From: a virus
Direction: 5' to 3' (one strand)
Length of the DNA: 64,000 nt
IMG/VR virus record: IMGVR_UViG_3300046492_000237
Location: 28,690 to 92,689 of that record
The notes under the pieces are model-generated. The model was given only the letters and a program-made list of their open reading frames with translations. It was not told where the DNA came from and searched no databases. Shown in pieces: positions 1 to 64,000 of the stretch. How positions within the stretch are numbered: the first letter of the stretch is position 1; each line of letters opens with the position of its first letter. The position numbers were made by a program, and so were the translations under genes.

Positions 1-1
1 A

Positions 2-277
2 ATGGCCCAACGAGTGAGCTTCTGGTTTCGCCACCGGTACCGCCTGCCGCCGACTGATCCGCGCTTCCTCGATATGACCCTCGAGGACATGGAAGCTGAA
101 TACTGGGCCGTCCACTACTTCGAAACGAAAGACGACAGCAGCGAGGAGTTCGAGGACGACGACTTTGATGAGGCGGCCATTCTGGCGCAGATCGAAGCCG
201 ACGCACTGGAAGCCGAAAAACGACGTGAGGCCGAGCAAGGCCCACCCGACCCGGGTGACTGGGAACCAATTGAGTAA
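2..277 (+). CDS. small acidic protein upstream of tape measure (possibly 5'-partial)
   Basis: 91 residues from an ATG at base 2. The window edge hides what lies upstream, so this ATG may be internal to a longer frame. The N-terminal third is basic and aromatic (RHRYRLPPTDPRFLDMTLED); the rest is strongly acidic with a Glu/Ala helix. A small gene just before the tape measure is the usual place of tail assembly chaperones, which are often made by frameshifting. The chaperone role is inferred from position only; it may instead be one of the small proteins of unknown function found there. It ends 8 bp before the tape measure gene. Confidence 0.6.
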   Translation: MAQRVSFWFRHRYRLPPTDPRFLDMTLEDMEAEYWAVHYFETKDDSSEEFEDDDFDEAAILAQIEADALEAEKRREAEQGPPDPGDWEPIE

Positions 278-285
278 CTGATCGC

Positions 286-2898
286 ATGAGCATCAAAATC
301 CCCGTTAGCGCCGAACTGAACCAGCAGCAGATCACCGGCCAAATTGATCAGGTCCGTGACGCACTGAACAACCTCGGTCGCGATGCTCAGGGTGCTGGCA
401 AGGTCAAATTTGACCCGATCAGCAATGTCAGCCTTGAGAACGTCAAGAAGATGCGCGCCGAGTTTGACGCCATCGTCAAGATGTCTCCGGGCCTGCGAAA
501 GGCGCTCGATGCTGCCGGTCAGGGCGGAAAGTCGTTTGATGAAGTCCGCTGGGGCAAGGTCTGGACCGATGACAAGCAGCGCCGTGAGCATGCCGCAACG
601 CTGCTGCGCCGTTTGGCTCCGAAGCAGATCTATGATCGCCCAGACCCAACGGTTCCACCGGTAAACGATCGTGGCGGGCCGGGCGGTATGGCCACGCCCG
701 GAACTGGTGGGTGGCGCCGCGCGGCGCTGGGTGGCGCTGCTGGTATTGCCGGTGGTGTGGCCAGCCAGATTGGCGGGATCGGCGGCGGAATTGCTTCTGG
801 GGCGCTTGCTGGCGGTCTGGCTGGCGGTCCTATTGGTGCTGCTGTCGGCGGTTTGGCTGGCGCCATCACCAGCTTGCTTGGCGCGATCGGCGAGGCTCGC
901 GATATCGCCATCGGCTTGGATACGCTGAAACGGACGCTCGGCGACACCAACGTGTCGTTCAAGGACCTGCAAGACAGCACGCGAAGCCTTGCCGACGAAT
1001 ACAGCCTTGCTGATGCAGAAGCCTCCGCGCTAACCAAGCGCTATGCCACTCTGGCAAACTCTGGCAAGGATACAGGCGCGCTGCGCAACGAGGTAGGTGT
1101 CGGTGTCGGGTTCTCACGTTCATTCGGCCTTGACCCGGCTGCGGGCGTTGGCTTCTTTGGCCAGATGCAGGGCATGGGGATCACCCGTGGTGCTGATGAC
1201 AGCAAAAAGCTTGCGCTGCTGATCGGTGAAAGCGTCGCCAAGGCCGGTGACCTGCCGCGTCTTGGCGACGTGCTGGCCGGACTCTCTCGCTTTATGGAAG
1301 GCGCCGCGAGAACCAGCCTGACAAATCCGAACTCGGCAGCATGGCTTTCGCGCTTCGCCGGGCTGGAAAACAGCGGGCTGGCCGGTATGGATCCGACCAC
1401 CGCCGCCAGCATCATCGGCAGCATTGACGGCAGCATCCGGCAGGGTGGCATCACCGAAGCCGGCAAAAACTTCATGAATGGTGTGTTGCAGCGCGATCAG
1501 GGCCTGAACACCATCCAATCCGCAATTCAGCTCGAAGGCGGCGCGTTCGGTACCGGTCGGTCAACCTTCGGCGCAGACTCGCCTATGTCGCGCTTTTATG
1601 CGCGATTCGGCGGCGGCTCGCCGCTAAGTTCTTGGGGCGCCGATGAAAGCAACATCAGCGTGCTGCAGCGCAATCTGGTCAAGCAGTACAGCGGCAAGCC
1701 TCCGGAACTGATGCTCGATGCGTTCAAAAACACCTTCGGCACCAGTTACGGGCAGTCGGCGGCGTGGATGGCCAGTGATCCCCAGCAGAACGACAGCATG
1801 CTCAAGCGTATGCAGCGGCTCGGCATCAACTGGAAGGACGTGAACGCGACCGGCGTGTCGAAAATGAGCCAGATTGAGGCTAACGGCAGCCTGTCGGAAA
1901 TGGACAAGGACAACCAGATCCGCAAGGCTGCCGCGAACTATCAGGAGGACACCGTAGGTTCCGAGGCGCGCCGGGCGAGCATTGACGGCTCGAACGCCAT
2001 GGTTCGTCTGGCGAACGAAGGCCTGCCGATGATCAGCTCTATTCAGGCTGGCGTGCTCAAGCTGGCGGGCCTTGACGGTTTTAGTCCGCAGAAGGCTGCG
2101 CTCAAGAGCGAGCACGAACGTCGGATGTCGGAAATCGACAACGGCCCACTGGCGGCCGAGCGCGCCAAGGCCGTGCAGAACTACAAGAAAGTGGTTCCCC
2201 TGTGGAAGCAGGTCAGCGGCGTCGGTCTGAACGATGAGGAGCAGCAGGCGAAGGATTGGCTCGACAACGCCAACAGCAATATTTCTGCGGCGCGCGAAGC
2301 AGAGGACGCCAAGTACAACAGCGGTCTGGATGTTCTGAACACCAACCCAAGTCCGGGGATCTCCTCGGCAGCAGTTAAGCCGACCGAGGATCTGCTGGCG
2401 CGCGCTGCTGAGTCCGACAAAAAGGCTGGGCTGCCACCGGGCACCACCGCTGCGCTCATGATGCAGGAAAGCGGTTTCAACTCGCAGGCTGTGAGCTCTG
2501 CTGGCGCACTCGGCATGCACCAGATCATGCCGTCGAACATCAAGACGCTATCCAACCGTGCCGGGCGCAATCTGGACCCGACCAACACCGCCGATTCGTT
2601 CTACATGTACGACGAGTTGATGGCTGAACGCAAACGCAAGTACGGCAGCGATACCGACAAGATGTTGCGCAGCTATCACGGCGGCTATGACGAAACCGAG
2701 TGGGGCAAAATCAATGCCGACTACATCCCGGCGATCGAGCGGCGCAAGCGTGAACTTGCAAAAAGCGGCGCCGGTACATCCGTGTCGCACAAGGTTGAGG
2801 TTGATGTCACCATGCGCGACCAGTCGGGCAACCCTATGAATAACGCCGCCATTAACACAACGGTCGGCAAACCAGTCGTCAGCGGGGCTGCTGAATAA
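286..2898 (+). CDS. tail length tape measure protein with C-terminal lytic transglycosylase domain
   Basis: 870 residues. A Gly/Ala-rich hydrophobic stretch at about residues 140-205 is typical of tape measures, which span the tail tube and set its length. At about residues 698-810 there is an SLT (soluble lytic transglycosylase) domain, with the likely catalytic Glu728 in MMQESGFN followed by AGALGMHQIMPS and SYHGG. This would cut peptidoglycan during DNA entry. It heads the tail operon and its TAA overlaps the next ATG (TAATG). Antisense ORFs over it are shadows. Confidence 0.9.
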   Translation: MSIKIPVSAELNQQQITGQIDQVRDALNNLGRDAQGAGKVKFDPISNVSLENVKKMRAEFDAIVKMSPGLRKALDAAGQGGKSFDEVRWGKVWTDDKQRREHAATLLRRLAPKQIYDRPDPTVPPVNDRGGPGGMATPGTGGWRRAALGGAAGIAGGVASQIGGIGGGIASGALAGGLAGGPIGAAVGGLAGAITSLLGAIGEARDIAIGLDTLKRTLGDTNVSFKDLQDSTRSLADEYSLADAEASALTKRYATLANSGKDTGALRNEVGVGVGFSRSFGLDPAAGVGFFGQMQGMGITRGADDSKKLALLIGESVAKAGDLPRLGDVLAGLSRFMEGAARTSLTNPNSAAWLSRFAGLENSGLAGMDPTTAASIIGSIDGSIRQGGITEAGKNFMNGVLQRDQGLNTIQSAIQLEGGAFGTGRSTFGADSPMSRFYARFGGGSPLSSWGADESNISVLQRNLVKQYSGKPPELMLDAFKNTFGTSYGQSAAWMASDPQQNDSMLKRMQRLGINWKDVNATGVSKMSQIEANGSLSEMDKDNQIRKAAANYQEDTVGSEARRASIDGSNAMVRLANEGLPMISSIQAGVLKLAGLDGFSPQKAALKSEHERRMSEIDNGPLAAERAKAVQNYKKVVPLWKQVSGVGLNDEEQQAKDWLDNANSNISAAREAEDAKYNSGLDVLNTNPSPGISSAAVKPTEDLLARAAESDKKAGLPPGTTAALMMQESGFNSQAVSSAGALGMHQIMPSNIKTLSNRAGRNLDPTNTADSFYMYDELMAERKRKYGSDTDKMLRSYHGGYDETEWGKINADYIPAIERRKRELAKSGAGTSVSHKVEVDVTMRDQSGNPMNNAAINTTVGKPVVSGAAE

Positions 2899-4406
2899 TG
2901 GATATCAAGGTTCACCTACCGCGCTATCAGGTGCTGGTCACGAAAACGGTAAAGCGCAAGACCGTGGACGGTTACATGCCTACTTCTGCGCGCTTTCAGG
3001 GCACACCGGATGCGATCGACCTCGCGCCGTGGCTTGGCGATGGGTCGTCGATATCGACGGTCAAGGGCATCAATCAGGCCGCCGGTGGATTCTCCATCAC
3101 TGTCCCTGACATGCCGATCACCACCACAACCGGCGGCCTCGATACGCTATACGGCGTAATTGAGCCGATGGACCTTGTTCAGATCAAGGTTCAGCACTCG
3201 CCGTCGACGTGGGCCGGGAATAAGGCCCCGGTGATCATGCGCGGGTTCGTCTCGAAGGTCAGCCGGCAGGAAGGGATGTCGCCTGATGGTAAGCCTGGGC
3301 GATTCGTCACCATCAACGGGCAGGACTACGGGAAGATCTGGCAGATCATTCAGATTTTCTACGGGCCATCGTACATCTTTGGCGAAGACATCCTGTCGGC
3401 ATTCAAGTTGATGGATAAGTTCGGCGCGGGCTTCAAAAACGCCATGAGCAACGTCGAGTTCCTGCAAACGGCCATCGACAAGATCATCAACCCGTTCCTG
3501 CAACGCCTTCTGCCAGAGGGCAGCGGGTTCCCGCTGATCACACTGAACACCGACCACGTCGTCGAGGGTGCGGTCGGTATCGCCGGGATCCAGTCAGCTG
3601 AGGGCACGATCTACCAGCTGATGCGCAATTATCTGGACGTCGGCCCATTCAACGAGCTGTTTCTCGCTGATGATGATGCTGGTGTCCACTGCATCTATCG
3701 GCAGAACCCGGCGATCGGGCTGGATGGCTATCCGCTCGCGCCAGATGTTACAGATGCACCGGCGGCGGATCCGCTGATCGTTCCGGACGCCAACACCCTG
3801 AACATCATCGACATCCCTGCCGAGGACGTGATTGCGCTGGATGTGTCCCGCTCCGATGAGGGCGTGGGGAACTATTACTGGGTGTCGGCTCCGGGGTTCA
3901 GCCTGAACAGTGACACCCTGCAGCGCCAGATGGGTTACAGCAGCGCGGAACGGGCGACCATTGACCTGTCGGAGTACCCGAACAGCGCATCGGCACTGTA
4001 CGGTACCCGGCTGATGTGGATCGACACCAAGCTGGGCGGCCCTGCGGTCACCAACACAAAATCGGGATTGACCGAGCCAGAGCAAGAGCAGCGGGACGGC
4101 AATCTCTTTGACTGGCTGCGCACTCGCCGTGAGTTTCTGGTGGCGCAGAACCGCGACAACAGCATTCTCGAAAGCGGCACGTTGCGCATGCGTGGAAACG
4201 AGAACATCCGCGCCGGGAACTATGTCCGGGTGCTGCGTGGCAACTTTTCATCGGTGTTCTATGTGACCTCGGTTTCGCACAACATCCTGCCATTGCGAGG
4301 CTTTTACAGCACGCTGACCCTGTCGCGCGGCACCGGGTTTGCCAACCGTGTGCGCATGGCTGGCGGCGTCGATTCTCCTTATCTCAGCGAGCTGACCGGT
4401 CTATGA
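2898..4406 (+). CDS. baseplate hub protein (T4 gp27 / gpD-like)
   Basis: 502 residues; the start overlaps the tape measure stop. Position between tape measure and spike, length, and the N-terminal beta-rich pattern followed by FVSKVSRQEG and a long helix-turn region fit the tail hub that carries the spike and joins tube to baseplate. The C-terminal part (MRGNENIRAGNYVRVLRGNF, then VTSVSHNILPLRGF) is typical of hub proteins, where a beta domain is followed by VxxVxH. Overlaps the next gene by 4 bp. The assignment rests on order and pattern, not on a catalytic motif. Confidence 0.75.
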   Translation: MDIKVHLPRYQVLVTKTVKRKTVDGYMPTSARFQGTPDAIDLAPWLGDGSSISTVKGINQAAGGFSITVPDMPITTTTGGLDTLYGVIEPMDLVQIKVQHSPSTWAGNKAPVIMRGFVSKVSRQEGMSPDGKPGRFVTINGQDYGKIWQIIQIFYGPSYIFGEDILSAFKLMDKFGAGFKNAMSNVEFLQTAIDKIINPFLQRLLPEGSGFPLITLNTDHVVEGAVGIAGIQSAEGTIYQLMRNYLDVGPFNELFLADDDAGVHCIYRQNPAIGLDGYPLAPDVTDAPAADPLIVPDANTLNIIDIPAEDVIALDVSRSDEGVGNYYWVSAPGFSLNSDTLQRQMGYSSAERATIDLSEYPNSASALYGTRLMWIDTKLGGPAVTNTKSGLTEPEQEQRDGNLFDWLRTRREFLVAQNRDNSILESGTLRMRGNENIRAGNYVRVLRGNFSSVFYVTSVSHNILPLRGFYSTLTLSRGTGFANRVRMAGGVDSPYLSELTGL

Positions 4407-5170
4407 GCACGAAAACACGCGGTAAGGTAGTTGCGATTCACCCTGAGGACCATTCGTGCGATGTCCGCCTTCTGCGCGACGGCTGTCTGCTGGCGGGCCT
4501 TCAAATTCTGTCGCAATCGGCCAGCACCAACACCGGCCTCAACGATCTGGCCGTGCCGACTACGCCGCCGGACAATCAATGGACCCAACGCACCGATCGG
4601 GACATCATCGCCATCGTGGACTGGTGCGATGGCGTGCCCTACGTTGAGGGTTTCCTATTTCCGCAAATTTGCCAGATGACGTTCAAGGAGCAGAACCGGA
4701 AGATCGATCGTCACGCCTCGGACTTCTATCACACGGTTGATGCGGCCGGTAACGCGGAGTGGTATCACCCGAGCGGAACCTATCTGCGGATGGGCGAGAA
4801 TCCGGCGCATGAGGATCTGACCGGCAAGGACGCCGACAAGAAGTGGGCAATCACCAAGAACACCGCGCGCGCTCCGCATGTGCGGCTGGTGGTGGCCAGT
4901 GGTGGTGCTGCGGCACTCACGATCAATGCTGATCCGGCGGGCAACCTGACCATCACCAGCGCTGCGGGAACGGCCACGCTGGTGTTCCCCGGCGGTACGA
5001 CCATTGATACGCCGCTGACCACTATGACCGGCGACCTAAAAGTTGATGGAAACATCAAGGCAGATGGCGAGATCGAGGACCACACCCGCTCGATGCAAGG
5101 CGACCGCGAGATCTACAACGTCCATACCCACCCGGCTAACGCCACTCAGGCGCCGAACCAACAGATGTAA
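4403..5170 (+). CDS. baseplate spike protein (gpV / gp5-like)
   Basis: 255 residues. The N-terminal half is the OB-fold type found in gpV/gp5 spikes (KTRGKVVAIHPEDHSCDVRL). The C-terminal part is a repetitive beta-helix-like segment (GDLKVDGNIKADGEIED) ending in VHTHP at about residues 240-244. A His-x-His at the end of such spikes usually binds the metal ion of the membrane-piercing tip. Translationally coupled to the hub gene. Confidence 0.85.
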   Translation: MSTKTRGKVVAIHPEDHSCDVRLLRDGCLLAGLQILSQSASTNTGLNDLAVPTTPPDNQWTQRTDRDIIAIVDWCDGVPYVEGFLFPQICQMTFKEQNRKIDRHASDFYHTVDAAGNAEWYHPSGTYLRMGENPAHEDLTGKDADKKWAITKNTARAPHVRLVVASGGAAALTINADPAGNLTITSAAGTATLVFPGGTTIDTPLTTMTGDLKVDGNIKADGEIEDHTRSMQGDREIYNVHTHPANATQAPNQQM

Positions 5171-5178
5171 ATCCGTCG

Positions 5179-5197
5179 TGACGCCATTATGGCGTCA
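5179..5197 (+). repeat. inverted repeat at the start of the next tail gene
   Basis: TGACGCCA and TGGCGTCA form a perfect 8-bp inverted repeat around a 3-base centre. Its last base is the A of the ATG at 5197. It could fold in the mRNA and mask that start, or be a protein-binding site. No T-run follows, so it is not a terminator. Confidence 0.5.
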
Positions 5198-6351
5198 TGG
5201 ACCTATCTACGCCCGCATCGCAGAAAGCAGACGAGTGCCCCATTACTTTTGTGATGGAGGACGAGTCTGCCGGTACGTCTGACGAATTGACCCTTTTGAT
5301 CCGCCCAGAGGAGCTGTCCATCGGCTTCCCTAGTCGCCTGTCCGTCAATCAGACGCTGGGTGGCGGCTGGGCTGATAGCTTCGGTGAGGGGATCGAAGAA
5401 GGCACCTACTCCGGCACCTTGGGATGGCGCGCTACCAGCTCGGACAGTGGTGGCGGTGAACGTCTGGCCAAGATGAAAGAGTTTACTTACAGCGACTGGC
5501 ATGCACGTCGTTCTGCCGCCGTGGTGAAGGGTGATGACCCTAGCATGGTCCGGCTGATTCTGGTCGACACGCTGAACAATTACTCCCGCGTCATCGCTCC
5601 TCGGATCTTCGAGCTGAAACGCAGCAAGAGCCGTCCGTTGCTGTGCCAGTACCGGTTCAATTTTGTGATGCTGTCGAAGGATGTTACCCGACAAGACCTG
5701 CTTATGTCCGACACCGGATTCGGCAGCATCCTCGGCACGATAGGCGCGTGGATCGACAGCTTTACCGCGTCGATCAACAACATCACCGATCGCATCCGCG
5801 AGGCGTACAAGTGGATCGATAAAACGATCATCGCGCCGATCAAGAAATTCGTTGCAACCACCATGCGACTGTACACGGCTGTGAAAAATCTGGTGACTGC
5901 GGGCGTCGGCATCATTCGCCAAGTCGGCAGCATTGCGACATTGGCGACTCAGGCGATCACCAACGTGCTGCGCGCGGCGGCGATCGTGGTGAATATCCCG
6001 AACATCGGCAAGGCGGCGATCATGAACGTGGTCCGCGAGTACACGAACCTGTTCTGCCTGCTGAAAAATGCCAAGAAGGTGCTTGATTACGAGGACTACT
6101 CGGACATCTACGGCGCATCTAACTGTTCGTCAACCGGCGGCGGTCGTTCGATCTCGGTCTATTCCGGATCGACCAACAACACCTTCGCCGCCGTGGCCAA
6201 GGAGACGCCATCTCCGGTGCTTGTGACTCAGGCCGCCTCGACCAGCATGAAGACGATCGCCAGCACTGATCTGGTGACCACGCCACTGCCGGCCGCCGTT
6301 ATCGCCAGCAACCTCAACGTGATCAACTCCGGCCTGTCGGTGACCACATGA
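5197..6351 (+). CDS. baseplate/tail-tip structural protein
   Basis: 384 residues. Residues about 30-160 have the pattern PEELSIGFPSRLSVNQTLGG, then WADSFGEGIEEGTYSGTLGW, seen in baseplate proteins of contractile tails that sit before gp25 and J (XkdP-like or LysM-associated baseplate proteins). The second half has amphipathic helices and a Ser/Thr-rich tail. Ends 4 bp inside the LysM-gp25 gene. The exact counterpart in model phages is not certain. Confidence 0.65.
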   Translation: MDLSTPASQKADECPITFVMEDESAGTSDELTLLIRPEELSIGFPSRLSVNQTLGGGWADSFGEGIEEGTYSGTLGWRATSSDSGGGERLAKMKEFTYSDWHARRSAAVVKGDDPSMVRLILVDTLNNYSRVIAPRIFELKRSKSRPLLCQYRFNFVMLSKDVTRQDLLMSDTGFGSILGTIGAWIDSFTASINNITDRIREAYKWIDKTIIAPIKKFVATTMRLYTAVKNLVTAGVGIIRQVGSIATLATQAITNVLRAAAIVVNIPNIGKAAIMNVVREYTNLFCLLKNAKKVLDYEDYSDIYGASNCSSTGGGRSISVYSGSTNNTFAAVAKETPSPVLVTQAASTSMKTIASTDLVTTPLPAAVIASNLNVINSGLSVTT

Positions 6352-6971
6352 CCGACTTCACCAAGCAGTATTCGGGCTATCGGTTCGTCAATACCCAGCG
6401 CGGCGATACGCTGCAGATGGTGGCGTTTCGCGAACTCGGCAGCGCAAATGACTGGGCGAAGCTGGCATGGTTCAACAGCCTGCTTCCGCCGTTCATTACC
6501 GATGATCCTGAGCTGGCGGGCGATCGCGTCCTGCTGTCCGGTCAGCAGATCAAAATCCCATCGACCGTGGCTGAGTCAGAGTCATCGACAAGCGATGTCG
6601 ACAATGTCCTGCTCACCGACTGCCGCCTGCGCAATGGGCGCCTTTCGGTTGATTTGGAAACTGGTGACTTCGAGGTCGTGTCGGGACGCGACAATCTCAA
6701 ACAGGCCATCACGTTCCGGATCGTCACCGACCCGGGCGAGCTGATTTTTCACCCGGCATATGGGTGCAAGATCAGTCGGCGCCGTGGCACCAAGAATGCG
6801 GCCGTGGCCACTCTCTTGGGCCGTATGGACCTTCAAGACGCGCTGGTTCAGGAGACTCGCCTGCGCCGGATCAACAGTATTACCACCACCAGCAGCGGCG
6901 ATGTTTTGTCGGGATCCGTCGACGTCACGCCGATTACTGGCGACTCAGTGAAAGTGGATGTGAGCGTATAA
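6348..6971 (+). CDS. LysM-like (gpX) plus gp25/gpW baseplate wedge fusion
   Basis: 207 residues with two parts. Residues 1-70 (QRGDTLQMVAFRELG, then LSGQQIKIPS) match the LysM-like phage tail protein X pattern. Residues about 95-207 match the gpW/gp25 family (DLETGDFEVVSGRDNLKQAI, then GELIFHPAYG). gp25 is part of the wedge that nucleates sheath assembly. In P2-type phages gpX and gpW are separate proteins. Overlaps its upstream neighbour by 4 bp and abuts the J gene. Confidence 0.85.
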   Translation: MTDFTKQYSGYRFVNTQRGDTLQMVAFRELGSANDWAKLAWFNSLLPPFITDDPELAGDRVLLSGQQIKIPSTVAESESSTSDVDNVLLTDCRLRNGRLSVDLETGDFEVVSGRDNLKQAITFRIVTDPGELIFHPAYGCKISRRRGTKNAAVATLLGRMDLQDALVQETRLRRINSITTTSSGDVLSGSVDVTPITGDSVKVDVSV

Positions 6972-8087
6972 ATGGCCTTTCAGGTAAAAGACTTCGTTTC
7001 GATTACCGCATCCATGATCAACTGGATGCGGGCGACTACCCGCCGGGTCAGCGATTACAATATCGGCTCGGTCGTTCGAACCATGCTCGAGGCCGTAGCG
7101 GCTGAAATCGATGAGCTGTATCAGCAGTTTTTCATCGGCGTCAAAGAAGCGATCCCGGTCTCGGTCTATAACTCTTTCAGCTTCGAAAAGCTGGCCGCCA
7201 TCAGCGCAAACGGACTTATCCGCGTCACCCTCACGCCGTCGGATACTGCCGGGCTGATCTCTGCGGGCACCACCTTCTCTGCTACTGGACTCCCGACCAC
7301 TTACACGTCGCTGACGGATGTCGTCGTAGGCATTGGTATGTCGTTTGTGGATGTATCGGTCAAGGCTGATGCTGCCGGCTCGATCGGCAATATCTCGGCG
7401 CTGCAAGAGTTCACGCTGAACCCGGCGCCGGACAACTTCGTCAGCGCGACCAACCTGAGCGGCTTTGCTTCGGGCGTCGATGCTGAAACTGATGATGAGC
7501 GGAAAATCCGTTTCGCCGCTTACATCGCATCGATCAGCCGATCGACAAATGCTGCGCTGCGTTACGGCATGAGTACCGCAACGCTGGTTGACTCCGATGG
7601 CAACATCACAGAGCGCGTGGCTACTGCGATCACCGTCGAGCCATACCTCGATGACTCGAACCAGCCGATCGCCAAAGTCGATTGCTACATCCATAACGGG
7701 GTTGGCGGGACTTCCACCGCGCTGCTGGCGAGAACCACCGAGATTGTCGATGGATATTACGACGCGAATGGTGTGGCCGTGGCCGGCTACAAAGCCGCAG
7801 GGATCAAAACCACGGTGTTCATCGCCGCCGAGGAGTTGGTCAGCGTCACCGGTGAACTTGTCCCTGAAGCTGGCTTCGATGAACCGACCCTGATCACCAA
7901 TGCCACGACCACGGTCTATGCCTACCTGCAAAACCTGCCGATCGGGGGAACGGCCGTCCTCGCCGAGATCATTTACCTGATCAAGGATATCGATGGGGTT
8001 TACGACTTCCAGCCATCCTTGCCAGCGGCAAACGTCACCGTTGATAAAACCAAGAAGCTGATGCCCGGGAGTATCAACATCACATGA
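6972..8087 (+). CDS. baseplate J-like protein (gp47 family)
   Basis: 371 residues. The N-terminus (RRVSDYNIGSVVRTMLEAVA, then EIDELYQQ) is the baseplate J signature. The middle carries the family ATGFASGVDAETDDERKIRF-type segment (here from about residue 160). J proteins form the baseplate wedge that rearranges on host contact. Starts one base after the gp25 stop and overlaps the next gene by 4 bp (ATGA). Confidence 0.9.
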   Translation: MAFQVKDFVSITASMINWMRATTRRVSDYNIGSVVRTMLEAVAAEIDELYQQFFIGVKEAIPVSVYNSFSFEKLAAISANGLIRVTLTPSDTAGLISAGTTFSATGLPTTYTSLTDVVVGIGMSFVDVSVKADAAGSIGNISALQEFTLNPAPDNFVSATNLSGFASGVDAETDDERKIRFAAYIASISRSTNAALRYGMSTATLVDSDGNITERVATAITVEPYLDDSNQPIAKVDCYIHNGVGGTSTALLARTTEIVDGYYDANGVAVAGYKAAGIKTTVFIAAEELVSVTGELVPEAGFDEPTLITNATTTVYAYLQNLPIGGTAVLAEIIYLIKDIDGVYDFQPSLPAANVTVDKTKKLMPGSINIT

Positions 8088-10366
8088 ATCTGGTTCAGAA
8101 ACTCCTCGGCCTGTTGCACCGCGTTTTTGATCCGGACCCTGAACAGTTTCTGGCTCTGACTTTCCAATACGACGGCGGCATGGTTTGGACCGTAGCAGAT
8201 AACGTCCTGACTACTGCCGTGTCCGGCGGAACCGGCCAAAATCTGTCGATCAACTTGGTCGATTACACGATCAGCGGCCTGATCAACTTTATTGCCCAGC
8301 AAGACGGCTACACGGTGACCACCAACGCCGCGCCGGACAAGCTCGCCCTTTCCGCGCGCACACTCATCGACGGCAGCAAAAACCAGTTTGCGTCCAATGG
8401 CGATCATCTTTACGCGTATGCCAGCCTGATCTGGGTGTTCATGAGCGCTGTCGCCAGCGAATTGCGTGCGGCCGGCGCGCAGATCCCGCAGGCAATCCGC
8501 CAGATGACCGTGACCGAAGCTTCGGATGACTGGATCGATGAGCTGGGCGGCTATTACGGCGTAAAGCGCCAGCAAGGCGAATCCGATGCCAGCTACGGCC
8601 CACGCATCATTGCCGAAGTCGTGCGCCCCCGCTGCAACAACATCGCCATGGAAGCAGCCATCTCGCTTTACACCGGCCAGAGCACCAAGGTGACCGACGT
8701 TGTCATCTACGGCGCCAGCTTCCCGAAGTATGACAGCACAATTTTCCGCGACAGCATGTATCAGTACCAGTCGGTATCGGCCCCCCAATACGGGCTGTTC
8801 GACGTCGAGTACGGATATGACCTGCTGGGCGGCGATGACATCACCGACTTCGCGGCAAGGGTGCGCGGCATCATCGACACGCTGCGCGCTGCGGGTACTC
8901 ACCTGCGATCGCTGGTGCTGAAGGCTGGTTCGTTCAGCGACACGCTGACGCCGCCGGTTGATGAGGCCATGCCGCTGCGCGTGACCTTCAATCATGCCGA
9001 TACCCTGACCGCGCCGAATGATGACCTGTTCACGTTTGACGCGGCTCTGGGCGCATTCAACGATACGGCCGCCGCTGGTACTGAAAGCGAATTCAACGCG
9101 ATCCACTACAACCAGCGGTACAACAGCGTTCGGACGCGAAACAGCGCGATCAACTTCGCTGGCGGCACCGTTGAAACATTCCCGGTTCTGGCGAAAGAGT
9201 GGCTGTTCACCACCGGCACGCTTCCTGCCGACGTCAGTTTCGCGCGCGCAAGCGTTGGCGCTCGATTCAACGCGCAAGGCGTGCTTGAGTTCGTGGGCGC
9301 AGATCTCCCGCGCTTTGACTACGACCCGTACACCAGAACCACGCGTGGCCTGATGATCGAGGAGGCCCGTACCAACCTGCTTCCATATTCCAGCGACTTC
9401 ACCAACGCCGCGTGGGGTAAGACCGCCTGCGCTGCATCTGTCAGCACCATGAATGGGCCTGACAACGCCACCGCCGCGTCGCTGATCGTACCGAACACCA
9501 GCAACACCACGCACCTCGTTGGGTCCGCCGCGATCGCGGTAACCGCATCGAAAGCCTACACCGAATCGATCTTTGTGAAAGCCGCAGGCTACACGCAAGT
9601 TCGCCTGCTGATGGCTGACAACATTGGCCAGCTGATCGACACGGTATTCGACACGGCAACTGGGACGGTAATCGCCGGCAGCACGGCAGCTGTCATCACG
9701 CGAATGGCGAATGGCTGGTACCGCGTAGCGCTGACAGCGACCACCAACGTCGGCGCATCGACGCTGAACCTGCAGGCATGGGTCTATTCCGCCGGGACCG
9801 GGACTTTCGCCGGCAACGGGACGTCTGGCCTGTACCTGTGGCATGCACAGATGGAGCTCGGCGGGTTTGTCACTACACCGATCGTTACCGCAGGATCCGC
9901 TGCAACTCGCGCGGCAGACCTGCCAACGATCGCCAGTGTGCTGCCGTGGTACAACGCATCGGTGGGCACCTTTATCGTCCATGCCACCGACCGCATGCCT
10001 TCGACCGCCAACGGTTACACCCTTTCGATCGGCAGTGACAGCTCGAACTACATGGCGTTTGGTCAGGTCACCACCGCCGGGCCGACTGGCACCGCTGCCT
10101 TTATCAAGGCGGGTTCCGGGCTGGTGGGGCCAGACCTGTTCAACCGCAGCAAAATGGCGCTCGCGTGGAACGTATCCGCTGTGAGTCAGGCAGCGGACGG
10201 TGTAGCGCTTGGCGGTGCCACGCACAGCGGAATCCCGGTCGTCAGCAGCATCTGGCTGGGTCGCGGGCACTCAGGAGGCCCGACGGTTACCTGCTACATC
10301 CGCAAGATGACGTATTGGGCGGCGCGCTTCCCCGACGGAACCCTGAAAATCATGACCGAGGCCTGA
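8084..10366 (+). CDS. gpI-like baseplate protein fused to a receptor-binding/lectin-like C-terminus
   Basis: 760 residues. The first ~300 residues lie where tail protein I / gp48-type proteins occur, directly after J, and include a long helical region (DDWIDELGGYYGVKRQQGES). From about residue 380 the protein is beta-rich with fibre features (FARASVGARFNAQGVLEFVG, RGLMIEEARTNLL) and a concanavalin-like C-terminal domain. That arrangement resembles carbohydrate-binding tail proteins. An antisense ORF of 756 codons over it is a shadow. Confidence 0.75.
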   Translation: MNLVQKLLGLLHRVFDPDPEQFLALTFQYDGGMVWTVADNVLTTAVSGGTGQNLSINLVDYTISGLINFIAQQDGYTVTTNAAPDKLALSARTLIDGSKNQFASNGDHLYAYASLIWVFMSAVASELRAAGAQIPQAIRQMTVTEASDDWIDELGGYYGVKRQQGESDASYGPRIIAEVVRPRCNNIAMEAAISLYTGQSTKVTDVVIYGASFPKYDSTIFRDSMYQYQSVSAPQYGLFDVEYGYDLLGGDDITDFAARVRGIIDTLRAAGTHLRSLVLKAGSFSDTLTPPVDEAMPLRVTFNHADTLTAPNDDLFTFDAALGAFNDTAAAGTESEFNAIHYNQRYNSVRTRNSAINFAGGTVETFPVLAKEWLFTTGTLPADVSFARASVGARFNAQGVLEFVGADLPRFDYDPYTRTTRGLMIEEARTNLLPYSSDFTNAAWGKTACAASVSTMNGPDNATAASLIVPNTSNTTHLVGSAAIAVTASKAYTESIFVKAAGYTQVRLLMADNIGQLIDTVFDTATGTVIAGSTAAVITRMANGWYRVALTATTNVGASTLNLQAWVYSAGTGTFAGNGTSGLYLWHAQMELGGFVTTPIVTAGSAATRAADLPTIASVLPWYNASVGTFIVHATDRMPSTANGYTLSIGSDSSNYMAFGQVTTAGPTGTAAFIKAGSGLVGPDLFNRSKMALAWNVSAVSQAADGVALGGATHSGIPVVSSIWLGRGHSGGPTVTCYIRKMTYWAARFPDGTLKIMTEA

Positions 10367-10417
10367 CAAGGCTTCGCGTCGTGACAACAGACTGCGCGTA
10401 ACGCACGGAGAACCTAC

Positions 10418-10873
10418 ATGACCGGCTTCAACCTAAAAGACCATTACGATAAGGCGCCAAGCGGCCTGTTTCTGCTGAAGGTTTACCGCGCTGGCGAACT
10501 GATCGAGGTCTTTGAAGAAAAGAACCTGATTGTTGACCTGTCCAAGCAAATCCACGCAAAGCTGCTCGGCGGCGCAGTGGCAAACCAGTCTGTAACCCAG
10601 ATCGGCTTTGGCACCAACAACACGGCGCCTGCCGTGGGTAACACCTCGTTGACCAGCCCGTATCTGAAGGCCTTGGACAGCGTGACCTATCCGCTGACGA
10701 ATCAGGTGTCTTTCAACTTCTCGCTGGGCACCACCGAAAACAACGGCGTCAACATCGGTGAATTCGGCCTGTTCACCGCAGGCGGCACTTTGTACGCCCG
10801 CAAAACGCGCACCACTGTTCTTCCAAAAGCGTCCGACCTTTCGTTCGCGGGCTCTTGGATCATTTCTTTCTGA
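10418..10873 (+). CDS. tail-associated protein of unknown function
   Basis: 151 residues, beta-rich, with GFGTNNTAPAVGNTSLTSPY and a hydrophobic C-terminal end (FAGSWIISF). It lies between the gpI-like protein and the long tail fibre with a good RBS (GGAG). Small proteins of this form accompany fibres in many phages and may connect fibre to baseplate. Role inferred from position only. Confidence 0.7.
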   Translation: MTGFNLKDHYDKAPSGLFLLKVYRAGELIEVFEEKNLIVDLSKQIHAKLLGGAVANQSVTQIGFGTNNTAPAVGNTSLTSPYLKALDSVTYPLTNQVSFNFSLGTTENNGVNIGEFGLFTAGGTLYARKTRTTVLPKASDLSFAGSWIISF

Positions 10874-10884
10874 GGCCCTGATTA

Positions 10885-11880
10885 ATGGCAAACCAACCGG
10901 AAGTCGCCGTCTACGACAGTGGCGTATACCAGATCGAGGTTTCCGACCCGGTAGATGGTGGCGTCGGCGCGAAAACGAACGCACCGCTGCTGGCGCTGGC
11001 GAACCGTACCGCGTACCTGAAAGCGCACCTTGACGCTATCGAGGGCGGCACCTTCCTTCTGCCCGGCTATGCGCAACTTGATTCGCCAGCCCTGATCAAC
11101 TCGCCAACCGCACCGACTCAAGCTGCTGGCGACAACTCGACCAAGATCGCAACCGATGCGTTCGTGCAGACGGCTGTCAACGGATCGGTAAGCGTCAGCG
11201 TCGCTGGCGGCACAACTACCACGCTGACCCAAGCACAATTTGGTGCTTCGAGCATCGTGTTGACTGGCGCGGTCACAGCAAACAAGGCAGTCGTTTTGCC
11301 TGACGGCCCGCGACGCTGGCTGATCACCAACAACACTACCGGCGCGTTCACAATCACGCTGAAAACAGCGGCCGGCACCGGCGTCTTGGTCACCCAAGGA
11401 AAGACCACGCTTGTATTCGCCGACGGGACCAATGTCCGTTTGCAGCAGAGCGACTTTATCAGTCCTGCTTTGCTGGGAACGCCAACCGCGCCAACTGCGG
11501 CCCCGGGCACCAGCACCACGCAACTGGCGACCACCGAGTTCGTCACACTGGTGCAGGGCCTGTCGGTTCCGCAGGACAGCTCGGTTGGTGCCGCTCAATT
11601 GCCTACCGGCACCAGCGCTCAGCGTCCAGCCAACGGCCCCGGCAAGCTGCGCTTCAACTCCGATATTAATCGTCCTGAAATCAATAACGGAGCGGCGTGG
11701 GGATCGCTTGGTGGTGCAACTGGCGGCGGCAACGACGCGGTGTTCTATCTGAACGATCAGACCATCAATAACGACTACACCGTCGCCGGAAATCAGAACG
11801 CAATGACTGCCGGCCCTATCGCCATCGCCAACGGCAAGACTGTCACGGTTTCGACCGGTGCCGTCTGGACCGTGGTTTAA
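10885..11880 (+). CDS. tail fibre protein
   Basis: 331 residues. The N-terminus (PEVAVYDSGVYQIEVSDPVD, GVGAKTNAPLLALANRTAYL) is the baseplate-attachment segment common to phage tail fibres. It is followed by repeats of the kind SPTAPTQAAGDNSTKIATDA and GTPTAPTAAPGTSTTQLATT typical of fibre shafts. The C-terminus (ANGKTVTVSTGAVWTVV) is a short fibre-end domain. The separate tip genes downstream may supply host specificity. Confidence 0.85.
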   Translation: MANQPEVAVYDSGVYQIEVSDPVDGGVGAKTNAPLLALANRTAYLKAHLDAIEGGTFLLPGYAQLDSPALINSPTAPTQAAGDNSTKIATDAFVQTAVNGSVSVSVAGGTTTTLTQAQFGASSIVLTGAVTANKAVVLPDGPRRWLITNNTTGAFTITLKTAAGTGVLVTQGKTTLVFADGTNVRLQQSDFISPALLGTPTAPTAAPGTSTTQLATTEFVTLVQGLSVPQDSSVGAAQLPTGTSAQRPANGPGKLRFNSDINRPEINNGAAWGSLGGATGGGNDAVFYLNDQTINNDYTVAGNQNAMTAGPIAIANGKTVTVSTGAVWTVV

Positions 11881-11891
11881 GGAGTCTGTAA

Positions 11892-12302
11892 ATGAGCATT
11901 ACCATTCCGGGCACCGGGCCAATGACGCTTCCGTCTGCCAGTGCTCTGGCCGCGAGCCCGGCAACAGGCGATCGTTCTGCAGCCATTGCCACCATGCAAA
12001 AATTCGCTGATGAGTTCCCTGCCAGCTTAGCTTCAAACGGATATCAAAAGCTGCCAAATGGATTGATTATTCAATGGGGGCTTAGCTCAACATCATCCGC
12101 AGGAACTAACACGATCAGCCTTCCTACTGCATTCAGTAATACTGGCTATAGAATTAGTTGCAGTCCATTAGACGTCTCTGTTCCGAATAATGTTTCGTGC
12201 TCGCCAAACAGCACAACTGCATTCAACTCATCTGGATGGGGCCCTACAGCTTCTAATGCGAGAGTTACAACATCGTTTACGTGGATTGCCATCGGCTACT
12301 AA
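11892..12302 (+). CDS. tail fibre tip, gp53-like C-terminal domain (copy 1)
   Basis: 136 residues. The motif GYQKLPNGLIIQWG and the terminal FTWIAIGY define the gp53-like fibre C-terminal domain that binds host receptors. The N-terminal 45 residues (SAAIATMQKFADEFPA) match those of the third copy. The coding sequence is richer in A/T than the tail genes before it, common for variable receptor-binding tips. Own RBS (AAGGAG). Confidence 0.85.
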   Translation: MSITIPGTGPMTLPSASALAASPATGDRSAAIATMQKFADEFPASLASNGYQKLPNGLIIQWGLSSTSSAGTNTISLPTAFSNTGYRISCSPLDVSVPNNVSCSPNSTTAFNSSGWGPTASNARVTTSFTWIAIGY

Positions 12303-12311
12303 GGATCACTC

Positions 12312-12776
12312 ATGAGCACAGCAAAAGTAAACCGCTTGCAGCTCGGCCAGTCCGGCACTGCAACGCAGAACTTCACCCTGACAGCTGAAGCTGCTGACGG
12401 GACGATGAAGCTGGCGCGTGGTGTGGCGGGCGGGACCACTCAGGACATCATGATAATCAATGCTGCTGGCGAGGTTGATTTTCCTCAGCTTGTGCGACTG
12501 TATGGCGTAAGCGGATATCAAAAACTTCCGGGCGGTCTCATCGTTCAATGGGGGCCAACGCCAACGACAACGCCGGGCGGCGGATCTTTTGTTGTCACAT
12601 ACCCGATCATTTTTCCGAACGGCTTCCTTTCCGTCATTGCGCAAGGCGGCGCGACCAGCGCTGCATCCATTCCATATTCTGGTTTGGACGTTTCAGCAAG
12701 CCCCCGGACAAACTTCAGATTCTGGGTTGCAAGCAATGGCGCGCTACCCGGTAACTACATTGCACTCGGCTTCTAA
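12312..12776 (+). CDS. tail fibre tip, gp53-like C-terminal domain (copy 2)
   Basis: 154 residues with GYQKLPGGLIVQWG and a FRFWVASNGA...YIALGF end, so the same tip fold as the copies on either side. The N-terminus (NRLQLGQSGTATQNFTLTAE) is unrelated to that of copies 1 and 3. This suggests a different attachment part or a shuffled module. Confidence 0.8.
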   Translation: MSTAKVNRLQLGQSGTATQNFTLTAEAADGTMKLARGVAGGTTQDIMIINAAGEVDFPQLVRLYGVSGYQKLPGGLIVQWGPTPTTTPGGGSFVVTYPIIFPNGFLSVIAQGGATSAASIPYSGLDVSASPRTNFRFWVASNGALPGNYIALGF

Positions 12777-12791
12777 AATCAGGAGAAAATC

Positions 12792-13130
12792 ATGTTCGCT
12801 TCAATTTCCGCCCGTGGGTTCTTCGACCCAGAGATTCATACCTCGATGCCGAATGACGCGATCGAGATGCCTGAAGGCCTTCACGCAACCCTGATGAACG
12901 GCCAGTCCGAAGGCAAGATCATTACATGGGGAAAGGAAGGCCTTCCGTACCTCGCTGAGCGCCCAGCGCTGACAACCGACGAGCTGAATACCATCGCGCT
13001 TTCCAGCCGTGAAACAGCATATCGCCTCGAAGCAGATCCACTGTTTTTCCAAGTCCAGCGTGGCGACGTCGAGAATCAGGTCTGGCTCGACAAGATCGCT
13101 GAAATCAAAGCCCGCTATCCGAAGGTGTAA
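12792..13130 (+). CDS. tail fibre assembly chaperone-like protein
   Basis: 112 residues. FFDPEIHTSMPNDAIEMPEG at the start and LFFQVQRGDV...WLDKIAEIKARYP at the end follow the pattern of tail fibre assembly proteins, which help fibres fold and trimerise. Lies between tip copies 2 and 3, starting 15 bp after copy 2, with an AGGAG RBS. Confidence 0.75.
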   Translation: MFASISARGFFDPEIHTSMPNDAIEMPEGLHATLMNGQSEGKIITWGKEGLPYLAERPALTTDELNTIALSSRETAYRLEADPLFFQVQRGDVENQVWLDKIAEIKARYPKV

Positions 13131-13132
13131 CC

Positions 13133-13564
13133 ATGTCCGTCTCTCTACGTGCTGACAACGGCGGCGCAACCGGCGCCCTGCAGCTGAATGGCTCTGACAA
13201 GCTGGTGCTCAATGCCGATGGCACGATTAGCGGCACGGTTAACCCAGCAACAGGCCTGCGCAGCATGGCGCTGGCTACCATGCAAAAATTTGCGGATGAG
13301 TTTGGAGCGTTACAGCAGAATACCGGATGGCAAAAGCTTCCAAGCGGTCTGATTATCCAATGGGGTTTTTCAACTCCGGCTGGTGCTGGTGTGATTGCCG
13401 CTGTAACTCTTCCAGTTGCTTATCCTAACGCACATCTTGTTGCTATGGGATCATCTTCCAATAACGTTGGATATGCTGGAGCAACAAAAATCAATACATC
13501 CCAAATTGGCGTGTTTGGAAGTCAAGCGACCAATAACGTTTTCTGGATGTCGATCGGTTTTTAA
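13133..13564 (+). CDS. tail fibre tip, gp53-like C-terminal domain (copy 3)
   Basis: 143 residues. GWQKLPSGLIIQWG and a VFWMSIGF end mark the same receptor-binding tip domain. Residues 40-60 (RSMALATMQKFADEFGA) match copy 1. Last gene before a strong terminator, so the end of the tail transcript. Confidence 0.85.
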   Translation: MSVSLRADNGGATGALQLNGSDKLVLNADGTISGTVNPATGLRSMALATMQKFADEFGALQQNTGWQKLPSGLIIQWGFSTPAGAGVIAAVTLPVAYPNAHLVAMGSSSNNVGYAGATKINTSQIGVFGSQATNNVFWMSIGF

Positions 13565-13588
13565 TAGAAGTAGCGTCGTGATGCCACC

Positions 13589-13621
13589 ATCCGCTTAGTC
13601 AACCAACTAAGCGGATTTTTT
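13589..13621 (+). terminator. intrinsic terminator after the tail genes
   Basis: ATCCGCTTAGT and ACTAAGCGGAT form an 11-bp perfect stem with a 6-base loop, followed by a T-run. It separates the tail operon from the lysis cassette; the holin ATG follows two bases later. Confidence 0.9.
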
Positions 13622-13622
13622 C

Positions 13623-13931
13623 ATGACTCCATTCCGTCGCATCAAAGCCCTTGTCGATACGTCGGCGTGGATCCTGATCGCCCCCTCTCTGCTCGCCCTG
13701 TTCTACATCGACGAGTCGATGCTCACCACGCTGGTGCAATGGCTGGTGTTCGCTCCGGTGCTGGCCGGCGTAGCTGTCATCGTCAGCCGCATCGTTTTCC
13801 CGCAGATCCATTTGACCGCCTTGGTCAACGAGGCGCTGCGCGGTAACCGTGCCGCTGCGACCGTGGCTGGCGCTCTGGTGATCTTTGTCGCCATTCTGGT
13901 GCTGGCGCTTGCTATCTGGTCGCGCGCCTGA
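13623..13931 (+). CDS. putative holin
   Basis: 102 residues with three hydrophobic helices (about 15-30, 38-58 and 80-100) and charged connecting loops, the layout of a class I holin. Such proteins open the inner membrane to let endolysin out. Overlaps the endolysin start by one base (TGATG). Sequence family not named with certainty. Confidence 0.75.
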   Translation: MTPFRRIKALVDTSAWILIAPSLLALFYIDESMLTTLVQWLVFAPVLAGVAVIVSRIVFPQIHLTALVNEALRGNRAAATVAGALVIFVAILVLALAIWSRA

Positions 13932-14629
13932 TGAGCCGCTTCCTGATCGCCCTGCTGGTGCTGCTATCAGTGCCGGCTGCCGCTGAATCCGTCCCTGCGC
14001 GCGCTGAGATCTACCTGCCGACTCTGGTTGGCGCTCAGCGCTCGATCTGGCCGGACGCCCCAACCCCGTCGTTTCTGGCGGGGCAGGTCGAACAGGAATC
14101 GTGCATCACGCTCAAGCATTCCAAATGCTGGAACCCTACCGCGCAGCTGAAGACCTCTCGCGAGTGGGGGCGTGGCCTTGGTCAGGTCACCACGGCTTAT
14201 CGCGCCGACGGCACCATTCGCTTCGATAAGCAGGAGGAGTTGCGGCAGCAGTTCCCGTCGCTTCGCGGATGGACCACGGCAAGATGGGCAGACGCCACCT
14301 TCCAGATGACCGCCATCGTCGAGATGGACAAGTCGATTTACACCCGGCAACGCGATGCGGCCACGCCCCGTGATCGTCTGGCGTTCACTCTGTCCGCCTA
14401 CAACGGCGGCGAGGGGGGCGTTCTTCAGGATCGCCGGCTTTGCGCCAACACAAAGGGCTGCGACCCGACGCGATGGGCTGGCCACGTCGAGCGCACCAGC
14501 TTGAAGAACAAGGTTGCCAGCGCCGGCTACGGAAAATCATTTTTCGAGATCAATCGCGAGTACGTCACCAACATCCTTGATGTCAGGCGGCACAAATATG
14601 AACCCTACTTTCAGGGCGAGCCTAAATGA
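13931..14629 (+). CDS. endolysin with N-terminal signal peptide (lytic transglycosylase-type)
   Basis: 232 residues. MSRFLIALLVLLSVPAAAES is a Sec signal peptide with an AxA cleavage site, so the enzyme can reach the periplasm without the holin. The mature part has QVEQESCI with a likely catalytic Glu, GRGLGQVTTAY and LSAYNGGEG, the order seen in lysozyme-like lytic transglycosylases. Between holin and spanin genes, overlapping both neighbours. Confidence 0.85.
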   Translation: MSRFLIALLVLLSVPAAAESVPARAEIYLPTLVGAQRSIWPDAPTPSFLAGQVEQESCITLKHSKCWNPTAQLKTSREWGRGLGQVTTAYRADGTIRFDKQEELRQQFPSLRGWTTARWADATFQMTAIVEMDKSIYTRQRDAATPRDRLAFTLSAYNGGEGGVLQDRRLCANTKGCDPTRWAGHVERTSLKNKVASAGYGKSFFEINREYVTNILDVRRHKYEPYFQGEPK

Positions 14630-14853
14630 ATCCAGTACAACGTGATGAATTTCGAGAACTCGAGATCACGGTGCAGCAAATGGACGGCAACGTAATCCGC
14701 TTGCAAGAGCAGGTGAAGTCGATGCAAAAAACCATTGAAGACTTGGTGTCGCGCGCAGAATTCGCGCCGGTCAAACTGATCGCCTACGGACTGGCCACCG
14801 CCGTCGGCTCATCGGTCATTTTCGCCATCTTGGCCAAGGTGATTATCAAATGA
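14626..14853 (+). CDS. small coiled-coil membrane protein (XhlA-like)
   Basis: 75 residues: a helical, heptad-like N-terminal half and one C-terminal transmembrane helix (about 50-73). This resembles XhlA-type holin accessory proteins. Overlaps endolysin and the next gene by 4 bp each, so it is lysis-linked. Could be an antiholin. Confidence 0.6.
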   Translation: MNPVQRDEFRELEITVQQMDGNVIRLQEQVKSMQKTIEDLVSRAEFAPVKLIAYGLATAVGSSVIFAILAKVIIK

Positions 14854-15320
14854 CAGTTCGCATGGCTTTCCGCGATCGCGCCTTCCTGTTCGTCAGCATG
14901 TATCTGGCAGCCCTGTTCATCTCGCTGGCGCTGCTGGGCTGGCTGGTGTTCATTGGCGGAAACCCGCTCACTGTCAAGAATTACGGCGCCGTCAGCTCGA
15001 CCGGCTTCCCCAACGACCGCTTCCACGCGGGCGACGTGGCCGGCATCAAGCGCCAGCTGTGCGCTGACAAGGATATGGCCATCCAGCTGTTTCCCGCCCT
15101 GAAAGATTCTCGCGGCTTCCTGTTCCCCCTGCCGGTTACCATGAGCGAGACCATGTCCGGCTGCCATGACAACATTTACGGTTTCGTCATCCCCAACCTC
15201 CCCGCCGGTGAATACACCTACGTCAGCACTATCCGGTTCCAAAACAACTTGGTTGGGCGGGACGAGGCAACGACCTTCCCGCCCATCCGAGTGAGGATCA
15301 TGTATGAGCGCAATAACTGA
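14850..15320 (+). CDS. membrane-anchored protein of unknown function in the lysis cassette
   Basis: 156 residues with one transmembrane helix at about residues 12-36 and a soluble C-terminal domain, probably periplasmic, with two cysteines (QLCADK, SGCHDN). I do not recognise the family. Overlaps both neighbours, so it is probably made with the lysis proteins. Confidence 0.7.
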   Translation: MTVRMAFRDRAFLFVSMYLAALFISLALLGWLVFIGGNPLTVKNYGAVSSTGFPNDRFHAGDVAGIKRQLCADKDMAIQLFPALKDSRGFLFPLPVTMSETMSGCHDNIYGFVIPNLPAGEYTYVSTIRFQNNLVGRDEATTFPPIRVRIMYERNN

Positions 15321-15738
15321 CATCGCCCTCGGCACTGCATCGAGCGCCACGAAAAAAGCAATCCTGCCATGGCTGATTTTGGCGGGGGTCATGGCCCTTG
15401 GTGCGTCCGGCGCGTCCGGCATGTACGCCGGGTATGAGATCGCCACCGCTCGGCATGCCGATGATCAAAAAAAGCTGTTACAGGCATCGGCCGACACGGC
15501 GGATGCGCTGAAAGAAGCGCTGAAAGAAGCGCGGCAGCGTGGTGATGACGCGACCGGCGTGTTCCTCGAGGAGTTGCGCGGGATGCGGGTGGTGAACACC
15601 ACTATCAACAAGGAGGTGCAGACCGAAGTGCAGAAGCTGGTCTACACCGACTGCGTGCTGCCAGACAGCGGCGTCGAGCTCCTGCAGCGGCACGTCGATA
15701 TGGTCAACATGAGGCTTCTGGAGAGCGACAAAAAATGA
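15304..15738 (+). CDS. Rz-like inner-membrane spanin
   Basis: 144 residues: one N-terminal transmembrane helix (LPWLILAGVMALGASGASGM) followed by a long charged coiled coil (about 50-140), the build of i-spanins. The Rz1-like lipoprotein starts inside its 3' end. Together they join inner and outer membranes in the last step of lysis. Confidence 0.8.
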   Translation: MSAITDIALGTASSATKKAILPWLILAGVMALGASGASGMYAGYEIATARHADDQKKLLQASADTADALKEALKEARQRGDDATGVFLEELRGMRVVNTTINKEVQTEVQKLVYTDCVLPDSGVELLQRHVDMVNMRLLESDKK

Positions 15739-15992
15739 AAGGCATTCTGATTTTGGCGGTACTGCTGCTGGCTGGCTGCGGGACCACTTACGAGGTACGG
15801 GTCGCCGGGGATGTAGCAAAACTCGACCCGGCATCCGCTGAAGTGTGTGAGCCCGTACCGACCTCGCCGGTTAAGGGGAAAGCCAGCATGGGCGAGCTGT
15901 ACACCTTTTCCGACAAGATGATCGCGCTCTATGGCGAATGCGCTCTGCGCGATCGAGGAAAGCTCCGCTGGATCAAATCGCAGGGTCACTGA
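15735..15992 (+). CDS. Rz1-like outer-membrane spanin lipoprotein
   Basis: 85 residues. The start has a short signal and lipobox LLAGC (Cys15), which is the mark of an outer-membrane lipoprotein. Overlaps the Rz-like gene by 4 bp, the usual Rz/Rz1 arrangement in the 'overlapping ends' form. It converges on the TraR-like gene, with a 7-bp overlap of 3' ends. Confidence 0.8.
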   Translation: MKGILILAVLLLAGCGTTYEVRVAGDVAKLDPASAEVCEPVPTSPVKGKASMGELYTFSDKMIALYGECALRDRGKLRWIKSQGH

Positions 15993-16222
15993 CGGCGCAA
16001 GTGCTTCCCGGCCGCCTCAAGGCCTGCCTTGCACTCAACGCAGATCGTGTAGCCGTATTCGCGGCGCTTGCCCTGCATCGGGTTGTCGCATTCTTCGGTG
16101 GTGCAAATCTCCGGGCCGTAGCCTTTTTCGCCCGGTTTGTACGTTGGTTCTGGCGTGCGCGTCCGGTTGTTGCGCGTCCATTCTTCCAGCTCGACAGCCT
16201 GTGCATGATCTTCGTTTGACAT
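15986..16222 (-). CDS. TraR/DksA-like zinc-finger protein
   Basis: 78 residues. The C-terminal finger has ICTTEECDNPM and YTICVEC, i.e. C-x4-C ... C-x2-C; the usual TraR form is C-x2-C twice, so the first pair is widened. TraR proteins bind RNA polymerase at the secondary channel and alter promoter choice. Sits downstream of the integrase terminator on the same strand. Confidence 0.7.
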   Translation of the reverse strand: MSNEDHAQAVELEEWTRNNRTRTPEPTYKPGEKGYGPEICTTEECDNPMQGKRREYGYTICVECKAGLEAAGKHLRRQ

Positions 16223-16233
16223 AAATCCTACTC

Positions 16234-16261
16234 AAAAAGAGACGCCGGGGATCCGACGTCT
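16234..16261 (-). terminator. intrinsic terminator downstream of the integrase
   Basis: On the - strand AGACGTCGG and CCGGCGTCT form a 9-bp stem (one G-T pair) with a 4-base loop, then CTTTTT. It would end integrase transcripts before the TraR-like gene. Confidence 0.8.
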
Positions 16262-16290
16262 TGGTTTATTCAGTTTGCTGTCACGCCGAA

Positions 16291-17577
16291 TCAGGCGACC
16301 AGCGCTGGCGACCATGGGGTATGGTTTCCGAAAAGTGCTGCATCCAGCCACGTCGACCACTTACCCATCGCCTCTTTCATCTGGGGCAGGTAGTCGGCCC
16401 GGTCGTAATTCTTCGAGCCGGTGTCACTCTTGGCGTGCTGCTGGATCAGATCGCGGGTGAAGCGCTCGACACCGGCATCATGCGTGCGAGACTTCCACGT
16501 CCGGCGAAGATCTCGCGTCTGGAAATGGGCGACCGTCACACCGTCGCTGTCCAGCCAGCGCGATATCGCCTGATTGACACTGCGATGGTCGATCAGAGCC
16601 GATTGGCTTCCGCCACGGGCTGGGAACAAAGGCCCGTCGCCATGGACCGCAATCAGGTCGCGCAGCACCTCAACGACCTGTGACGGCAGCGGGATGATGT
16701 GCTGGTGCTTGCGTCCTTTGGTCTTGTGCGCTGGCATTTTCCACAACCCGGCGTCGAGGTCGATATCGGCACCGTCAATGCGCAAGGTTTCCTGCACGCG
16801 CTGGCCACATCCGATCAGCACGCGGATGCATGCGGCGATCTCGGCGGCGAACCCGGCGGTGCCGGTGGCTTCCCACAACAGACGCAGCTCTGGCCCGGAC
16901 AGGTTGCGGTCGCGAGTGTTGATCGCCCCGGCATCCTTGGCCACGTCAGACGCAGGGTTGCGCTCAACGCCCCAGTCCTGCCGCTCTTTCGCGGTGTAGT
17001 CGTTCGCCGACTTCATCGCCCAGCTGTATGCGGAGGCGATATAGCTTCGCGCCTTGTCAGCGGCGCCGCGATGTCCAGCGCTGAAGAACGTCGACACGTA
17101 GTTGACCACGTCCATCGGCGTCGGCTCGGAGGCGGCTCGATCGCGGCCAAGGGCATCAGCAGCGTTGTTGGCTGCCAGTAGCAGCACACGCTCGACCTCA
17201 TCAGCGCTCACCTTACCCTTCGCACGCATGCTGGCGATGTAAGCCTCGAACATCAGGCCAACGGTCGCCCTGAGCTGCGCAGGCTCGCTCCTGACTGGCT
17301 TGCGGTCTGCTGTCGGGTCCTGACCTTCCGCAACCTTCGCAAACTCCTTGCGCGCCAGCTCGCGAGCCTTGTCCGGCGTCAGGTCGGTGCAGCGCGCCAA
17401 TGTCAGCTTGCGCTGGGTGCGGGCTGCATCCTTTGTGCGGTAGCGGATCACGTATGTTTTGCGGCCGCTGGCTTGAGTGCGAACGCCGAAGCCTTCCAGC
17501 TCGCTATCCCACAACCAGCTATCACCCTTTTCAGGGGTTGGCGCATTATCAACGATCGTCTTGGTCAGTTTAGGCAT
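16291..17577 (-). CDS. int: tyrosine site-specific integrase
   Basis: 428 residues. The N-terminal DUF4102-type arm-binding domain (LTKTIVDNAPTPEKGDSWLW) is followed by a catalytic core. Visible active-site residues are Arg260 (GQRVQE), Arg358 in RDLRRTW (the usual His of H-x-x-R is Arg here, a change seen in some integrases), His381 and Tyr391 (KNYDR). It inserts phage DNA into the host chromosome and helps excise it. I chose the ATG at 17577 because GAGTGGGG precedes it; a GTG at 17589 lacks an RBS. No attP core could be identified by eye. Confidence 0.9.
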   Translation of the reverse strand: MPKLTKTIVDNAPTPEKGDSWLWDSELEGFGVRTQASGRKTYVIRYRTKDAARTQRKLTLARCTDLTPDKARELARKEFAKVAEGQDPTADRKPVRSEPAQLRATVGLMFEAYIASMRAKGKVSADEVERVLLLAANNAADALGRDRAASEPTPMDVVNYVSTFFSAGHRGAADKARSYIASAYSWAMKSANDYTAKERQDWGVERNPASDVAKDAGAINTRDRNLSGPELRLLWEATGTAGFAAEIAACIRVLIGCGQRVQETLRIDGADIDLDAGLWKMPAHKTKGRKHQHIIPLPSQVVEVLRDLIAVHGDGPLFPARGGSQSALIDHRSVNQAISRWLDSDGVTVAHFQTRDLRRTWKSRTHDAGVERFTRDLIQQHAKSDTGSKNYDRADYLPQMKEAMGKWSTWLDAALFGNHTPWSPALVA

Positions 17578-17603
17578 GATAAACCCCACTCATTTGCTTG
17601 TGC

Positions 17604-17637
17604 GTTGATCATAAATGATTAACGTGGTTATTGCCAA
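17604..17637 (-). promoter_or_regulatory. integrase promoter with palindromic operator
   Basis: On the - strand TTGGCA (17637-17632), an 18-base spacer and TATGAT (17613-17608) form a sigma70-type promoter. The palindrome GTTGATCATAAATGATTAAC (17604-17623) covers the -10 box. It is one of the near-perfect copies of the dispersed operator. Confidence 0.65.
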
Positions 17638-17654
17638 TATTTTTGCCATAGCGC

Positions 17655-17691
17655 AAAAAAGCCACTGAGCCAGATCCCGGCGCAGTGGCTT
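17655..17691 (-). terminator. intrinsic terminator between unknown gene and integrase
   Basis: On the - strand AAGCCACTG and CAGTGGCTT form a 9-bp stem closed by a 15-base loop, followed by TTTT. It ends transcripts of the 282-residue gene before the integrase promoter. Confidence 0.85.
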
Positions 17692-17706
17692 GAGTATTGA
17701 CCAAAT

Positions 17707-18555
17707 TCAGGCCAGTGTTTTTTCAGGATCAAGCCGATCAAGGCGCTCAATTTCAGCGATGATCAACGCGCCGGCTCTTACCAGCTGTTCGCGGCGCGGT
17801 ATTTCTGATTTTTTGGAGGCCCAACCTACACCCGGAACCGAGGATTGCCCCGGCATGGCGTAATCTGCGGCTGCCTGAGCGATCTCGCTATTTGTGTGGC
17901 TGTCGTCATGTTCGCGGCTGTAGCACTTTTCGGAGATCTGGCGAACTCTCTCATTCACCAGATCGCGCCATGGAATCCCCTCGCCATACCGCATCAGGTC
18001 TTGTAGTCGAGCAACCTCATTGTCAGCAGCCTGCGCGGCCTTCTCTGCGCCGCGCACTCGCTCGATCAGCTCAGGCAGCGCATTAACGGCATCGATCGCC
18101 AAGAAGGCATCGCGGCGCTGCAGAAGCGTGCCAATTTTAAGATCGTAGCTCTCTGTGAAGGTTCTTCCCTCGATGCTACCACCAGCCAATCGGCCTTCTT
18201 GCCACTCTCCCGGCTTATGGCAAGCCTGATCGATCATCTTTTCCAGATGAGTGACGATATCGACCTTTTCAGGTGTCAGACCGGCGAAGTGGTCTGGCTT
18301 GATGTCTTGGAACGCCAGAGCCTCAATATCCCGGATCGTATCGATCACGGCTTTGGCTGTTTCCTGCCGCTGAGTGAGCGGCACTGACAGAACCGGAACG
18401 CTGACAGACAGCAGAACCTGAGCAACGCTGGCGATCGCCTCGCGCGGACGGCTACCCTCTGGCCGTAGCCACTGGCCCACGATCTTTCTGATTGCGATAA
18501 TTCCTTCGGCCGTGGTCAATTCCGGCGCAGAAACATCTGATTGAGCATTTTCCAC
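17707..18555 (-). CDS. phage protein of unknown function
   Basis: 282 residues, mostly helical. The C-terminal third has YSREHDDSHTNSEIAQAAAD and REQLVRAGALIIAEIERLDR, a pattern I associate with phage and prophage proteins of unknown function. The GTG at 18555 is chosen because AAGGGGA lies six bases upstream. A longer TTG start at 18579 would run into the terminator at 18580. Flanked by terminators on both sides, so it is probably a separate transcript. Confidence 0.7.
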   Translation of the reverse strand: MENAQSDVSAPELTTAEGIIAIRKIVGQWLRPEGSRPREAIASVAQVLLSVSVPVLSVPLTQRQETAKAVIDTIRDIEALAFQDIKPDHFAGLTPEKVDIVTHLEKMIDQACHKPGEWQEGRLAGGSIEGRTFTESYDLKIGTLLQRRDAFLAIDAVNALPELIERVRGAEKAAQAADNEVARLQDLMRYGEGIPWRDLVNERVRQISEKCYSREHDDSHTNSEIAQAAADYAMPGQSSVPGVGWASKKSEIPRREQLVRAGALIIAEIERLDRLDPEKTLA

Positions 18556-18579
18556 CTGCAATCCCCTTATCCAGAGCAA

Positions 18580-18605
18580 TAAAAAGCGGGGTACATGACC
18601 CCGCT
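18580..18605 (-). terminator. intrinsic terminator after the HU-like gene
   Basis: On the - strand AGCGGGGT and ACCCCGCT form an 8-bp stem with a 5-base loop followed by TTTTATT. It ends the recombination/HU transcript. Confidence 0.85.
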
Positions 18606-18629
18606 GACAGCATCAGATATCAGTCGATA

Positions 18630-18902
18630 TCAATTCACCGCGTCTTTCAACGCCTTGGCCGGCACAAACTTCAGCGCGACCTTGGCATCGATCACGATCG
18701 CTTCGCCGGTGCGCGGGTTGCGACCGGGACGCTCAGGCTTGTTCGTGGCTTTCAACTTGCCAATCGATGGCAACAGGACTTCGCCATCGGCGCGGAGGCG
18801 CGCGACAGTGTCCGAAAACAACGCATCAAGCACTCGGCCAACAGTAGCCTGTGACTCATTGGTCTTCGTAGCGATGCTGGCGACAAGTGCGAGCTTGCTC
18901 AT
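18630..18902 (-). CDS. HU/IHF-family histone-like DNA-binding protein
   Basis: 90 residues, the full HU length. Family features are the N-terminal helices (LVASIATKTNESQATVGRVL), the core GEVLLPSIGKL, and the beta-arm with RPGRNPRTGEAIVIDAKVAL. HU-type proteins bend DNA and could help integration, recombination or replication start. Follows the putative annealing protein by 24 bp. Confidence 0.9.
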   Translation of the reverse strand: MSKLALVASIATKTNESQATVGRVLDALFSDTVARLRADGEVLLPSIGKLKATNKPERPGRNPRTGEAIVIDAKVALKFVPAKALKDAVN

Positions 18903-18926
18903 GGTGTTTCTCCAGTGGGTTGCGGG

Positions 18927-20153
18927 TTAAAAAACGTCTTCTTTGGATGGATCCAACACAGTGGTCGGCTCCGGCTCTTGCTCTGGCTCCACATTGCCAG
19001 CGCCATCCGCAACAACATCAGCGGTATCGGTGCCAGTGGCTGCGGCTTCAGCAGTGGTAGCTGTAGTGACAGCAGCATCAGCGGCCTGATCGACAGCCTT
19101 GGTCATGTCGGCGGACACCTGCTCTTTCGCGGTGGCAGCGTCAGCATCAGAGCCAGCACCAGTTGGCAATGCCTCGTTGGTAGCATCTTTCGGCTGTTCG
19201 CCTTTGGCCTTGTCGGCCTTATCAGCCGCCGTCTGGCGCTTCACCGGTGCAGATTTGGTCGGCGGCGCAGTCTTCGCGGTTGCCGCCAAAGCGTTGCCCG
19301 TCTGCTCAGCTGCTACCTCGGCTTCCGGCGCACCGAAGAACTCGCTCGCTGGCGTACCTTCCTTGAGCGCGGCGTAAACGCCCTGCAGGTTGATCAGTTC
19401 GTCGAGCAGGATGTCGTCAAGCGAGTGACCGAGGTACGTCTCAAGGTGCGAGACCGTGACGCCGTAGCCGCCGAAGACACCAATCATTTTCCGGGCACGA
19501 ACCGCCAAAGGCTCAGTATTCGCCCCGGCGATGGTCTTCTTGCACTCCTCGGACGCGGACTCGATCATCCACTTCGGCATCATCGCCAAGATCCGGCCAC
19601 GCATCTGCTTGCTGGCGACGTTGGCAATGCGGTTGTCGATGTCCTTCTGGTCGCGCAGCTTGCGTGGGCCGTCTTTGGTGTCGATGACGTGCAGGACGGT
19701 CAACTGGCGAATCTGCCGGTTGTTGGTCTGCTTGTCCCATGCGTAGATCTCGACCTCGGAGCGGCCAAAATCACGCGGCTCAGGGCCGGCCTCGGTGCGC
19801 GACAGCTCGCGGTGACCGTATTCGAAGTTGCCATAGACTCGGGCAATTTCCTCGGCAAAGCGGATGCTGAGGCCGGTAACCTTGCTGCCGCCCTGCGGGA
19901 TCGTATAGAACGCCACGTTGGCGAATGCAGGGATTGAGCAAGCCTCTTTCAGCTCCTCGAAAGCCGACATCAGGTTGCGCGGAAAGCGCTTCGCCATGAT
20001 CAGCTGGCCCTGCGCTTCGGCGATGGCCCGTTCCTGCTCGATGGACACCGCACCGGCGTTGATACCTGCAGCCATTGGATGTCGGTTGCCCATGGACAAC
20101 TGATTGCCTTGCTGGGCTGTGCGCTCAATCAGTTCCTGCGTACCTTGCGTCAT
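18927..20153 (-). CDS. putative single-strand annealing / recombination protein
   Basis: 408 residues. The first ~260 residues are a conserved phage domain (RFPRNLMSAFEELKEAC, GGSKVTGLSIRFAEEIARVY, KDIDNRIANVASKQMRGRIL). The last ~150 are a low-complexity Ala/Thr/acidic tail. The annealing role is inferred from its place in the operon with a RecE-like exonuclease and an SMC-like ATPase; no catalytic motif proves it. An acidic flexible tail is common in proteins that bind SSB or DNA partners. Confidence 0.6.
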   Translation of the reverse strand: MTQGTQELIERTAQQGNQLSMGNRHPMAAGINAGAVSIEQERAIAEAQGQLIMAKRFPRNLMSAFEELKEACSIPAFANVAFYTIPQGGSKVTGLSIRFAEEIARVYGNFEYGHRELSRTEAGPEPRDFGRSEVEIYAWDKQTNNRQIRQLTVLHVIDTKDGPRKLRDQKDIDNRIANVASKQMRGRILAMMPKWMIESASEECKKTIAGANTEPLAVRARKMIGVFGGYGVTVSHLETYLGHSLDDILLDELINLQGVYAALKEGTPASEFFGAPEAEVAAEQTGNALAATAKTAPPTKSAPVKRQTAADKADKAKGEQPKDATNEALPTGAGSDADAATAKEQVSADMTKAVDQAADAAVTTATTAEAAATGTDTADVVADGAGNVEPEQEPEPTTVLDPSKEDVF

Positions 20154-20178
20154 GAATTGTACCTTTCGTTACTGGTTC

Positions 20179-20198
20179 GTTAATTGTAAATGATTATG
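20179..20198. promoter_or_regulatory. degenerate copy of the dispersed palindrome
   Basis: GTTAATTGTAAATGATTATG keeps about two thirds of the RTTRMTCA-N4-TGAKYAAY consensus, just upstream of the 408-residue gene. Possibly a weak operator or internal promoter region; spacing to a -10 box is not clear. Confidence 0.35.
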
Positions 20199-20202
20199 CA
20201 GC

Positions 20203-21609
20203 TTATGCCGTGGTTTGCACGTTAAATTCTTCACCATTGACCGTAGTGACGAAAAGTTGCAAGCCTGACTCGAGAACCTGATCGCGGAATGCCACAAAAG
20301 CGTCAGGATCCAAGCATTCCAGCCGGTCGACGCAGCAGATGCCGAGGGCACCGGTGCGCAGCTTGGCGATCTCGACCGCGATCTCGACCTGCTGCGCGGT
20401 GTTGAGTCGATCGAACACAACGCCGCCACGGTAGATTTCACCATCACGAACCTCAACGCCGGGAATCGGCAGCGCGGCGAGCAGTTCCAGTTTGTAGGCG
20501 TCGATGTCTTCGAGGGCCTTGGTCTGGGATGCAGCATCCTGCTTGAGTTCTTCCAGTTCCTCTTCCATCTGCTTGATGGTGCCCAGCGCCTGTTCACGCT
20601 TGGCGTGCGCGCTGCGGTTGGTGCGGATGGCTTCGAGCGTCTGGTTGATCGGGCCGACAGTTTCCGAGTGTTTCTGGATGGTCTTCTCGCGCTGGGTGCC
20701 CGCGTTGGTTTCCATCGTGCGTTCGGCGGTCTGGATCGCTTCGATTGCCGCTGTTGCAGCGGCGTTGATGGCTTCAACTTCTGCTGAGCCCTCGGTTTTC
20801 AACTCATCAATCTTGCGCTGCACCTCGGCGCGGATACCATCAACTTTTCCCTGAGCGTCGCTGCGCAGCTTGTCGATCTCGGCTTGGTTGGCCTTTTTGA
20901 TCCCGTCGAGTTTGTTCCGGACACGGTCCAGCTCAGCATCCTTGGCGGTGGTTGCCTGCTCCAACGCAGCGCGCAATTCGTCTTCATTGCCATCTGCGCC
21001 ACCGGGCACATCTGGCATGGCCAGTTGCAGCTGGTTGATCGTGCTGTCCTTTTCTTTGACTGCGCGATTGGTGCCAGTGCGGTCGGCATACACCCGGGCG
21101 CGGATCTCATCGATGATCGCCAGTCCATGGATCGAGCCGTCCATGATCGGTTCCATACCGCCAATACTTTCCAGCCGCTCGGCATCAATCTCGATCGGCA
21201 TGGCTTCGAGCAGAACCTTCACCCGGTCTTTGGGCTGGGCGGTCAGGAAGGCAACAGGGTTGACGCTCAGGCTATCAACCAGCGACTTCATGAACTCGGC
21301 AGGCTTGGGGACCTTCTTGCCATCGGCGTCGGTAACACTGGTGGTGCTGCGCAGGCCGGTTACGCGCTTCTTGATCTCGGCGCCGTCGTCGAGAACCAGA
21401 ACGACCTCGCCTTCTTCGGCACCCAGACGCAGCAGCGTGGCGTCGTGGCCTTGGCCGGTGGCGGCCTTGATCGCCTCGAGGACGCTGGTCTTGCCCTCGC
21501 CATTTTTGCCACGGATCTCGTTGAAGCCTTCCGGGCTGAACTCCAACTCATCAATGCCGAGGATGTTGGAGATTTTGAGGTGGGAAATTTGCAGCAATTT
21601 ATCAGTCAT
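20203..21609 (-). CDS. SMC/RecF-like ATPase of the recombination cassette
   Basis: 468 residues. Walker A is GKNGEGKTS (about 34-42), after an SMC/RecF-type N-terminus (ISHLKISNILGIDELEFSPE). The middle (about 190-370) is a long charged coiled coil. The C-terminus has FDRLNTAQQVEIAVEIAKL (signature-like) and ICCVDRLECLDPDAF (Walker B/D-loop-like). So it is a short SMC-type ATPase with both ATP half-sites, about half the length of SbcC. It lies between exonuclease and annealing-protein genes and may load or regulate the nuclease. Confidence 0.8.
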   Translation of the reverse strand: MTDKLLQISHLKISNILGIDELEFSPEGFNEIRGKNGEGKTSVLEAIKAATGQGHDATLLRLGAEEGEVVLVLDDGAEIKKRVTGLRSTTSVTDADGKKVPKPAEFMKSLVDSLSVNPVAFLTAQPKDRVKVLLEAMPIEIDAERLESIGGMEPIMDGSIHGLAIIDEIRARVYADRTGTNRAVKEKDSTINQLQLAMPDVPGGADGNEDELRAALEQATTAKDAELDRVRNKLDGIKKANQAEIDKLRSDAQGKVDGIRAEVQRKIDELKTEGSAEVEAINAAATAAIEAIQTAERTMETNAGTQREKTIQKHSETVGPINQTLEAIRTNRSAHAKREQALGTIKQMEEELEELKQDAASQTKALEDIDAYKLELLAALPIPGVEVRDGEIYRGGVVFDRLNTAQQVEIAVEIAKLRTGALGICCVDRLECLDPDAFVAFRDQVLESGLQLFVTTVNGEEFNVQTTA

Positions 21610-21641
21610 TGGTTGGTTTCCTTCAGGTGCTATGTCGGGTG

Positions 21642-22646
21642 TTAAATGGCGAATTCTTCTTCACGCATTGCCCAGAACGGCAATTTGGCTTCGAGCATGT
21701 CGCCTTCGGCGGCGCCCAGCCAAAGGTTGTTCTGCTCGCAGTGGATCAGCCGAGCCAAGTCGCGCTTGTAAAGGCGGCGACCGCGCTCGATCTGGAAGTC
21801 ATTCAGGTAGTGGACGGCCACGTCATGCGGGCGCCCGTTCTGTGCGGCGATAAAAGCGAACCCACGCGGCGCGTCGCGCCCGTACAGACCTCGGAGGATG
21901 TCCAGATACCACGCGGCCTGAACTTCGTAGCGGCGCTGGGCGATGGTTTTGCCGAAGCCTTCGAGACTCACGTCGTCGGTAGTCTTGAGGTCGACAACCC
22001 ACATGCCGTCATGAGTGATGGCGTCAGTTCGGCATTTGCGCAGAACCGGCACCTTGACCACTTTCTGGGTGTCGTGGTCGATGTAGTCTTCCTCAGTTTC
22101 GAGGAAAAACGATCGCTCTACCGTGGCGCCGCTCAACAGGCCGCCGGCCCATGGGTCACGATCGACTGCGCGCAGCATGCCGAGCATGCCTTTATAGGCC
22201 TTTGCCGGGATGGCGATCTTGCCGACCATGCTTTCTTCATGCATTTGCTTGAGGAAATAGATGATCTTTTCACGCGGGTAGCCGGCTTCCTCTACCAGTC
22301 GGCGCGCCAACTCAGGCTTGGATCCGCCAGTCATCAGCGACTCATCGATCAGGACGCGCTTCATGTCGTCGACCGTGTCCAGTGCTTGAGGGAAGGCTGA
22401 CTTGTCGAAGTCGACCGCGTAGGTCTTTTCGAAGGTGCCCGGCTCTAAAACCAGCTTGTGGGTGCCGTCACCAACAGCAAAGCAGTGCTTGAATTCCTGC
22501 TCCTCGCGATCCGGGTTGATGTACTGATCCCAGTAGTTCAAGCCGCTGACAGCGATCGCATCCAGCTTGCTTTTACTGACCCCGGGGCCGGAATGGTACT
22601 CATCGTTTGTAAGCACGACTTCGCCGTGCAGTTTGGGTAGGTTCAA
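21642..22646 (-). CDS. RecE-like exonuclease (PD-(D/E)xK, DUF3799-type)
   Basis: About 334 residues. Near residue 210, RKCRTDAITHDGMWVVDLKT is the nuclease core: Asp, then D-x-K (DLKTTDD), followed by YEVQAAWYLDIL, as in RecE / exonuclease VIII. It would chew one strand of double-stranded ends for annealing. The start is uncertain: the open frame reaches 22691, but the promoter -10 box lies at 22679-22684, so I use TTG at 22646; GTG at 22616 is an alternative. First gene of a leftward operon. Confidence 0.8.
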   Translation of the reverse strand: MNLPKLHGEVVLTNDEYHSGPGVSKSKLDAIAVSGLNYWDQYINPDREEQEFKHCFAVGDGTHKLVLEPGTFEKTYAVDFDKSAFPQALDTVDDMKRVLIDESLMTGGSKPELARRLVEEAGYPREKIIYFLKQMHEESMVGKIAIPAKAYKGMLGMLRAVDRDPWAGGLLSGATVERSFFLETEEDYIDHDTQKVVKVPVLRKCRTDAITHDGMWVVDLKTTDDVSLEGFGKTIAQRRYEVQAAWYLDILRGLYGRDAPRGFAFIAAQNGRPHDVAVHYLNDFQIERGRRLYKRDLARLIHCEQNNLWLGAAEGDMLEAKLPFWAMREEEFAI

Positions 22647-22678
22647 GGTCTGATCTCGGTTGAACTCTGGAGGTGCGC

Positions 22679-22708
22679 AGAATACGCGCAAATTTGATTA
22701 ACGCGCAA
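22679..22708 (-). promoter_or_regulatory. leftward promoter and operator for the recombination operon
   Basis: On the - strand TTGCGC (22708-22703), an 18-base spacer and TATTCT (22684-22679). The spacer holds GTTAATCAAATTTG, a good half of the dispersed palindrome; the other half is degenerate. Confidence 0.6.
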
Positions 22709-22775
22709 GTCATCACGACCATTTTTGTGCAGCTTATATAGTTTCGCTTTTTTCGTGCCGGGGGCGATTTATTCG

Positions 22776-22804
22776 TTACACCCGTTAATCAAATCCGATA
22801 CACT
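22776..22804 (+). promoter_or_regulatory. rightward promoter and operator for the HTH gene
   Basis: TTACAC (22776-22781), a 17-base spacer and TACACT (22799-22804). GTTAATCAAATCCGATACAC at 22784-22803 is a half-conserved copy of the dispersed palindrome. With the leftward site 80 bp away it makes a two-operator divergent control region, as at a lysogeny switch. Confidence 0.55.
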
Positions 22805-22834
22805 TGGCCGGCAGTCAATCGAGTGAGCACTACC

Positions 22835-23080
22835 ATGAACGAACAGAACAGAACAGAAACAGAAGGCGATGCGCCGGATGGCTTCGATCAGATCTTCTAC
22901 CAGTATCTTGATCAGCTTGAGCGTCGGGCACATGCGGTCAATATGACGTTGACCGATCTTTGTCGTGATTCTGGAGTATCGAGGGCGACCCCGGATCGTT
23001 GGCGTAAAAGTCTGCCGAAAACGATCCAGAACGTTTGCGACCTCGAAGCCATCGTTAAAAAGGCTGAGCGGAAAAAATAA
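22835..23080 (+). CDS. small HTH DNA-binding protein (candidate regulator)
   Basis: 81 residues from ATG (GTG at 22823 would add four). MTLTDLCRDSGVSRATPDRW is a helix-turn-helix of the Cro/MarR-like short type, with the recognition helix around SRATPDRWRK, and a basic C-terminus (KKAERKK). Encoded in a divergent region between two operator-like palindromes, so it is probably autoregulated. It has no cleavable LexA-type domain, so if it is the repressor it differs from lambda CI. Best candidate for the protein that binds the dispersed palindromes (inference). Confidence 0.7.
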   Translation: MNEQNRTETEGDAPDGFDQIFYQYLDQLERRAHAVNMTLTDLCRDSGVSRATPDRWRKSLPKTIQNVCDLEAIVKKAERKK

Positions 23081-23129
23081 CCCCTAACTTTGGGGCGTGG
23101 ACCTATCAATAAAGCCACGCTTGTGCCGA

Positions 23130-24791
23130 ATGAAAATTCAACCCCGCGACTATCAGCAATCGCTGATGGATCAGGTTCGTGTTGCCTTTAGAGAAGGAAA
23201 GCGCAGTCCGTTGGTAGTTGCTGCCACCGGCGCGGGAAAAACCGTGGTGTTCAGCGCTATCGCTGACAGTGCTGCGGAAAAGGGGCATGAGGTGCTGATT
23301 CTGGCGCACCGTGACACCCTCATTAAGCAGGCAAGCGCCAAGCTCAGGCAGAACGGCGTGAAGCACGGCATCATCATGGCGGGCTTCACGCAAGACCTTC
23401 GCCAGAAGGTGCAGGTTGGGTCGGTGCAAACGCTGGCCCGGCGACTGTCAAAGCTGCGCTGGAAGCCGAAACTCATCATTATCGATGAGGCTCACCTGTC
23501 AGCTGCAAAAACCTACCGCGACATCCTCAAGGCTTTCCCCGACGCGCTGGTGCTGGGCTTCACGGGATCGCCGTGCCGGCTCGACAACAAGCCTCTGGGC
23601 AAAGAGGCTGGCGGTATTTATGACGACCTGATTCAGGCCATCTCCATCAAGCAGCTCATTGCGCGTGGCTTCTTGGTGCAGCCGCAGGTGTTCGGCGCCG
23701 CCGAGGCGCTGGATCTGTCCGGCATCAAAAAGAGCATGGGTGACTACGCCACCGCCGAACTGGCGGCCGTCGTCGACAAACCCAAGATCACCGGCGACGC
23801 TGTCGCGCAATACCTCAAGATCTGCCCGGATGTCCCGGCGGTGGCGTGGTGCGTCACGGTTGAGCACGCCCAGCACGTTGCTGACGCCTTCAATGCAGCG
23901 GGGATCTCGGCGCTGATGCTCTGCGGCGAGCACGACAGCGATTACCGCGACAAGGCGCTCAAGGCGCTGGAAACCGGCGAGATCAAGGTCATTTCGTTTG
24001 TCGGGATTTTGATCGAGGGCGTCGACCAGCCCGCGATCGGGGCAATCATCCTGCTGCGTCCGACCATGTCTCTCGCCAGTTACCTGCAGGTGATCGGTCG
24101 CGGCCTTCGCCCATACACCGATGCCAACGGCGTCAAGAAAGAATGCTGCTACGTGCTTGATCATGCTGGGCTCTGGCAGCGCCATGGCTTCGCCGATGAG
24201 GAACGCGAGTGGGAATTGAACACCGAGGTCAAGAAGGGCGCCAAGAAAAAGGAAAAGGAGACGACTGTCGACCTTATCCAGTGTCGCGGCTGCTTTGCGG
24301 TGTTCTCCCCGGTGCAGGCTGCCGAGGCCGGCCAGAAGCTGATCGAGGAGCGCCCGGGCTATCTCGGCGCGCCATGCTGCCCGAACTGCAAGAAGGCGAT
24401 CGAGATCAAGGTCCGCAAGCTTGAGCAGGTTGATGGCGAGCTGATCAAGATCACGCCGGAAATGCGTGCGGAAATGGAGGCTGACCGCAAAAAGACATCG
24501 CTTGAGCAGCGCCGCATGCAGGGCCAGACCCAGACGCTCGAGGACCTGAAGGCCTACGGCGCGAAGATGGGCCGCTCTGCGCAGTGGGCGGAACACGTTT
24601 GGAATGCTCGCCAGCGCAAGAAAGAACCCAAGAAATCGCCGCCAGTCATCGAGCTGCCGCCGGTCCCTACCGATGAACAGCTGGCCGTCATGACACTGGA
24701 GGAGCTGGAGAAAGTCCGCGCCGAACAGGGCTGGCCCCTCAGCTGGCCAACTGAATTTTATCGCAGCAATCAGTCGAACCTCAATTTCTAA
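23130..24791 (+). CDS. superfamily 2 DEAD/DEAH-type DNA helicase
   Basis: 553 residues from the ATG at 23130. Visible motifs in order: IQPRDYQQSLMDQV (Q-motif-like), AATGAGKT (Walker A, 31-38), IIIDEAHLS (Walker B), LGFTGSP (motif III) and QVIGRGLRP (motif VI arginines). A zinc site follows (IQCRGCFAVF ... CCPNC), then a Lys/Glu-rich tail. Likely acts in replication or recombination with the SSB and primase downstream. No strong RBS is seen. Confidence 0.9.
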   Translation: MKIQPRDYQQSLMDQVRVAFREGKRSPLVVAATGAGKTVVFSAIADSAAEKGHEVLILAHRDTLIKQASAKLRQNGVKHGIIMAGFTQDLRQKVQVGSVQTLARRLSKLRWKPKLIIIDEAHLSAAKTYRDILKAFPDALVLGFTGSPCRLDNKPLGKEAGGIYDDLIQAISIKQLIARGFLVQPQVFGAAEALDLSGIKKSMGDYATAELAAVVDKPKITGDAVAQYLKICPDVPAVAWCVTVEHAQHVADAFNAAGISALMLCGEHDSDYRDKALKALETGEIKVISFVGILIEGVDQPAIGAIILLRPTMSLASYLQVIGRGLRPYTDANGVKKECCYVLDHAGLWQRHGFADEEREWELNTEVKKGAKKKEKETTVDLIQCRGCFAVFSPVQAAEAGQKLIEERPGYLGAPCCPNCKKAIEIKVRKLEQVDGELIKITPEMRAEMEADRKKTSLEQRRMQGQTQTLEDLKAYGAKMGRSAQWAEHVWNARQRKKEPKKSPPVIELPPVPTDEQLAVMTLEELEKVRAEQGWPLSWPTEFYRSNQSNLNF

Positions 24792-24803
24792 GGTAACCAC
24801 ACC

Positions 24804-25256
24804 ATGTCATCCGTAAACAGCGTCACCATCGTCGGTCGTGTCGGTCAGGATCCAGAAGTCCGCTTCCTGCCGAACGGCGACGCCATCTGCAACCTGTCCG
24901 TGGCCACCAGCAAGCAATGGATCGACAAAGCCTCTGGCGAAAAGAAGGAAAAAACCGAGTGGCACCGCGTCGTGCTGTTCGGGAAAACCGCCGAGCTGGC
25001 GGGCAAGTGGACCAAGAAGGGCACCGTGGTTTATGTCCGGGGCGAGCTGGAAACCCGCGAGTGGGAGAAGGACGGAATCAAGCGCTACACCACCGAGATC
25101 AAAGGGCTCGACTTCGATCCGTTCATCAGCGGCGTAAAAGCCGAACCGAACCAGACTCAAAGTCGTGACGGTAACAATCAGACCTCGCAGCAACGTTCTC
25201 AGGCCGCGCCGCAGCAATCCGCGCCGCCGCCGAAGGACAACGATATTCCGTTCTGA
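24804..25256 (+). CDS. ssb: single-stranded DNA-binding protein
   Basis: 150 residues. The OB-fold core has [20 protein letters not shown], the [14 protein letters not shown] segment and [12 protein letters not shown] Gln/Ser/Pro-rich linker leads to the acidic tip DNDIPF that recruits partner enzymes. Binds the exposed strand during replication; just downstream of the helicase. Confidence 0.95.
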
Positions 25257-25272
25257 CGCCGCCCCACATTGA

Positions 25273-25310
25273 GCAATGGAGGGGTGGTTTTCGACTCTGG
25301 GGCCCCCTCC
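25273..25310 (+). other. intergenic hairpin after ssb
   Basis: GGAGGGG and CCCCTCC form a stem around a 20-odd-base loop in the 70-bp gap after ssb. No T-run, so more likely an mRNA stability or processing element than a terminator. Confidence 0.4.
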
Positions 25311-25326
25311 TACAAGGAAGCCGTAA

Positions 25327-25542
25327 ATGAAAGACAGTATCTTGAAGGCGTATCAAGAAGAACGCGACACCTTGAAGGCTGGGTCTCCACCGCTGACAGC
25401 GCACGATCATACCGTTGCTGTCATTGCCGCGTTGTATTCCGAGAATGACCTGCGACAGGCCGCCGCAATGCGTGGCGCGTATGAGCGCAAGCAGCGCCGT
25501 GAAGGTCTTGCAGCCAAGCGCAAAGGGAAGGCTGTCAAATGA
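25327..25542 (+). CDS. small basic protein, unknown
   Basis: 71 residues, helical, Lys/Arg-rich C-terminus (ERKQRREGLAAKRKGKAVK). RBS AAGGAAG. Overlaps the next gene by 4 bp. No family recognised; its place in the replication operon and basic tail suggest nucleic-acid contact. Confidence 0.65.
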   Translation: MKDSILKAYQEERDTLKAGSPPLTAHDHTVAVIAALYSENDLRQAAAMRGAYERKQRREGLAAKRKGKAVK

Positions 25543-25868
25543 GCCCGGTTATCCTTTGTCCACGGGTTGAAGGCTACGAAACCCTCGAAAGCGTGCTCGA
25601 TGCCGCGTATGCGCAAGCTGCGCATGGAAAGGGAAAAGAACGCCACGCCAATAACCTGCCGTTTCACAAACAGCGCATGCAGTCGATCAGCGATCTTCTC
25701 GATTCCGATGAAGGCATGGCTTATCAGGTCATCAAGAAAATGACCGAGGGCCTGCAGTTCACAGATCCGGCCGCGCGCGAGAAAGAATTGCTCGGCGCCA
25801 TCGTCTACATCGCCGGTATCGTCGTCCGCCAGCGTCAGTCTTTGGCGGGCACACCCGATGGCCAGTGA
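25539..25868 (+). CDS. replication-operon protein of unknown function
   Basis: 109 residues, mostly helical (SISDLLDSDEGMAYQVIKKM; ELLGAIVYIAGIVVRQRQSL). Starts in the 3' end of its neighbour and overlaps the VRR-NUC gene by 11 bp, so it is translated with the nuclease. Family not recognised. Confidence 0.7.
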   Translation: MSPVILCPRVEGYETLESVLDAAYAQAAHGKGKERHANNLPFHKQRMQSISDLLDSDEGMAYQVIKKMTEGLQFTDPAAREKELLGAIVYIAGIVVRQRQSLAGTPDGQ

Positions 25869-26304
25869 AGGCGTAATCCAGAAAGAGATAATCGGCGCTC
25901 TCGGCTTCTTTTCTCGCTTATTTCGCCTGAATGGCGGCAAAGCTTGGATGTCGAACCTCGGTCCCAAGGGCGTCGTAACGCTCGCCGATGGCTCCAAGCT
26001 GATCAAAGCGCCGCGCCCGGTCGGGCTCGGCTTCACCATGACCAACGGTGACAGCGTTCCGGGGCAGAGCGACCTTGGCGGCTGGACCAAGGTGACCATA
26101 ACGCCGGAGATGGTTGGCAAAGACATTGCCGTTTTTACCGCCATTGAAACCAAGCGTTCGAAGGGTGGAAAGGCATCCGACGACCAGCTCAATTTCGTTG
26201 ACCAAGTGCAGCGCCAAGGCGGTATTGCGGGCATTGCCAACAGCGTCGACGCCGCTCGAAAAATTATTGAGCAATGGGCTAGCAAAATCGGCGCTATTTT
26301 GTAG
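25858..26304 (+). CDS. VRR-NUC domain nuclease
   Basis: 148 residues. SDLGGW (catalytic Asp region), VFTAIETKR (E-x-K) and ASDDQLNFVDQVQRQGGIAG fit the VRR-NUC form of the PD-(D/E)xK fold. These are structure-specific or Holliday-junction-type nucleases, here probably resolving replication or recombination intermediates. Directly precedes the structured leader of the primase gene. Confidence 0.85.
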   Translation: MASEGVIQKEIIGALGFFSRLFRLNGGKAWMSNLGPKGVVTLADGSKLIKAPRPVGLGFTMTNGDSVPGQSDLGGWTKVTITPEMVGKDIAVFTAIETKRSKGGKASDDQLNFVDQVQRQGGIAGIANSVDAARKIIEQWASKIGAIL

Positions 26305-26328
26305 TATCATCGCGGCGTTTCCTATTGC

Positions 26329-26475
26329 TTAAAGTGTTGTGGCCCGGGCTTGGGCCGTGTTGTTGTGGGCTAGGGTCCGGTTAGCTCCCGAACTCGAAAA
26401 GCGCATCCTGATGGCGCCGCCCATTTTTTTTATCAGTCAGACTTCAGGGGTCAGGATGAACACTTTAATGGGCGG
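26329..26475 (+). ncRNA. structured leader RNA of the primase gene (candidate attenuator or regulatory RNA)
   Basis: The 180-bp gap before the primase folds extensively. TTAAAGTGTT (26329-26338) pairs with AACACTTTAA (26459-26468), 10 bp. CATCCTGA (26404-26411) pairs with TCAGGATG (26451-26458), 8 bp, directly stacked on the first. GGCCC/GGGCC (26341-26356) and GGGCTA/TAGCTC (26367-26387) are inner hairpins. CCGCCCATT (26417-26425) pairs with AATGGGCGG (26467-26475), which reaches into the primase RBS; this would be a pseudoknot or a competing fold. A run of eight T follows at 26424. The control role is inference. Confidence 0.6.
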
Positions 26476-26484
26476 GGACATTCA

Positions 26485-29364
26485 ATGAATGACCACGCGG
26501 CAATCAACAAGTTCCTAGAAGCGATGGCGGAACAAGACATCGTTCCGAGCCAGAACCTTAATTTCGAAGGGAAGCTTGAGCGTTTCCACGTTCAGGGTGA
26601 TGCTCTCGGCAGCCGTAATGGCTGGGCTATCCTTCACATTGACAATGCACCAGCTGGTCAGTTCGGTTGCAACAAGCGTTACGGCGATCATAAGTTCTCT
26701 TGGAGCGCGGGCATCAGTGCCACTCCGATGACTGAAGCCGAAAAGAAAAAACAGCGCGAGGACTGGGCAAGGCAGAAGGCCGAAACCGAGAAGCGCCGAG
26801 CTGCCGAGCGTGATGCTGCCGCTGTTCGAGCGCAGTCAGTCTGGGACGCCAGCGTCCCAGCCACTGATGATCATCCCTATCTCGTTCGCAAAGGCGTCAA
26901 GGCGCACGGCCTGCGCGTGGGCAAATGGGAATTCATCAATTCGGATACAGGTGAAGTCACCTGCCTGACTGATCAGGCGCTGCTGGTTCCGCTTTGCGAC
27001 AAGACCCGTAAGGTTCACAGCCTGCAGGGTATTTTCCCCGGGAAGATCCTTGGCCGTGGCGATGGCGCGCGCGACAAGGACTATCTGAAATTCGGCGCCA
27101 AGGTTGGCATGTTCCACGCCATCGGCAAACCGCAGATGGTCGACGGCAACCCGGTCTTCGTTATCTGCGAAGGCTATGCCACCGGCGCATCCATCCATGA
27201 AGAAACCAGTCATCTGGTGCTGGTCACTTTCGATGTGACCAACCTGCTCACGGTTGCCAAGGCAATCCGTGACAGCAAACCAGATGCGATCATCGTGTTT
27301 GCCGTCGATAACGATGTCTGGACCAAAAAGCCAGTCGAAAACCCGGGCGTCCATTACGCAACGATCGCGGCCAAAGCCGTTGGCGGCCTGCTGGCCATTC
27401 CGCCATTCGTCCATGCCGACGGGACCCAAGATGCGGCCGGCAAGTGGTCTGGCCCTACTGACTTCAATGATTTGCAGGTGCGTGACGGGGCTGGCGCGAT
27501 AAAGGCCATCTTCGACGACGTCATTGCAAACCGTAACCTGTCGCCAGAGCCAGAGCCTGAGTCGCCGATGCCTTGGGAGGACGGGCCTCCCGACTACCTC
27601 ACCGAAGACATCCCGCCATCGTCGATGGATGATTCAAACAGTGGCGCGTCATCTCCACCGGTAGAGCCACCGGCGGCCACCGGCGGCGGCCCAAAAGACC
27701 CGATCGTTCCTGCTGACAAGGATGAAGACGATCTGGTTAAGAACGCCCACTTCACGATCCTCGGCTATGACGGACAGACCTATTTCCTGTTCCAGCACGA
27801 AAAGAAACAGGTGCTGGAGATCACCAAAAAGGACCTGAGCGATGTTGGCCTGATCGAGCTGGCCGACCTCTACTGGTGGGAGATGAATTTCGGCAACGGC
27901 AACGGCGGGATCGACAAGAAGGCCGTTGCTCAGTGGCTGTTCCGCACGGCGAACGGTCGCGGTATCTACGATCCTTCGCGGATCCGTGGGCGTGGTGCAT
28001 GGGCTGATAAAGGGCGCGCGGTGTTCCACCACGGCTCCTACCTGACCGTAAATGGCGAGCACACCGACATAACAGCCATCAAATCAGCCTACGTCTACCC
28101 GATGGCGCGCGAACTGCCGCAGCCGTCAGAGACGCCGCTGACCGATGCGGAAGGCGACCATCTCGTCGGCGTTGCCGATATGGTCCGCTGGAACATGCCG
28201 GGCAGCGCGGCGCTGATGGCCGGCTTCGTGATGCTGGCTCCGATCTGCGGTGCGCTGACATGGCGTCCCCACATCTGGCTGACAGGCGTGGCCGGCTCTG
28301 GCAAGTCAACCGTTCAGAACAAGTTCTGCGCGGCCCTGCTGCGCGGTGTTGGCCAGTACTACTCTGGCGACAGCACCGAGGCCGGTATCCGTCAGGATCT
28401 CAAGGCAGACGCGCTGCCGGTGCTTATCGATGAGGCTGAGTCGAACAACGAACGCGACAAGCAGCGGATCGAGAACGTCATCGGCCTGATCCGGAAAACC
28501 TCGACCGAGTCGCAGATGCACACGGCCAAGGGCACCGTTTCCGGAAACAGCCAGCACTTCCAAATCCGGTCGATGTTCTGTCTGGCCTCGATCAACGTCA
28601 ACCTGCCGACCAAGGCCGATATCGACCGCCTGACCATTCTTTCGATCAAGAAAGCCAAAGAGGGTGACGTCGACAACTGGCCTGAGCTCGAGGCTGAGCT
28701 GAACAAGATCGATCAGGACGAAACCATGTCCAGCCGGCTGCTGGCGCGCGCGCTGAAGCTGATGCCGGTCATCCTCGACTCGGTGAAGGTGTTCCGCAAG
28801 GCTGCCGCCATCCACTTCAAGGATCAGCGCTACGGTGACCAGTTCGGCACCCTGTTGGCGGGCTGCTGGTGCCTGATGAAAAGCTACGTGCCGCAGGAAT
28901 ATGAGGCACTGGCCATGATCAAGGGCTACAACTGGCAGGAGCACACTGAGGATCAGGATCAGGACGACTCGGCCAAGGCGCTTGAGGCGCTGCTGAGCGC
29001 GAAGATTCGTCTTCCGGGTAATCTGGGTGACCTCACGGTCTACGAGCTGATACGCGAGTCGACAACGTCGTTCCGCCACGGTAGTGGCGTTGACATGGAC
29101 GTGGCTGACCAAACACTGCGCCGTCACGGGATCCTCGTTGAGAGCGGGCGCCTGTTGTTCGGCACCGGCGTGAGCAACCTCAAAGAGCTGATCGCCAAGA
29201 TGCCCGCCATCACCAACTTGCGCGACCAGCTGCTGCGCGTGAAGGACGCCGATCGAGTGGGCACGAAGAGCTTCAACGGCACCAAGTCAAAATGCGTGTC
29301 CATCCCGTTGGTGCCGATCCTCGGCGAAGCGGTAAAAGAGGAGGACGACGGCAAACCGTTCTGA
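26485..29364 (+). CDS. bifunctional primase-helicase (TOPRIM plus DUF927-like ATPase)
   Basis: 959 residues. The N-terminal half has DnaG-like/TOPRIM features: FVICEGYATGASI (Glu, about 225) and IIVFAVDND (Asp pair, about 270). The C-terminal half is a helicase-like ATPase with Walker A TGVAGSGKST (about 600) and LPVLIDEAES (Walker B). The layout resembles plasmid and phage P4-type replication proteins that prime and unwind at their own origin. It could be the protein that recognises the GGTTACC repeats at 44.3-44.8 kb (inference). Strong RBS GGGCGGGG. Confidence 0.9.
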   Translation: MNDHAAINKFLEAMAEQDIVPSQNLNFEGKLERFHVQGDALGSRNGWAILHIDNAPAGQFGCNKRYGDHKFSWSAGISATPMTEAEKKKQREDWARQKAETEKRRAAERDAAAVRAQSVWDASVPATDDHPYLVRKGVKAHGLRVGKWEFINSDTGEVTCLTDQALLVPLCDKTRKVHSLQGIFPGKILGRGDGARDKDYLKFGAKVGMFHAIGKPQMVDGNPVFVICEGYATGASIHEETSHLVLVTFDVTNLLTVAKAIRDSKPDAIIVFAVDNDVWTKKPVENPGVHYATIAAKAVGGLLAIPPFVHADGTQDAAGKWSGPTDFNDLQVRDGAGAIKAIFDDVIANRNLSPEPEPESPMPWEDGPPDYLTEDIPPSSMDDSNSGASSPPVEPPAATGGGPKDPIVPADKDEDDLVKNAHFTILGYDGQTYFLFQHEKKQVLEITKKDLSDVGLIELADLYWWEMNFGNGNGGIDKKAVAQWLFRTANGRGIYDPSRIRGRGAWADKGRAVFHHGSYLTVNGEHTDITAIKSAYVYPMARELPQPSETPLTDAEGDHLVGVADMVRWNMPGSAALMAGFVMLAPICGALTWRPHIWLTGVAGSGKSTVQNKFCAALLRGVGQYYSGDSTEAGIRQDLKADALPVLIDEAESNNERDKQRIENVIGLIRKTSTESQMHTAKGTVSGNSQHFQIRSMFCLASINVNLPTKADIDRLTILSIKKAKEGDVDNWPELEAELNKIDQDETMSSRLLARALKLMPVILDSVKVFRKAAAIHFKDQRYGDQFGTLLAGCWCLMKSYVPQEYEALAMIKGYNWQEHTEDQDQDDSAKALEALLSAKIRLPGNLGDLTVYELIRESTTSFRHGSGVDMDVADQTLRRHGILVESGRLLFGTGVSNLKELIAKMPAITNLRDQLLRVKDADRVGTKSFNGTKSKCVSIPLVPILGEAVKEEDDGKPF

Positions 29365-29379
29365 TAGCCGTAAACGACA

Positions 29380-29403
29380 AAGCCCGCAGACGCGGGCTTT
29401 TTT
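29380..29403 (+). terminator. intrinsic terminator between converging operons
   Basis: AAGCCCGC and GCGGGCTT form an 8-bp stem with a 4-base loop, then TTTTTT on the + strand. On the - strand the same stem is followed by a broken T-run (TTTGTCGTTT), so it may also stop the leftward operon, at lower efficiency. Confidence 0.9.
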
Positions 29404-29414
29404 GTGGGATGGAT

Positions 29415-29630
29415 TCAGTCTGGCTTGATCGGTCGACCCAGAATACCGAAGTCAGCCCAGAGTGCTTCACGCTCTCCGCAGTGTGTGCATTCACGGATTT
29501 TCATGCTGATGTATCGAACCCAGATGTGTTTCTCGGTGCAGGGCGCACCGTTCGGGCGCCACTCCCAGATATCCGTGTTTGGGATCTCGGCCACGGTGCC
29601 GGGCGTCCATTTGTCTGCTTTGACTCGCAT
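29415..29630 (-). CDS. small protein with CxxC, unknown
   Basis: 71 residues from ATG at 29630 (an in-frame ATG lies four codons upstream). MKIRECTHCGEREALW holds one CxxC pair, too few for a full zinc ribbon in a monomer. Last gene of the leftward array, after a terminator whose T-run ends at its translation start region, so its expression probably depends on read-through or antitermination. Confidence 0.6.
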   Translation of the reverse strand: MRVKADKWTPGTVAEIPNTDIWEWRPNGAPCTEKHIWVRYISMKIRECTHCGEREALWADFGILGRPIKPD

Positions 29631-29642
29631 TGCGTACCCCAT

Positions 29643-29666
29643 AAAAAAGCCCGGCACTGGCCGGGC
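29643..29666 (-). terminator. intrinsic terminator inside the leftward array
   Basis: On the - strand GCCCGGC and GCCGGGC form a 7-bp stem with a 4-base loop, then TTTTTTATG. It lies between the 94-residue gene and the last gene. Confidence 0.85.
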
Positions 29667-29682
29667 GGTCTGCAGGTCGGTG

Positions 29683-29967
29683 TTACGGGATCCAGACCTG
29701 CCAAGTGAAGTCGGTCCAGTCGGCGTGCTCGACGAGGGCCTTTTCCAGTTCGGCTTTGGCGAAGGCCGCTGCCGACCAATATGGCATCACGCTGGTGTCC
29801 ATGCTCAGGCGGATCACCGGGCGCTGCGTGGCGCCGGGCTCGAACGGCAGATCGATGATCAGACGGACATTCCATCGGCGCTGTGCGTTGGTGAAGGTGC
29901 GAGGCCCAACAAATACGCCAACGCCCTGCTTGTGCTTGCTATGGACAAAGTTACTCAGGAGCCTCAT
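29683..29967 (-). CDS. unknown protein of the leftward array
   Basis: 94 residues. ATG at 29967 has AGGAGG six bases upstream and overlaps the previous stop (ATGA). FTNAQRRWNVRLIIDLPFEP and AAAFAKAELEKALVEHADWT suggest an alpha/beta fold. No family recognised. Confidence 0.7.
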   Translation of the reverse strand: MRLLSNFVHSKHKQGVGVFVGPRTFTNAQRRWNVRLIIDLPFEPGATQRPVIRLSMDTSVMPYWSAAAFAKAELEKALVEHADWTDFTWQVWIP

Positions 29968-30137
29968 GCGGCCTCCTGACTGAAGGACCGGGCTTCCTGC
30001 CATGTTTCCCAGCGCACCTGCACTCCACGATTGGAGTAGCGGCCACGCCCGTTGATATGCAGACGCGTGACTCGGGCAATCAGGTCTACGCCGTATTTGC
30101 GGCAATACCACTGTTCAAAAAGTTCGCGCTCGGTCAT
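29964..30137 (-). CDS. small protein of the leftward array (57 aa)
   Basis: 57 residues beginning MTERELFEQWYCRKYG and ending in QEARSFSQEAA. Its ATG overlaps the previous stop and its TGA overlaps the next ATG, which supports it strongly although short. The MTERELFExW start is common in small phage proteins of unknown function. Confidence 0.7.
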   Translation of the reverse strand: MTERELFEQWYCRKYGVDLIARVTRLHINGRGRYSNRGVQVRWETWQEARSFSQEAA

Positions 30138-30379
30138 TTGTGTGGCGGTCCTAAAATTACTTCAACCTTGACCATGGCGGCCCGGACTCGCGCCCGGCTT
30201 GCGGCCGCGTCGATCTTGTTCTGCGCTTCAGCTCGAGCCCAAAATTGTTCCATCTGGACGAACCGATCTTCATGGGACGATTGAGCTGGTGCCGAGGTAT
30301 TTGCTCGTTTGGAGATATCCCGGTCCATCTGCCGGGCTTGCGGGCTGTCCGCGTATTCGATTGCTTCGCTCATGCTCAT
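30134..30379 (-). CDS. small helical protein, unknown
   Basis: 81 residues, charged and mostly helical (DRFVQMEQFWARAEAQNKID). Overlaps both neighbours by 4 bp. No domain recognised. Confidence 0.7.
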   Translation of the reverse strand: MSMSEAIEYADSPQARQMDRDISKRANTSAPAQSSHEDRFVQMEQFWARAEAQNKIDAAASRARVRAAMVKVEVILGPPHK

Positions 30380-30912
30380 TTGCTCAGTTCGATATCGGCA
30401 TCATTCCAGCCGGCCATCCACCACCCGCGAAGTACTCGGTCAAGACCGGATGGCGGTGAATTGTTCGCATTGCAGGCTCGAGCCTGCTTGCCTTCGGCGT
30501 AGGCGTCTTCTGGCTTGACCTTAACGTCACATGGCCCGGTCAGTGCAATCTCGATCCGGCGTAGAGTGACCGCTTCGGCCACTTCCAGACGAAAGGAGTC
30601 GGTCACCCTGATCGACTTCCCATGCCCGGCGATGCGCAACCACCCACCACCACCCTCCGCCCGGGCAGCTTGCGTGTAGCTCATCATCAGTGAGCGTTTC
30701 ACCAAAAGGCCGGGCGAGCAGCAGACAAAGTCAGCGGCGAACTCAGCGGCGAGGAGGCGAATCGTCATTCGAGCATGCAGATAAAGCGATCGCCCATCGA
30801 TCAGATCCGCCATGACGATGCGATCGTCTGCACGGAACCACTTGACGCTGTCGATTGAGAACTGGGTGATGGTGTCGCCGAGCCGGGCCTTTAGAGCCCT
30901 GCGCGCCGCCAT
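30376..30912 (-). CDS. unknown protein of the leftward array
   Basis: 178 residues. The N-terminal half is beta-rich (DRIVMADLIDGRSLYLHARM). The C-terminal segment RVLRGWWMAGWNDADIEL, with an upstream AYAEGKQARACN, resembles the small zinc-free 'GxxAGW' ends of phage ribosome-modulation-like proteins, but this is weak. Shares one base with its upstream neighbour. Confidence 0.65.
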   Translation of the reverse strand: MAARRALKARLGDTITQFSIDSVKWFRADDRIVMADLIDGRSLYLHARMTIRLLAAEFAADFVCCSPGLLVKRSLMMSYTQAARAEGGGGWLRIAGHGKSIRVTDSFRLEVAEAVTLRRIEIALTGPCDVKVKPEDAYAEGKQARACNANNSPPSGLDRVLRGWWMAGWNDADIELSK

Positions 30913-31445
30913 TAGAGGTCATGCCCGATGGCGATCGGCTGCATGCGTTTTGCGAAGTCTTCTGGCTCACGGAAAAACAGCTTTCCACTGGCGATATCGC
31001 GGTACGCCCGACCAACCAGCCCCTTGGCCTGACCTGCACCGGTAATGGTGCCCAACACGGCATATTCACCGCCCTTGCTAACGCTGGTGAAGCGCTCAAC
31101 GCCTTGCAGGGCATCACGCTCGGCGGTCACCTTGGTCAGTGCCGCCAATGCCCACGCCATGAGGCCTGACTGATCAACTGGGCGCACGTTGCGGGCATTG
31201 CCGACCAGCCAGCTTTGCAGCTCAGCAGCTTCGGCGCTGTCGCGCTTGCGGGCTGCAATGGTGGCCTCATCGACCAGTTGATCCGGCGCCGCGGCGACCA
31301 TCTTGGCGAAGTTGCTCGCCATGTTTTCGCGGTTTCGGGCTTGGGTCTGGCAGCACTGCGGCTCGATCAAGCCAACAAATGGCGCGTTGGCCATCTCCGG
31401 AGTGGCGGTCGTTGGCAGCATTTTCCAGTGAATAGGCTTTTCCAT
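30912..31445 (-). CDS. unknown protein with a DUF1653-like C-terminal part
   Basis: 177 residues from ATG at 31445 with AGGGG upstream. The N-terminal part contains ANAPFVGLIEPQCCQTQARN and a helical stretch. The C-terminal 55 residues (KGGEYAVLGTITGAGQAKGL, YRDIASGKLFFREPEDFAKR) resemble the short beta fold of DUF1653-type domains; this likeness is tentative. Confidence 0.65.
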   Translation of the reverse strand: MEKPIHWKMLPTTATPEMANAPFVGLIEPQCCQTQARNRENMASNFAKMVAAAPDQLVDEATIAARKRDSAEAAELQSWLVGNARNVRPVDQSGLMAWALAALTKVTAERDALQGVERFTSVSKGGEYAVLGTITGAGQAKGLVGRAYRDIASGKLFFREPEDFAKRMQPIAIGHDL

Positions 31446-31459
31446 GGTTTTCCCCTTTT

Positions 31460-31576
31460 TTAGATCGATGAGTGAACGAAGGCGATACCGCAAACGACCA
31501 GAATCAGCAGCGCCGAGACCCAGAGATGGGCCTTTGTTATTTCCGCTTCGTGGTGCCGCTTAGTTTGGTTGCGCAT
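31460..31576 (-). CDS. 38-residue single-span membrane protein
   Basis: MRNQTKRHHEAEITKAHLWV is followed by one transmembrane helix (ALLILVVCGIAFV). AGGAG lies ten bases before the ATG. First gene after the promoter at 31607-31637. A basic cytoplasmic end and one helix fit small phage membrane peptides that alter the host envelope; function unknown. Confidence 0.6.
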   Translation of the reverse strand: MRNQTKRHHEAEITKAHLWVSALLILVVCGIAFVHSSI

Positions 31577-31606
31577 CGACTTCGCTCCTGCGTTTATGAT
31601 GCCCAA

Positions 31607-31637
31607 ATAATAACGCCGTTACTCATATTTGAGCAAC
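31607..31637 (-). promoter_or_regulatory. leftward promoter with palindromic operator
   Basis: On the - strand TTGCTC (31636-31631), an 18-base spacer and TATTAT (31612-31607). GTTACTCATATTTGAGCAAC (31618-31637) is the dispersed palindrome, extended by flanking GCC/GGC symmetry. The -35 box lies in one arm, so a bound protein would block RNA polymerase. Confidence 0.7.
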
Positions 31638-31667
31638 GGCGCATGTAGAACTGTTTGGAATATGCAA

Positions 31668-31859
31668 TTAGCTATTTTCGCAATCAACCTTATTAAAACC
31701 GGGTGGCAGCGGGATTGGGCTGTACTGCTTGGAAAGGATCATCTGACGCACCTTCTCACATCCGTCCATTGTCATGCTGGGTGGCAATTCGAGTTTCTGA
31801 GTCACTACGCATTTTTCAAGTGCAGCGTTGACGCAAGCGGCGAAAATCAGGCTGATCAT
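31668..31859 (-). CDS. small, possibly exported Cys protein
   Basis: 63 residues from ATG at 31859 with AAGGAAG upstream. The start (MISLIFAACVNAALEKCVV) looks like a short signal segment, and four cysteines could make disulfides outside the cytoplasm. No family named. Ends just before the promoter at 31.6 kb. Confidence 0.6.
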   Translation of the reverse strand: MISLIFAACVNAALEKCVVTQKLELPPSMTMDGCEKVRQMILSKQYSPIPLPPGFNKVDCENS

Positions 31860-31878
31860 GGGTTGGCTTCCTTGTTGA

Positions 31879-32493
31879 TTATGGGGCGTTGCAGGCGCCG
31901 CAGTTCGGGCAGGCACCATAGTTCTGTGATTCTGTAAGGAATCGACCGCACGGCTCGCAGCGGTAGGTATAACGGGTGCGCTTGCGTTTGAATCGCTTGA
32001 TACTGGATCCGCTCAGGGCTTCGGCGAGACTCAGCTTTCCTTGATGGACCAGACGCCGGGTTTTCGTCTCGATGTAGGCCACCGGCCAGATGATTTCGTT
32101 TTCACTCAGGTGGTTGGCGTGCTCGAGTGAAATGCGGTGCGCCTGCTCGAGCCTTGGAGATGTGCCGATTGGCCACCGCGCCCAGATCAGATCGTTGCCG
32201 TTCCACTCACCCTTGACTTGCACCACACACTGGCAGCCTTCGACCAGCATCGGCGCAGCCTCTTCGGCGCGCACATACTGGCAGTCGACGCCGAGGTGTG
32301 CGCGCTGGTCGATGTAGGCCTTCGGCCAAGGAATGTCATCGCCGCAGCGATCTTCGTGCAGCTTCTGCGCGCGATCGCGGGTGAATACCTCAGCCTTGTC
32401 CAGATCGGTGCAGTAACCGCCGCCCAGCGCCCAGAACATAAGGCCGTCGCCGGTATTGCCGTGCGGGCTCTGCAGGTAAAATTCGTCAATCAT
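31879..32493 (-). CDS. unknown protein with C-terminal zinc ribbon
   Basis: 204 residues. The C-terminus YRCEPCGRFL...YGACPNCGAC has two CxxC pairs, a rubredoxin-like zinc ribbon, after a basic stretch (KRFKRKRTR). The first part has two similar segments (IPWPKAYIDQRAH and IIWPVAYIETKTR), which suggests an internal duplication. May bind nucleic acid. Confidence 0.7.
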   Translation of the reverse strand: MIDEFYLQSPHGNTGDGLMFWALGGGYCTDLDKAEVFTRDRAQKLHEDRCGDDIPWPKAYIDQRAHLGVDCQYVRAEEAAPMLVEGCQCVVQVKGEWNGNDLIWARWPIGTSPRLEQAHRISLEHANHLSENEIIWPVAYIETKTRRLVHQGKLSLAEALSGSSIKRFKRKRTRYTYRCEPCGRFLTESQNYGACPNCGACNAP

Positions 32494-33251
32494 TGAGCCA
32501 CCTCAACGGGCGCCTGCTCGATCGCCGTACCCAGCGCCTTCATCGCCATAATCGCCTTGGCGGCGTGGTTGATCATGTAGAGGTTGCCGTAGACGCTTTC
32601 GCGCACTTTCTCAACGCTCTCGTTGTCGACTTCAGCCATGTGCAGGTCATCACCGACTTCCTGCACGAATATCATGGCGGCCTCGGTGTATTCGATATCC
32701 TCGGCCTCCTGCATCATGTCGTAGAGGTTCGTCCAGCTCAGGTCAACTTCGTGCTCGCGCATCGAGTCGACAAAGGCCATGACCGCAGCGTAGATCTCAC
32801 GGGACTGAAGGTCGGTGTTGTTGACCCACTCCGGCCACTTCTCCATTTCCTCATCAGACGAGATTTCAACGATCCGTGAGCAGGCGCCGCTAACCACCTG
32901 ATCGCGCCAGCGATCCTGATCGAACTCGACCTCTTTGCACTTCGAGTCCAGCTTGCTGTGGATGTAATACTGGACGTCGTTCCCCGCCAGAAACTCCATC
33001 CCGTAATGGCTGCCGACCACAAAGGACATGTTTTCGATATCACCGACGACGCTGATTCCGAAGCGGGTGATCAGGATGTCGAAGGCATAAAAGGTGCTGC
33101 GCGGATCCTTGCAGCGCCACGCCTCGACCAGCCCTGTCGAGATCTGGGTGTAGCGGTGGTCAAACAGGTTTTCAGCAGCGCGGGCCTTGTAGCGATCTTC
33201 GGTCGCCTTGCGTTCGGCGATGTATTCCGCATGTGATTTTTCAGTGTTCAT
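32490..33251 (-). CDS. unknown acidic protein of the leftward array
   Basis: 253 residues, start at 33251 overlapping the previous stop (TGATG). It has a beta-rich part (FGISVVGDIENMSFVVGSHY) and a helical acidic part. The pattern suits a globular cytoplasmic protein with no membrane segment; family not recognised. Confidence 0.75.
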   Translation of the reverse strand: MNTEKSHAEYIAERKATEDRYKARAAENLFDHRYTQISTGLVEAWRCKDPRSTFYAFDILITRFGISVVGDIENMSFVVGSHYGMEFLAGNDVQYYIHSKLDSKCKEVEFDQDRWRDQVVSGACSRIVEISSDEEMEKWPEWVNNTDLQSREIYAAVMAFVDSMREHEVDLSWTNLYDMMQEAEDIEYTEAAMIFVQEVGDDLHMAEVDNESVEKVRESVYGNLYMINHAAKAIMAMKALGTAIEQAPVEVAQ

Positions 33252-33676
33252 CAGCAATCCCAGTTCAGGCCTTCGTAATATTCTGGAGTACCGCAGTTCG
33301 TGTCTTCGATCGGCGCCTCACCGGCGGCGACCAGTTCATCGACCTTTTCCTTTGCCGCCTTGGCGGTGGCCAGTGCGTATTCGAGGTGCCGCAGATGGCG
33401 AACCTTGCGTTGCTGGAAGGAATGCAGCGCCTGCTTGCGATCGGCATAGCAGCGCTGAATCCGGGAAGGATCTTTGCTGACCTTGCGGCGCTGTTTCATC
33501 AGCCACTTCTCACCGAAAACATGCGCGTTATCAGCTTCGTATTTACTGGCCACGTACCAATAGAACGGCGTCTGACCGACCACCACGAACGTGTCGCAGA
33601 CCAGCGTGACGCCGTCCGGGCCGCCCTCGGCGCGATAGCGATAGTGGTCTGGTCCAATTTTCACTTTTGTATTCAT
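33251..33676 (-). CDS. unknown protein of the leftward array
   Basis: 141 residues from ATG at 33676 (ATGA overlap with the previous stop). A beta-rich start (GVTLVCDTFVVVGQTPFYWY) is followed by a long basic helix (QRRKVSKDPSRIQRC...RHLEYALATAKAAKEKVDEL). Function unknown. Confidence 0.7.
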   Translation of the reverse strand: MNTKVKIGPDHYRYRAEGGPDGVTLVCDTFVVVGQTPFYWYVASKYEADNAHVFGEKWLMKQRRKVSKDPSRIQRCYADRKQALHSFQQRKVRHLRHLEYALATAKAAKEKVDELVAAGEAPIEDTNCGTPEYYEGLNWDC

Positions 33677-34155
33677 GCGAATTGTTCCTCGGCTTCCCGC
33701 TGCGCGGCCTTGTATTTTTTGAGGGCTTCCTTGTAGCTGGCCTTCGCGGCCTTTTGAGTCGGTGCCCATTCGCCTTCGACGTCGCGTCCGTAGTAGCTGG
33801 CATGGCTCGATCGATACATACGGTATGAGTAGCCATTGCTCCAGCTGCCGCGATGTTCGAACTTCGGCTTGTTGATCCCAAGCCACTCATGGAAGTAGAG
33901 GCCGCAGTCGTCATGCTGGAACTTGTCATAGTTCGACCGGCGCGGTGGCTTCGGCAGCTTCTCGGTCAGTTCGCCATAGACGATGCCATCGGTTGGGTGA
34001 TGCGGGCGCGGACGGCGCTTCGGATCATCGTCAAGCACCACGCCGATATAGGCGTTGATGGCGGACATGATGATACCGGGCTTGCCGTAGGCCACCACGC
34101 GGCGGCCAACCACGGCTGGCACCGCGTAATATTCGCGGATGTAGGACAGGCTCAT
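33673..34155 (-). CDS. unknown aromatic-rich protein
   Basis: 160 residues with many Tyr/His/Trp (WSNGYSYRMYRSSHASYYG) and a charged C-terminal helix. Overlaps both neighbours by 4 bp, so its frame is secure. No family recognised. Confidence 0.7.
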   Translation of the reverse strand: MSLSYIREYYAVPAVVGRRVVAYGKPGIIMSAINAYIGVVLDDDPKRRPRPHHPTDGIVYGELTEKLPKPPRRSNYDKFQHDDCGLYFHEWLGINKPKFEHRGSWSNGYSYRMYRSSHASYYGRDVEGEWAPTQKAAKASYKEALKKYKAAQREAEEQFA

Positions 34156-34649
34156 TTGACTGGAGCCAGACCGGCCGCCGCGAAGGCTTCATTGACCTTA
34201 GCGTTCAGCGTGTCACGGGTGATGGTCTGGACTTTGTAGTCAACCATTTTCTGGATACTCGGTTCCATACCGTCTTGCCACTTGGTCAGCCGCTCCTCGA
34301 TCAGCTCGACCATTCTGGTTTCAACGTGATCCTTGAATACCTGCTCAACCTTCGCCTTGATGGCGACGGCCAAACCGCCACCCTCACGAACCTCCAGAAC
34401 CTTCTGCCAGCCTTTCCGCTCGAACAGTAATGCCATGATGCCTTCGGCATCTATTTGCTTGGTGGCTTCGTCGACTTGAGCTTTGAGCACGCCAGTGACT
34501 TGCTCGGTCAGCTGGCCCTTAACGAATTTGCCGGCGGCCTCGGCCAGTACAGCGGATTGCAGCTGGACGCGGGCCTCGGTGCCTTCAGGAAACAGCGCGT
34601 TCAATGCCGAGGTGTTCAGTCGCAGGATTACTTGTTCGCCAATGTTCAT
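34152..34649 (-). CDS. unknown helical protein of the leftward array
   Basis: 165 residues, almost all helical, e.g. VKGQLTEQVTGVLKAQVDEA. Coiled-coil-like; could be an oligomeric scaffold or inhibitor. No family recognised. Confidence 0.7.
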   Translation of the reverse strand: MNIGEQVILRLNTSALNALFPEGTEARVQLQSAVLAEAAGKFVKGQLTEQVTGVLKAQVDEATKQIDAEGIMALLFERKGWQKVLEVREGGGLAVAIKAKVEQVFKDHVETRMVELIEERLTKWQDGMEPSIQKMVDYKVQTITRDTLNAKVNEAFAAAGLAPVK

Positions 34650-34658
34650 GTGGATTCC

Positions 34659-34817
34659 TCAGTTAAGGTGCCAGCCATTGCAATACTTGCAGCGCGGGCA
34701 AACGGTTTTTGATACGTGAGTGCGGCGGTAGATCTGTTCCACTGCAGCGCGCGCCGTCTCGGCCGAAGTGAAACGGCGGCGCGGGTGGCACAGCGGCTTT
34801 TCTTTGACTTCGGCCAT
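34659..34817 (-). CDS. 52-residue zinc-finger-like protein
   Basis: The protein has an N-terminal CHPRRRFTSAETARAA and ends in VCPRCKYCNGWHLN: CxxC, a further Cys and a His. Small phage proteins with a terminal 'CxxC...GWHL' bind one zinc. RBS GGAG before ATG at 34817. Confidence 0.65.
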   Translation of the reverse strand: MAEVKEKPLCHPRRRFTSAETARAAVEQIYRRTHVSKTVCPRCKYCNGWHLN

Positions 34818-34826
34818 GATGGCTCC

Positions 34827-35372
34827 TTATGCGTAGTCTTCGGCGTCGAAGGATTTCATCGCGGCATCGAAGCCGTCAGGATCCTTTTCGGTTAAGCTGT
34901 AATCAGCGACAAGATCAGACCCTTCGCCAAGAATCATCAGGATGCGATGGCTGTTCCCGGCTGCGTTGCTGACCTCGATGCGAACCTCGTCGAGGTTGAA
35001 AATCAGCTCCATCGCCGATTTGGCATCAGAAACTTTGGTTTCTTCGTCGCCATCGTCGATCGCGGTGACCTTCCAGCCGTTGAATTCGAGCCACGCCAGC
35101 AGGTTGGCAACGATGCGGCGCTCCATCTTTGCGCTGTAGTGCATCTCACGCCCCTTGTAGAGCAGCGCATCGATTTCCAGATCTGGCGGCTCGACCGGCA
35201 TGAACACGGTCGGCGCCGAGAATTCAAGAGCAGCGCGCGCCTTGTCTGCCAGCGCGGTGTTGCCGGTGGCGTCGTGCAGCGGGATCAGCAGCGCGATCAT
35301 GGCGCTCAACTGGTTGCGCTGGGCAATCACAGTGGCAAGTTCGGCCTTGAGGTTTTTTTCGGTAGTGGACAT
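34827..35372 (-). CDS. unknown protein of the leftward array
   Basis: 181 residues from ATG at 35372 with GAGGA upstream. The N-terminal helices (KAELATVIAQRNQLSAMIAL) precede an alpha/beta domain (VTAIDDGDEETKVSDAKSAM, then FNLDEVRIEVSNAAGN). The start lies 30 bp after the CCGGTACC of repeat F1. Family not recognised. Confidence 0.7.
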   Translation of the reverse strand: MSTTEKNLKAELATVIAQRNQLSAMIALLIPLHDATGNTALADKARAALEFSAPTVFMPVEPPDLEIDALLYKGREMHYSAKMERRIVANLLAWLEFNGWKVTAIDDGDEETKVSDAKSAMELIFNLDEVRIEVSNAAGNSHRILMILGEGSDLVADYSLTEKDPDGFDAAMKSFDAEDYA

Positions 35373-35401
35373 GGTTGAATCCTCGGATTGGTGCAGGCTC
35401 T

Positions 35402-35431
35402 GGTACCGGAAAAGCCCCAATTAAGGGGCTT
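35402..35431 (-). repeat. GGTACCGG-hairpin intergenic repeat, copy F1
   Basis: On the - strand GCCCC-TTAATT-GGGGC-TTTT-CCGGTACC. The stop codon of the 55-residue gene lies in the loop. One of four copies in the leftward array. Confidence 0.75.
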
Positions 35432-35588
35432 GTGTTTCGAGGACTTCAACGAGTTCGTAACCGTCATCGAAGCCTTCCGCGTAGTGCTCGAAGCGCTCGA
35501 CCGCTTCGCCATCGCTCTCTGCGTCGCAGTAGAAACGTCGGGCCACTTGGCTGTCGCCAACGGTGTAAATGATCGTATAGCCTTGCAT
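35421..35588 (-). CDS. 55-residue acidic protein
   Basis: MQGYTIIYTVGDSQVARRFY at the start, acidic C-terminus (EGFDDGYELVEVLET). AAGGGG before the ATG at 35588. A beta-strand start then helices, like many small phage modulators. Its stop lies in hairpin F1. Confidence 0.7.
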   Translation of the reverse strand: MQGYTIIYTVGDSQVARRFYCDAESDGEAVERFEHYAEGFDDGYELVEVLETQAP

Positions 35589-35598
35589 TTCGAACCCC

Positions 35599-35820
35599 TT
35601 AAATCGCTTCGTCTTCGATGATTTCCATGAACAACTTCACGGCCGGCTCTTTTTCCTCGAACGAGCCCTGCATGAAGTCATTGCGCAGAACCGCGTAACG
35701 ACCAGTGCTTTCAATCTGGCAGAGCCGAACGGCGATGGTGCGCGTCTCGAGCGACACCGCGACCTCAGCGATAACGATCGCAGTGTCGGCAAGGTTGATT
35801 TTGATCTGGTCGCGTTTCAT
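35599..35820 (-). CDS. 73-residue protein, unknown
   Basis: Begins MKRDQIKINLADTAIVIAEV; alternating beta pattern, acidic C-terminus. ATG at 35820 lies 19 bp after the CCGGTACC of repeat F2, with GGAG between. A longer in-frame start at 36024 would run through the hairpin and the neighbour, so it is rejected. Confidence 0.7.
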   Translation of the reverse strand: MKRDQIKINLADTAIVIAEVAVSLETRTIAVRLCQIESTGRYAVLRNDFMQGSFEEKEPAVKLFMEIIEDEAI

Positions 35821-35838
35821 GGTGCGGCTCCTTTGGCT

Positions 35839-35867
35839 GGTACCGGCTTGGCCCCAATCAAGGGGCC
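35839..35867 (-). repeat. GGTACCGG-hairpin intergenic repeat, copy F2
   Basis: On the - strand GGCCCC-TTGATT-GGGGCC-AAG-CCGGTACC, between the 118- and 73-residue genes. No T-run in this copy. Confidence 0.75.
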
Positions 35868-35873
35868 GTTGCA

Positions 35874-36230
35874 TCAGAAGTTGTAGTCGTGGAATTTGCA
35901 GGGCTTGTCGCTCATGCGGTGCATGCCGTAGGCAGATTTCCAAGTCATGCAGCGGTTCGAGTGCGATGGCTTGACCCGGCGCATGCGGATGACCGGCGCG
36001 CTTTCGTCCTGCTCGTAAATCCATTTCTGGGTGTGCTGGTTGTGGCAGTGGCCTGCAAAGCCGCCCGGCGTGATTTCCGGTTTCCAGTCAGGCGAAAGAG
36101 TGGCCTTCATCTTGCGGATCTCAACGGTGGTTTCCGAGATCGCGCGGATCACTTCGTAGGGTTCGATATCGGTGTGCAGGACGAGGTTGGCGTAGGCTTC
36201 GATGCGTGGAGTGGCTGCAGGCTTGGTCAT
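35874..36230 (-). CDS. unknown Cys/His-containing protein
   Basis: 118 residues. HCHNQHTQKWIYEQ and SNRCMTWKSAYGMHR...PCKFH supply scattered Cys/His that could bind metal. First gene after the promoter at 36264-36294. Family not recognised. Confidence 0.7.
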   Translation of the reverse strand: MTKPAATPRIEAYANLVLHTDIEPYEVIRAISETTVEIRKMKATLSPDWKPEITPGGFAGHCHNQHTQKWIYEQDESAPVIRMRRVKPSHSNRCMTWKSAYGMHRMSDKPCKFHDYNF

Positions 36231-36263
36231 GGTTGGAACTCCGTGTTCGTGTTTGATGGAGCA

Positions 36264-36294
36264 ATAATAGCCGCATTACTCAAATTTGATCAAT
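36264..36294 (-). promoter_or_regulatory. leftward promoter with palindromic operator
   Basis: On the - strand TTGATC (36293-36288), an 18-base spacer and TATTAT (36269-36264). ATTACTCAAATTTGATCAAT (36275-36294) is the palindrome. It overlaps the last codons of the upstream zinc-finger gene. Confidence 0.7.
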
Positions 36295-36563
36295 ACCTTT
36301 TTTCGCTTTTTATGAAATTTCTTTCGTTCATCACCGGACTGGAGCAGCGTCGCCTGATACGCCAGCGCCAGCTCAAGATTGGCGGCCTTCTGCTCGGGGG
36401 TATCGGTATCGGTCTTCAGTTCACGCAGACGCTCGCTCGCCATGAATCCGCGCTTGGTCAGCGTGTAGCCGGACCCACCGCAGCCCCGGCACTTGATATC
36501 GGCATGACGACCAAAACCCCGGCATTGTCTGCAAGGGTTGTGTTCGAAGGCTGGCTTGGCCAT
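36276..36563 (-). CDS. DnaJ-type zinc-finger protein
   Basis: 95 residues. CRQCRGFG and CRGCGGSG are two CxxCxGxG motifs, half of the four in the DnaJ central finger, so one zinc is expected. A basic helical tail follows (KKFHKKRKKVLIKFE). The final residues are encoded by the operator/promoter DNA itself. Shares one base with its neighbour. Confidence 0.75.
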   Translation of the reverse strand: MAKPAFEHNPCRQCRGFGRHADIKCRGCGGSGYTLTKRGFMASERLRELKTDTDTPEQKAANLELALAYQATLLQSGDERKKFHKKRKKVLIKFE

Positions 36564-36985
36564 CAGTAGTTGTACGAGACGCGGGTTTTCACCGAGAACT
36601 CACCGCGCCCGGTCGGCCACGCATCTGCATAAACGCTGGCGCAGCCGCAGCAGTCGTGTTCGTGGTGGCAGCCGTAGCTGCTGTAGTGATCCTCGATCGC
36701 GCGGCGTAACCAATGGGAGAAAGTCGTCGGGATCGATGTCTGGTTGCGGTTACCGTTCGCGCGGTTGCGGCGGTATGACTTCCGGGCTTCCAGCATCTGG
36801 GTAGCGGTCAGCGACACCACGAAAGCCCGGGTCAGGCCTTCGGATGGATCCTCGCCGTCTGGCGTGTTGATGGTGTAGGGGCCAGTTGCACGGGCGTTGC
36901 ACACTGGCGCCCACTGGTCGAGGTGCTGGCAAGAGCCAACATAGCTGCGAGTGATGCGGGTTTCGATACGGATAGGCGTTTTCAT
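36563..36985 (-). CDS. unknown protein of the leftward array
   Basis: 140 residues from ATG at 36985 (GGAG upstream). Contains a His/Cys cluster YGCHHEHDCCGCASVYADAW, which may bind metal, and a basic helix (RKSYRRNRANGNRN). First gene after the promoter at 37017-37047. Confidence 0.7.
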   Translation of the reverse strand: MKTPIRIETRITRSYVGSCQHLDQWAPVCNARATGPYTINTPDGEDPSEGLTRAFVVSLTATQMLEARKSYRRNRANGNRNQTSIPTTFSHWLRRAIEDHYSSYGCHHEHDCCGCASVYADAWPTGRGEFSVKTRVSYNY

Positions 36986-37016
36986 GAGGTTGCTCCATTT
37001 CATGTTCAATGGAGCA

Positions 37017-37047
37017 ATCATATACCCATTACTCAAATATGAGCAAG
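37017..37047 (-). promoter_or_regulatory. leftward promoter with palindromic operator
   Basis: On the - strand TTGCTC (37046-37041), an 18-base spacer and TATGAT (37022-37017). ATTACTCAAATATGAGCAAG at 37028-37047 is the palindrome; it holds the stop codon of the upstream 262-residue gene. Confidence 0.7.
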
Positions 37048-37821
37048 CACATTCGTTCGCAACTTATCTTCGAACTTTTCATTTCCCGATTCTGCGAGTT
37101 CGGCGCGCAACCGAGCAATCTCCAGCTGCAGTGCGTCATCGCCGTTGATGACCTCGCCGTGCAGGTCAATCGCGCTGCGCAGTGAGATCTTGGCGATGGT
37201 CCCGGCCTTCATGTTCTCAAACACAAGGCGCGGATCTGCAATCACCTTTTGGATGGCGGCGCCCTGCTCCAGCATCGACACCATGTCGCTCATCACCATC
37301 AACAGCTGCGGGCCAGTCAACGGCATATCCGGGTTGATGATGCCGCACTCGATCGCGGCTTTCCCGATCGCGGCAGCGAGGATGTTCCTCTCATCAAGGA
37401 TGCAGGCCAGATGATCTAGCACGACGTCATCGGCATAGGCGTTTCGGGCTGGCAGCCATTTTGGCGCGCCGGGCAGCAGCTGGTCTTCTACGAAAAACTC
37501 CCAGCAGCTGTTATCCGGGCGCTTTGGCCCACGGCGGAACAAGACGCCGGGGAACAGCTCGACTGTCGGGATTGGCTCGAATTCAATATGGTCAATGCTC
37601 GAGCCGAGCTGCGTGATCATCACCGCTTTGCACTCATCGCACAGCGCCATTGAACCCAGCTGGCCATCGCCGATCAGTGGCGTCACCTCTTTGGCGATGA
37701 CGGTTGGAGCTCGAGAGCATTGCTCCATTTTTCGCCCACCGCCGAGCGTGAACGCGTTCTGCCCGGTTGGCAGCAGCGCCTGACAGCGATCGAGGGTTGG
37801 GGGAATCAGTGGTTCAGTCAT
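37033..37821 (-). CDS. unknown protein of the leftward array (262 aa)
   Basis: 262 residues. An N-terminal part has Cys pairs (MEQCSRAP, ALCDECKAV); the middle is alpha/beta; the C-terminal 50 residues form a charged helix (DALQLEIARLRAELAESG). The CDECK motif may be half of a zinc site. Its last codons lie in the operator. Confidence 0.7.
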   Translation of the reverse strand: MTEPLIPPTLDRCQALLPTGQNAFTLGGGRKMEQCSRAPTVIAKEVTPLIGDGQLGSMALCDECKAVMITQLGSSIDHIEFEPIPTVELFPGVLFRRGPKRPDNSCWEFFVEDQLLPGAPKWLPARNAYADDVVLDHLACILDERNILAAAIGKAAIECGIINPDMPLTGPQLLMVMSDMVSMLEQGAAIQKVIADPRLVFENMKAGTIAKISLRSAIDLHGEVINGDDALQLEIARLRAELAESGNEKFEDKLRTNVLAHI

Positions 37822-38176
37822 GATTTTGCTCCTGTCGTGCGCGGATTTTATCGGCTCGCTCCATCAGCTGGGCCAGCGCCTTGTGAAACTGCATCCCGGT
37901 GCTGATGCAGGTGAATTTAGTGACTCTGTCACCGAGTGCTACCAGCGCCTCCGCAGGATCGCAGATGCGGAAGCAGCGATCGCGTCCGGGCCAGACTACC
38001 GGCAGCCATTTTTCGCCGGTGTAGTGCGTGGCTTCCAAGTACCAGCCCGGACCAAAGCGATACTGGAACTCATAAGAGGCGCTTTCGAGGCTCAACTCGA
38101 TCGGCTTGACCTCGAACCAGTCGAGAACTATGTCGTGGCGGTTGACGATCGCGGTTTTCGGTTTCTCGGTGCTCAT
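37814..38176 (-). CDS. unknown protein of the leftward array
   Basis: 120 residues from ATG at 38176. Beta-rich (SASYEFQYRFGPGWYLEATH; EKWLPVVWPGRDRCFRICDP) with a helical end. Overlaps the next gene by 8 bp. Longer open frame upstream covers the lipoprotein gene and is rejected. Confidence 0.7.
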   Translation of the reverse strand: MSTEKPKTAIVNRHDIVLDWFEVKPIELSLESASYEFQYRFGPGWYLEATHYTGEKWLPVVWPGRDRCFRICDPAEALVALGDRVTKFTCISTGMQFHKALAQLMERADKIRARQEQNHD

Positions 38177-38178
38177 GC

Positions 38179-38382
38179 TCACAGCCCGTGGTTGGTCGAT
38201 TTGAAATGGTGAGTGCAGAAGACGCTCGCCACGCCTCCGTCGTAGGTGTAAACCTGCCGCCATGGCAAGCCGACCTGTTCGCACTTCATCGCCTCGGCAA
38301 TGATCGCGTCGTTGGTCATGTGCGTCGGGCCGGCGCAGCCGCTCAGGGCGAGCAGGGTCAGCAGTGCGATCAGGGTTTTCAT
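38179..38382 (-). CDS. small lipoprotein
   Basis: 67 residues. MKTLIALLTLLALSGCAGPT has a signal and lipobox LSGC (Cys16). The mature part is short with VFCTHHFKSTN. Surface lipoproteins made by temperate phages can block superinfection; here this is only a possibility. Confidence 0.75.
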   Translation of the reverse strand: MKTLIALLTLLALSGCAGPTHMTNDAIIAEAMKCEQVGLPWRQVYTYDGGVASVFCTHHFKSTNHGL

Positions 38383-38393
38383 GGTGACGCTCC

Positions 38394-38852
38394 TTACTGG
38401 GTGGGTTGCGTGCGTTGCGATTCCAGCGAGGCTTGGCAGGCCCGGTGGCGGACTTCGTCAATCTCGAACGCCGGGCGCAGGTCGGTGGGCAGACGCTCGC
38501 CGGTGCTGACCAGCCGGTTGATTTCGGCAACGAGCGCCTTGGTGTCGAGCAGACGCTCGAACTTTCGGCCAATGATCGGCACGGATCCGTGCTCCGGGAG
38601 ATCTGCGCCATGTTCAAACAGCGTCCAGCCGATAGTGTTTCGGCCAATGGCGTGAAAGAATCGGCCACCCAGCACCGTCGAGCGCTCGCGGCTGCCGTGG
38701 ATGGTGAACAGCATCTTGCCGGACGTGATCTGCTTGTATGGCTTGCCCGGGTTACCGCAGGCGATGCAGTTCTTGCTTTTCGGGTTGATCAGGGCGCAGC
38801 GCGAGCACTGGACGAAGTCCCAGCGCACCTTGCCGTTGGTTTCAGTTCCCAT
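38394..38852 (-). CDS. unknown protein with N-terminal zinc ribbon
   Basis: 152 residues from ATG at 38852, overlapping the previous gene by 11 bp. VQCSRCALINPKSKNCIACG has two CxxC pairs, a zinc ribbon. The rest is alpha/beta (TIHGSRERSTVLGGRFFHAI). Function unknown. Confidence 0.7.
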   Translation of the reverse strand: MGTETNGKVRWDFVQCSRCALINPKSKNCIACGNPGKPYKQITSGKMLFTIHGSRERSTVLGGRFFHAIGRNTIGWTLFEHGADLPEHGSVPIIGRKFERLLDTKALVAEINRLVSTGERLPTDLRPAFEIDEVRHRACQASLESQRTQPTQ

Positions 38853-39348
38853 CTTTCGATTCCTGCTGCGAGGCCACGAACTCAGCCAGCAGCTGCTGAC
38901 GCTCGGCTTCGGCCTTCTTACTGTCGATGCCGAAAAACTCGGCGATGAATTCAAGCTTGCCGCGCGGGCGGGTGGCCACATGGAGGCTATCGGTGCCTTC
39001 GTGGTATTGAGCCAGAATGATGCCCTGTTCCTGCAGCCACTCCAGAAACTCGCCGATCTTCTGGCTGCCAGCGGCCTTGGCTTCGACTTCCTTGGCCAGC
39101 TCAGGGAAGCGCGGTTCGCAGGTGCTGTAGTGGGTGACTGGAATCGGCTCAATTACGCCGCCGGCCAGATGTTTTGCGCGCCCCCAGTTGAGGTCACCTG
39201 CACGGGCTTCATTCTTGAAGCCATCAGACCATTCAACGATGACGCGATCGTTCTTGTCGACCGGGTAGACGCCATGATCAGCGGTGTTTTCGTGGCGAGT
39301 CCAGACCATCTGCTCACCCTTCAGCGCGTGAAAGCGTTCGTTCTTCAT
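38842..39348 (-). CDS. unknown protein of the leftward array
   Basis: 168 residues. N-terminus (KGEQMVWTRHENTADHGVYP) with a small beta domain (RVIVEWSDGFKNEARAGDLN), then helices (IGEFLEWLQEQGIILAQYHE). The C-terminal part looks like a short coiled coil. No family recognised. Confidence 0.7.
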   Translation of the reverse strand: MKNERFHALKGEQMVWTRHENTADHGVYPVDKNDRVIVEWSDGFKNEARAGDLNWGRAKHLAGGVIEPIPVTHYSTCEPRFPELAKEVEAKAAGSQKIGEFLEWLQEQGIILAQYHEGTDSLHVATRPRGKLEFIAEFFGIDSKKAEAERQQLLAEFVASQQESKDGN

Positions 39349-39608
39349 TGCTGGTGTTCCTGTTCAAGTTGATCACGGATGATGCGGGCCGAGCGGGCGA
39401 GGTAGTAGGACGCGGCTTTCTGCCAGCCAATCCAACTGTCGTCGGTGCCACGGTCGAAGTAGTGCGAGAACTGGCCGTTTACCTTCACGGCGCCGAGCGG
39501 CCAGCCCTCGGATTTTGCGTAGGCCTCGAAGTCGGTGCGCGAGCTGCACATCAGCTCAATGATTTGCGGCGGCTTGTGCGACGGGATCAGGCGTGGAGTG
39601 GTGGCCAT
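39345..39608 (-). CDS. unknown small protein
   Basis: 87 residues from ATG at 39608, overlapping the previous stop (TGATG). Contains FSHYFDRGTDDSWIGWQKAA, a motif common in small phage proteins of unknown function, and a charged C-terminal helix. Confidence 0.7.
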   Translation of the reverse strand: MATTPRLIPSHKPPQIIELMCSSRTDFEAYAKSEGWPLGAVKVNGQFSHYFDRGTDDSWIGWQKAASYYLARSARIIRDQLEQEHQQ

Positions 39609-40666
39609 CAGTTCGCTTCCCATCCGGATGCAGCGGCGATATCTGCCGGGATCTGGACTACGGCGCCGAGCTTCGACATAACGACCGCACGGCACACGGC
39701 GAGGAGAACGGTTTCGCAGCCATCCTGATCGGCGGTGGGCGCGCCATCATCACCGTAGATTTCAGCGTCCCAGCCGAAAGGCTCAACGTCTTTAACCGGT
39801 GCAGACAGCCAGACATGGTACTTTTCGATCAGCGGGCCGCCGATTTCCCAGTCGAGCGGATCCCAGCAGCCATGGTCATCAGTCCACATGTTCTGAATGC
39901 CGGGGCCGTCCTCGAGCCAGCACCAGCGCAGCTGATCAGCCAAACCCTCGGCACTGGCCACCGCGTAACGCAGCGCCGGGCCGGTCAGTTTGGATGTGCG
40001 CATCGAGACCATTTCAACGGGCTCAGGTTGCGGTGCTTTGTCTCGAACGGTATCCGGCATGCCGAGGCGTAGCACGTTGCCCGCCACGTCGAGAATCATG
40101 GCGAACGGCTTCTTGCTGCGAGCGATATCCATCACGCGCTGATCACGGGTGCGGTTCGCCAGCCGGGTCTCGTATTCCGGGCGGCTCTCGCCTTCGCGAC
40201 GCGGCTCCGGAGCAGGGGTAACGGCGGCAGACACGAACCGGCCGAACATGGTGTGGCTCGCGGTCGGCTTGGCTACGATAACGACCTCGACTTCGGGCAA
40301 CTTGGTATCCAGAAGGACTTGGCAGGTGGTCAGCACCATCAGCGAGCCATGCTGGAAACGCTCGATGTTCACGTCGCGCTCGGCGCGGTTCTGGCTGGCC
40401 AGCACGGCGGCGGCTGGAACTCCGGCGTTGGTGAATTCTGCGGCGACCATTTCGCAATGCTCGGCTGTGTTGCAAAACACGATAGCGCGCTTGCCGTTGG
40501 AATACTTGAGGTACGGGGCAACAATTCTCTGGGCGATGCCGACGCCCGGCGGCACATCATCAAGGTTGATAGGCGATGCCATGTATTTAACCGGGGTCAG
40601 ATAGCCCTGATCGATCAGAGCGGCCATGGTGACGGATTCGAGTGGTTCAACGCGGGCCTTGGTCAT
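39608..40666 (-). CDS. helicase C-terminal-like domain fused to a NinX-like (DUF2591) domain
   Basis: 352 residues from ATG at 40666 (AAGGAG). Residues 20-150 match the second RecA fold of an SF2 helicase: KRAIVFCNTAEHCEMVAAEF (motif IV), RDVNIERFQHGSLMVLTTCQ (motif V region) and SHTMFGRFVSAAVTPAPEP where motif VI (QxxGRxxR) should be; the second arginine is lost. There is no Walker A or DEAD half. Residues about 225-352 (LTGPALRYAVASAEGL ... CETVLLAVCRAVVMSKLGA) match the P22 NinX family. So a helicase remnant, unable to hydrolyse ATP by itself, is joined to NinX. Confidence 0.75.
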   Translation of the reverse strand: MTKARVEPLESVTMAALIDQGYLTPVKYMASPINLDDVPPGVGIAQRIVAPYLKYSNGKRAIVFCNTAEHCEMVAAEFTNAGVPAAAVLASQNRAERDVNIERFQHGSLMVLTTCQVLLDTKLPEVEVVIVAKPTASHTMFGRFVSAAVTPAPEPRREGESRPEYETRLANRTRDQRVMDIARSKKPFAMILDVAGNVLRLGMPDTVRDKAPQPEPVEMVSMRTSKLTGPALRYAVASAEGLADQLRWCWLEDGPGIQNMWTDDHGCWDPLDWEIGGPLIEKYHVWLSAPVKDVEPFGWDAEIYGDDGAPTADQDGCETVLLAVCRAVVMSKLGAVVQIPADIAAASGWEAN

Positions 40667-40872
40667 TTCGATGCTCCTTGAATTTGGACTGGTGCGCCGC
40701 CTTCGACGCGAACGGTGTTGCGAACCACGGTCAGGATGCTGCGATCGCTGAAGTAGTAGCGATCCTTGTCGGCGCGGTGGTCGCGGGTCATGTGTGAGCA
40801 CTGGGCCTGCGCGGCGCGGCGGACTTTGCCGGCGGTTTGGTGCTCGCGGTTGATTTTGTTCGCAGTGCTCAC
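40663..40872 (-). CDS. small basic protein, unknown
   Basis: 69 residues from GTG at 40872, which overlaps the previous stop (GTGA). Basic with AGKVRRAAQAQCSHMTRDHR. Its stop overlaps the next ATG. Could bind nucleic acid. Confidence 0.6.
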   Translation of the reverse strand: MSTANKINREHQTAGKVRRAAQAQCSHMTRDHRADKDRYYFSDRSILTVVRNTVRVEGGAPVQIQGASK

Positions 40873-41546
40873 AGTTGAGCCTCGCTGCCGTCGGAGTTGC
40901 GGAAAGTCAGCACGACAGCATCGCCATTCGCGTCTACGGATGGTGTTTCGATTCCGCCTGTCAGCAACGCGGTGTTGATTGGGCCACCGATGTTTAGCGG
41001 AACGCCGAAGTACTTTGCCAGCATCGCCGTGGTCATCATCGACGCGCCTTCCCCCGCGCCCCCTTCCCGGGTAAGAAGCGGCAGCGAATCGGGCGACCAC
41101 TGGATAACTTCCCGTGCAGGTGACTGACGCTTGCTGCGACCGAGGCACTGGACATGCAAGGTCGGCGACTGGATCGGGCGAACATCACGGTGGCAGAAGT
41201 GGCGACCATAGACGCTCATGCCCAGCACCGAACCATCAGGCCGGCGGTAAACGGTGGCGCCGATCGAATTCTGGTAGGAAGCGATCAACATGCCGGCCTT
41301 GGTGTGGCCGATGATCAGGCGGTCGAGTTCGAGCTGGGTGATCTCGCAGATGAAGCCAGCGGAAAGCGCGGTCTTGCGTTTGATCATGCCCCAAGCCTCG
41401 GCCGGGAACATCAGGCCATCACCGGCGTCAACGTATTCCTGCGCGATGGATGCGGCCGGCTTGTTGGCGAGGGCCAGCGCGCCGCTGATGTCCTGCAGTT
41501 CGTTGATCAGGTCGCTGACTGGTGCGGCGATATCGACTGGCTTCAT
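40869..41546 (-). CDS. unknown protein of the leftward array (225 aa)
   Basis: 225 residues. N-terminal helices (LINELQDISGALALANKPAA), a beta-rich middle (IGATVYRRPDGSVLGMSVYG), then MTTAMLAKYFGVPLNIGG and a beta C-terminus. ATG at 41546 lies 18 bp after the CCGGTACC of repeat F3. No family recognised. Confidence 0.7.
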   Translation of the reverse strand: MKPVDIAAPVSDLINELQDISGALALANKPAASIAQEYVDAGDGLMFPAEAWGMIKRKTALSAGFICEITQLELDRLIIGHTKAGMLIASYQNSIGATVYRRPDGSVLGMSVYGRHFCHRDVRPIQSPTLHVQCLGRSKRQSPAREVIQWSPDSLPLLTREGGAGEGASMMTTAMLAKYFGVPLNIGGPINTALLTGGIETPSVDANGDAVVLTFRNSDGSEAQL

Positions 41547-41563
41547 GGTGATGCTCCCTTGTT

Positions 41564-41593
41564 GGTACCGGTTAACCCCCAGTTAAGGGGGTT
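41564..41593 (-). repeat. GGTACCGG-hairpin intergenic repeat, copy F3
   Basis: On the - strand CCCCC-TTAACT-GGGGG-TTAA-CCGGTACC, between the 60- and 225-residue genes. Confidence 0.75.
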
Positions 41594-41610
41594 GAGGTGG
41601 GCGGGGTTGG

Positions 41611-41793
41611 TTAGGTGCGCGAGACTTCGACTGAGTGAACCATTTCTGACTTTTCACCAACACTTCCAGCAATTTCAGAATCTTTGAAAAAGGCGGTGAA
41701 CGCCCGCTCTACCGAAAGAGCAAAACCACCGGTATTCGTTGGAAAAGTAAAAATTGCCTTTCCTTTTGCATCCTTGAAAATTACTTGCTTCAT
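41611..41793 (-). CDS. 60-residue protein, unknown
   Basis: MKQVIFKDAKGKAIFTFPTN at the start, beta-rich, neutral C-terminus. RBS GGAG (in CGGAGCAG) before ATG at 41793. First gene after the promoter at 41826-41856. More A/T-rich than its neighbours. Confidence 0.7.
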   Translation of the reverse strand: MKQVIFKDAKGKAIFTFPTNTGGFALSVERAFTAFFKDSEIAGSVGEKSEMVHSVEVSRT

Positions 41794-41825
41794 GGCTCTG
41801 CTCCGTTGTGCGTTTCAATGGAGTG

Positions 41826-41856
41826 ATTGTAGGCGCATTAATCAAATATGAGCAAG
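41826..41856 (-). promoter_or_regulatory. leftward promoter with palindromic operator
   Basis: On the - strand TTGCTC (41855-41850), an 18-base spacer and TACAAT (41831-41826). ATTAATCAAATATGAGCAAG (41837-41856) is the palindrome. Confidence 0.7.
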
Positions 41857-41890
41857 CGCCTTTTGCGGATTTATTGATGAACGGCTGTTT

Positions 41891-42238
41891 TCAGCGCAGC
41901 GCCTGCATTGCGAGAGCGTGGAATTTCTCGAAAAACAGCGGCGCGAGCGTGTCGTAATCCGGGCGGCCGATCAGCGGGAAACCGATCTCCAGATCAAGGT
42001 TGTCGGTCAGGCTTTGGGTGTGATCGTGGACGGCGGTGCATTCGGTTCGGTAATGCATCCGGGCGAACTGCTCCTCGACACCTTTCACCACAGCGACATA
42101 AAAGGTGCTCATTTCGAGGTGGCGGGTACCCTTCTCGGCGCCGTTGATGCGGCCATCAGCGTTGCTCATCAGGTAGCGGTTGACGGCGAAGGACAGGTGC
42201 AGCCAGATGGCGTGCTTGAATTGTTGCTCGAGAGTCAT
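41891..42238 (-). CDS. unknown helical protein
   Basis: 115 residues, helical (LEQQFKHAIWLHLSFAVNRY) with GFPLIGRPDYDTLAPLFFEK near the end. Overlaps the previous stop by 4 bp. No family recognised. Confidence 0.7.
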   Translation of the reverse strand: MTLEQQFKHAIWLHLSFAVNRYLMSNADGRINGAEKGTRHLEMSTFYVAVVKGVEEQFARMHYRTECTAVHDHTQSLTDNLDLEIGFPLIGRPDYDTLAPLFFEKFHALAMQALR

Positions 42239-42615
42239 GAGGTTGCTCCGGGGTTTGTTGGTTGTTGTGCCCGCAGCCAGCGCGCGTATCGGCTTTCAGG
42301 CTGGCCCGCTGGCAGGGTACGTTCGATCATCTGCACCAGCGCCAGACGCAGCGGGAACGTGCCCTGCATCAGAACGGTGGTGCGCAGTTCGTGCCGGGCG
42401 CCGTTGGTTGCCTTGGCAGTGATGGCAGCGATGGCATGGAACATCTGGTCGGTCGGCTCGATTCCGTAGGAACGCAGTTCCGCGTCGACCAGCCAGCGCG
42501 CTGGGCCTCGATTCAGCTTTTCAAAGGCGGCCTCGATCGCCGGGCAGGTCTCCGGCACCATGTCGAACGACAGGGCTTCAGCCGGAGTGACCTTTGTATC
42601 TTCGCGGAATGCCAT
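42235..42615 (-). CDS. unknown helical protein
   Basis: 126 residues with AAFEKLNRGPARWLVDAELR and a helical C-terminal half ending in ARWLRAQQPTNPGATS. Starts seven bases after its upstream neighbour. Function unknown. Confidence 0.7.
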   Translation of the reverse strand: MAFREDTKVTPAEALSFDMVPETCPAIEAAFEKLNRGPARWLVDAELRSYGIEPTDQMFHAIAAITAKATNGARHELRTTVLMQGTFPLRLALVQMIERTLPAGQPESRYARWLRAQQPTNPGATS

Positions 42616-42621
42616 GGCGAC

Positions 42622-42912
42622 CTATTCCTTTGGCTTGCTGATCGTGGCGAGGTTATAGCTGCGCAGCAGGTCTTTCTTGATGGCTGCGATTGTTCCAGCG
42701 CTGAGGCCATCGCGGATGACGACCGGGTTGATGATTTCGCGGCCACCCAATGCAGTCAGCTGGATCAAGACGCCGGACCCGGTCAGGGTATCGCCGGCCT
42801 TTTCGATTTCACGGCTGGCAGCAGCGTAACTGCCGGCGAGCTGGGCTTTCAGCTCGATGTTCTGGCGCGCCAAATCCTGATAGGTCGGCTTTTTCGGTTT
42901 GGTGCTGGACAT
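42622..42912 (-). CDS. unknown helical protein
   Basis: 96 residues from ATG at 42912 with AGGAG upstream, 17 bp after the CCGGTACC of repeat F4. YQDLARQNIELKAQLAGSYA is a short coiled coil. A longer in-frame start at 43029 would run through the repeat and is rejected. Confidence 0.7.
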   Translation of the reverse strand: MSSTKPKKPTYQDLARQNIELKAQLAGSYAAASREIEKAGDTLTGSGVLIQLTALGGREIINPVVIRDGLSAGTIAAIKKDLLRSYNLATISKPKE

Positions 42913-42928
42913 GGAGGATCTCCTTGGT

Positions 42929-42957
42929 GGTACCGGAAAAGCCCCGGGAAGGGGCTT
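42929..42957 (-). repeat. GGTACCGG-hairpin intergenic repeat, copy F4
   Basis: On the - strand GCCCC-TTCCC-GGGGC-TTTT-CCGGTACC, between the 87- and 96-residue genes. With four T after the stem it could be a weak terminator. Confidence 0.75.
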
Positions 42958-42974
42958 TGGTGTTCGGGCGGTGG

Positions 42975-43238
42975 CTATAGAAAGAAGCCTTCGATGACCT
43001 GCAGGGGAACGCCTGTCTTTTCGGTCCACTCAGCGGCGTAGGCTTCCGCTGCTGCCTTGGCCTTGACCTTCTGTTCCTCGTTGCCATCGGTGTACTGGAA
43101 CACTTTGCAGCCATCCCAGCCGGCGGCTTTCAGCGTTCTCTCTTGCTCGCGGCGGCGTTCGCGGCCACCGCCGATGACGTTCTGTTCTTCGGGAAGGCGG
43201 TAGCGGACGCGGGCGGCATAGTGGGAAAGGGTTGGCAT
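42975..43238 (-). CDS. unknown small protein
   Basis: 87 residues. VRYRLPEEQNVIGGGRERRR, then a helical segment rich in Lys/Ala (EEQKVKAKAAAEAYAAEWTE), ending VPLQVIEGFFL. Basic middle. No family recognised. Confidence 0.7.
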   Translation of the reverse strand: MPTLSHYAARVRYRLPEEQNVIGGGRERRREQERTLKAAGWDGCKVFQYTDGNEEQKVKAKAAAEAYAAEWTEKTGVPLQVIEGFFL

Positions 43239-43272
43239 TGGGTGTGGCTCCGTTGGTGGATTTGTTGATAGA

Positions 43273-44001
43273 TCAGCGGCCGCCGAGTGCGTAAACCTCG
43301 AACTTGTTACCCTTCCGCCGAACGCTCATGGCCGCGCGGTTATAGCCATGGGCTGAGCACTCTTTACTAAGGAACGCATAAGCCTTTTTCATCGGCAGCG
43401 GTTTCGTCATTGCGTTCAGCTTGGCCGAGGTGGCGATCATGAAGTTCACGTAATCGATTACTGGCTGCTGGTAGGGCCGTGGGGAATGCTGCTGGGTATG
43501 CAGCTTGCGATGCTCCTCGCGCTCGGCAAGTTCGCCGATGGTGCCTTTATTGAGCGGATCCGCAGCGCGCCATTCGATGGCGTCGGACTCTACCCAGAAC
43601 TTGGCTACGATTACGCCCGCTCGGTAGCCGACCCATACGCTACTGGCCCCGGGCTTTTTCAGTTCTTCGATGGTGCGGAAGGCTGGGGCTTCTTTAGCCG
43701 GCTCGGCAACTGGTGCTGCTGGTGCTGGCGCATCGCAGGTCATGTCGTAGTGATCGGCGATCAGGGCAATGGCTTCGGTCTTGGTCAGCGACTTCGGAGT
43801 GGCGGCCAGATACTGAGCATTGGTCAGCACCCAGCGGATGCGGGACTTGCCAACGCTGTATTTGAATGCGCAGCGCAGTACGCCGGAAGTGACGCGGCCG
43901 TTCTCACGGTATTCGATGCCCATGGTGTCCACGCCGGATTCCTTGGCGCGGTTGATCATCTTGTCAGCGGTGATTTGAGCAGCTTCTTGATGAGTGTTCA
44001 T
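43273..44001 (-). CDS. unknown protein, first gene of the leftward array
   Basis: 242 residues. Two parts joined by an Ala/Pro-rich linker (DAPAPAAPVAEPAKEAP): an N-terminal alpha/beta domain with SLTKTEAIALIADHYD, and a C-terminal part ending in AYAFLSKECSAHGYNRAAMS. The first gene behind the strongest operator/promoter, so probably made early and in quantity. Confidence 0.7.
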   Translation of the reverse strand: MNTHQEAAQITADKMINRAKESGVDTMGIEYRENGRVTSGVLRCAFKYSVGKSRIRWVLTNAQYLAATPKSLTKTEAIALIADHYDMTCDAPAPAAPVAEPAKEAPAFRTIEELKKPGASSVWVGYRAGVIVAKFWVESDAIEWRAADPLNKGTIGELAEREEHRKLHTQQHSPRPYQQPVIDYVNFMIATSAKLNAMTKPLPMKKAYAFLSKECSAHGYNRAAMSVRRKGNKFEVYALGGR

Positions 44002-44039
44002 GGTCGTTTCCCTGTTCGGTTGATTGCTTGGATGGGTGA

Positions 44040-44069
44040 ATCATACGGCGTTACTCAAATTTGATCAAT
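44040..44069 (-). promoter_or_regulatory. main leftward promoter with palindromic operator
   Basis: On the - strand TTGATC (44068-44063), a 17-base spacer and TATGAT (44045-44040), the best match to sigma70 in the set. GTTACTCAAATTTGATCAAT (44050-44069) is the palindrome. It starts the leftward array. Confidence 0.75.
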
Positions 44070-44320
44070 GCCCTTGTGATAACAATTCGTTCTAAGCCAA
44101 AAGCCCCCAGCCCCAGCGAGGCATATGCCCTCACGGCCTGACCGCGCCGCCGAACGGACACATTTGCACATATCTAAAAAAGTTCCGCGTCCAAAATGGC
44201 TAACGGACGACCTGACCGCCATGGTCACCCGCCCGCCGACCCCCTCGCGCACCCAAAACGGAACCCCTCGCCATGGGTGGATTGCGGTCGATTTGAGGGT
44301 GCTGGTCACCCAAAAGGAGC

Positions 44321-44827
44321 GGTTACCGGGTCGGTTTTTGGTGGTAACCGGTTACCGGAAGGGCAAAGGTAACCATGCTCAGATATGAGTAAGCACACCT
44401 GTAAATGCTGGGCAGTTACCGGCAAAGTTACCTCCGGTTACCGCTACACGGTTACCTTTGATGCAGTTACCTCGAAACCGCCTGCAATTGCTGGGGTAAC
44501 CGATTTGCGGTTACCGCCGGTTACGCCGCGTATTTGATGATAGCGCCAGCAATATAAGGGGTAACCGAGGCATGTCAGTTTTGCGGTAACCGGGTAACCC
44601 GGATCGAAAGCAAATATAAATTAACCCTCGGAAATATCATCCCTGACATCACCCCCTACAACCCCCTCCAAAAATTACATGGTTATATATATCCAGTTAC
44701 TGGTTACCTTGACCCTTATTATTATTATTTATTGAGTATCTAGTGATATATATAAAGGGCTTTTTGGGGTAACCAGAAAGGTAACCAAGGGGTAACCCGA
44801 CCGCTTTTCCGGGGTTACCCGGTTACC
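44321..44827. other. candidate replication origin: GGTTACC/GGTAACC iterons and AT-rich tract
   Basis: The 44002-44970 interval has no convincing gene. Between 44321 and 44827 I count 17 exact GGTTACC or GGTAACC copies, in both orientations, and at least four one-mismatch copies (AGTTACC at 44414, 44426 and 44465; GGTTACG at 44519). Chance would give far fewer than one. Twelve lie left of, and five right of, a gap without perfect copies centred on an AT-rich tract (44670-44757, TTATTATTATTATTTATTGA and TATATATAAAG) with one copy at 44702. Iterons beside an easily melted tract are the layout of replication origins. A copy of the dispersed palindrome (CATGCTCAGATATGAGTAAG, 44374-44393) also lies here. 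Confidence 0.7.
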
Positions 44828-44970
44828 TCTGGCAAAACACGGGGTAGCAGCTTGCCAGTGCGCGCCGCAGGCTTGCTTGTAATCGCTGAATGGTTAATCA
44901 TTCTTGGGGTACACCACCCAACCCGACGAACGGTGATTGGATCCCGAAGCCAAACCGCATGGATAACCGT

Positions 44971-45552
44971 ATGATCGCCGGAAATCCCATTGACCCACAG
45001 GTGGCAGTGATGCAATCGAAACCGATTGAATACTTCACGTATCCCGAGCTGCCTGATCGTCCGATGTTCGAGTGCGCAGCACTCAGGGCAACCCTGCAAG
45101 TCGAGCGCTGTGCAGGTATGTGGACCGAGGCCAATGGGAAGAACCCGCCGGAACGTCTGGCCAAGTGCCGCAACTGCCCGATCGGCGCGCTGCATGCCGG
45201 GGAAGTGGAGTTCGACGTGTCAGTGCTGCGGGGAACCGGGATCTGTTCACGGTGCCACCGGGGCGGGATGCGGTTGATCGGGGGTGATATCTGCGTCAGC
45301 TGCTGGAACAGGGCTCGCGAAGTCATCGTCGGACGCAATGCCAAGGGCAAACCGCCCAAGATTCACCCGCCGCTGGCACCACGGTCGATCACCGTCCGGT
45401 CAGGCGGCCAGAACATCACGATCAAACGTGAGCACTCGGTCAGCACCGATGAGCTGGTGGTGGCCGGTTTGAGAGATTGCACCCGGCAGGTTTTGTTCGG
45501 ATTCAGTGCAACGAGAAAGGTTCCTATTTGCGTCCAAGGGGAGTTATTTTGA
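44971..45552 (+). CDS. Cys-rich zinc-binding protein at the head of the rightward arm
   Basis: 193 residues from ATG at 44971 (ATG at 44959 is possible). Two Cys clusters: CAALRATLQVERCAGMW...CRNCPIG, and ICSRCHRGGMRLIGGDICVS followed by CWN, each fit to bind zinc. First gene after the iteron region and transcribed away from it, so a regulator of the rightward arm is plausible but unproved. Its stop overlaps the next start. Confidence 0.7.
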   Translation: MIAGNPIDPQVAVMQSKPIEYFTYPELPDRPMFECAALRATLQVERCAGMWTEANGKNPPERLAKCRNCPIGALHAGEVEFDVSVLRGTGICSRCHRGGMRLIGGDICVSCWNRAREVIVGRNAKGKPPKIHPPLAPRSITVRSGGQNITIKREHSVSTDELVVAGLRDCTRQVLFGFSATRKVPICVQGELF

Positions 45553-45953
45553 TGGAAGAAATTAAAAATTGCGCGAATTCCCAGAATCCGGGCAGCGTTA
45601 TCGACTTCGATGCCGAAAAACGTGCGCGCGAGGCTAAGTCTGACCAATCTGCGCAAGAACCAGTCTTCACGCTCATGCCGCACATCTGCCGCCACTGCTT
45701 CGGTCGATTGGCGAGCCGTTTGAACGATGGGCTGCAGGAGTACCGCTGCACGAATTGCGAGACGGTGACCGTGGCCCTTTCGCATGAGGAGGCCTGCTGC
45801 TGCGGGATGAAGATCCGCAAGCGCAACGGCGCCGGGCGCAGTGGTGGCCCGATGGTCGATGCGGGGATCCGCTGCATCCCAAATCCAGAGAAAAGTCCAG
45901 CATTTCCAAGCGCTTACGTCGCTTGCGAGGTGGTCAAAATCAAGCGCCCCTGA
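45552..45953 (+). CDS. Cys-rich protein of unknown function
   Basis: 133 residues; start overlaps the previous stop (TGATG). HICRHCFGRL and YRCTNC are two CxxC pairs for one zinc; ACCCGM-like ACCCG/CCCGMK cysteines follow (EEACCCGMKI). Coupled to the zinc protein before it. The stop lies in the hairpin of cassette A. Confidence 0.7.
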   Translation: MEEIKNCANSQNPGSVIDFDAEKRAREAKSDQSAQEPVFTLMPHICRHCFGRLASRLNDGLQEYRCTNCETVTVALSHEEACCCGMKIRKRNGAGRSGGPMVDAGIRCIPNPEKSPAFPSAYVACEVVKIKRP

Positions 45954-46040
45954 TTCGCAATCAGGGCGTCTGCAACAAAAAACTCTTATAAATCAACGTC
46001 ATTGCGTGCGCCGCTGGATTCTAGGGCGCACATAGGGCGC
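45948..46040 (+). repeat. intergenic cassette A
   Basis: CCCTGATT-CGC-AATCAGGG hairpin then CGTC (45948-45970), followed by a GGGCGC pair (46024-46029 and 46035-46040). One of five related intergenic elements on the + strand; this copy lacks the TTC before GGGCGC. Confidence 0.65.
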
Positions 46041-46077
46041 AGATCTTTTTCGCTTAATCCGGCGCATTTGCTAAGGC

Positions 46078-46102
46078 ATTGATCATATTTGATTGATATA
46101 CT
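46078..46102 (+). promoter_or_regulatory. rightward promoter region with palindromic operator
   Basis: ATTGATCATATTTGATTGAT (46078-46097) is the dispersed palindrome; TATACT at 46097-46102 is a good -10 box. The -35 is weak. Upstream of the DUF4406-like and methyltransferase genes. Confidence 0.55.
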
Positions 46103-46139
46103 GGCGCCCTTCGCTGCACTCACGATTCGGGGGAACACC

Positions 46140-46568
46140 ATGGATTCATCACCGCAACCACGCCTGCCAGTTGTGTACATCGCCGGGCCTTACCGCGCCG
46201 CGACGCAAGCCGGCATCGAGCTGAACATCCAAGCCGCTCGGTCGATGGGTCTGCAAGCCATTCGCCGTGGCTGGTCGCCGATCATCCCGCACTGCAACTT
46301 CGCGCTGCTGGATCTGGTCGACCCTGCCATTGGCGACAGCTTCTGGCTGGCCGCGACCATGGAACACATGCGCCGGGCCGACGTGGTGCTGCTGGTGCCG
46401 GGCTGGGAGAATTCGACCGGCACTCAGGCCGAGGTGCGGGAAGCGCGCCGCCTGAACATCCCGGTTTTCTACGCGCTGGACAAACTCACGGACGGCGCCG
46501 AGTACATGGTCCAGTGCGCAAAGATTCGTGACTTGGTCTCCGTCGTGATGGCAGGTTCGCAGGCATGA
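46140..46568 (+). CDS. DUF4406-like protein (nucleoside deoxyribosyltransferase fold)
   Basis: 142 residues from ATG at 46140. VVYIAGPYRA, the GWSPIIPHCNF segment, and VVLLVPGWENSTGTQAEVRE are the family pattern of DUF4406, related to nucleoside 2-deoxyribosyltransferases. The Glu in QAEVREA would be the nucleophile position. May act on nucleotides. Overlaps the methyltransferase by 4 bp, so the two are coupled. Confidence 0.85.
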   Translation: MDSSPQPRLPVVYIAGPYRAATQAGIELNIQAARSMGLQAIRRGWSPIIPHCNFALLDLVDPAIGDSFWLAATMEHMRRADVVLLVPGWENSTGTQAEVREARRLNIPVFYALDKLTDGAEYMVQCAKIRDLVSVVMAGSQA

Positions 46569-48232
46569 ACACGACCACCCAACCCTTCACACTGCATCTG
46601 GGCGACTGCCTCGATGTGCTGCGCACTCTGCCGGATAACTCGGTGGATAGCGTCGTGACCGATCCGCCGTATGCGTTGCCCGGCGGTTTCATGGGCAAAA
46701 CATGGGACAACTTCGACGGTCGCGAGGATGCTGGGTTTGGTTACTGGCTCGCCGGCTTCACCGATGGTGAGGGCCATTTCCGCGTCCAGAAGCACGAACG
46801 CGGTTCGCACACTTGCGTATTCCAGATCAAGACTCGCGACGATGATCGCGCCGTGCTTGAGCGCATCAAGCGCTTCCTCGGCGTCGGAGTGATTTACGAG
46901 GGCGAAGGCAGCGGCAATGCCAACCCGCAGTGCGCATACATCGTCCAAGACAAGGAGGGCTGCGCTCGCGTTGTCGCCTTGTTCCGCAAGTACCCGCTGA
47001 CCGCCAAGAAGGCGCTCGACTTCGAGATTTGGGCCGAGGCTGTCGAGGAGTGGCTTGAGCGACCGAGAGGCAATCGTTGGCAGGGTATGGCTGACCAAGC
47101 GCGCGCTGCATCGCTGAAAGCTCGACTCGAAGACGTTCGCCGATACACGGGAATCCCTTGGTCTGGGCATAACTTTCAAGATTGGGTGCGCCAATGGGCA
47201 ACCGAGTGCCTTCGAGTGCTGAAGCCCGGCGGCCACATGCTGGCTTTCGGCGCTCCGCGCCAGTATCACCGCCTTGCGGCTGGTATCGAGGACGCCGGCT
47301 TCGAGATCCGCGACCAGATCATGTGGGTGTTCGGCTCAGGCTTCCCGAAGTCGCACAACCTCAAGGGTGACCACGCTGGTTGGGGCACCGCGCTCAAGCC
47401 AGCACACGAACCGATTTGCATGGCGCGAAAGCCGCTGATCGGCACGGTGCTGGCAAACGTTACGGCGTTCGGGACTGGTGCGATGAACATCGACGCCTGT
47501 CGGATCCAGACTGGCGACAACCTGAACGGTGGCGCTTACGTCGACGGCGGTCGTAAGTCGGTCTCGGATTCGATGCGTCAGGGCAGCGGCATGAACGCCG
47601 TTGGCTCATCGGCGGGCGAATACGTCCAGCCCTCCGGTCGATGGCCAGCCAACCTGATCCACGATGGCAGCCCGGAGGTGGTGGCGATGTTCCCCGCCGA
47701 GGCCGGCGCATCTGCTCCGGTCAAGGGCTCCGAGCCAACCGCCAATGGATTCAGCGGGTCTGTGAAGTTCAGCGGGTTGATTGGGCGCGTCGAGGGCGCA
47801 TTTCACGGTGACAGCGGCAGTGCCGCACGGTTTTTCTACTGTGCCAAGACCAGCCGACGCGACCGCAACGAGGGGCTGGTCGATCCCGGGCCGCAGTTCA
47901 AGCGCGGCACCACGCTACGCAAGGTCGAGAACACCGACACCAAGGGCAACAACCATCCGACCGTCAAGCCGACTGAGCTGATGGCGTACCTGCTGCGACT
48001 GGTCACGCCGGTTGGCGGCACAACGCTCGATCCGTTCCTCGGCAGTGGTAGCACCGGCAAGGCCGCGATGCTCGAAGGCTTCGAGTTCATTGGGATCGAG
48101 AAGGAAGCGCCGTACATGGCCATCGCCAGCGCGCGGATCTGTCACGCTCACGCCGCTGCCGTCGCCGCCGCTGATCTGGCGGACGCTGTCGCCAACCCAG
48201 TGCAGGCCGACCTGTTTGGGCTGCTGGCATGA
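46565..48232 (+). CDS. DNA methyltransferase with an in-frame LAGLIDADG endonuclease domain
   Basis: 555 residues. Methyltransferase motif IV is TDPPYALP (about 32-39), the target-strand segment resumes at ECLRVLKPGGHMLAFG (about 214-229), and motif I is LDPFLGSGSTGKAA near 500. Between them, residues about 59-202 form an insert with WLAGFTDGEGHF (LAGLIDADG motif, 62-70) and KYPLTAKKALDFEIWAEAVE, the ends of a single-motif LAGLIDADG endonuclease. Without the insert the text would read DGREDAGF to FQDWVRQWATECL, as in related enzymes. No stop interrupts and no intein splicing blocks are seen. Whether the methyltransferase is active with the insert is unknown. Confidence 0.85.
   Translation: MNTTTQPFTLHLGDCLDVLRTLPDNSVDSVVTDPPYALPGGFMGKTWDNFDGREDAGFGYWLAGFTDGEGHFRVQKHERGSHTCVFQIKTRDDDRAVLERIKRFLGVGVIYEGEGSGNANPQCAYIVQDKEGCARVVALFRKYPLTAKKALDFEIWAEAVEEWLERPRGNRWQGMADQARAASLKARLEDVRRYTGIPWSGHNFQDWVRQWATECLRVLKPGGHMLAFGAPRQYHRLAAGIEDAGFEIRDQIMWVFGSGFPKSHNLKGDHAGWGTALKPAHEPICMARKPLIGTVLANVTAFGTGAMNIDACRIQTGDNLNGGAYVDGGRKSVSDSMRQGSGMNAVGSSAGEYVQPSGRWPANLIHDGSPEVVAMFPAEAGASAPVKGSEPTANGFSGSVKFSGLIGRVEGAFHGDSGSAARFFYCAKTSRRDRNEGLVDPGPQFKRGTTLRKVENTDTKGNNHPTVKPTELMAYLLRLVTPVGGTTLDPFLGSGSTGKAAMLEGFEFIGIEKEAPYMAIASARICHAHAAAVAAADLADAVANPVQADLFGLLA
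46739..47174 (+). mobile_element. LAGLIDADG homing-endonuclease insert inside the methyltransferase
   Basis: About 144 codons inserted in frame between methyltransferase residues near 58 and 203. It has one LAGLIDADG motif, so it should act as a homodimer. An intein would need N-terminal splicing block A before the nuclease and HN followed by Cys, Ser or Thr at its end; here the motif starts at once and the end reads GHN followed by Phe. So it is better read as an invaded, fused nuclease. Borders are estimated to within a few codons. Confidence 0.7.
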
Positions 48233-48597
48233 ACGCCTGCAGCTGGATTCACGATGTGGTCACGCTGGCCGATGGCCGCAAGATCGCCAGCAACAGCGAG
48301 GAGTGGCGCGCCGAGTGTGAGGCGCGCCACGTCCTGCGCATGAACCACACGGCGCGCACTGAATTCATGGCGTTCATCGAGCAGCGACGCGGCGCTTCTG
48401 CTGCCGAAAGCCTGCGCGCCTGCATCGAGGCGACCGAACCTGCCTACGTGCTGGAGCTGCCGAACAAGGCCCAGCGCAACGCCTATCTGCGCACGGTCGA
48501 GCTGAATCAGGGCGAGAACGCATCCGAGCACCTGCGCAACCGCTGCATGGACTTGCATGGCCAGCGTGAAGCCGCTTGTGCAGCGTCTGCCGCGTAA
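48229..48597 (+). CDS. unknown protein coupled to the methyltransferase
   Basis: 122 residues; overlaps the methyltransferase by 4 bp. WRAECEARHVLRM and YLRTVELNQGENASEHLRNR, typical of a phage family of unknown function (DUF7696-like, tentative). Charged, cytoplasmic. Confidence 0.65.
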   Translation: MNACSWIHDVVTLADGRKIASNSEEWRAECEARHVLRMNHTARTEFMAFIEQRRGASAAESLRACIEATEPAYVLELPNKAQRNAYLRTVELNQGENASEHLRNRCMDLHGQREAACAASAA

Positions 48598-48646
48598 CGC
48601 ATAATTGAGCAATGACGCCGTTATCCCAACGGCTAACGGTGAATAC

Positions 48647-48826
48647 ATGAGTAATTTTGACTGCGCTGGCATCGACCCGATCATTGTCCTGCTGATGTTC
48701 TACATCGCTGCGCGCTATGGCTTCCGCTGCTGGAACCGGCTGATGCGCCACCTCAACGTTCGCAAGCACGGATGGCCGCCAGAACACCTCGCCGCTGATG
48801 GCGACTTCCGGAGGGGCGGCCAATGA
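48647..48826 (+). CDS. small single-span membrane protein
   Basis: 59 residues from ATG at 48647. One helix (PIIVLLMFYIAARYGF) then a basic part (RCWNRLMRHLNVRKHGW). Just upstream, ATAATTGAGCAATG at 48602 resembles half of the dispersed palindrome. Its stop overlaps the next ATG. Confidence 0.6.
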   Translation: MSNFDCAGIDPIIVLLMFYIAARYGFRCWNRLMRHLNVRKHGWPPEHLAADGDFRRGGQ

Positions 48827-48888
48827 TCATCCCAGTGTTTGCCTTGATGTTCTTGGCCCAGCATATCCTGCGCGGGCCACGCCGATGA
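48823..48888 (+). CDS. 21-residue hydrophobic peptide
   Basis: MIIPVFALMFLAQHILRGPR plus Arg. Its ATG overlaps the previous stop and its stop overlaps the next ATG (ATGA both times), so ribosomes pass through it even if the peptide itself has no role. A short membrane peptide or a translation bridge. Confidence 0.5.
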   Translation: MIIPVFALMFLAQHILRGPRR

Positions 48889-49031
48889 GACTGCAAGTGA
48901 TGGCCGTCACCGGCCGCTTCCAATACGCATGGACCAACGTGCGGAATGTCCGTTCTGGCTACCTGCGTGCCCAGCAGTGCGATGACCGTGGCAAGGATCG
49001 GCTCTACTGCCGCATTCGGTGGCTGAAATGA
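48885..49031 (+). CDS. 48-residue basic protein
   Basis: MRLQVMAVTGRFQYAWTNVR start, basic end (RLYCRIRWLK). ATGA overlaps at both ends. Unknown; likely nucleic-acid or membrane contact because of net charge. Confidence 0.6.
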   Translation: MRLQVMAVTGRFQYAWTNVRNVRSGYLRAQQCDDRGKDRLYCRIRWLK

Positions 49032-49120
49032 AAATCCTTGTCCTGCTGTACGCGCTGGATCTGCCGATCGAGTTCGAGATTCGCCGTCACCTGCTGTTGC
49101 GTATCCGGGGGCTTCGATGA
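49028..49120 (+). CDS. 30-residue protein
   Basis: MKILVLLYALDLPIEFEIRR then HLLLRIRGLR. Short hydrophobic start, basic end. Four-base overlaps with both neighbours support it. Function unknown. Confidence 0.5.
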   Translation: MKILVLLYALDLPIEFEIRRHLLLRIRGLR

Positions 49121-49326
49121 GCCTGACCGGTCGCACCAAGTACCGCACCGGCTGGTTCGGCTGGCTGATCCTGCAGGTTGAGGTGATCGATCGCCGCTAC
49201 GACGACGAGGGTGAAGCCATCTGGCGAGACGCCAAGGCTGAAGACTTCGCCCCCAACCACGTCCGCCAGATCTTTCGTGATGCTCCAATGCCCTACCCGG
49301 GCCAGCGCCCACAAACCGAGCAATAG
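49117..49326 (+). CDS. unknown small protein
   Basis: 69 residues. GWFGWLILQVEVIDRRYDDE, then DAKAEDFAPNHVRQIFRDAP. Resembles small phage proteins that end in a W-R-D-A motif; no family named. RBS GGGG. Confidence 0.65.
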   Translation: MSLTGRTKYRTGWFGWLILQVEVIDRRYDDEGEAIWRDAKAEDFAPNHVRQIFRDAPMPYPGQRPQTEQ

Positions 49327-49329
49327 ACC

Positions 49330-49521
49330 ATGACCCAAACGACCACGATGAAACGCCTGTACGCCGACGATGGCAGCTACGCCGGTGTCGCCGAAGTAAC
49401 CACCGAAAACTGCATGGTCGCGCTGTACCGGCACCGCCCGGGCGCCCGTATGGAACTGACCCGTATGTCCATGGCCGTGCGCCTTGGGATCACCCGCATT
49501 CTTCTGGAGCGCCGCGCATGA
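49330..49521 (+). CDS. unknown small protein
   Basis: 63 residues. LYADDGSYAGVAEVTTENCM, then a basic helix. Overlaps the next gene by 4 bp. No family recognised. Confidence 0.6.
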   Translation: MTQTTTMKRLYADDGSYAGVAEVTTENCMVALYRHRPGARMELTRMSMAVRLGITRILLERRA

Positions 49522-50000
49522 CCGTCATGAAAACCGAGATCTTCGAAACGCTCAATCAGCGGATCACCGTCGAAACGCCCGTGGTCACCCGCGAGCAGCT
49601 GCACGCCGCGCTGAGCTGCTTCGTGGGGCGACTGGTTACGCCAGAGCTTAAAAGGGATATGCAGGTGACGGTCGCTACGCTGCTCGCGCCGAAGATCACT
49701 ATCGAGGAATGCTCGCCGCCGAGCAGCCTGCTGATCCACCTGCCGCTCTACCAGCACATCTCGGTCGGGCATCGTCAAGTACGCGCGCTGAAGGTCGCCG
49801 CCGTCATCCCGAACCCGCGCGGCATCGAACTGCACTTCGAGAACACCCGCTACGCGCCTATTCAGGTATCCAACCGCTGGAACATCGACTGGGCGCCAGA
49901 GCCGGGCGGCTACTACGGCCATGCCCAGAATGGCGAGCCGTTCTACATGAGCGCCGATGGCTTCAACGAGAACTACACCATGATCGAGGTCGGCGCATGA
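49518..50000 (+). CDS. unknown beta-rich protein
   Basis: 160 residues. Helical start (LNQRITVETPVVTREQLHAA), then beta-rich with PNPRGIELHFENTRYAPIQV and EPGGYYGHAQNGEPFYMS. Overlaps both neighbours by 4 bp. Unknown. Confidence 0.7.
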   Translation: MTVMKTEIFETLNQRITVETPVVTREQLHAALSCFVGRLVTPELKRDMQVTVATLLAPKITIEECSPPSSLLIHLPLYQHISVGHRQVRALKVAAVIPNPRGIELHFENTRYAPIQVSNRWNIDWAPEPGGYYGHAQNGEPFYMSADGFNENYTMIEVGA

Positions 50001-50254
50001 ACCTGCCCCGCGCGCTCGACATCCTGATTCCTCGCTTCATGACTGAGGACGCAGCAGTTGATCTCCACTTCTGCGGTCAATGCAATAAGCCGCACCCGCA
50101 ACCGGTCTGTTCGATGAAGGATATCGAACCCGGGGAAGTCTTCGCGGGCATCATGACCGTGCGGTTCTTCAACCTGTTCGGCCTGTCGCTGTTCCCGCAC
50201 TATGACGGCGTGATGCGACCATGGGTCAACCCACACGACAAGGCTGAGCCCTGA
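49997..50254 (+). CDS. unknown small protein
   Basis: 85 residues from ATG at 49997. FCGQCNKPHPQPVCSMKDIE may bind one metal (CxxC and Cys). A hydrophobic stretch (RFFNLFGLSLF) follows. Its stop abuts the next ATG (TGATG). Confidence 0.65.
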   Translation: MNLPRALDILIPRFMTEDAAVDLHFCGQCNKPHPQPVCSMKDIEPGEVFAGIMTVRFFNLFGLSLFPHYDGVMRPWVNPHDKAEP

Positions 50255-50694
50255 TGGCGAAGGACATTGATGAAACTCGGCAGGACCGGTCGGCCGACCG
50301 CGACGCCATTCAAGCGCAGATGGATGAGTACCTGCGCCATGGGGGCCTGATCAGCAAGTTGGACTGGTCGGGCAAAGTGATCGGCCTTGAGACCGAAGCG
50401 CCGTCCGCGCCGCGCCAGATCCCAAAGGGCATGAACTTCAATCCACCGATCAATAGCGATCGAACGGCAAAGCTTGCTCCTACAGTGCCAGCCCCGGCCA
50501 GCAAGGCTTTGCCCGTCAAAAAGGTCGAGTTCGCTCCCATAGTGGAAATCGCACCGGCGGTGGTCACTCGCCGGGTTAAGCCTGCGCCGACCGCCACCAT
50601 CATCGACATCGTGCCTGAGCTGCGCCGCATCCGTGCAGAAGCCCAGCGCGCACTGGCCCGGCTGAATGCTGCTGCCGAAAGGCGAATCGCGTGA
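50254..50694 (+). CDS. unknown Pro/Ala-rich protein
   Basis: 146 residues: helical N-terminus (DRDAIQAQMDEYLRHGGLIS), a disordered middle rich in Pro/Ala/Lys, and a C-terminal helix (PELRRIRAEAQRALARLNAA). Looks like a linker or adaptor. Last gene before cassette B. Confidence 0.65.
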   Translation: MAKDIDETRQDRSADRDAIQAQMDEYLRHGGLISKLDWSGKVIGLETEAPSAPRQIPKGMNFNPPINSDRTAKLAPTVPAPASKALPVKKVEFAPIVEIAPAVVTRRVKPAPTATIIDIVPELRRIRAEAQRALARLNAAAERRIA

Positions 50695-50697
50695 CAA

Positions 50698-50789
50698 CCC
50701 TGACCAGTGATCAGGGCGTCAGCGGCGCAAACCACCGCAGACGCTGACCGCCTGCACAACCACCGACAGTTCGGGCGCCATAAGGGCGC
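50698..50789 (+). repeat. intergenic cassette B
   Basis: CCCTGA-N7-TCAGGG then CGTC (50698-50720); TTCGGGCGCC at 50770-50779 and a second GGGCGC at 50784-50789. Confidence 0.7.
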
Positions 50790-50807
50790 GAAGCCATGGA
50801 GAACCGT

Positions 50808-50984
50808 ATGATCGAGACACCTGAAAACTGGGAGGTGCTGGCCAAGTCGCTGAACGATCCGTGCGCCAGCCACCAGTGCAAGACCTGCAGCGGCAAGGGC
50901 ATTCACAACTGCCCCGGCTCGAAACCGGCGCCAGTTCGCTCGATTGCCGAGGATGAGGAACTGCTGGCCAAGGCCGATCGATGA
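50808..50984 (+). CDS. 58-residue Cys protein
   Basis: HQCKTCSGKGIHNC has a DnaJ-like CxxCxGxG half and one more Cys, enough for a single zinc. I use ATG at 50808 with GGAG six bases upstream; ATG at 50796 is in frame. The start region nearly equals that of the gene at 44971. Stop overlaps the next ATG. Confidence 0.65.
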   Translation: MIETPENWEVLAKSLNDPCASHQCKTCSGKGIHNCPGSKPAPVRSIAEDEELLAKADR

Positions 50985-51277
50985 GCAGCGTATTCCACGG
51001 CGAGCCGGGCGGTCATGCACGGTCTGTGCGCGACGTGACCTTCGGCACACCGAAGCGGCCATCGACCGGAACTGTCAAAGGCCATAAGCCGCTGCTGACC
51101 GACGCCGAGATCCTTGAAATGCGTGCGCTCAGTGAGTTCTCCGGATGGACTCGCGAGCAGCTTATGGCGCGTTTCGTCGTCGATTACGACATGGTTTACC
51201 GCGTGCTGTCGGGCGTGACCCGATCGCGCTTGGTCGCCACCCGCAAACACCTACCGAAGAATCTGGAGCCCGCATGA
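50981..51277 (+). CDS. small helix-turn-helix-like protein
   Basis: 98 residues. LLTDAEILEMRALSEFSGWT followed by REQLMARFVVDYDMVYRVLS looks like a HTH, and a TRSRLV end is common in phage proteins of this type. May regulate a promoter in this arm; unproved. Confidence 0.6.
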   Translation: MSSVFHGEPGGHARSVRDVTFGTPKRPSTGTVKGHKPLLTDAEILEMRALSEFSGWTREQLMARFVVDYDMVYRVLSGVTRSRLVATRKHLPKNLEPA

Positions 51278-51546
51278 TCGACAAAGAGCTTTCGCTGATC
51301 GTCTACCCGGTTGAGGTTGGGGATGAACCCCAGTTCTGGGTTGCCGAGTCCCAGCACTTCAAGTACCTGCATCCGCTCGACGGCAAGGAGGAGACTTTCC
51401 GCTTTCAGCAGAAGGGCGACACCGCCGATGAGGCGCGGCAGAACGCGCAGAAGCAACTGGACTGGTTCAATGGCGATCGAGGCAACTGCATCACCGAGAT
51501 CCAAGACTTCACCGCCGAGCAGCTGGCCAAGGTGACGCCGGTATGA
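51274..51546 (+). CDS. unknown small protein
   Basis: 90 residues from ATG at 51274 (RBS GGAG). LSLIVYPVEVGDEPQFWVAE is a beta-strand start like HicB-type folds, then FQQKGDTADEARQNAQKQLD helix. The HicB likeness is only in pattern. Confidence 0.65.
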   Translation: MIDKELSLIVYPVEVGDEPQFWVAESQHFKYLHPLDGKEETFRFQQKGDTADEARQNAQKQLDWFNGDRGNCITEIQDFTAEQLAKVTPV

Positions 51547-51848
51547 GCCAAAGAGCGGAGTACCTCGACTACGCGACTCTTGACAGCGGAATGATGCATC
51601 GCGTGCGGGTGCGCGCCGAGACCGTCGATATCGGCCCGGCGAAGGACGTTCCTTGCGGCCCGGTAGCTGTCGCCCTGAGCCACTTGAACTACGGCTGGTA
51701 TTCGTGGCGCCAGAAAGCCGAGTTCGGATTCATGCGGCTGGTTCGTCGCAAGCCAGTCGCGGCACAAGCGGCCGCACTCATCTCGCACGACCGGATCCTC
51801 AACGGGCAGATTGCGTCGCGCGGGTTGGTTTCTTTTTACATCACCTGA
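51543..51848 (+). CDS. unknown protein
   Basis: 101 residues. ATLDSGMMHRVRVRAETVDI, then NYGWYSWRQKAEFGFMRLVR; no family recognised. The stop lies in the hairpin of cassette C. Confidence 0.65.
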   Translation: MSQRAEYLDYATLDSGMMHRVRVRAETVDIGPAKDVPCGPVAVALSHLNYGWYSWRQKAEFGFMRLVRRKPVAAQAAALISHDRILNGQIASRGLVSFYIT

Positions 51849-51935
51849 TACGGAATCAGGGCGTCACGCAGTAGATAAACCAATAAACACTGATGATTTC
51901 AACGCAACACTTCACTTCGGGCGCCGAGAGGGCGC
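51844..51935 (+). repeat. intergenic cassette C
   Basis: CCTGAT-N5-ATCAGG then GCGTC (51844-51865), with the stop codon in the stem; TTCGGGCGCC at 51916-51925 and GGGCGC at 51930-51935. Confidence 0.7.
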
Positions 51936-51953
51936 AAAAACCAAGGGGTATGC

Positions 51954-52703
51954 ATGAACACTCAAGACAAGTTGAATATGGCTTCAGCACTCGGCAACAC
52001 CATCGCCGGGCTTCTGTCGGTTTCCCAAAACAATAGCTCTGCCGTGCAGGCATCTGTTTGCAGCCTGATTACCGCAATGGCAGCCAAGGCTCAGGGGCTC
52101 TTGACTGCTGATGAGCTGAAGATCACCGCAAAAAGTCCGGAGGATGTCGCCGAGATTGTTGACGCCTATCGAGGATTCGGTGCTGGCATCGCTCGCGAAC
52201 TCCTGTCCGCTGAGGGCGCATTCCACTCCTCCGACTGCTCGACCAACAATCGCGGCGTACCGGAACTGCTCGGCAAGTGCGACTGCTCGATCGCGCCGTG
52301 TGAGCACAACGCCCCAGCCGCCGACTGCCCGTGCATGAGCGAGGGGACGAGAAATCAGGGGTTGGGTCACAACATGAACTGCAACTTCGAGCACTTCCTC
52401 GCCTACACTGGTCTGCACAGTGAGTCGCCTGAGACCATCGCCAAGATCAAGATCGGCTTCGCTGATCAGTGGCGACCGTGCGATCTGGTGGCAGAAGTTG
52501 AGTTCGTTCCGGACGATATCGGCAAGGCCGCCCCGATAATTTCCAGCGCCGATCTGGTCGAGTACCTGAGTGGGCGATATCAAGCCGGCCAGATTGATCA
52601 TGTGGTGCGCGTCGTCAGCAGCGGCATGGGGCAGGCCTCGTTCTACATTCGCCCGCACAGCGCCAATGGCGTTACCTCGCAATTCTTCGCCGTCAAGGCC
52701 TGA
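51954..52703 (+). CDS. unknown Cys-rich protein
   Basis: 249 residues. Helical N-terminus (MASALGNTIAGLLSVSQ), a Cys cluster in the middle (GKCDCSIAPCEHNAPAADCP) and a beta-rich C-terminal part (HVVRVVSSGMGQASFYIRPH). The cluster could bind more than one zinc. RBS AGGGG. Single-gene unit between cassette C and a 96-bp gap. Confidence 0.7.
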   Translation: MNTQDKLNMASALGNTIAGLLSVSQNNSSAVQASVCSLITAMAAKAQGLLTADELKITAKSPEDVAEIVDAYRGFGAGIARELLSAEGAFHSSDCSTNNRGVPELLGKCDCSIAPCEHNAPAADCPCMSEGTRNQGLGHNMNCNFEHFLAYTGLHSESPETIAKIKIGFADQWRPCDLVAEVEFVPDDIGKAAPIISSADLVEYLSGRYQAGQIDHVVRVVSSGMGQASFYIRPHSANGVTSQFFAVKA

Positions 52704-52799
52704 TACGCTCTCCCCGCCGGCCCATCCGTGGCCGGCCTTCCCCTGCGTCGTCGTGACAATACCCTCGCTCAATACCCTACCCAACCCACGGACTGAATA

Positions 52800-53318
52800 G
52801 TGTCAAACGACGATCTCGAAACCACGATTGCGTATGCCCGCGCGCTGTACGAGGGCACGCACGGCATGACCATCTCAGAGCTGTCTGAGATCACCCAGAT
52901 CGCCCCGCGCACGCTGAAGATTTACAGCAGCGACCAGAAGTGGAAAAAGGAACTCGAAACCAAGACCGGCGCGACCACGCAGAAGGCTGTCGAGGCCGCC
53001 GCGCATTTCTCCGGTCAGCAGCTGATGCGCGAGAAGGAAGGCGAGGACACGCCGGCCGAAGACAATGCGCTGGTCGAGCCTTTGCCATCTGAGCGCGACG
53101 AGCTGCTGAAGCGGCACAAGGCCGAATGGAAAGTGCCGCGCACCATGGCGAACGAGTCGGTGAACCTGCGCACCACGAATCCGATGGCCGCATTCGAGCG
53201 CGCCAAGATGGCCAAGATCACCGCCGAGAGCCTGAAAATCATTCAGGACGGTGAGCGCCGAGCCTACGGCATCGATAAGCCGGACGGCGACCATACCCTG
53301 CTTCTGCAAAGGACCTGA
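52800..53318 (+). CDS. HTH protein, possibly small-terminase-like
   Basis: 172 residues from GTG. The N-terminus has a HTH (GMTISELSEITQIAPRTLKI). The C-terminal half (AKMAKITAESLKIIQDGERR, then AYGI) resembles the helical part of phage small-terminase or DUF1804-type proteins. No large terminase follows, so packaging cannot be claimed; a DNA-binding partner of the ParB-methyltransferase is the alternative. Confidence 0.6.
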   Translation: MSNDDLETTIAYARALYEGTHGMTISELSEITQIAPRTLKIYSSDQKWKKELETKTGATTQKAVEAAAHFSGQQLMREKEGEDTPAEDNALVEPLPSERDELLKRHKAEWKVPRTMANESVNLRTTNPMAAFERAKMAKITAESLKIIQDGERRAYGIDKPDGDHTLLLQRT

Positions 53319-53321
53319 TCG

Positions 53322-54827
53322 ATGGACATGAAACAGATGATGGGGCTCGACGTCGAGATCCCGCAAATCACCCTGCGTCCAATCGACAGCATGGTCGCCT
53401 ACCACAACAACTCGCGCACGCACTCGATCGGTCAGCTGGCCGAGATTGGCGCAAGCCTGCTGGAATTCGGCTGGACCAATCCGATTCTGGCCGATGCGCT
53501 GGGCACCGTCGCCGGCCACGGACGCACCATGGCCGCCGCCGAGCTGTATCGCCAAGGCAAGCAGATCCTGTTCCCTAACGGTTCGCCTATTCCGATCGGC
53601 ATGGTGCCGGTGGTCGACTGCACCGGTTGGAGCGATGCGCAGCGCCGCGCCTACATCATCGCCGACAACAAGCTGGCCCTGAACGCGGGGTGGAATATGG
53701 AGCTGCTTAGCATTGAGCTGACCGAACTGGGCGAGATCGGTTTCGACCTGTCGCTTACCGGCTTCAACGAGGATGAACTCGCCGACATCCTCACGATCGA
53801 GGAGCAGGAATTGCCGGACGCTGATCCTGATGCGGCGCCCGCGCTTGAGGACAACGCCGTTTCCGTGCTCGGCGACGTCTGGGTACTCGGGCCGCACCGG
53901 GTCTGCTGCGGCGACAGCACCAGCCTTGATGACTGGGATCGCCTGATGCAGGGTGAGCGCGCCGACATCTGCTGGACTGACCCGCCGTACAACGTGGATG
54001 TAGGCCGGAAAAACCGCCTGATGGATACCGTCGATGGCCAGTCGCGCGCGGCAACCGGCTCGCTGAAGAACGACAAGATGAGCGACGCCGACTTCGGCGA
54101 GTTCATGCTCGACTTCTACAAGGCCACGATCGAGCAGCTGAAGGCCGGCGCGCCGATCTACGTGGCGCACGCCGATCGCACCGGGGACATTTTTCGCAAT
54201 GCCTTCATCGCCGCCGGCTTCCACTTCAGCCAGACGATCATCTGGCGCAAGAACAACCATGTGCTCGGCGTGGCCGATTACCAGTCGATCCACGAACCAA
54301 TCCTGTACGGCTGGCGCCCGGGCTCGAAGCACAAGTGGCACGGCGGCCGCAAGAACAAGACCGTCATCGAGATTGGTGAGGGTGGCCCGATCAGCCAGAC
54401 CGAGGATGGCCGCTGGGTGATCAAGGTCGGTGATCAGGTGCTGATCGTCGATGGTCAGGCCACCCTGCAGGAAAGTCAGTCGTCGATGATCTACGAGCCG
54501 AAGCCGGCCAAGTCAGGCCTGCACCCAACCCAGAAGCCCGTTGCACTGGTCGAGCGGATGCTGAAGAACAGCGCTCGCGGCGGAGATCTGGTGGTCGACG
54601 CGTTCGGCGGTTCCGGTACCACGCTGCTGGCAGCCGACCGCATGGGTATGTCTGCCCGACTGATGGAACTCGACCCGCGCTTTGCCGACGTCATCGTGCG
54701 GCGCTGGCAGGATTACACCGGGCGCCGTGCGTGCCATGCCGTGACTGGCGAGCTGTTCCCGGGCGAAGGCGAAGTGCGTCCGGATCCTCTACCAGACGCA
54801 GAGATGGGCGATGAGGATATTTTCTGA
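53322..54827 (+). CDS. ParB-domain DNA methyltransferase
   Basis: 501 residues. Residues 1-125 are a ParB/sulfiredoxin-like domain (AYHNNSRTHSIGQLAEIGAS, VAGHGRTMAAAEL). A methyltransferase follows: TDPPYNVD (motif IV, about 218) and VVDAFGGSGTTLLAADRMG (motif I, about 423), so N6-adenine or N4-cytosine type with motifs in beta order. Phage enzymes of this build guard DNA against host restriction or mark packaging sites. Second methyltransferase in the arm; no cognate nuclease seen. Confidence 0.9.
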   Translation: MDMKQMMGLDVEIPQITLRPIDSMVAYHNNSRTHSIGQLAEIGASLLEFGWTNPILADALGTVAGHGRTMAAAELYRQGKQILFPNGSPIPIGMVPVVDCTGWSDAQRRAYIIADNKLALNAGWNMELLSIELTELGEIGFDLSLTGFNEDELADILTIEEQELPDADPDAAPALEDNAVSVLGDVWVLGPHRVCCGDSTSLDDWDRLMQGERADICWTDPPYNVDVGRKNRLMDTVDGQSRAATGSLKNDKMSDADFGEFMLDFYKATIEQLKAGAPIYVAHADRTGDIFRNAFIAAGFHFSQTIIWRKNNHVLGVADYQSIHEPILYGWRPGSKHKWHGGRKNKTVIEIGEGGPISQTEDGRWVIKVGDQVLIVDGQATLQESQSSMIYEPKPAKSGLHPTQKPVALVERMLKNSARGGDLVVDAFGGSGTTLLAADRMGMSARLMELDPRFADVIVRRWQDYTGRRACHAVTGELFPGEGEVRPDPLPDAEMGDEDIF

Positions 54828-55033
54828 TGAGCGACATTCAGCTGGTGGAGCTGGGCACGCTATCACCCGGCGACTGGGTTCGCTTCATCGGCGGCGATAT
54901 CGGCATCATCCGCGACAAAGTCACGGTGCCCGGGTACCGGCAATCCTACGTCGAGGTACCCGGCGATCGTTACCCGGTGCGAATCACGCCGCTCGACGCC
55001 AAGGTCGAACACCTGCCCGACCATCATCCCTGA
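54827..55033 (+). CDS. unknown small protein
   Basis: 68 residues, beta-rich (LSPGDWVRFIGGDIGIIRDK), an SH3-like or KOW-like look. Starts on the methyltransferase stop (TGATG). Stop lies in the hairpin of cassette D. Confidence 0.65.
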   Translation: MSDIQLVELGTLSPGDWVRFIGGDIGIIRDKVTVPGYRQSYVEVPGDRYPVRITPLDAKVEHLPDHHP

Positions 55034-55098
55034 CTACCAATCAGGGAATCAGCCAGATGACGCGCCGCTTTGAGCGCGTTTTCTGTTTTTCGGGCGCC
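55028..55098 (+). repeat. intergenic cassette D
   Basis: CCCTGA-N7-TCAGGG (55028-55046) and TTCGGGCGCC (55089-55098); the second GGGCGC is missing (AGTCCGC instead). An intrinsic terminator lies between the two parts. Confidence 0.65.
55060..55090 (+). terminator. intrinsic terminator within cassette D
   Basis: ACGCGC and GCGCGT form a 6-bp stem with an 8-base loop, then TTTCTGTTTTT. Separates the methyltransferase unit from the next operon. Confidence 0.7.
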
Positions 55099-55123
55099 AA
55101 TAGTCCGCAACGTCAATTAGCCT

Positions 55124-55154
55124 ATTGCTCAAATCCGGTTAATGCGCGCATAAT
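55124..55154 (+). promoter_or_regulatory. rightward promoter with palindromic operator
   Basis: TTGCTC (55125-55130), an 18-base spacer and CATAAT (55149-55154). ATTGCTCAAATCCGGTTAAT (55124-55143) is the palindrome. Same design as the leftward promoters, in the other direction. Confidence 0.65.
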
Positions 55155-55185
55155 CCTTCCATCAACAACGCAACGGGGCAGGAAC

Positions 55186-55971
55186 ATGAACCAGCGCATC
55201 ATCAACTTCATCGTCACTCCCGATGAGAACGGTCACGCGGTACTGATCGCCGGGGCCGACAACAAACCGGTGGCCAGCACCGACATCCCGCGCATCGGGC
55301 ACATCAACGAAGTTATCGGCGTGAACCAGCGCAACGCCCGCCGTGTCGCCGCCTGCCTGAACGCGTGCGATGGCATCGACAGCGAGGCGTTGGAAGCGAT
55401 GCCGGCCAGCTTCAACACACTCCTTTCCGATGCATTCATGAGCGTGCTCAAGTTGCCGGAAGTAGCGACAACCATTCATGATGAGCAGGCCCGCGACTTT
55501 ATCGCCGCGTGGAACGCCATGCCGCTCACTGGCCCGACCATCGTCGCAATGCAAGCGTCCGGCGACCTGCTGCCGCCAGTTGAGATCGAGCAGATCGCGT
55601 GGCTGCAAAAGGCGCACACCCTGCACCGTCAGGTTTCGATGCTGTACGTGGTCGATGGCTACGAGGTGACGGTTACGTTGGATGAAAATCCAATCTCCGA
55701 AGCCTTTCATGGCGAAACCCTGCGCGAGGCGATCAGCAACGCCATGGCCGGGCACGACCTTGATGCGCGACCGCATCCGTACACCGACAATCAGCTGCGT
55801 TACCCGGAAGATGCGCAGCGCACCAAGATGCTCAACACCCTGAAAGGTATCCGCGCGCACATTGAAAAAATCAGCCCAGACCACTGGTGGATCGATACGC
55901 CGGACCGTGGCGGTTTCGACACTGATGAGCTGGATGCCATTATCTCTGAATTTGAAGGCGGTGACGTATGA
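55186..55971 (+). CDS. unknown protein with NARRVAACLNAC motif
   Basis: 261 residues from ATG at 55186. GVNQRNARRVAACLNACDGI is a phage motif of unknown role, repeated in the next gene. The C-terminal part has KKISPDHWWID-like text (HIEKISPDHWWIDTPDRGGF). First gene after the promoter; overlaps the next by 4 bp. Confidence 0.7.
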   Translation: MNQRIINFIVTPDENGHAVLIAGADNKPVASTDIPRIGHINEVIGVNQRNARRVAACLNACDGIDSEALEAMPASFNTLLSDAFMSVLKLPEVATTIHDEQARDFIAAWNAMPLTGPTIVAMQASGDLLPPVEIEQIAWLQKAHTLHRQVSMLYVVDGYEVTVTLDENPISEAFHGETLREAISNAMAGHDLDARPHPYTDNQLRYPEDAQRTKMLNTLKGIRAHIEKISPDHWWIDTPDRGGFDTDELDAIISEFEGGDV

Positions 55972-56708
55972 AAGACCGATCGAAAGACATGCTGGAAGTG
56001 TCCAGCTCCGGGCACGGCGATGCTCGCGGCAGTTTTGTGCGTGACGAATATTTTGTTCGCTTCGCCGGTGATGACATTGCCCTCGCCTCAGACATTGCCG
56101 ACACCGAGACAGGTCAGGCATCCGAGGCCAACGCACGTCGCATTGCGGCCTGCTGGAACGCCTGCGCCGGGATCAGCACCGAGGTGCTGGAACTGAACGC
56201 AACCGCCGGCGGCGTGGCCACGCTGGAACGTCAGCGCAATGTGGCTCTGGACGCACTCAATACGCTGATCCTTTTCACCAAGCCGACCAAAACCAATGCC
56301 GTGGCACTGCACCGCGCTATTTCAGTCGCTGGGCAATACTCGCTTTCTGGGCAGAAAACCGAGCGGGACACCGTCAGATATGTTGAGGCCTGCAAGATAG
56401 CGATCATCGACGTCGCCATGTCGAAAAGGCCGGTCGATGAGATCCGCAGCGCGATCGGCTTCGAGCTGGGTCTGATGCACGCTGAAATCGTGAGCGACAA
56501 CAGCGATTTCATCGACAAGCACTGGCGCCCTGTAGCCGCCCGGCGAGACGCATTGCTGGAGGCGCTGCAAAAACTGAACAGTCAGTTCTGCGCCAAGTTC
56601 GATGAAGGTCTAGAACTCACAGATGCCGACGCCGATCTGGTCGCCGAGATTGGCATCGTTCTGGCCGGCGCCAATAACCAGAAGCCTGCAGCCGGTGGCG
56701 CCTCATGA
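55968..56708 (+). CDS. unknown protein with NARRIAACWNAC motif
   Basis: 246 residues. ASEANARRIAACWNACAGIS matches the motif in the gene before, so the two share an ancestral module. The rest is helical (ERQRNVALDALNTLILFTKP) and acidic at the end. Overlaps both neighbours by 4 bp. Confidence 0.7.
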   Translation: MKDRSKDMLEVSSSGHGDARGSFVRDEYFVRFAGDDIALASDIADTETGQASEANARRIAACWNACAGISTEVLELNATAGGVATLERQRNVALDALNTLILFTKPTKTNAVALHRAISVAGQYSLSGQKTERDTVRYVEACKIAIIDVAMSKRPVDEIRSAIGFELGLMHAEIVSDNSDFIDKHWRPVAARRDALLEALQKLNSQFCAKFDEGLELTDADADLVAEIGIVLAGANNQKPAAGGAS

Positions 56709-56929
56709 AACCAATCCCGATATCGGCAGCCGAGCGCATCGCCAAGGATTACGGTTACGACCAAGTGATCATCATCGCGCGCAAGGTCGGTAACCCCCCG
56801 GATCCACATGGCGAGCACTGCACGACCTACGGCGTCACCAAGGCCCACTGCGAGGTTGCTGCCCGTGCAGGCGACTTCCTGAAATACAAGGTGATGGGCT
56901 GGGTGAAGGACGAGGACACTGGGAAATGA
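56705..56929 (+). CDS. small conserved phage protein
   Basis: 74 residues. ISAAERIAKDYGYDQVIIIA and GEHCTTYGVTKAHCEVAARA make a compact pattern I associate with a widespread phage family of unknown function. Overlaps both neighbours by 4 bp. Confidence 0.7.
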   Translation: MKPIPISAAERIAKDYGYDQVIIIARKVGNPPDPHGEHCTTYGVTKAHCEVAARAGDFLKYKVMGWVKDEDTGK

Positions 56930-57162
56930 GCCTGCCAGTCCACTACTTCACCAACAATAAAACCCGCATGTGTCGCGTTATCAGCGGGCGCGGCCCTGAC
57001 CACACGGCCAACCTGCTCGAAGCCGAAAAGGATGGGTTTAAGGAGGTCACTCCATTTGAATTCGACGACTTCCGCGCTGAAACCCAGAAGGCCAAAGACG
57101 CTGGCTGGAACCCGAACCGCATGCGCTACGCCACGTTCATGGCCAAGCAGGCTGCCAAATGA
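56926..57162 (+). CDS. unknown small protein
   Basis: 78 residues. HYFTNNKTRMCRVISGRGPD and FEFDDFRAETQKAKDAGWNP. Basic and acidic halves; family not named. Overlaps both neighbours by 4 bp. Confidence 0.65.
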   Translation: MSLPVHYFTNNKTRMCRVISGRGPDHTANLLEAEKDGFKEVTPFEFDDFRAETQKAKDAGWNPNRMRYATFMAKQAAK

Positions 57163-57371
57163 TCCGCTGCTGCCGCGACCGCTGCGAGCCCGGCACCGAA
57201 TGCGGCTGCCCTGCCTGCGCCGCGAAGAAATACCCGCAGTACACCACCAAACCAGACAGCGAACAGATGGTCGGCATCTGCCCTGCGTGCCACGGCGCGC
57301 TGGTCATCCGTAACGGCGCCACCGTCCATGCCAGCAGACAAACCACTTGCCCGGGAGTTATCAGGCGATGA
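57159..57371 (+). CDS. Cys-rich zinc-binding protein
   Basis: 70 residues with nine Cys: CCRDRC, CGCPAC, ICPACHGAL and TTCPG. Probably two zinc sites. Role unknown; overlaps the next start. Confidence 0.65.
   Translation: MIRCCRDRCEPGTECGCPACAAKKYPQYTTKPDSEQMVGICPACHGALVIRNGATVHASRQTTCPGVIRR

Positions 57372-64000: not shown

Follow-up and report, generated by a model that had tools for sequence, protein, structure and literature searches.

In PICI, the origin is defined as two sets of iterons on either side of an AT-rich region (PMC6092414), it is located immediately 3′ of the initiator gene, and in PICI and SaPI it is recognised by the C-terminal domain of a self-loading helicase (PMC7581432). 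PICI are satellites induced by a helper phage, and the SaPI primases are of the AEP type (PMC7581432). In SCCmec elements, which are chromosomal cassettes, the cch2 gene is followed by direct repeats to which the C-terminal domain of Cch2 binds (PMC7581432), and the putative Cch/Cch2 origin comprises just three 5-nt AAGTG iterons. Phage P4 possesses two sites, ori and crr, of which crr is located directly 3′ of the alpha gene; its repeats occur in both orientations, and its type 1 repeat is GTTCACC.

The locus described here is located in a stretch of 64,000 nucleotides (the window), corresponding to positions 28690-92689 of a 92,689-base IMG/VR virus record that represents a roughly 93-kb virus of bacteria. 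It contains an array of GGTTACC/GGTAACC repeats, which is very likely (probability about 0.88) the phage's origin of replication, read by the virus's own primase-helicase of 959 aa, with both origin firing and DNA binding being inferred. As in PICI, two iteron sets flank an AT-rich region, but the array is located 15 kb from the proposed initiator gene, the immediately 3′ position being found only in distant relatives, and the virus is not a helper-induced satellite, its record of 92.7 kb including a large terminase of its own. The primase is TOPRIM-like instead of AEP type. Repeats in both orientations are shared with P4, and P4 crr is placed like the arrays of the distant relatives; however, only one array was found in the window, and the heptamer is not the P4 type 1 repeat, as an earlier note on this DNA, made without database searches, had stated correctly. 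In our reading the system works like the P4, PICI and SCC origins, but it is not a PICI and, by Pfam, not a member of the D5 family. Searches of the open-access literature did not reveal a report of such an origin for these phages. New here are the lineage, the 15 kb that separate the array from the initiator gene, its location about 0.7 kb from the packaging start of relatives, and a correlation between a protein residue and an iteron base.

The iteron array and its AT-rich tract

The claim of the earlier note that 17 exact heptamers are located within 507 bp around an AT-rich tract was confirmed, including the coordinates (44321-44827), and the copies are arranged as two sets flanking the tract. 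The left set (44321-44599) consists of 11 exact copies in both orientations and 4 one-mismatch copies, while the right set (44702-44827) consists of 6 exact copies, those at 44768, 44780 and 44791 forming a conserved right core. The AT-rich tract (44600-44767), presumed to be the unwinding element, contains TATATATA, (TTA)n and ATATATAAAGGG and is in register with that of relatives. Its AT content peaks at 0.80 at 44720-44759, compared with 0.65-0.72 on both sides, and one iteron pair (44694-44708) is situated inside it.

The array is flanked on the left by the first gene of a leftward gene array (43273-44001, minus strand), for which no family match was obtained, and on the right by a conserved gene for a Cys-rich protein (45010-45552, plus strand). 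Since the placement of the latter in relatives puts its start at 45010 rather than 44890, the gene-free kilobase that the earlier note had described is better given as 44002-45009; whether it is the only one in the window was not exhaustively checked. The further one-mismatch copies that had been claimed were also found and raise the total for this gap to 24. To the left of the array, 48 bases (44028-44075) recur with 80% identity 7.8 kb away, at 36252-36300, and may represent a promoter common to the leftward genes.

Motifs were counted by k-mer enrichment; an EM motif finder was dropped, as it overcounted. In the whole window the heptamer occurs 29 times compared with 2.2 expected occurrences. 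The gap contains 17 copies, whereas 5000 dinucleotide shuffles of it gave 0.33 on average and never more than 3, the top count for any 7-mer in 1000 shuffled gaps was 6, and elsewhere in the window no 7-mer is repeated more than 7 times in any 1008-bp stretch. Uniform heptamer density across the genome had been named as an observation that would refute the origin. This refutation fails, because the heptamer is not enriched outside the gap: the 12 copies there are ordinary for its composition (mean 10.4, sd 7.7), and the other 28.7 kb of the genome contain 7 more, scattered copies. GC skew, proposed as a further check, was of no help: in genomes whose genes run in one direction, the skew near the array gave no consistent signal. 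That the array is a functionless product of chance or of selfish repeat expansion is all but excluded. No support for this explanation was found beyond its bare possibility, and it is contradicted by the shuffle tests, by the layout kept across divergent iterons and by the statistics of 3′ adjacency given below.

Arrays in large relatives and the predicted packaging region nearby

Relatives that have been named range from 86 to 96 kb in size and comprise the phages Touem01, Jeremy and Dolphis of Pseudomonas, ST4 of Aeromonas, PHB04 of Bordetella, fHe-Yen8-01 of Yersinia, phiT5282EW of Enterobacter and Mecenats66 of Morganella. The same heptamer is present in exact copies beside the homologue of the Cys-rich gene in Touem01 (8), Jeremy (11) and Dolphis (11). 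At the same place, ST4 has 21 copies of GCTACC, PHB04 10 of GATACC, fHe-Yen8-01 13 of GGAACA, and phiT5282EW has GTGACA/GTCACA, while the array of Mecenats66 is weak. Across the large relatives the iterons at this place include GGTAACC, GCTACC, GATACC, GCRACC, GGAACA and GTGACA. The flank gene is also present in 18 other IMG/VR records; a cluster was detected in most of them but none was clear in 5, which counts against the origin reading. When the core copies are aligned, their register is kept and most of the differences concern the inner bases (GTAACC, GCTACC, GATACC, GCAACC), which indicates that the lineages rewrote the copies in concert and kept the layout. As the inner bases of all iterons change together between lineages, initiator and origin would coevolve like lock and key.

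A regulatory role, in which the array serves as the operator of two divergent early transcripts, is suggested by the genes diverging from it in the window and in the Pseudomonas relatives. However, in Yersinia phage fHe-Yen8-01 and Enterobacter phage phiT5282EW the flanking genes are co-directional, so that the array does not depend on a pair of divergent promoters. Moreover, promoter-like sites are few (3 compared with 1.0 expected), and the partner with which the iterons covary is a replication protein. This explanation is considered very unlikely as an alternative, although a regulatory role could coexist with that of an origin.

Packaging is a serious rival, because the predicted pac is only about 0.7 kb from the array. 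According to this explanation the array is where pac is recognised, by a so far unidentified small terminase that could be the product of the Cys-rich gene starting at 45010. For Mecenats66 the packaging start was mapped by experiment, and its record was opened there (PMC9503643). Touem01 appears in a list as a headful phage with pac, based on PhageTerm (PMC11256456); we infer that the Touem01 record was likewise opened at its pac site. The two records start 14 bases before and 12 bases after the end of the Cys-rich gene, about 0.7 kb to the right of the array, and the pac region of the virus studied here is predicted, by position only, near 45564 (45553-45575). In addition, a small terminase could not be found in Mecenats66. 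The Cys-rich protein, which matched neither a family nor a structure, remains a candidate for the missing small terminase or for a replication factor; its gene adjoins the proposed origin in most large relatives.

Several observations speak against packaging. The Cys-rich gene was not found in the examined DNA of 112 of the 113 distant relatives, most of which have an array directly behind the primase-helicase gene on its 3′ side. In the sole exception (L304) the array is at the primase-helicase, about 2 kb away from the Cys-rich gene. Measured along the record, 64 kb separate the large terminase from the array, or 27 kb around the record end, and Mecenats66, whose pac was mapped, has only the weak array. 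Finally, the iterons covary with the primase-helicase, as described below. The packaging explanation is therefore regarded as unlikely, and the origin reading is preferred. The exception, a contig of Pararobbsia alpina, contains the primase-helicase, the iteron array and the Cys-rich gene within 8.5 kb and is possibly an intermediate between the two arrangements. Further to the right in the window, a DNA methylase gene with a LAGLIDADG endonuclease domain is located at 46565-48232 (Pfam PF01555, PF00961).

The primase-helicase and the arrays beside its gene

The proposed initiator is encoded at 26485-29364 on the plus strand and comprises a primase half that appears to be of the TOPRIM type and a P-loop helicase half. 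Just upstream, genes for a helicase, a single-strand binding protein and a nuclease (23097-26304, plus strand) are found in the same order in relatives, in which the nuclease is VRR-NUC-like. The C-terminal domain (residues about 815-945; 28927-29319, plus strand) is the proposed iteron-binding domain, based on structure models, covariation and a domain swap.

Relatives were collected by a helicase-half search (80), to which two more sets out of viral contigs and one out of bacterial genomes were added. In distant, mostly smaller relatives a repeat cluster is located directly 3′ of the stop codon of the primase-helicase gene. An enrichment score of at least 8 was reached by 71 of 113 such 3′ regions compared with 2 of the 678 windows of these loci that served as controls, and in P4, used as positive control, the 7-mer scan ranked the annotated crr and ori repeats at the top. 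These arrays, together with the covariation of the C-terminal domain, support the suggestion of the earlier note that the primase-helicase encoded from 26485 binds the repeats, with binding still inferred.

For the predicted structure of the helicase half (mean pLDDT 86), the best fold matches were SCCmec Cch, NrS-1 and SaPI5 PriRep1; the top PDB entry was 5dgk (SCCmec Cch; E 5.5e-08), and 7pds was matched with an E-value of 1.3e-06. The fold is thus like that of SaPI Rep or SCC Cch, but this is taken as evidence for the fold class, given the modest TM-scores, which do not exceed 0.48 for the top hits. With the C-terminal domain alone, Foldseek returned nothing under E 0.9, with only weak matches to IRF/HSF-like winged helices, and a PDB sequence search with the primase-helicase or its C-terminal domain returned nothing credible. 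A winged-helix-like nature of this domain is inferred from the order of its helices and hairpin, without a confident structural match. The primase half is 31% identical to P4 alpha over 198 aa (BLASTP, E 2e-10), and Toprim_3 scored 26.5 bits on the primase-helicase, below the cut-off of 27.2. The Pfam families D5_N and Pox_D5 match P4 alpha but not the primase-helicase, and the protein was therefore not filed under the P4-alpha/D5 family.

The primase half is exchanged freely, being TOPRIM-like in the window, a DnaG-type zinc ribbon in Jeremy and PriCT-2 in Acjo_20. Jeremy has an unrelated primase half and yet kept the same helicase half and GGTTACC. At three loci (L023:1729-4644, L029:3650-6172 and L030:18121-21012) the same kind of helicase half is fused to differing primase families (DnaG-type zinc ribbon, PriCT-2 and Zn_Ribbon_Prim). 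A relative in Microvirga lupini (L295:8001-9611) is 63% identical to the helicase half, and hence the replication module is also present in a bacterial genome assembly.

Covariation of iterons and the C-terminal domain

The iterons share the form G-N-N-A-(C or G). From 145 non-redundant loci, 89 were assigned to an iteron class, 52 to GNNA-C and 37 to GNNA-G, and exactly one of about 530 protein columns sorts the two classes of these 89 loci without error. In this column GNNA-C loci have R (51) or K (1), while GNNA-G loci have W (19), Y (12) or H (6). The column corresponds to S929 of the window protein (codon 29269-29271, plus strand) and is situated in the predicted C-terminal beta-hairpin; the two columns that rank next by mutual information belong to this hairpin as well, 7 and 12 residues downstream. 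Due to the fact that the repeat sequence and one primase-helicase residue change together across dozens of relatives, the primase-helicase is proposed as the reader of the iterons.

When the tree was computed from the helicase columns alone, the iteron class changed at least 9 times on it. Well supported branches yielded 5 independent pairs, and in every one of them the residue tracked the class (p = 0.0625, which is the minimum attainable with 5 pairs). Since the class definition was chosen post hoc, the link between residue and base is a strong exploratory correlation and not a planned test. Identity over the whole C-terminal domain did not differ between same-class and different-class pairs. 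The unassigned loci mostly agree with the residue rule and two fit badly, namely L282 (H with GNNA-C repeats) and L248 (Y with a mixed array). The latter (IMGVR_UViG_3300016265_001324) contains GTTACA and GTGAGAA repeats in one array, possibly an iteron change under way. The rule was derived from relatives with the array beside the gene, and the clade of the window has S. In the 90-kb clade every array that could be read belongs to the C type, with K, R or S (S929 in the window) at this position.

A natural swap was found in L153, compared with L155 and L144. The helicases are 88-98% identical (90-98% for L153 and L155), while the last about 110 residues are only 60-67% identical and the iterons are CGTAAGA/GTCAGA in L153 but CGTAACA in the other two; the gene beyond is similar again. 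The simplest account is that recombination replaced the binding domain and the iterons as one cassette. Iterons and C-terminal domain thus covary and were exchanged together in relatives. The claim of the earlier note of a replication origin with iterons is supported by the layout, the AT-rich tract, the relatives and this covariation, with origin activity being inferred.

In the proposed mechanism, copies of the primase-helicase would bind the iterons through the C-terminal hairpin domain, direct binding being inferred. By analogy with the SaPI, P4 and SCCmec initiators, multimers on the two iteron sets would melt the AT-rich tract between them, primase-helicases would load onto the melted tract as helicases, and the primase half would then prime synthesis. 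The binding, melting and loading steps are inferred from work on SaPI and SCCmec (PMC7581432, PMC6092414).

A bolder reading, towards which the evidence as a whole tips only slightly when all its parts are taken jointly, is that of a large undescribed family of phage origins and initiators. In this family R or K would specify GNNA-C and W, Y or H would specify GNNA-G, the domain and the iterons would be swapped as a cassette, the primase halves would be freely exchanged, and in headful phages of about 90 kb the origin would have moved from the initiator gene to a position beside pac. The correlation between residue and base means that a single substitution suffices to test initiator specificity, and the arrays provide a means of locating replication origins in unannotated phage genomes. 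A known origin layout is now seen in a widespread group of phages.

Follow-up and report, generated by a model that had tools for sequence, protein, structure and literature searches.

An in-frame LAGLIDADG nuclease without recognised splicing parts in a variable loop of phage N6/N4 DNA methyltransferases

Described inserts in the methyltransferase family

Homing nucleases are thought to require introns, inteins or intergenic space, sparing the host gene. In one family of DNA methyltransferases (MTases), Gosselin et al. in 2023 described three elements, namely an intein, the ShiLan domain and a 'second', lone LAGLIDADG nuclease (PMC9957025). They reported the lone LAGLIDADG insert from nine genes of F-cluster mycobacteriophages and saw no strong evidence that it had been transferred (PMC9957025); a 2025 paper describes the insert as one that 'appears to be vertically inherited' (PMC11855218). 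The Taj homolog as modelled with AlphaFold has the nuclease as a separate domain, and the remainder is similar to an insert-free methylase (PMC9957025).

We analysed an MTase gene with such a lone nuclease in the window, i.e., the whole 64,000-nucleotide stretch of viral DNA considered here. The genes of Taj, Kersh and Mantra align with it, having the same host gene family, site and nuclease lineage. The lone insert of actinophage methylases (Taj_79, Kersh; PMC9957025, PMC11855218) thus shares its MTase family, loop and nuclease clade with the window insert and, like it, is in frame, with no splicing domain or intron found. The newness implied by a preliminary description of this locus is therefore not borne out, as a lone LAGLIDADG insert in the same family and place had been published (PMC9957025; PMC11855218). 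What is new is the evidence for movement, together with the range: compared with the nine published F-cluster mycobacteriophages, the insert is also found here in a Pseudomonas-like phage, in Rhodobacter phages (on a more distant nuclease branch), in IMG/VR contigs and in a Planctomycetes MAG. The search of genome contigs gave one match, the Planctomycetales MAG contig, and the search of plasmids gave none.

The other known systems differ more. The ShiLan domain (PMC11855218) is, like the window element, an unspliced selfish insert in the same MTase family, but it is an HNH nuclease, coded out of frame, at a different site. As a separate observation, two IMG/VR loci (L111, IMGVR_UViG_3300045454_000015, 3439-5171; L091, IMGVR_UViG_3300016664_000170, 2517-4540) hold LAGLIDADG-bearing MTases that are split again after GRWPANLIL, the second interruption being an ORF in a different frame that resembles an HNH endonuclease. 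The intein of this methylase family (Dorothy_75, and here also Akhila, L082) is likewise an in-frame nuclease-bearing insert, but has self-splicing parts and occupies another site, within AWLYG/SGFPK. At the Akhila locus (2471-5152), a single MTase gene contains both a lone LAGLIDADG insert and a downstream intein-like piece, running from CLTADTEV to FITGN. A distant parallel is the fungal mitochondrial rps3-LAGLIDADG (PMC7902536), in which a LAGLIDADG coding sequence likewise forms an in-frame fusion with a host protein; the host protein is another one, however, and the rps3 frame lies inside a group I intron of rnl (PMC7902536). With the terms used, our literature search found no further published in-frame unspliced cases.

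Architecture of the fused gene

The ORF at 46565-48232 on the plus strand is a stop-free frame of 555 aa coding for an N6/N4 DNA methyltransferase (PF01555 N6_N4_Mtase in Pfam, E 1.2e-30), its best PHROG being DNA methyltransferase family 67 (E 3.4e-75). Its N-terminal part (46565..46735, plus strand; assigned through PF01555 and PHROG 67) includes motif IV, DPPY (46661-46672, plus strand), and the FMGKTWD block, both 5' of the insert. On the 3' side, the C-terminal part (47174..48232, plus strand; assigned from the frame, Pfam and conserved columns) comprises FQDW, LKPGG, motif I, DPFLGSGSTG (48029-48058, plus strand), and the stop codon. D33-P34-P35-Y36 is invariant in 55 aligned MTase relatives, 12 other insert-bearing ones among them, and the DPFxGSG columns are likewise kept across these 55. 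The virus record containing the window has 92,689 bases and carries the insert once. Since the Pseudomonas phages Touem01, Dolphis and Jeremy carry DNA related to the window, the window may plausibly come from a phage of Pseudomonas type. Directly upstream, an ORF at 46140-46568 overlaps the MTase start; in Touem01 this position holds an N-(deoxy)ribosyltransferase-like gene.

Between the two MTase parts lies an in-frame, single-motif LAGLIDADG homing endonuclease insert of 146 codons (58-203; 46736..47173, plus strand), identified through PF00961, the linkers of relatives and free-standing homologs, with the LAGFTDGEG motif at 46748-46774 on the plus strand. PF00961 (LAGLIDADG_1) matches residues 62-159 with an E value of 5e-17 and 63.1 bits (cut-off 23.1), and spans profile positions 1-101 of 102; the profile of the insert also matches solved LAGLIDADG structures (best E 6.6e-24). 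Both Pfam matches agree with the preliminary description, which had placed a LAGLIDADG domain in frame inside a 555-codon MTase frame with DPPY and DPFLGSGSTG.

Comparison with uninterrupted relatives puts the insert between the conserved blocks FMGKxWD and FQxW, the extra region being absent from an insert-free sister phage (L006), Touem01, Dolphis and many other relatives. Its borders were set by insert-free linkers of 38-41 aa, e.g., WDTHDTPRAFQAW, with the start of the free-standing homologs, FGHWLAGFIDGEG, as a second guide. A short insert-free form in one relative (L173), DPPYSLAFMGRTWDTHDTPRAFQAWCETWAAECLRVLKPGG, aligns with WDNFDGREDAG, insert, FQDWVRQWATECLRVLKPGG. The borders at codons 58-203 are precise to plus or minus a few residues, and the 46739-47174 first proposed was only a few bases off. 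The insert starts with FGYW, or FAYW and similar, and DGEG, the catalytic acid motif, is invariant in 30 out of 30 nuclease homologs.

According to the preliminary description, introns and inteins are where LAGLIDADG nucleases normally live. The closest non-inserted relatives found for this one are instead encoded by small free-standing ORFs that show no sign of an intron. These single-motif phage ORFs (L120-L148) have the same domain and extent as the window insert, but they have their own start and stop and are not joined to an MTase of this family. Most of them are separate ORFs of 133-190 aa that begin FGHWLAGFIDGEG and have a similar end, RxY, and their loci have no adjoining MTase of the window family, save for a weak match in L134. 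Because the free-standing homologs share its extent, its beginning and a similar end, the insert is best read as a complete nuclease of the free-standing type without its own start and stop. It would presumably act as a homodimer. At another locus (L149, 2812-4104), LAGLIDADG_1 precedes, in an in-frame fusion, a SAM methyltransferase of another kind (Methyltransf_23, E 1e-13).

The insertion site had been called conserved, yet it lies in a loop, bounded by two conserved blocks, whose length varies naturally. From DPPY to LKPGG, insert-free relatives span 34-108 residues, falling into classes of 34-36, 38-43, 52-64, 69-81 and 102-108 residues, and insert-bearing genes span 188-217. The 102-108 residue class holds a Cys-rich, zinc-ribbon-like piece, seen in MTases of some Gordonia and Mycobacterium phages (L105, L110 and L099). 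That this loop already varies freely in evolution accounts for tolerance of the insert without splicing, and since it accepts many lengths, the fused enzyme probably still folds and methylates. It may also be, though we regard this as improbable, that the loop after motif IV is a docking site for the exchange of whole DNA-binding modules, in which the nuclease would persist unspliced, at once a mobile element and a functioning part of the enzyme, with MTase target recognition changing with the module.

Splicing and the function of the two parts

The reading of the insert as a 'naked' homing domain translated together with the MTase was upheld by the open frame and by the lack of identifiable splicing parts. 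An Rfam search of 46000-48600 gave no match at E<=1, and a group I intron core was not found there; at the Rfam gathering thresholds, there was no match in 15 insert-bearing loci nor in 20 loci with mostly free-standing homologs. A group I intron was rejected on this basis. As the preliminary description had noted for intein blocks, no Hint-type Pfam domain or intein splicing block was found in the window ORF. The C-termini of the inserts differ (WSGHN-F, WSGHK-F, WSGNE-F and WSGDG-Y), so there is no conserved intein C-terminus. The residue after the insert is F or Y, not Cys, Ser or Thr, and the N-terminus is F-G-Y-W, not Cys or Ser. Because the nuclease domain fills the insert, neither a ribozyme nor the splicing domain of an intein would fit. 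An intein was rejected since its splicing parts are absent, and an artefact because many independent relatives carry the same arrangement.

Hidden splicing, with the insert being an intron that escaped recognition, an intein of unusual type or a segment skipped by the ribosome, can still be proposed, as the term 'unspliced' for lone elements rests on the absence of recognised splicing parts. We consider it extremely improbable: the nuclease occupies nearly the whole insert, neither Rfam nor Hint matches were obtained, the loop accepts other lengths, and the reading frame stays open across the two junctions in about 20 distinct loci that carry the insert, which would not be needed if the insert were spliced out.

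Both the nuclease and the MTase parts look maintained, judging from substitution patterns. Between the window and its relative L087, the inserts have reached saturation at synonymous sites (pS 0.86) but are still 93% identical in amino acids (dN 0.053). In the main insert group as a whole, the insert has a lower dN than the MTase body, which is itself under purifying selection in insert-bearing genes according to substitution rates. Methylation is presumably retained and the nuclease presumably active; the fusion may be bifunctional, one of the options named in the preliminary description.

The stronger constraint on the insert could also mean a function for the host enzyme. The LAGLIDADG domain would then serve the MTase, for instance as an additional module for DNA recognition, or by providing the nuclease in a restriction-modification enzyme made of one polypeptide; the latter idea was already raised in PMC9957025. 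A domesticated fusion would agree with the strong purifying selection on the insert and with its in-frame retention over the long term. Such domestication seems unlikely to us given the patchiness of the insert between sister phages, and PMC9957025 itself holds a restriction-modification role unlikely, as the sites of LAGLIDADG nucleases are long and none of these enzymes is known in restriction-modification systems. Alternatively, the insert may have killed the MTase and now be in the course of being lost. Three related loci (L130, L131 and L132) have a frame break downstream in the MTase, at ~3576-3837, soon after an LKPGG-like block (KPGC), which may be decay, another insertion or a sequencing error. 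But the catalytic motifs are intact in both domains of the window gene, and the purifying selection on the MTase body of insert-bearing genes also speaks against a dead relic, which we regard as very unlikely. Loss of MTase function appears less likely because the catalytic motifs are invariant in insert-bearing copies.

Movement of the insert between phages

Comparison with the insert-free sister of the window phage, a 93.5 kb virus record (L006), revealed a replacement, co-conversion-like tract at 46455..47296 on the plus strand (from sliding identity, ends approximate). The two phages share ~95% DNA identity on both sides of the tract, whereas inside it identity is 63-77%, in addition to the insert. 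The sister is thus a close homolog without the insert, and the refuting condition named in the preliminary description, that such homologs be lacking, does not hold. The edges are sharp, with sliding identity changing from 0.93 to 0.68 near 46457 and from 0.63 to 0.98 near 47297. Throughout this stretch the similarity of the sister to a third phage (L007) remains fairly even, which suggests that the window allele, not the sister allele, is the newcomer. A second insert-plus/minus pair (L002 and L008) has a replacement tract that is larger and less sharp, and in a third, the Rhodobacter phages RcMrWorf and RcKeef, the flanks are 98-100% identical. Together with RcMcLean (L103), these cultivated phages (L094 and L102, respectively) form a natural insert-plus/minus set at the MTase gene gp52. 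The mycobacteriophages Kersh and ShroomBoi make a fourth pair of this kind. In a search with joined flanks for an insert-free allele flanked exactly as in the window, the relatives retrieved all had linkers that are shorter or otherwise different and do not define the target to the base; no cleavage site was identified.

In the nuclease tree, the window falls within a clade of 14 in-MTase nucleases that includes the mycobacteriophage ones (support 100/99), and two more small in-MTase groups (the Rhodobacter type, and L130/L137) branch apart; this topology leaves room for a single origin of all in-MTase nucleases. Insert status requires 3 changes on the nuclease tree and 14 changes for 17 carriers on the MTase-body tree, from which coarse counts alone were taken since its bootstrap support is unsettled. 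The mean of shuffled assignments on the latter is 16.0, with 38 of 500 shuffles as low, and the presence of the insert thus appears nearly random on the MTase tree. As controls, we counted changes for insert-free loop classes on the same tree, which gave 11 against 12.5 in shuffled data for the short class (34-36), 11 against 12.4 for the 69-77 class and 14 against 20.9 for the 79-81 class. All linker classes together require 41 changes, the minimum being 6. The replacement tracts and the scattered distribution fit homing, although other loop types shuffle too.

Since insert-free loop types shuffle nearly as much, generic recombination could move the nuclease without any cutting. The segment from DPPY to LKPGG would then be a recombination hot spot at which short, 80-aa, zinc-ribbon-like and LAGLIDADG modules are swapped, with the nuclease as a passenger or a DNA-binding module and its cutting irrelevant to spread. 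This is a serious possibility, even if we hold it to be the less probable one. All linker classes are scattered on the MTase-body tree, several as much as the LAGLIDADG class, and in Kersh and ShroomBoi, whose flanking DNA is 88-90% identical, a LAGLIDADG loop in the former stands exactly where the latter has a Cys-rich linker of 102 aa, a precise exchange of loops. However, the catalytic motif is present in all nuclease copies and dN is low, neither of which a dead passenger would need. Moreover, Taj, Mantra and Mova share a ~540-bp island with the insert that is ~99% identical inside otherwise diverged genes (for Taj and Mantra, pS is 0.01 in the insert and 0.37-0.45 in the flanking parts), which points to the recent spread of one allele. 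Overall, these comparisons offer strong evidence that the insert moves between phages. Because the segment is an exchange hot spot, it is movement that they demonstrate, the nuclease as its driver and the direction of change (gain versus loss) being inferred.

The explanation that we favour, and consider probable as a whole, is that of a mobile nuclease spread by segment replacement. A single-motif LAGLIDADG nuclease, of the type found in small free-standing genes, would have come to lie in frame in the loop of an orphan N6/N4 MTase and would be translated as part of it, with neither RNA nor protein splicing. As the loop tolerates changes in length, the enzyme would probably still fold and methylate, with the nuclease as a domain of its own. 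Spread would occur by replacement of a short segment in an insert-free allele, reaching, in the clearest cases, ~25-300 bp beyond each end of the insert, and most likely begun by the nuclease cutting the insert-free allele, which would be repaired from the insert-bearing one.

Insert-plus/minus sisters, above all the cultivated RcMrWorf and RcKeef, offer a direct way to test both homing and methylation. The element had been held not to move between lineages, a published view that needs revision. A clade of homing nucleases inside an apparently intact enzyme, seemingly unspliced, in phages of unrelated bacteria would represent a third way for such nucleases to persist, namely in a length-tolerant loop.
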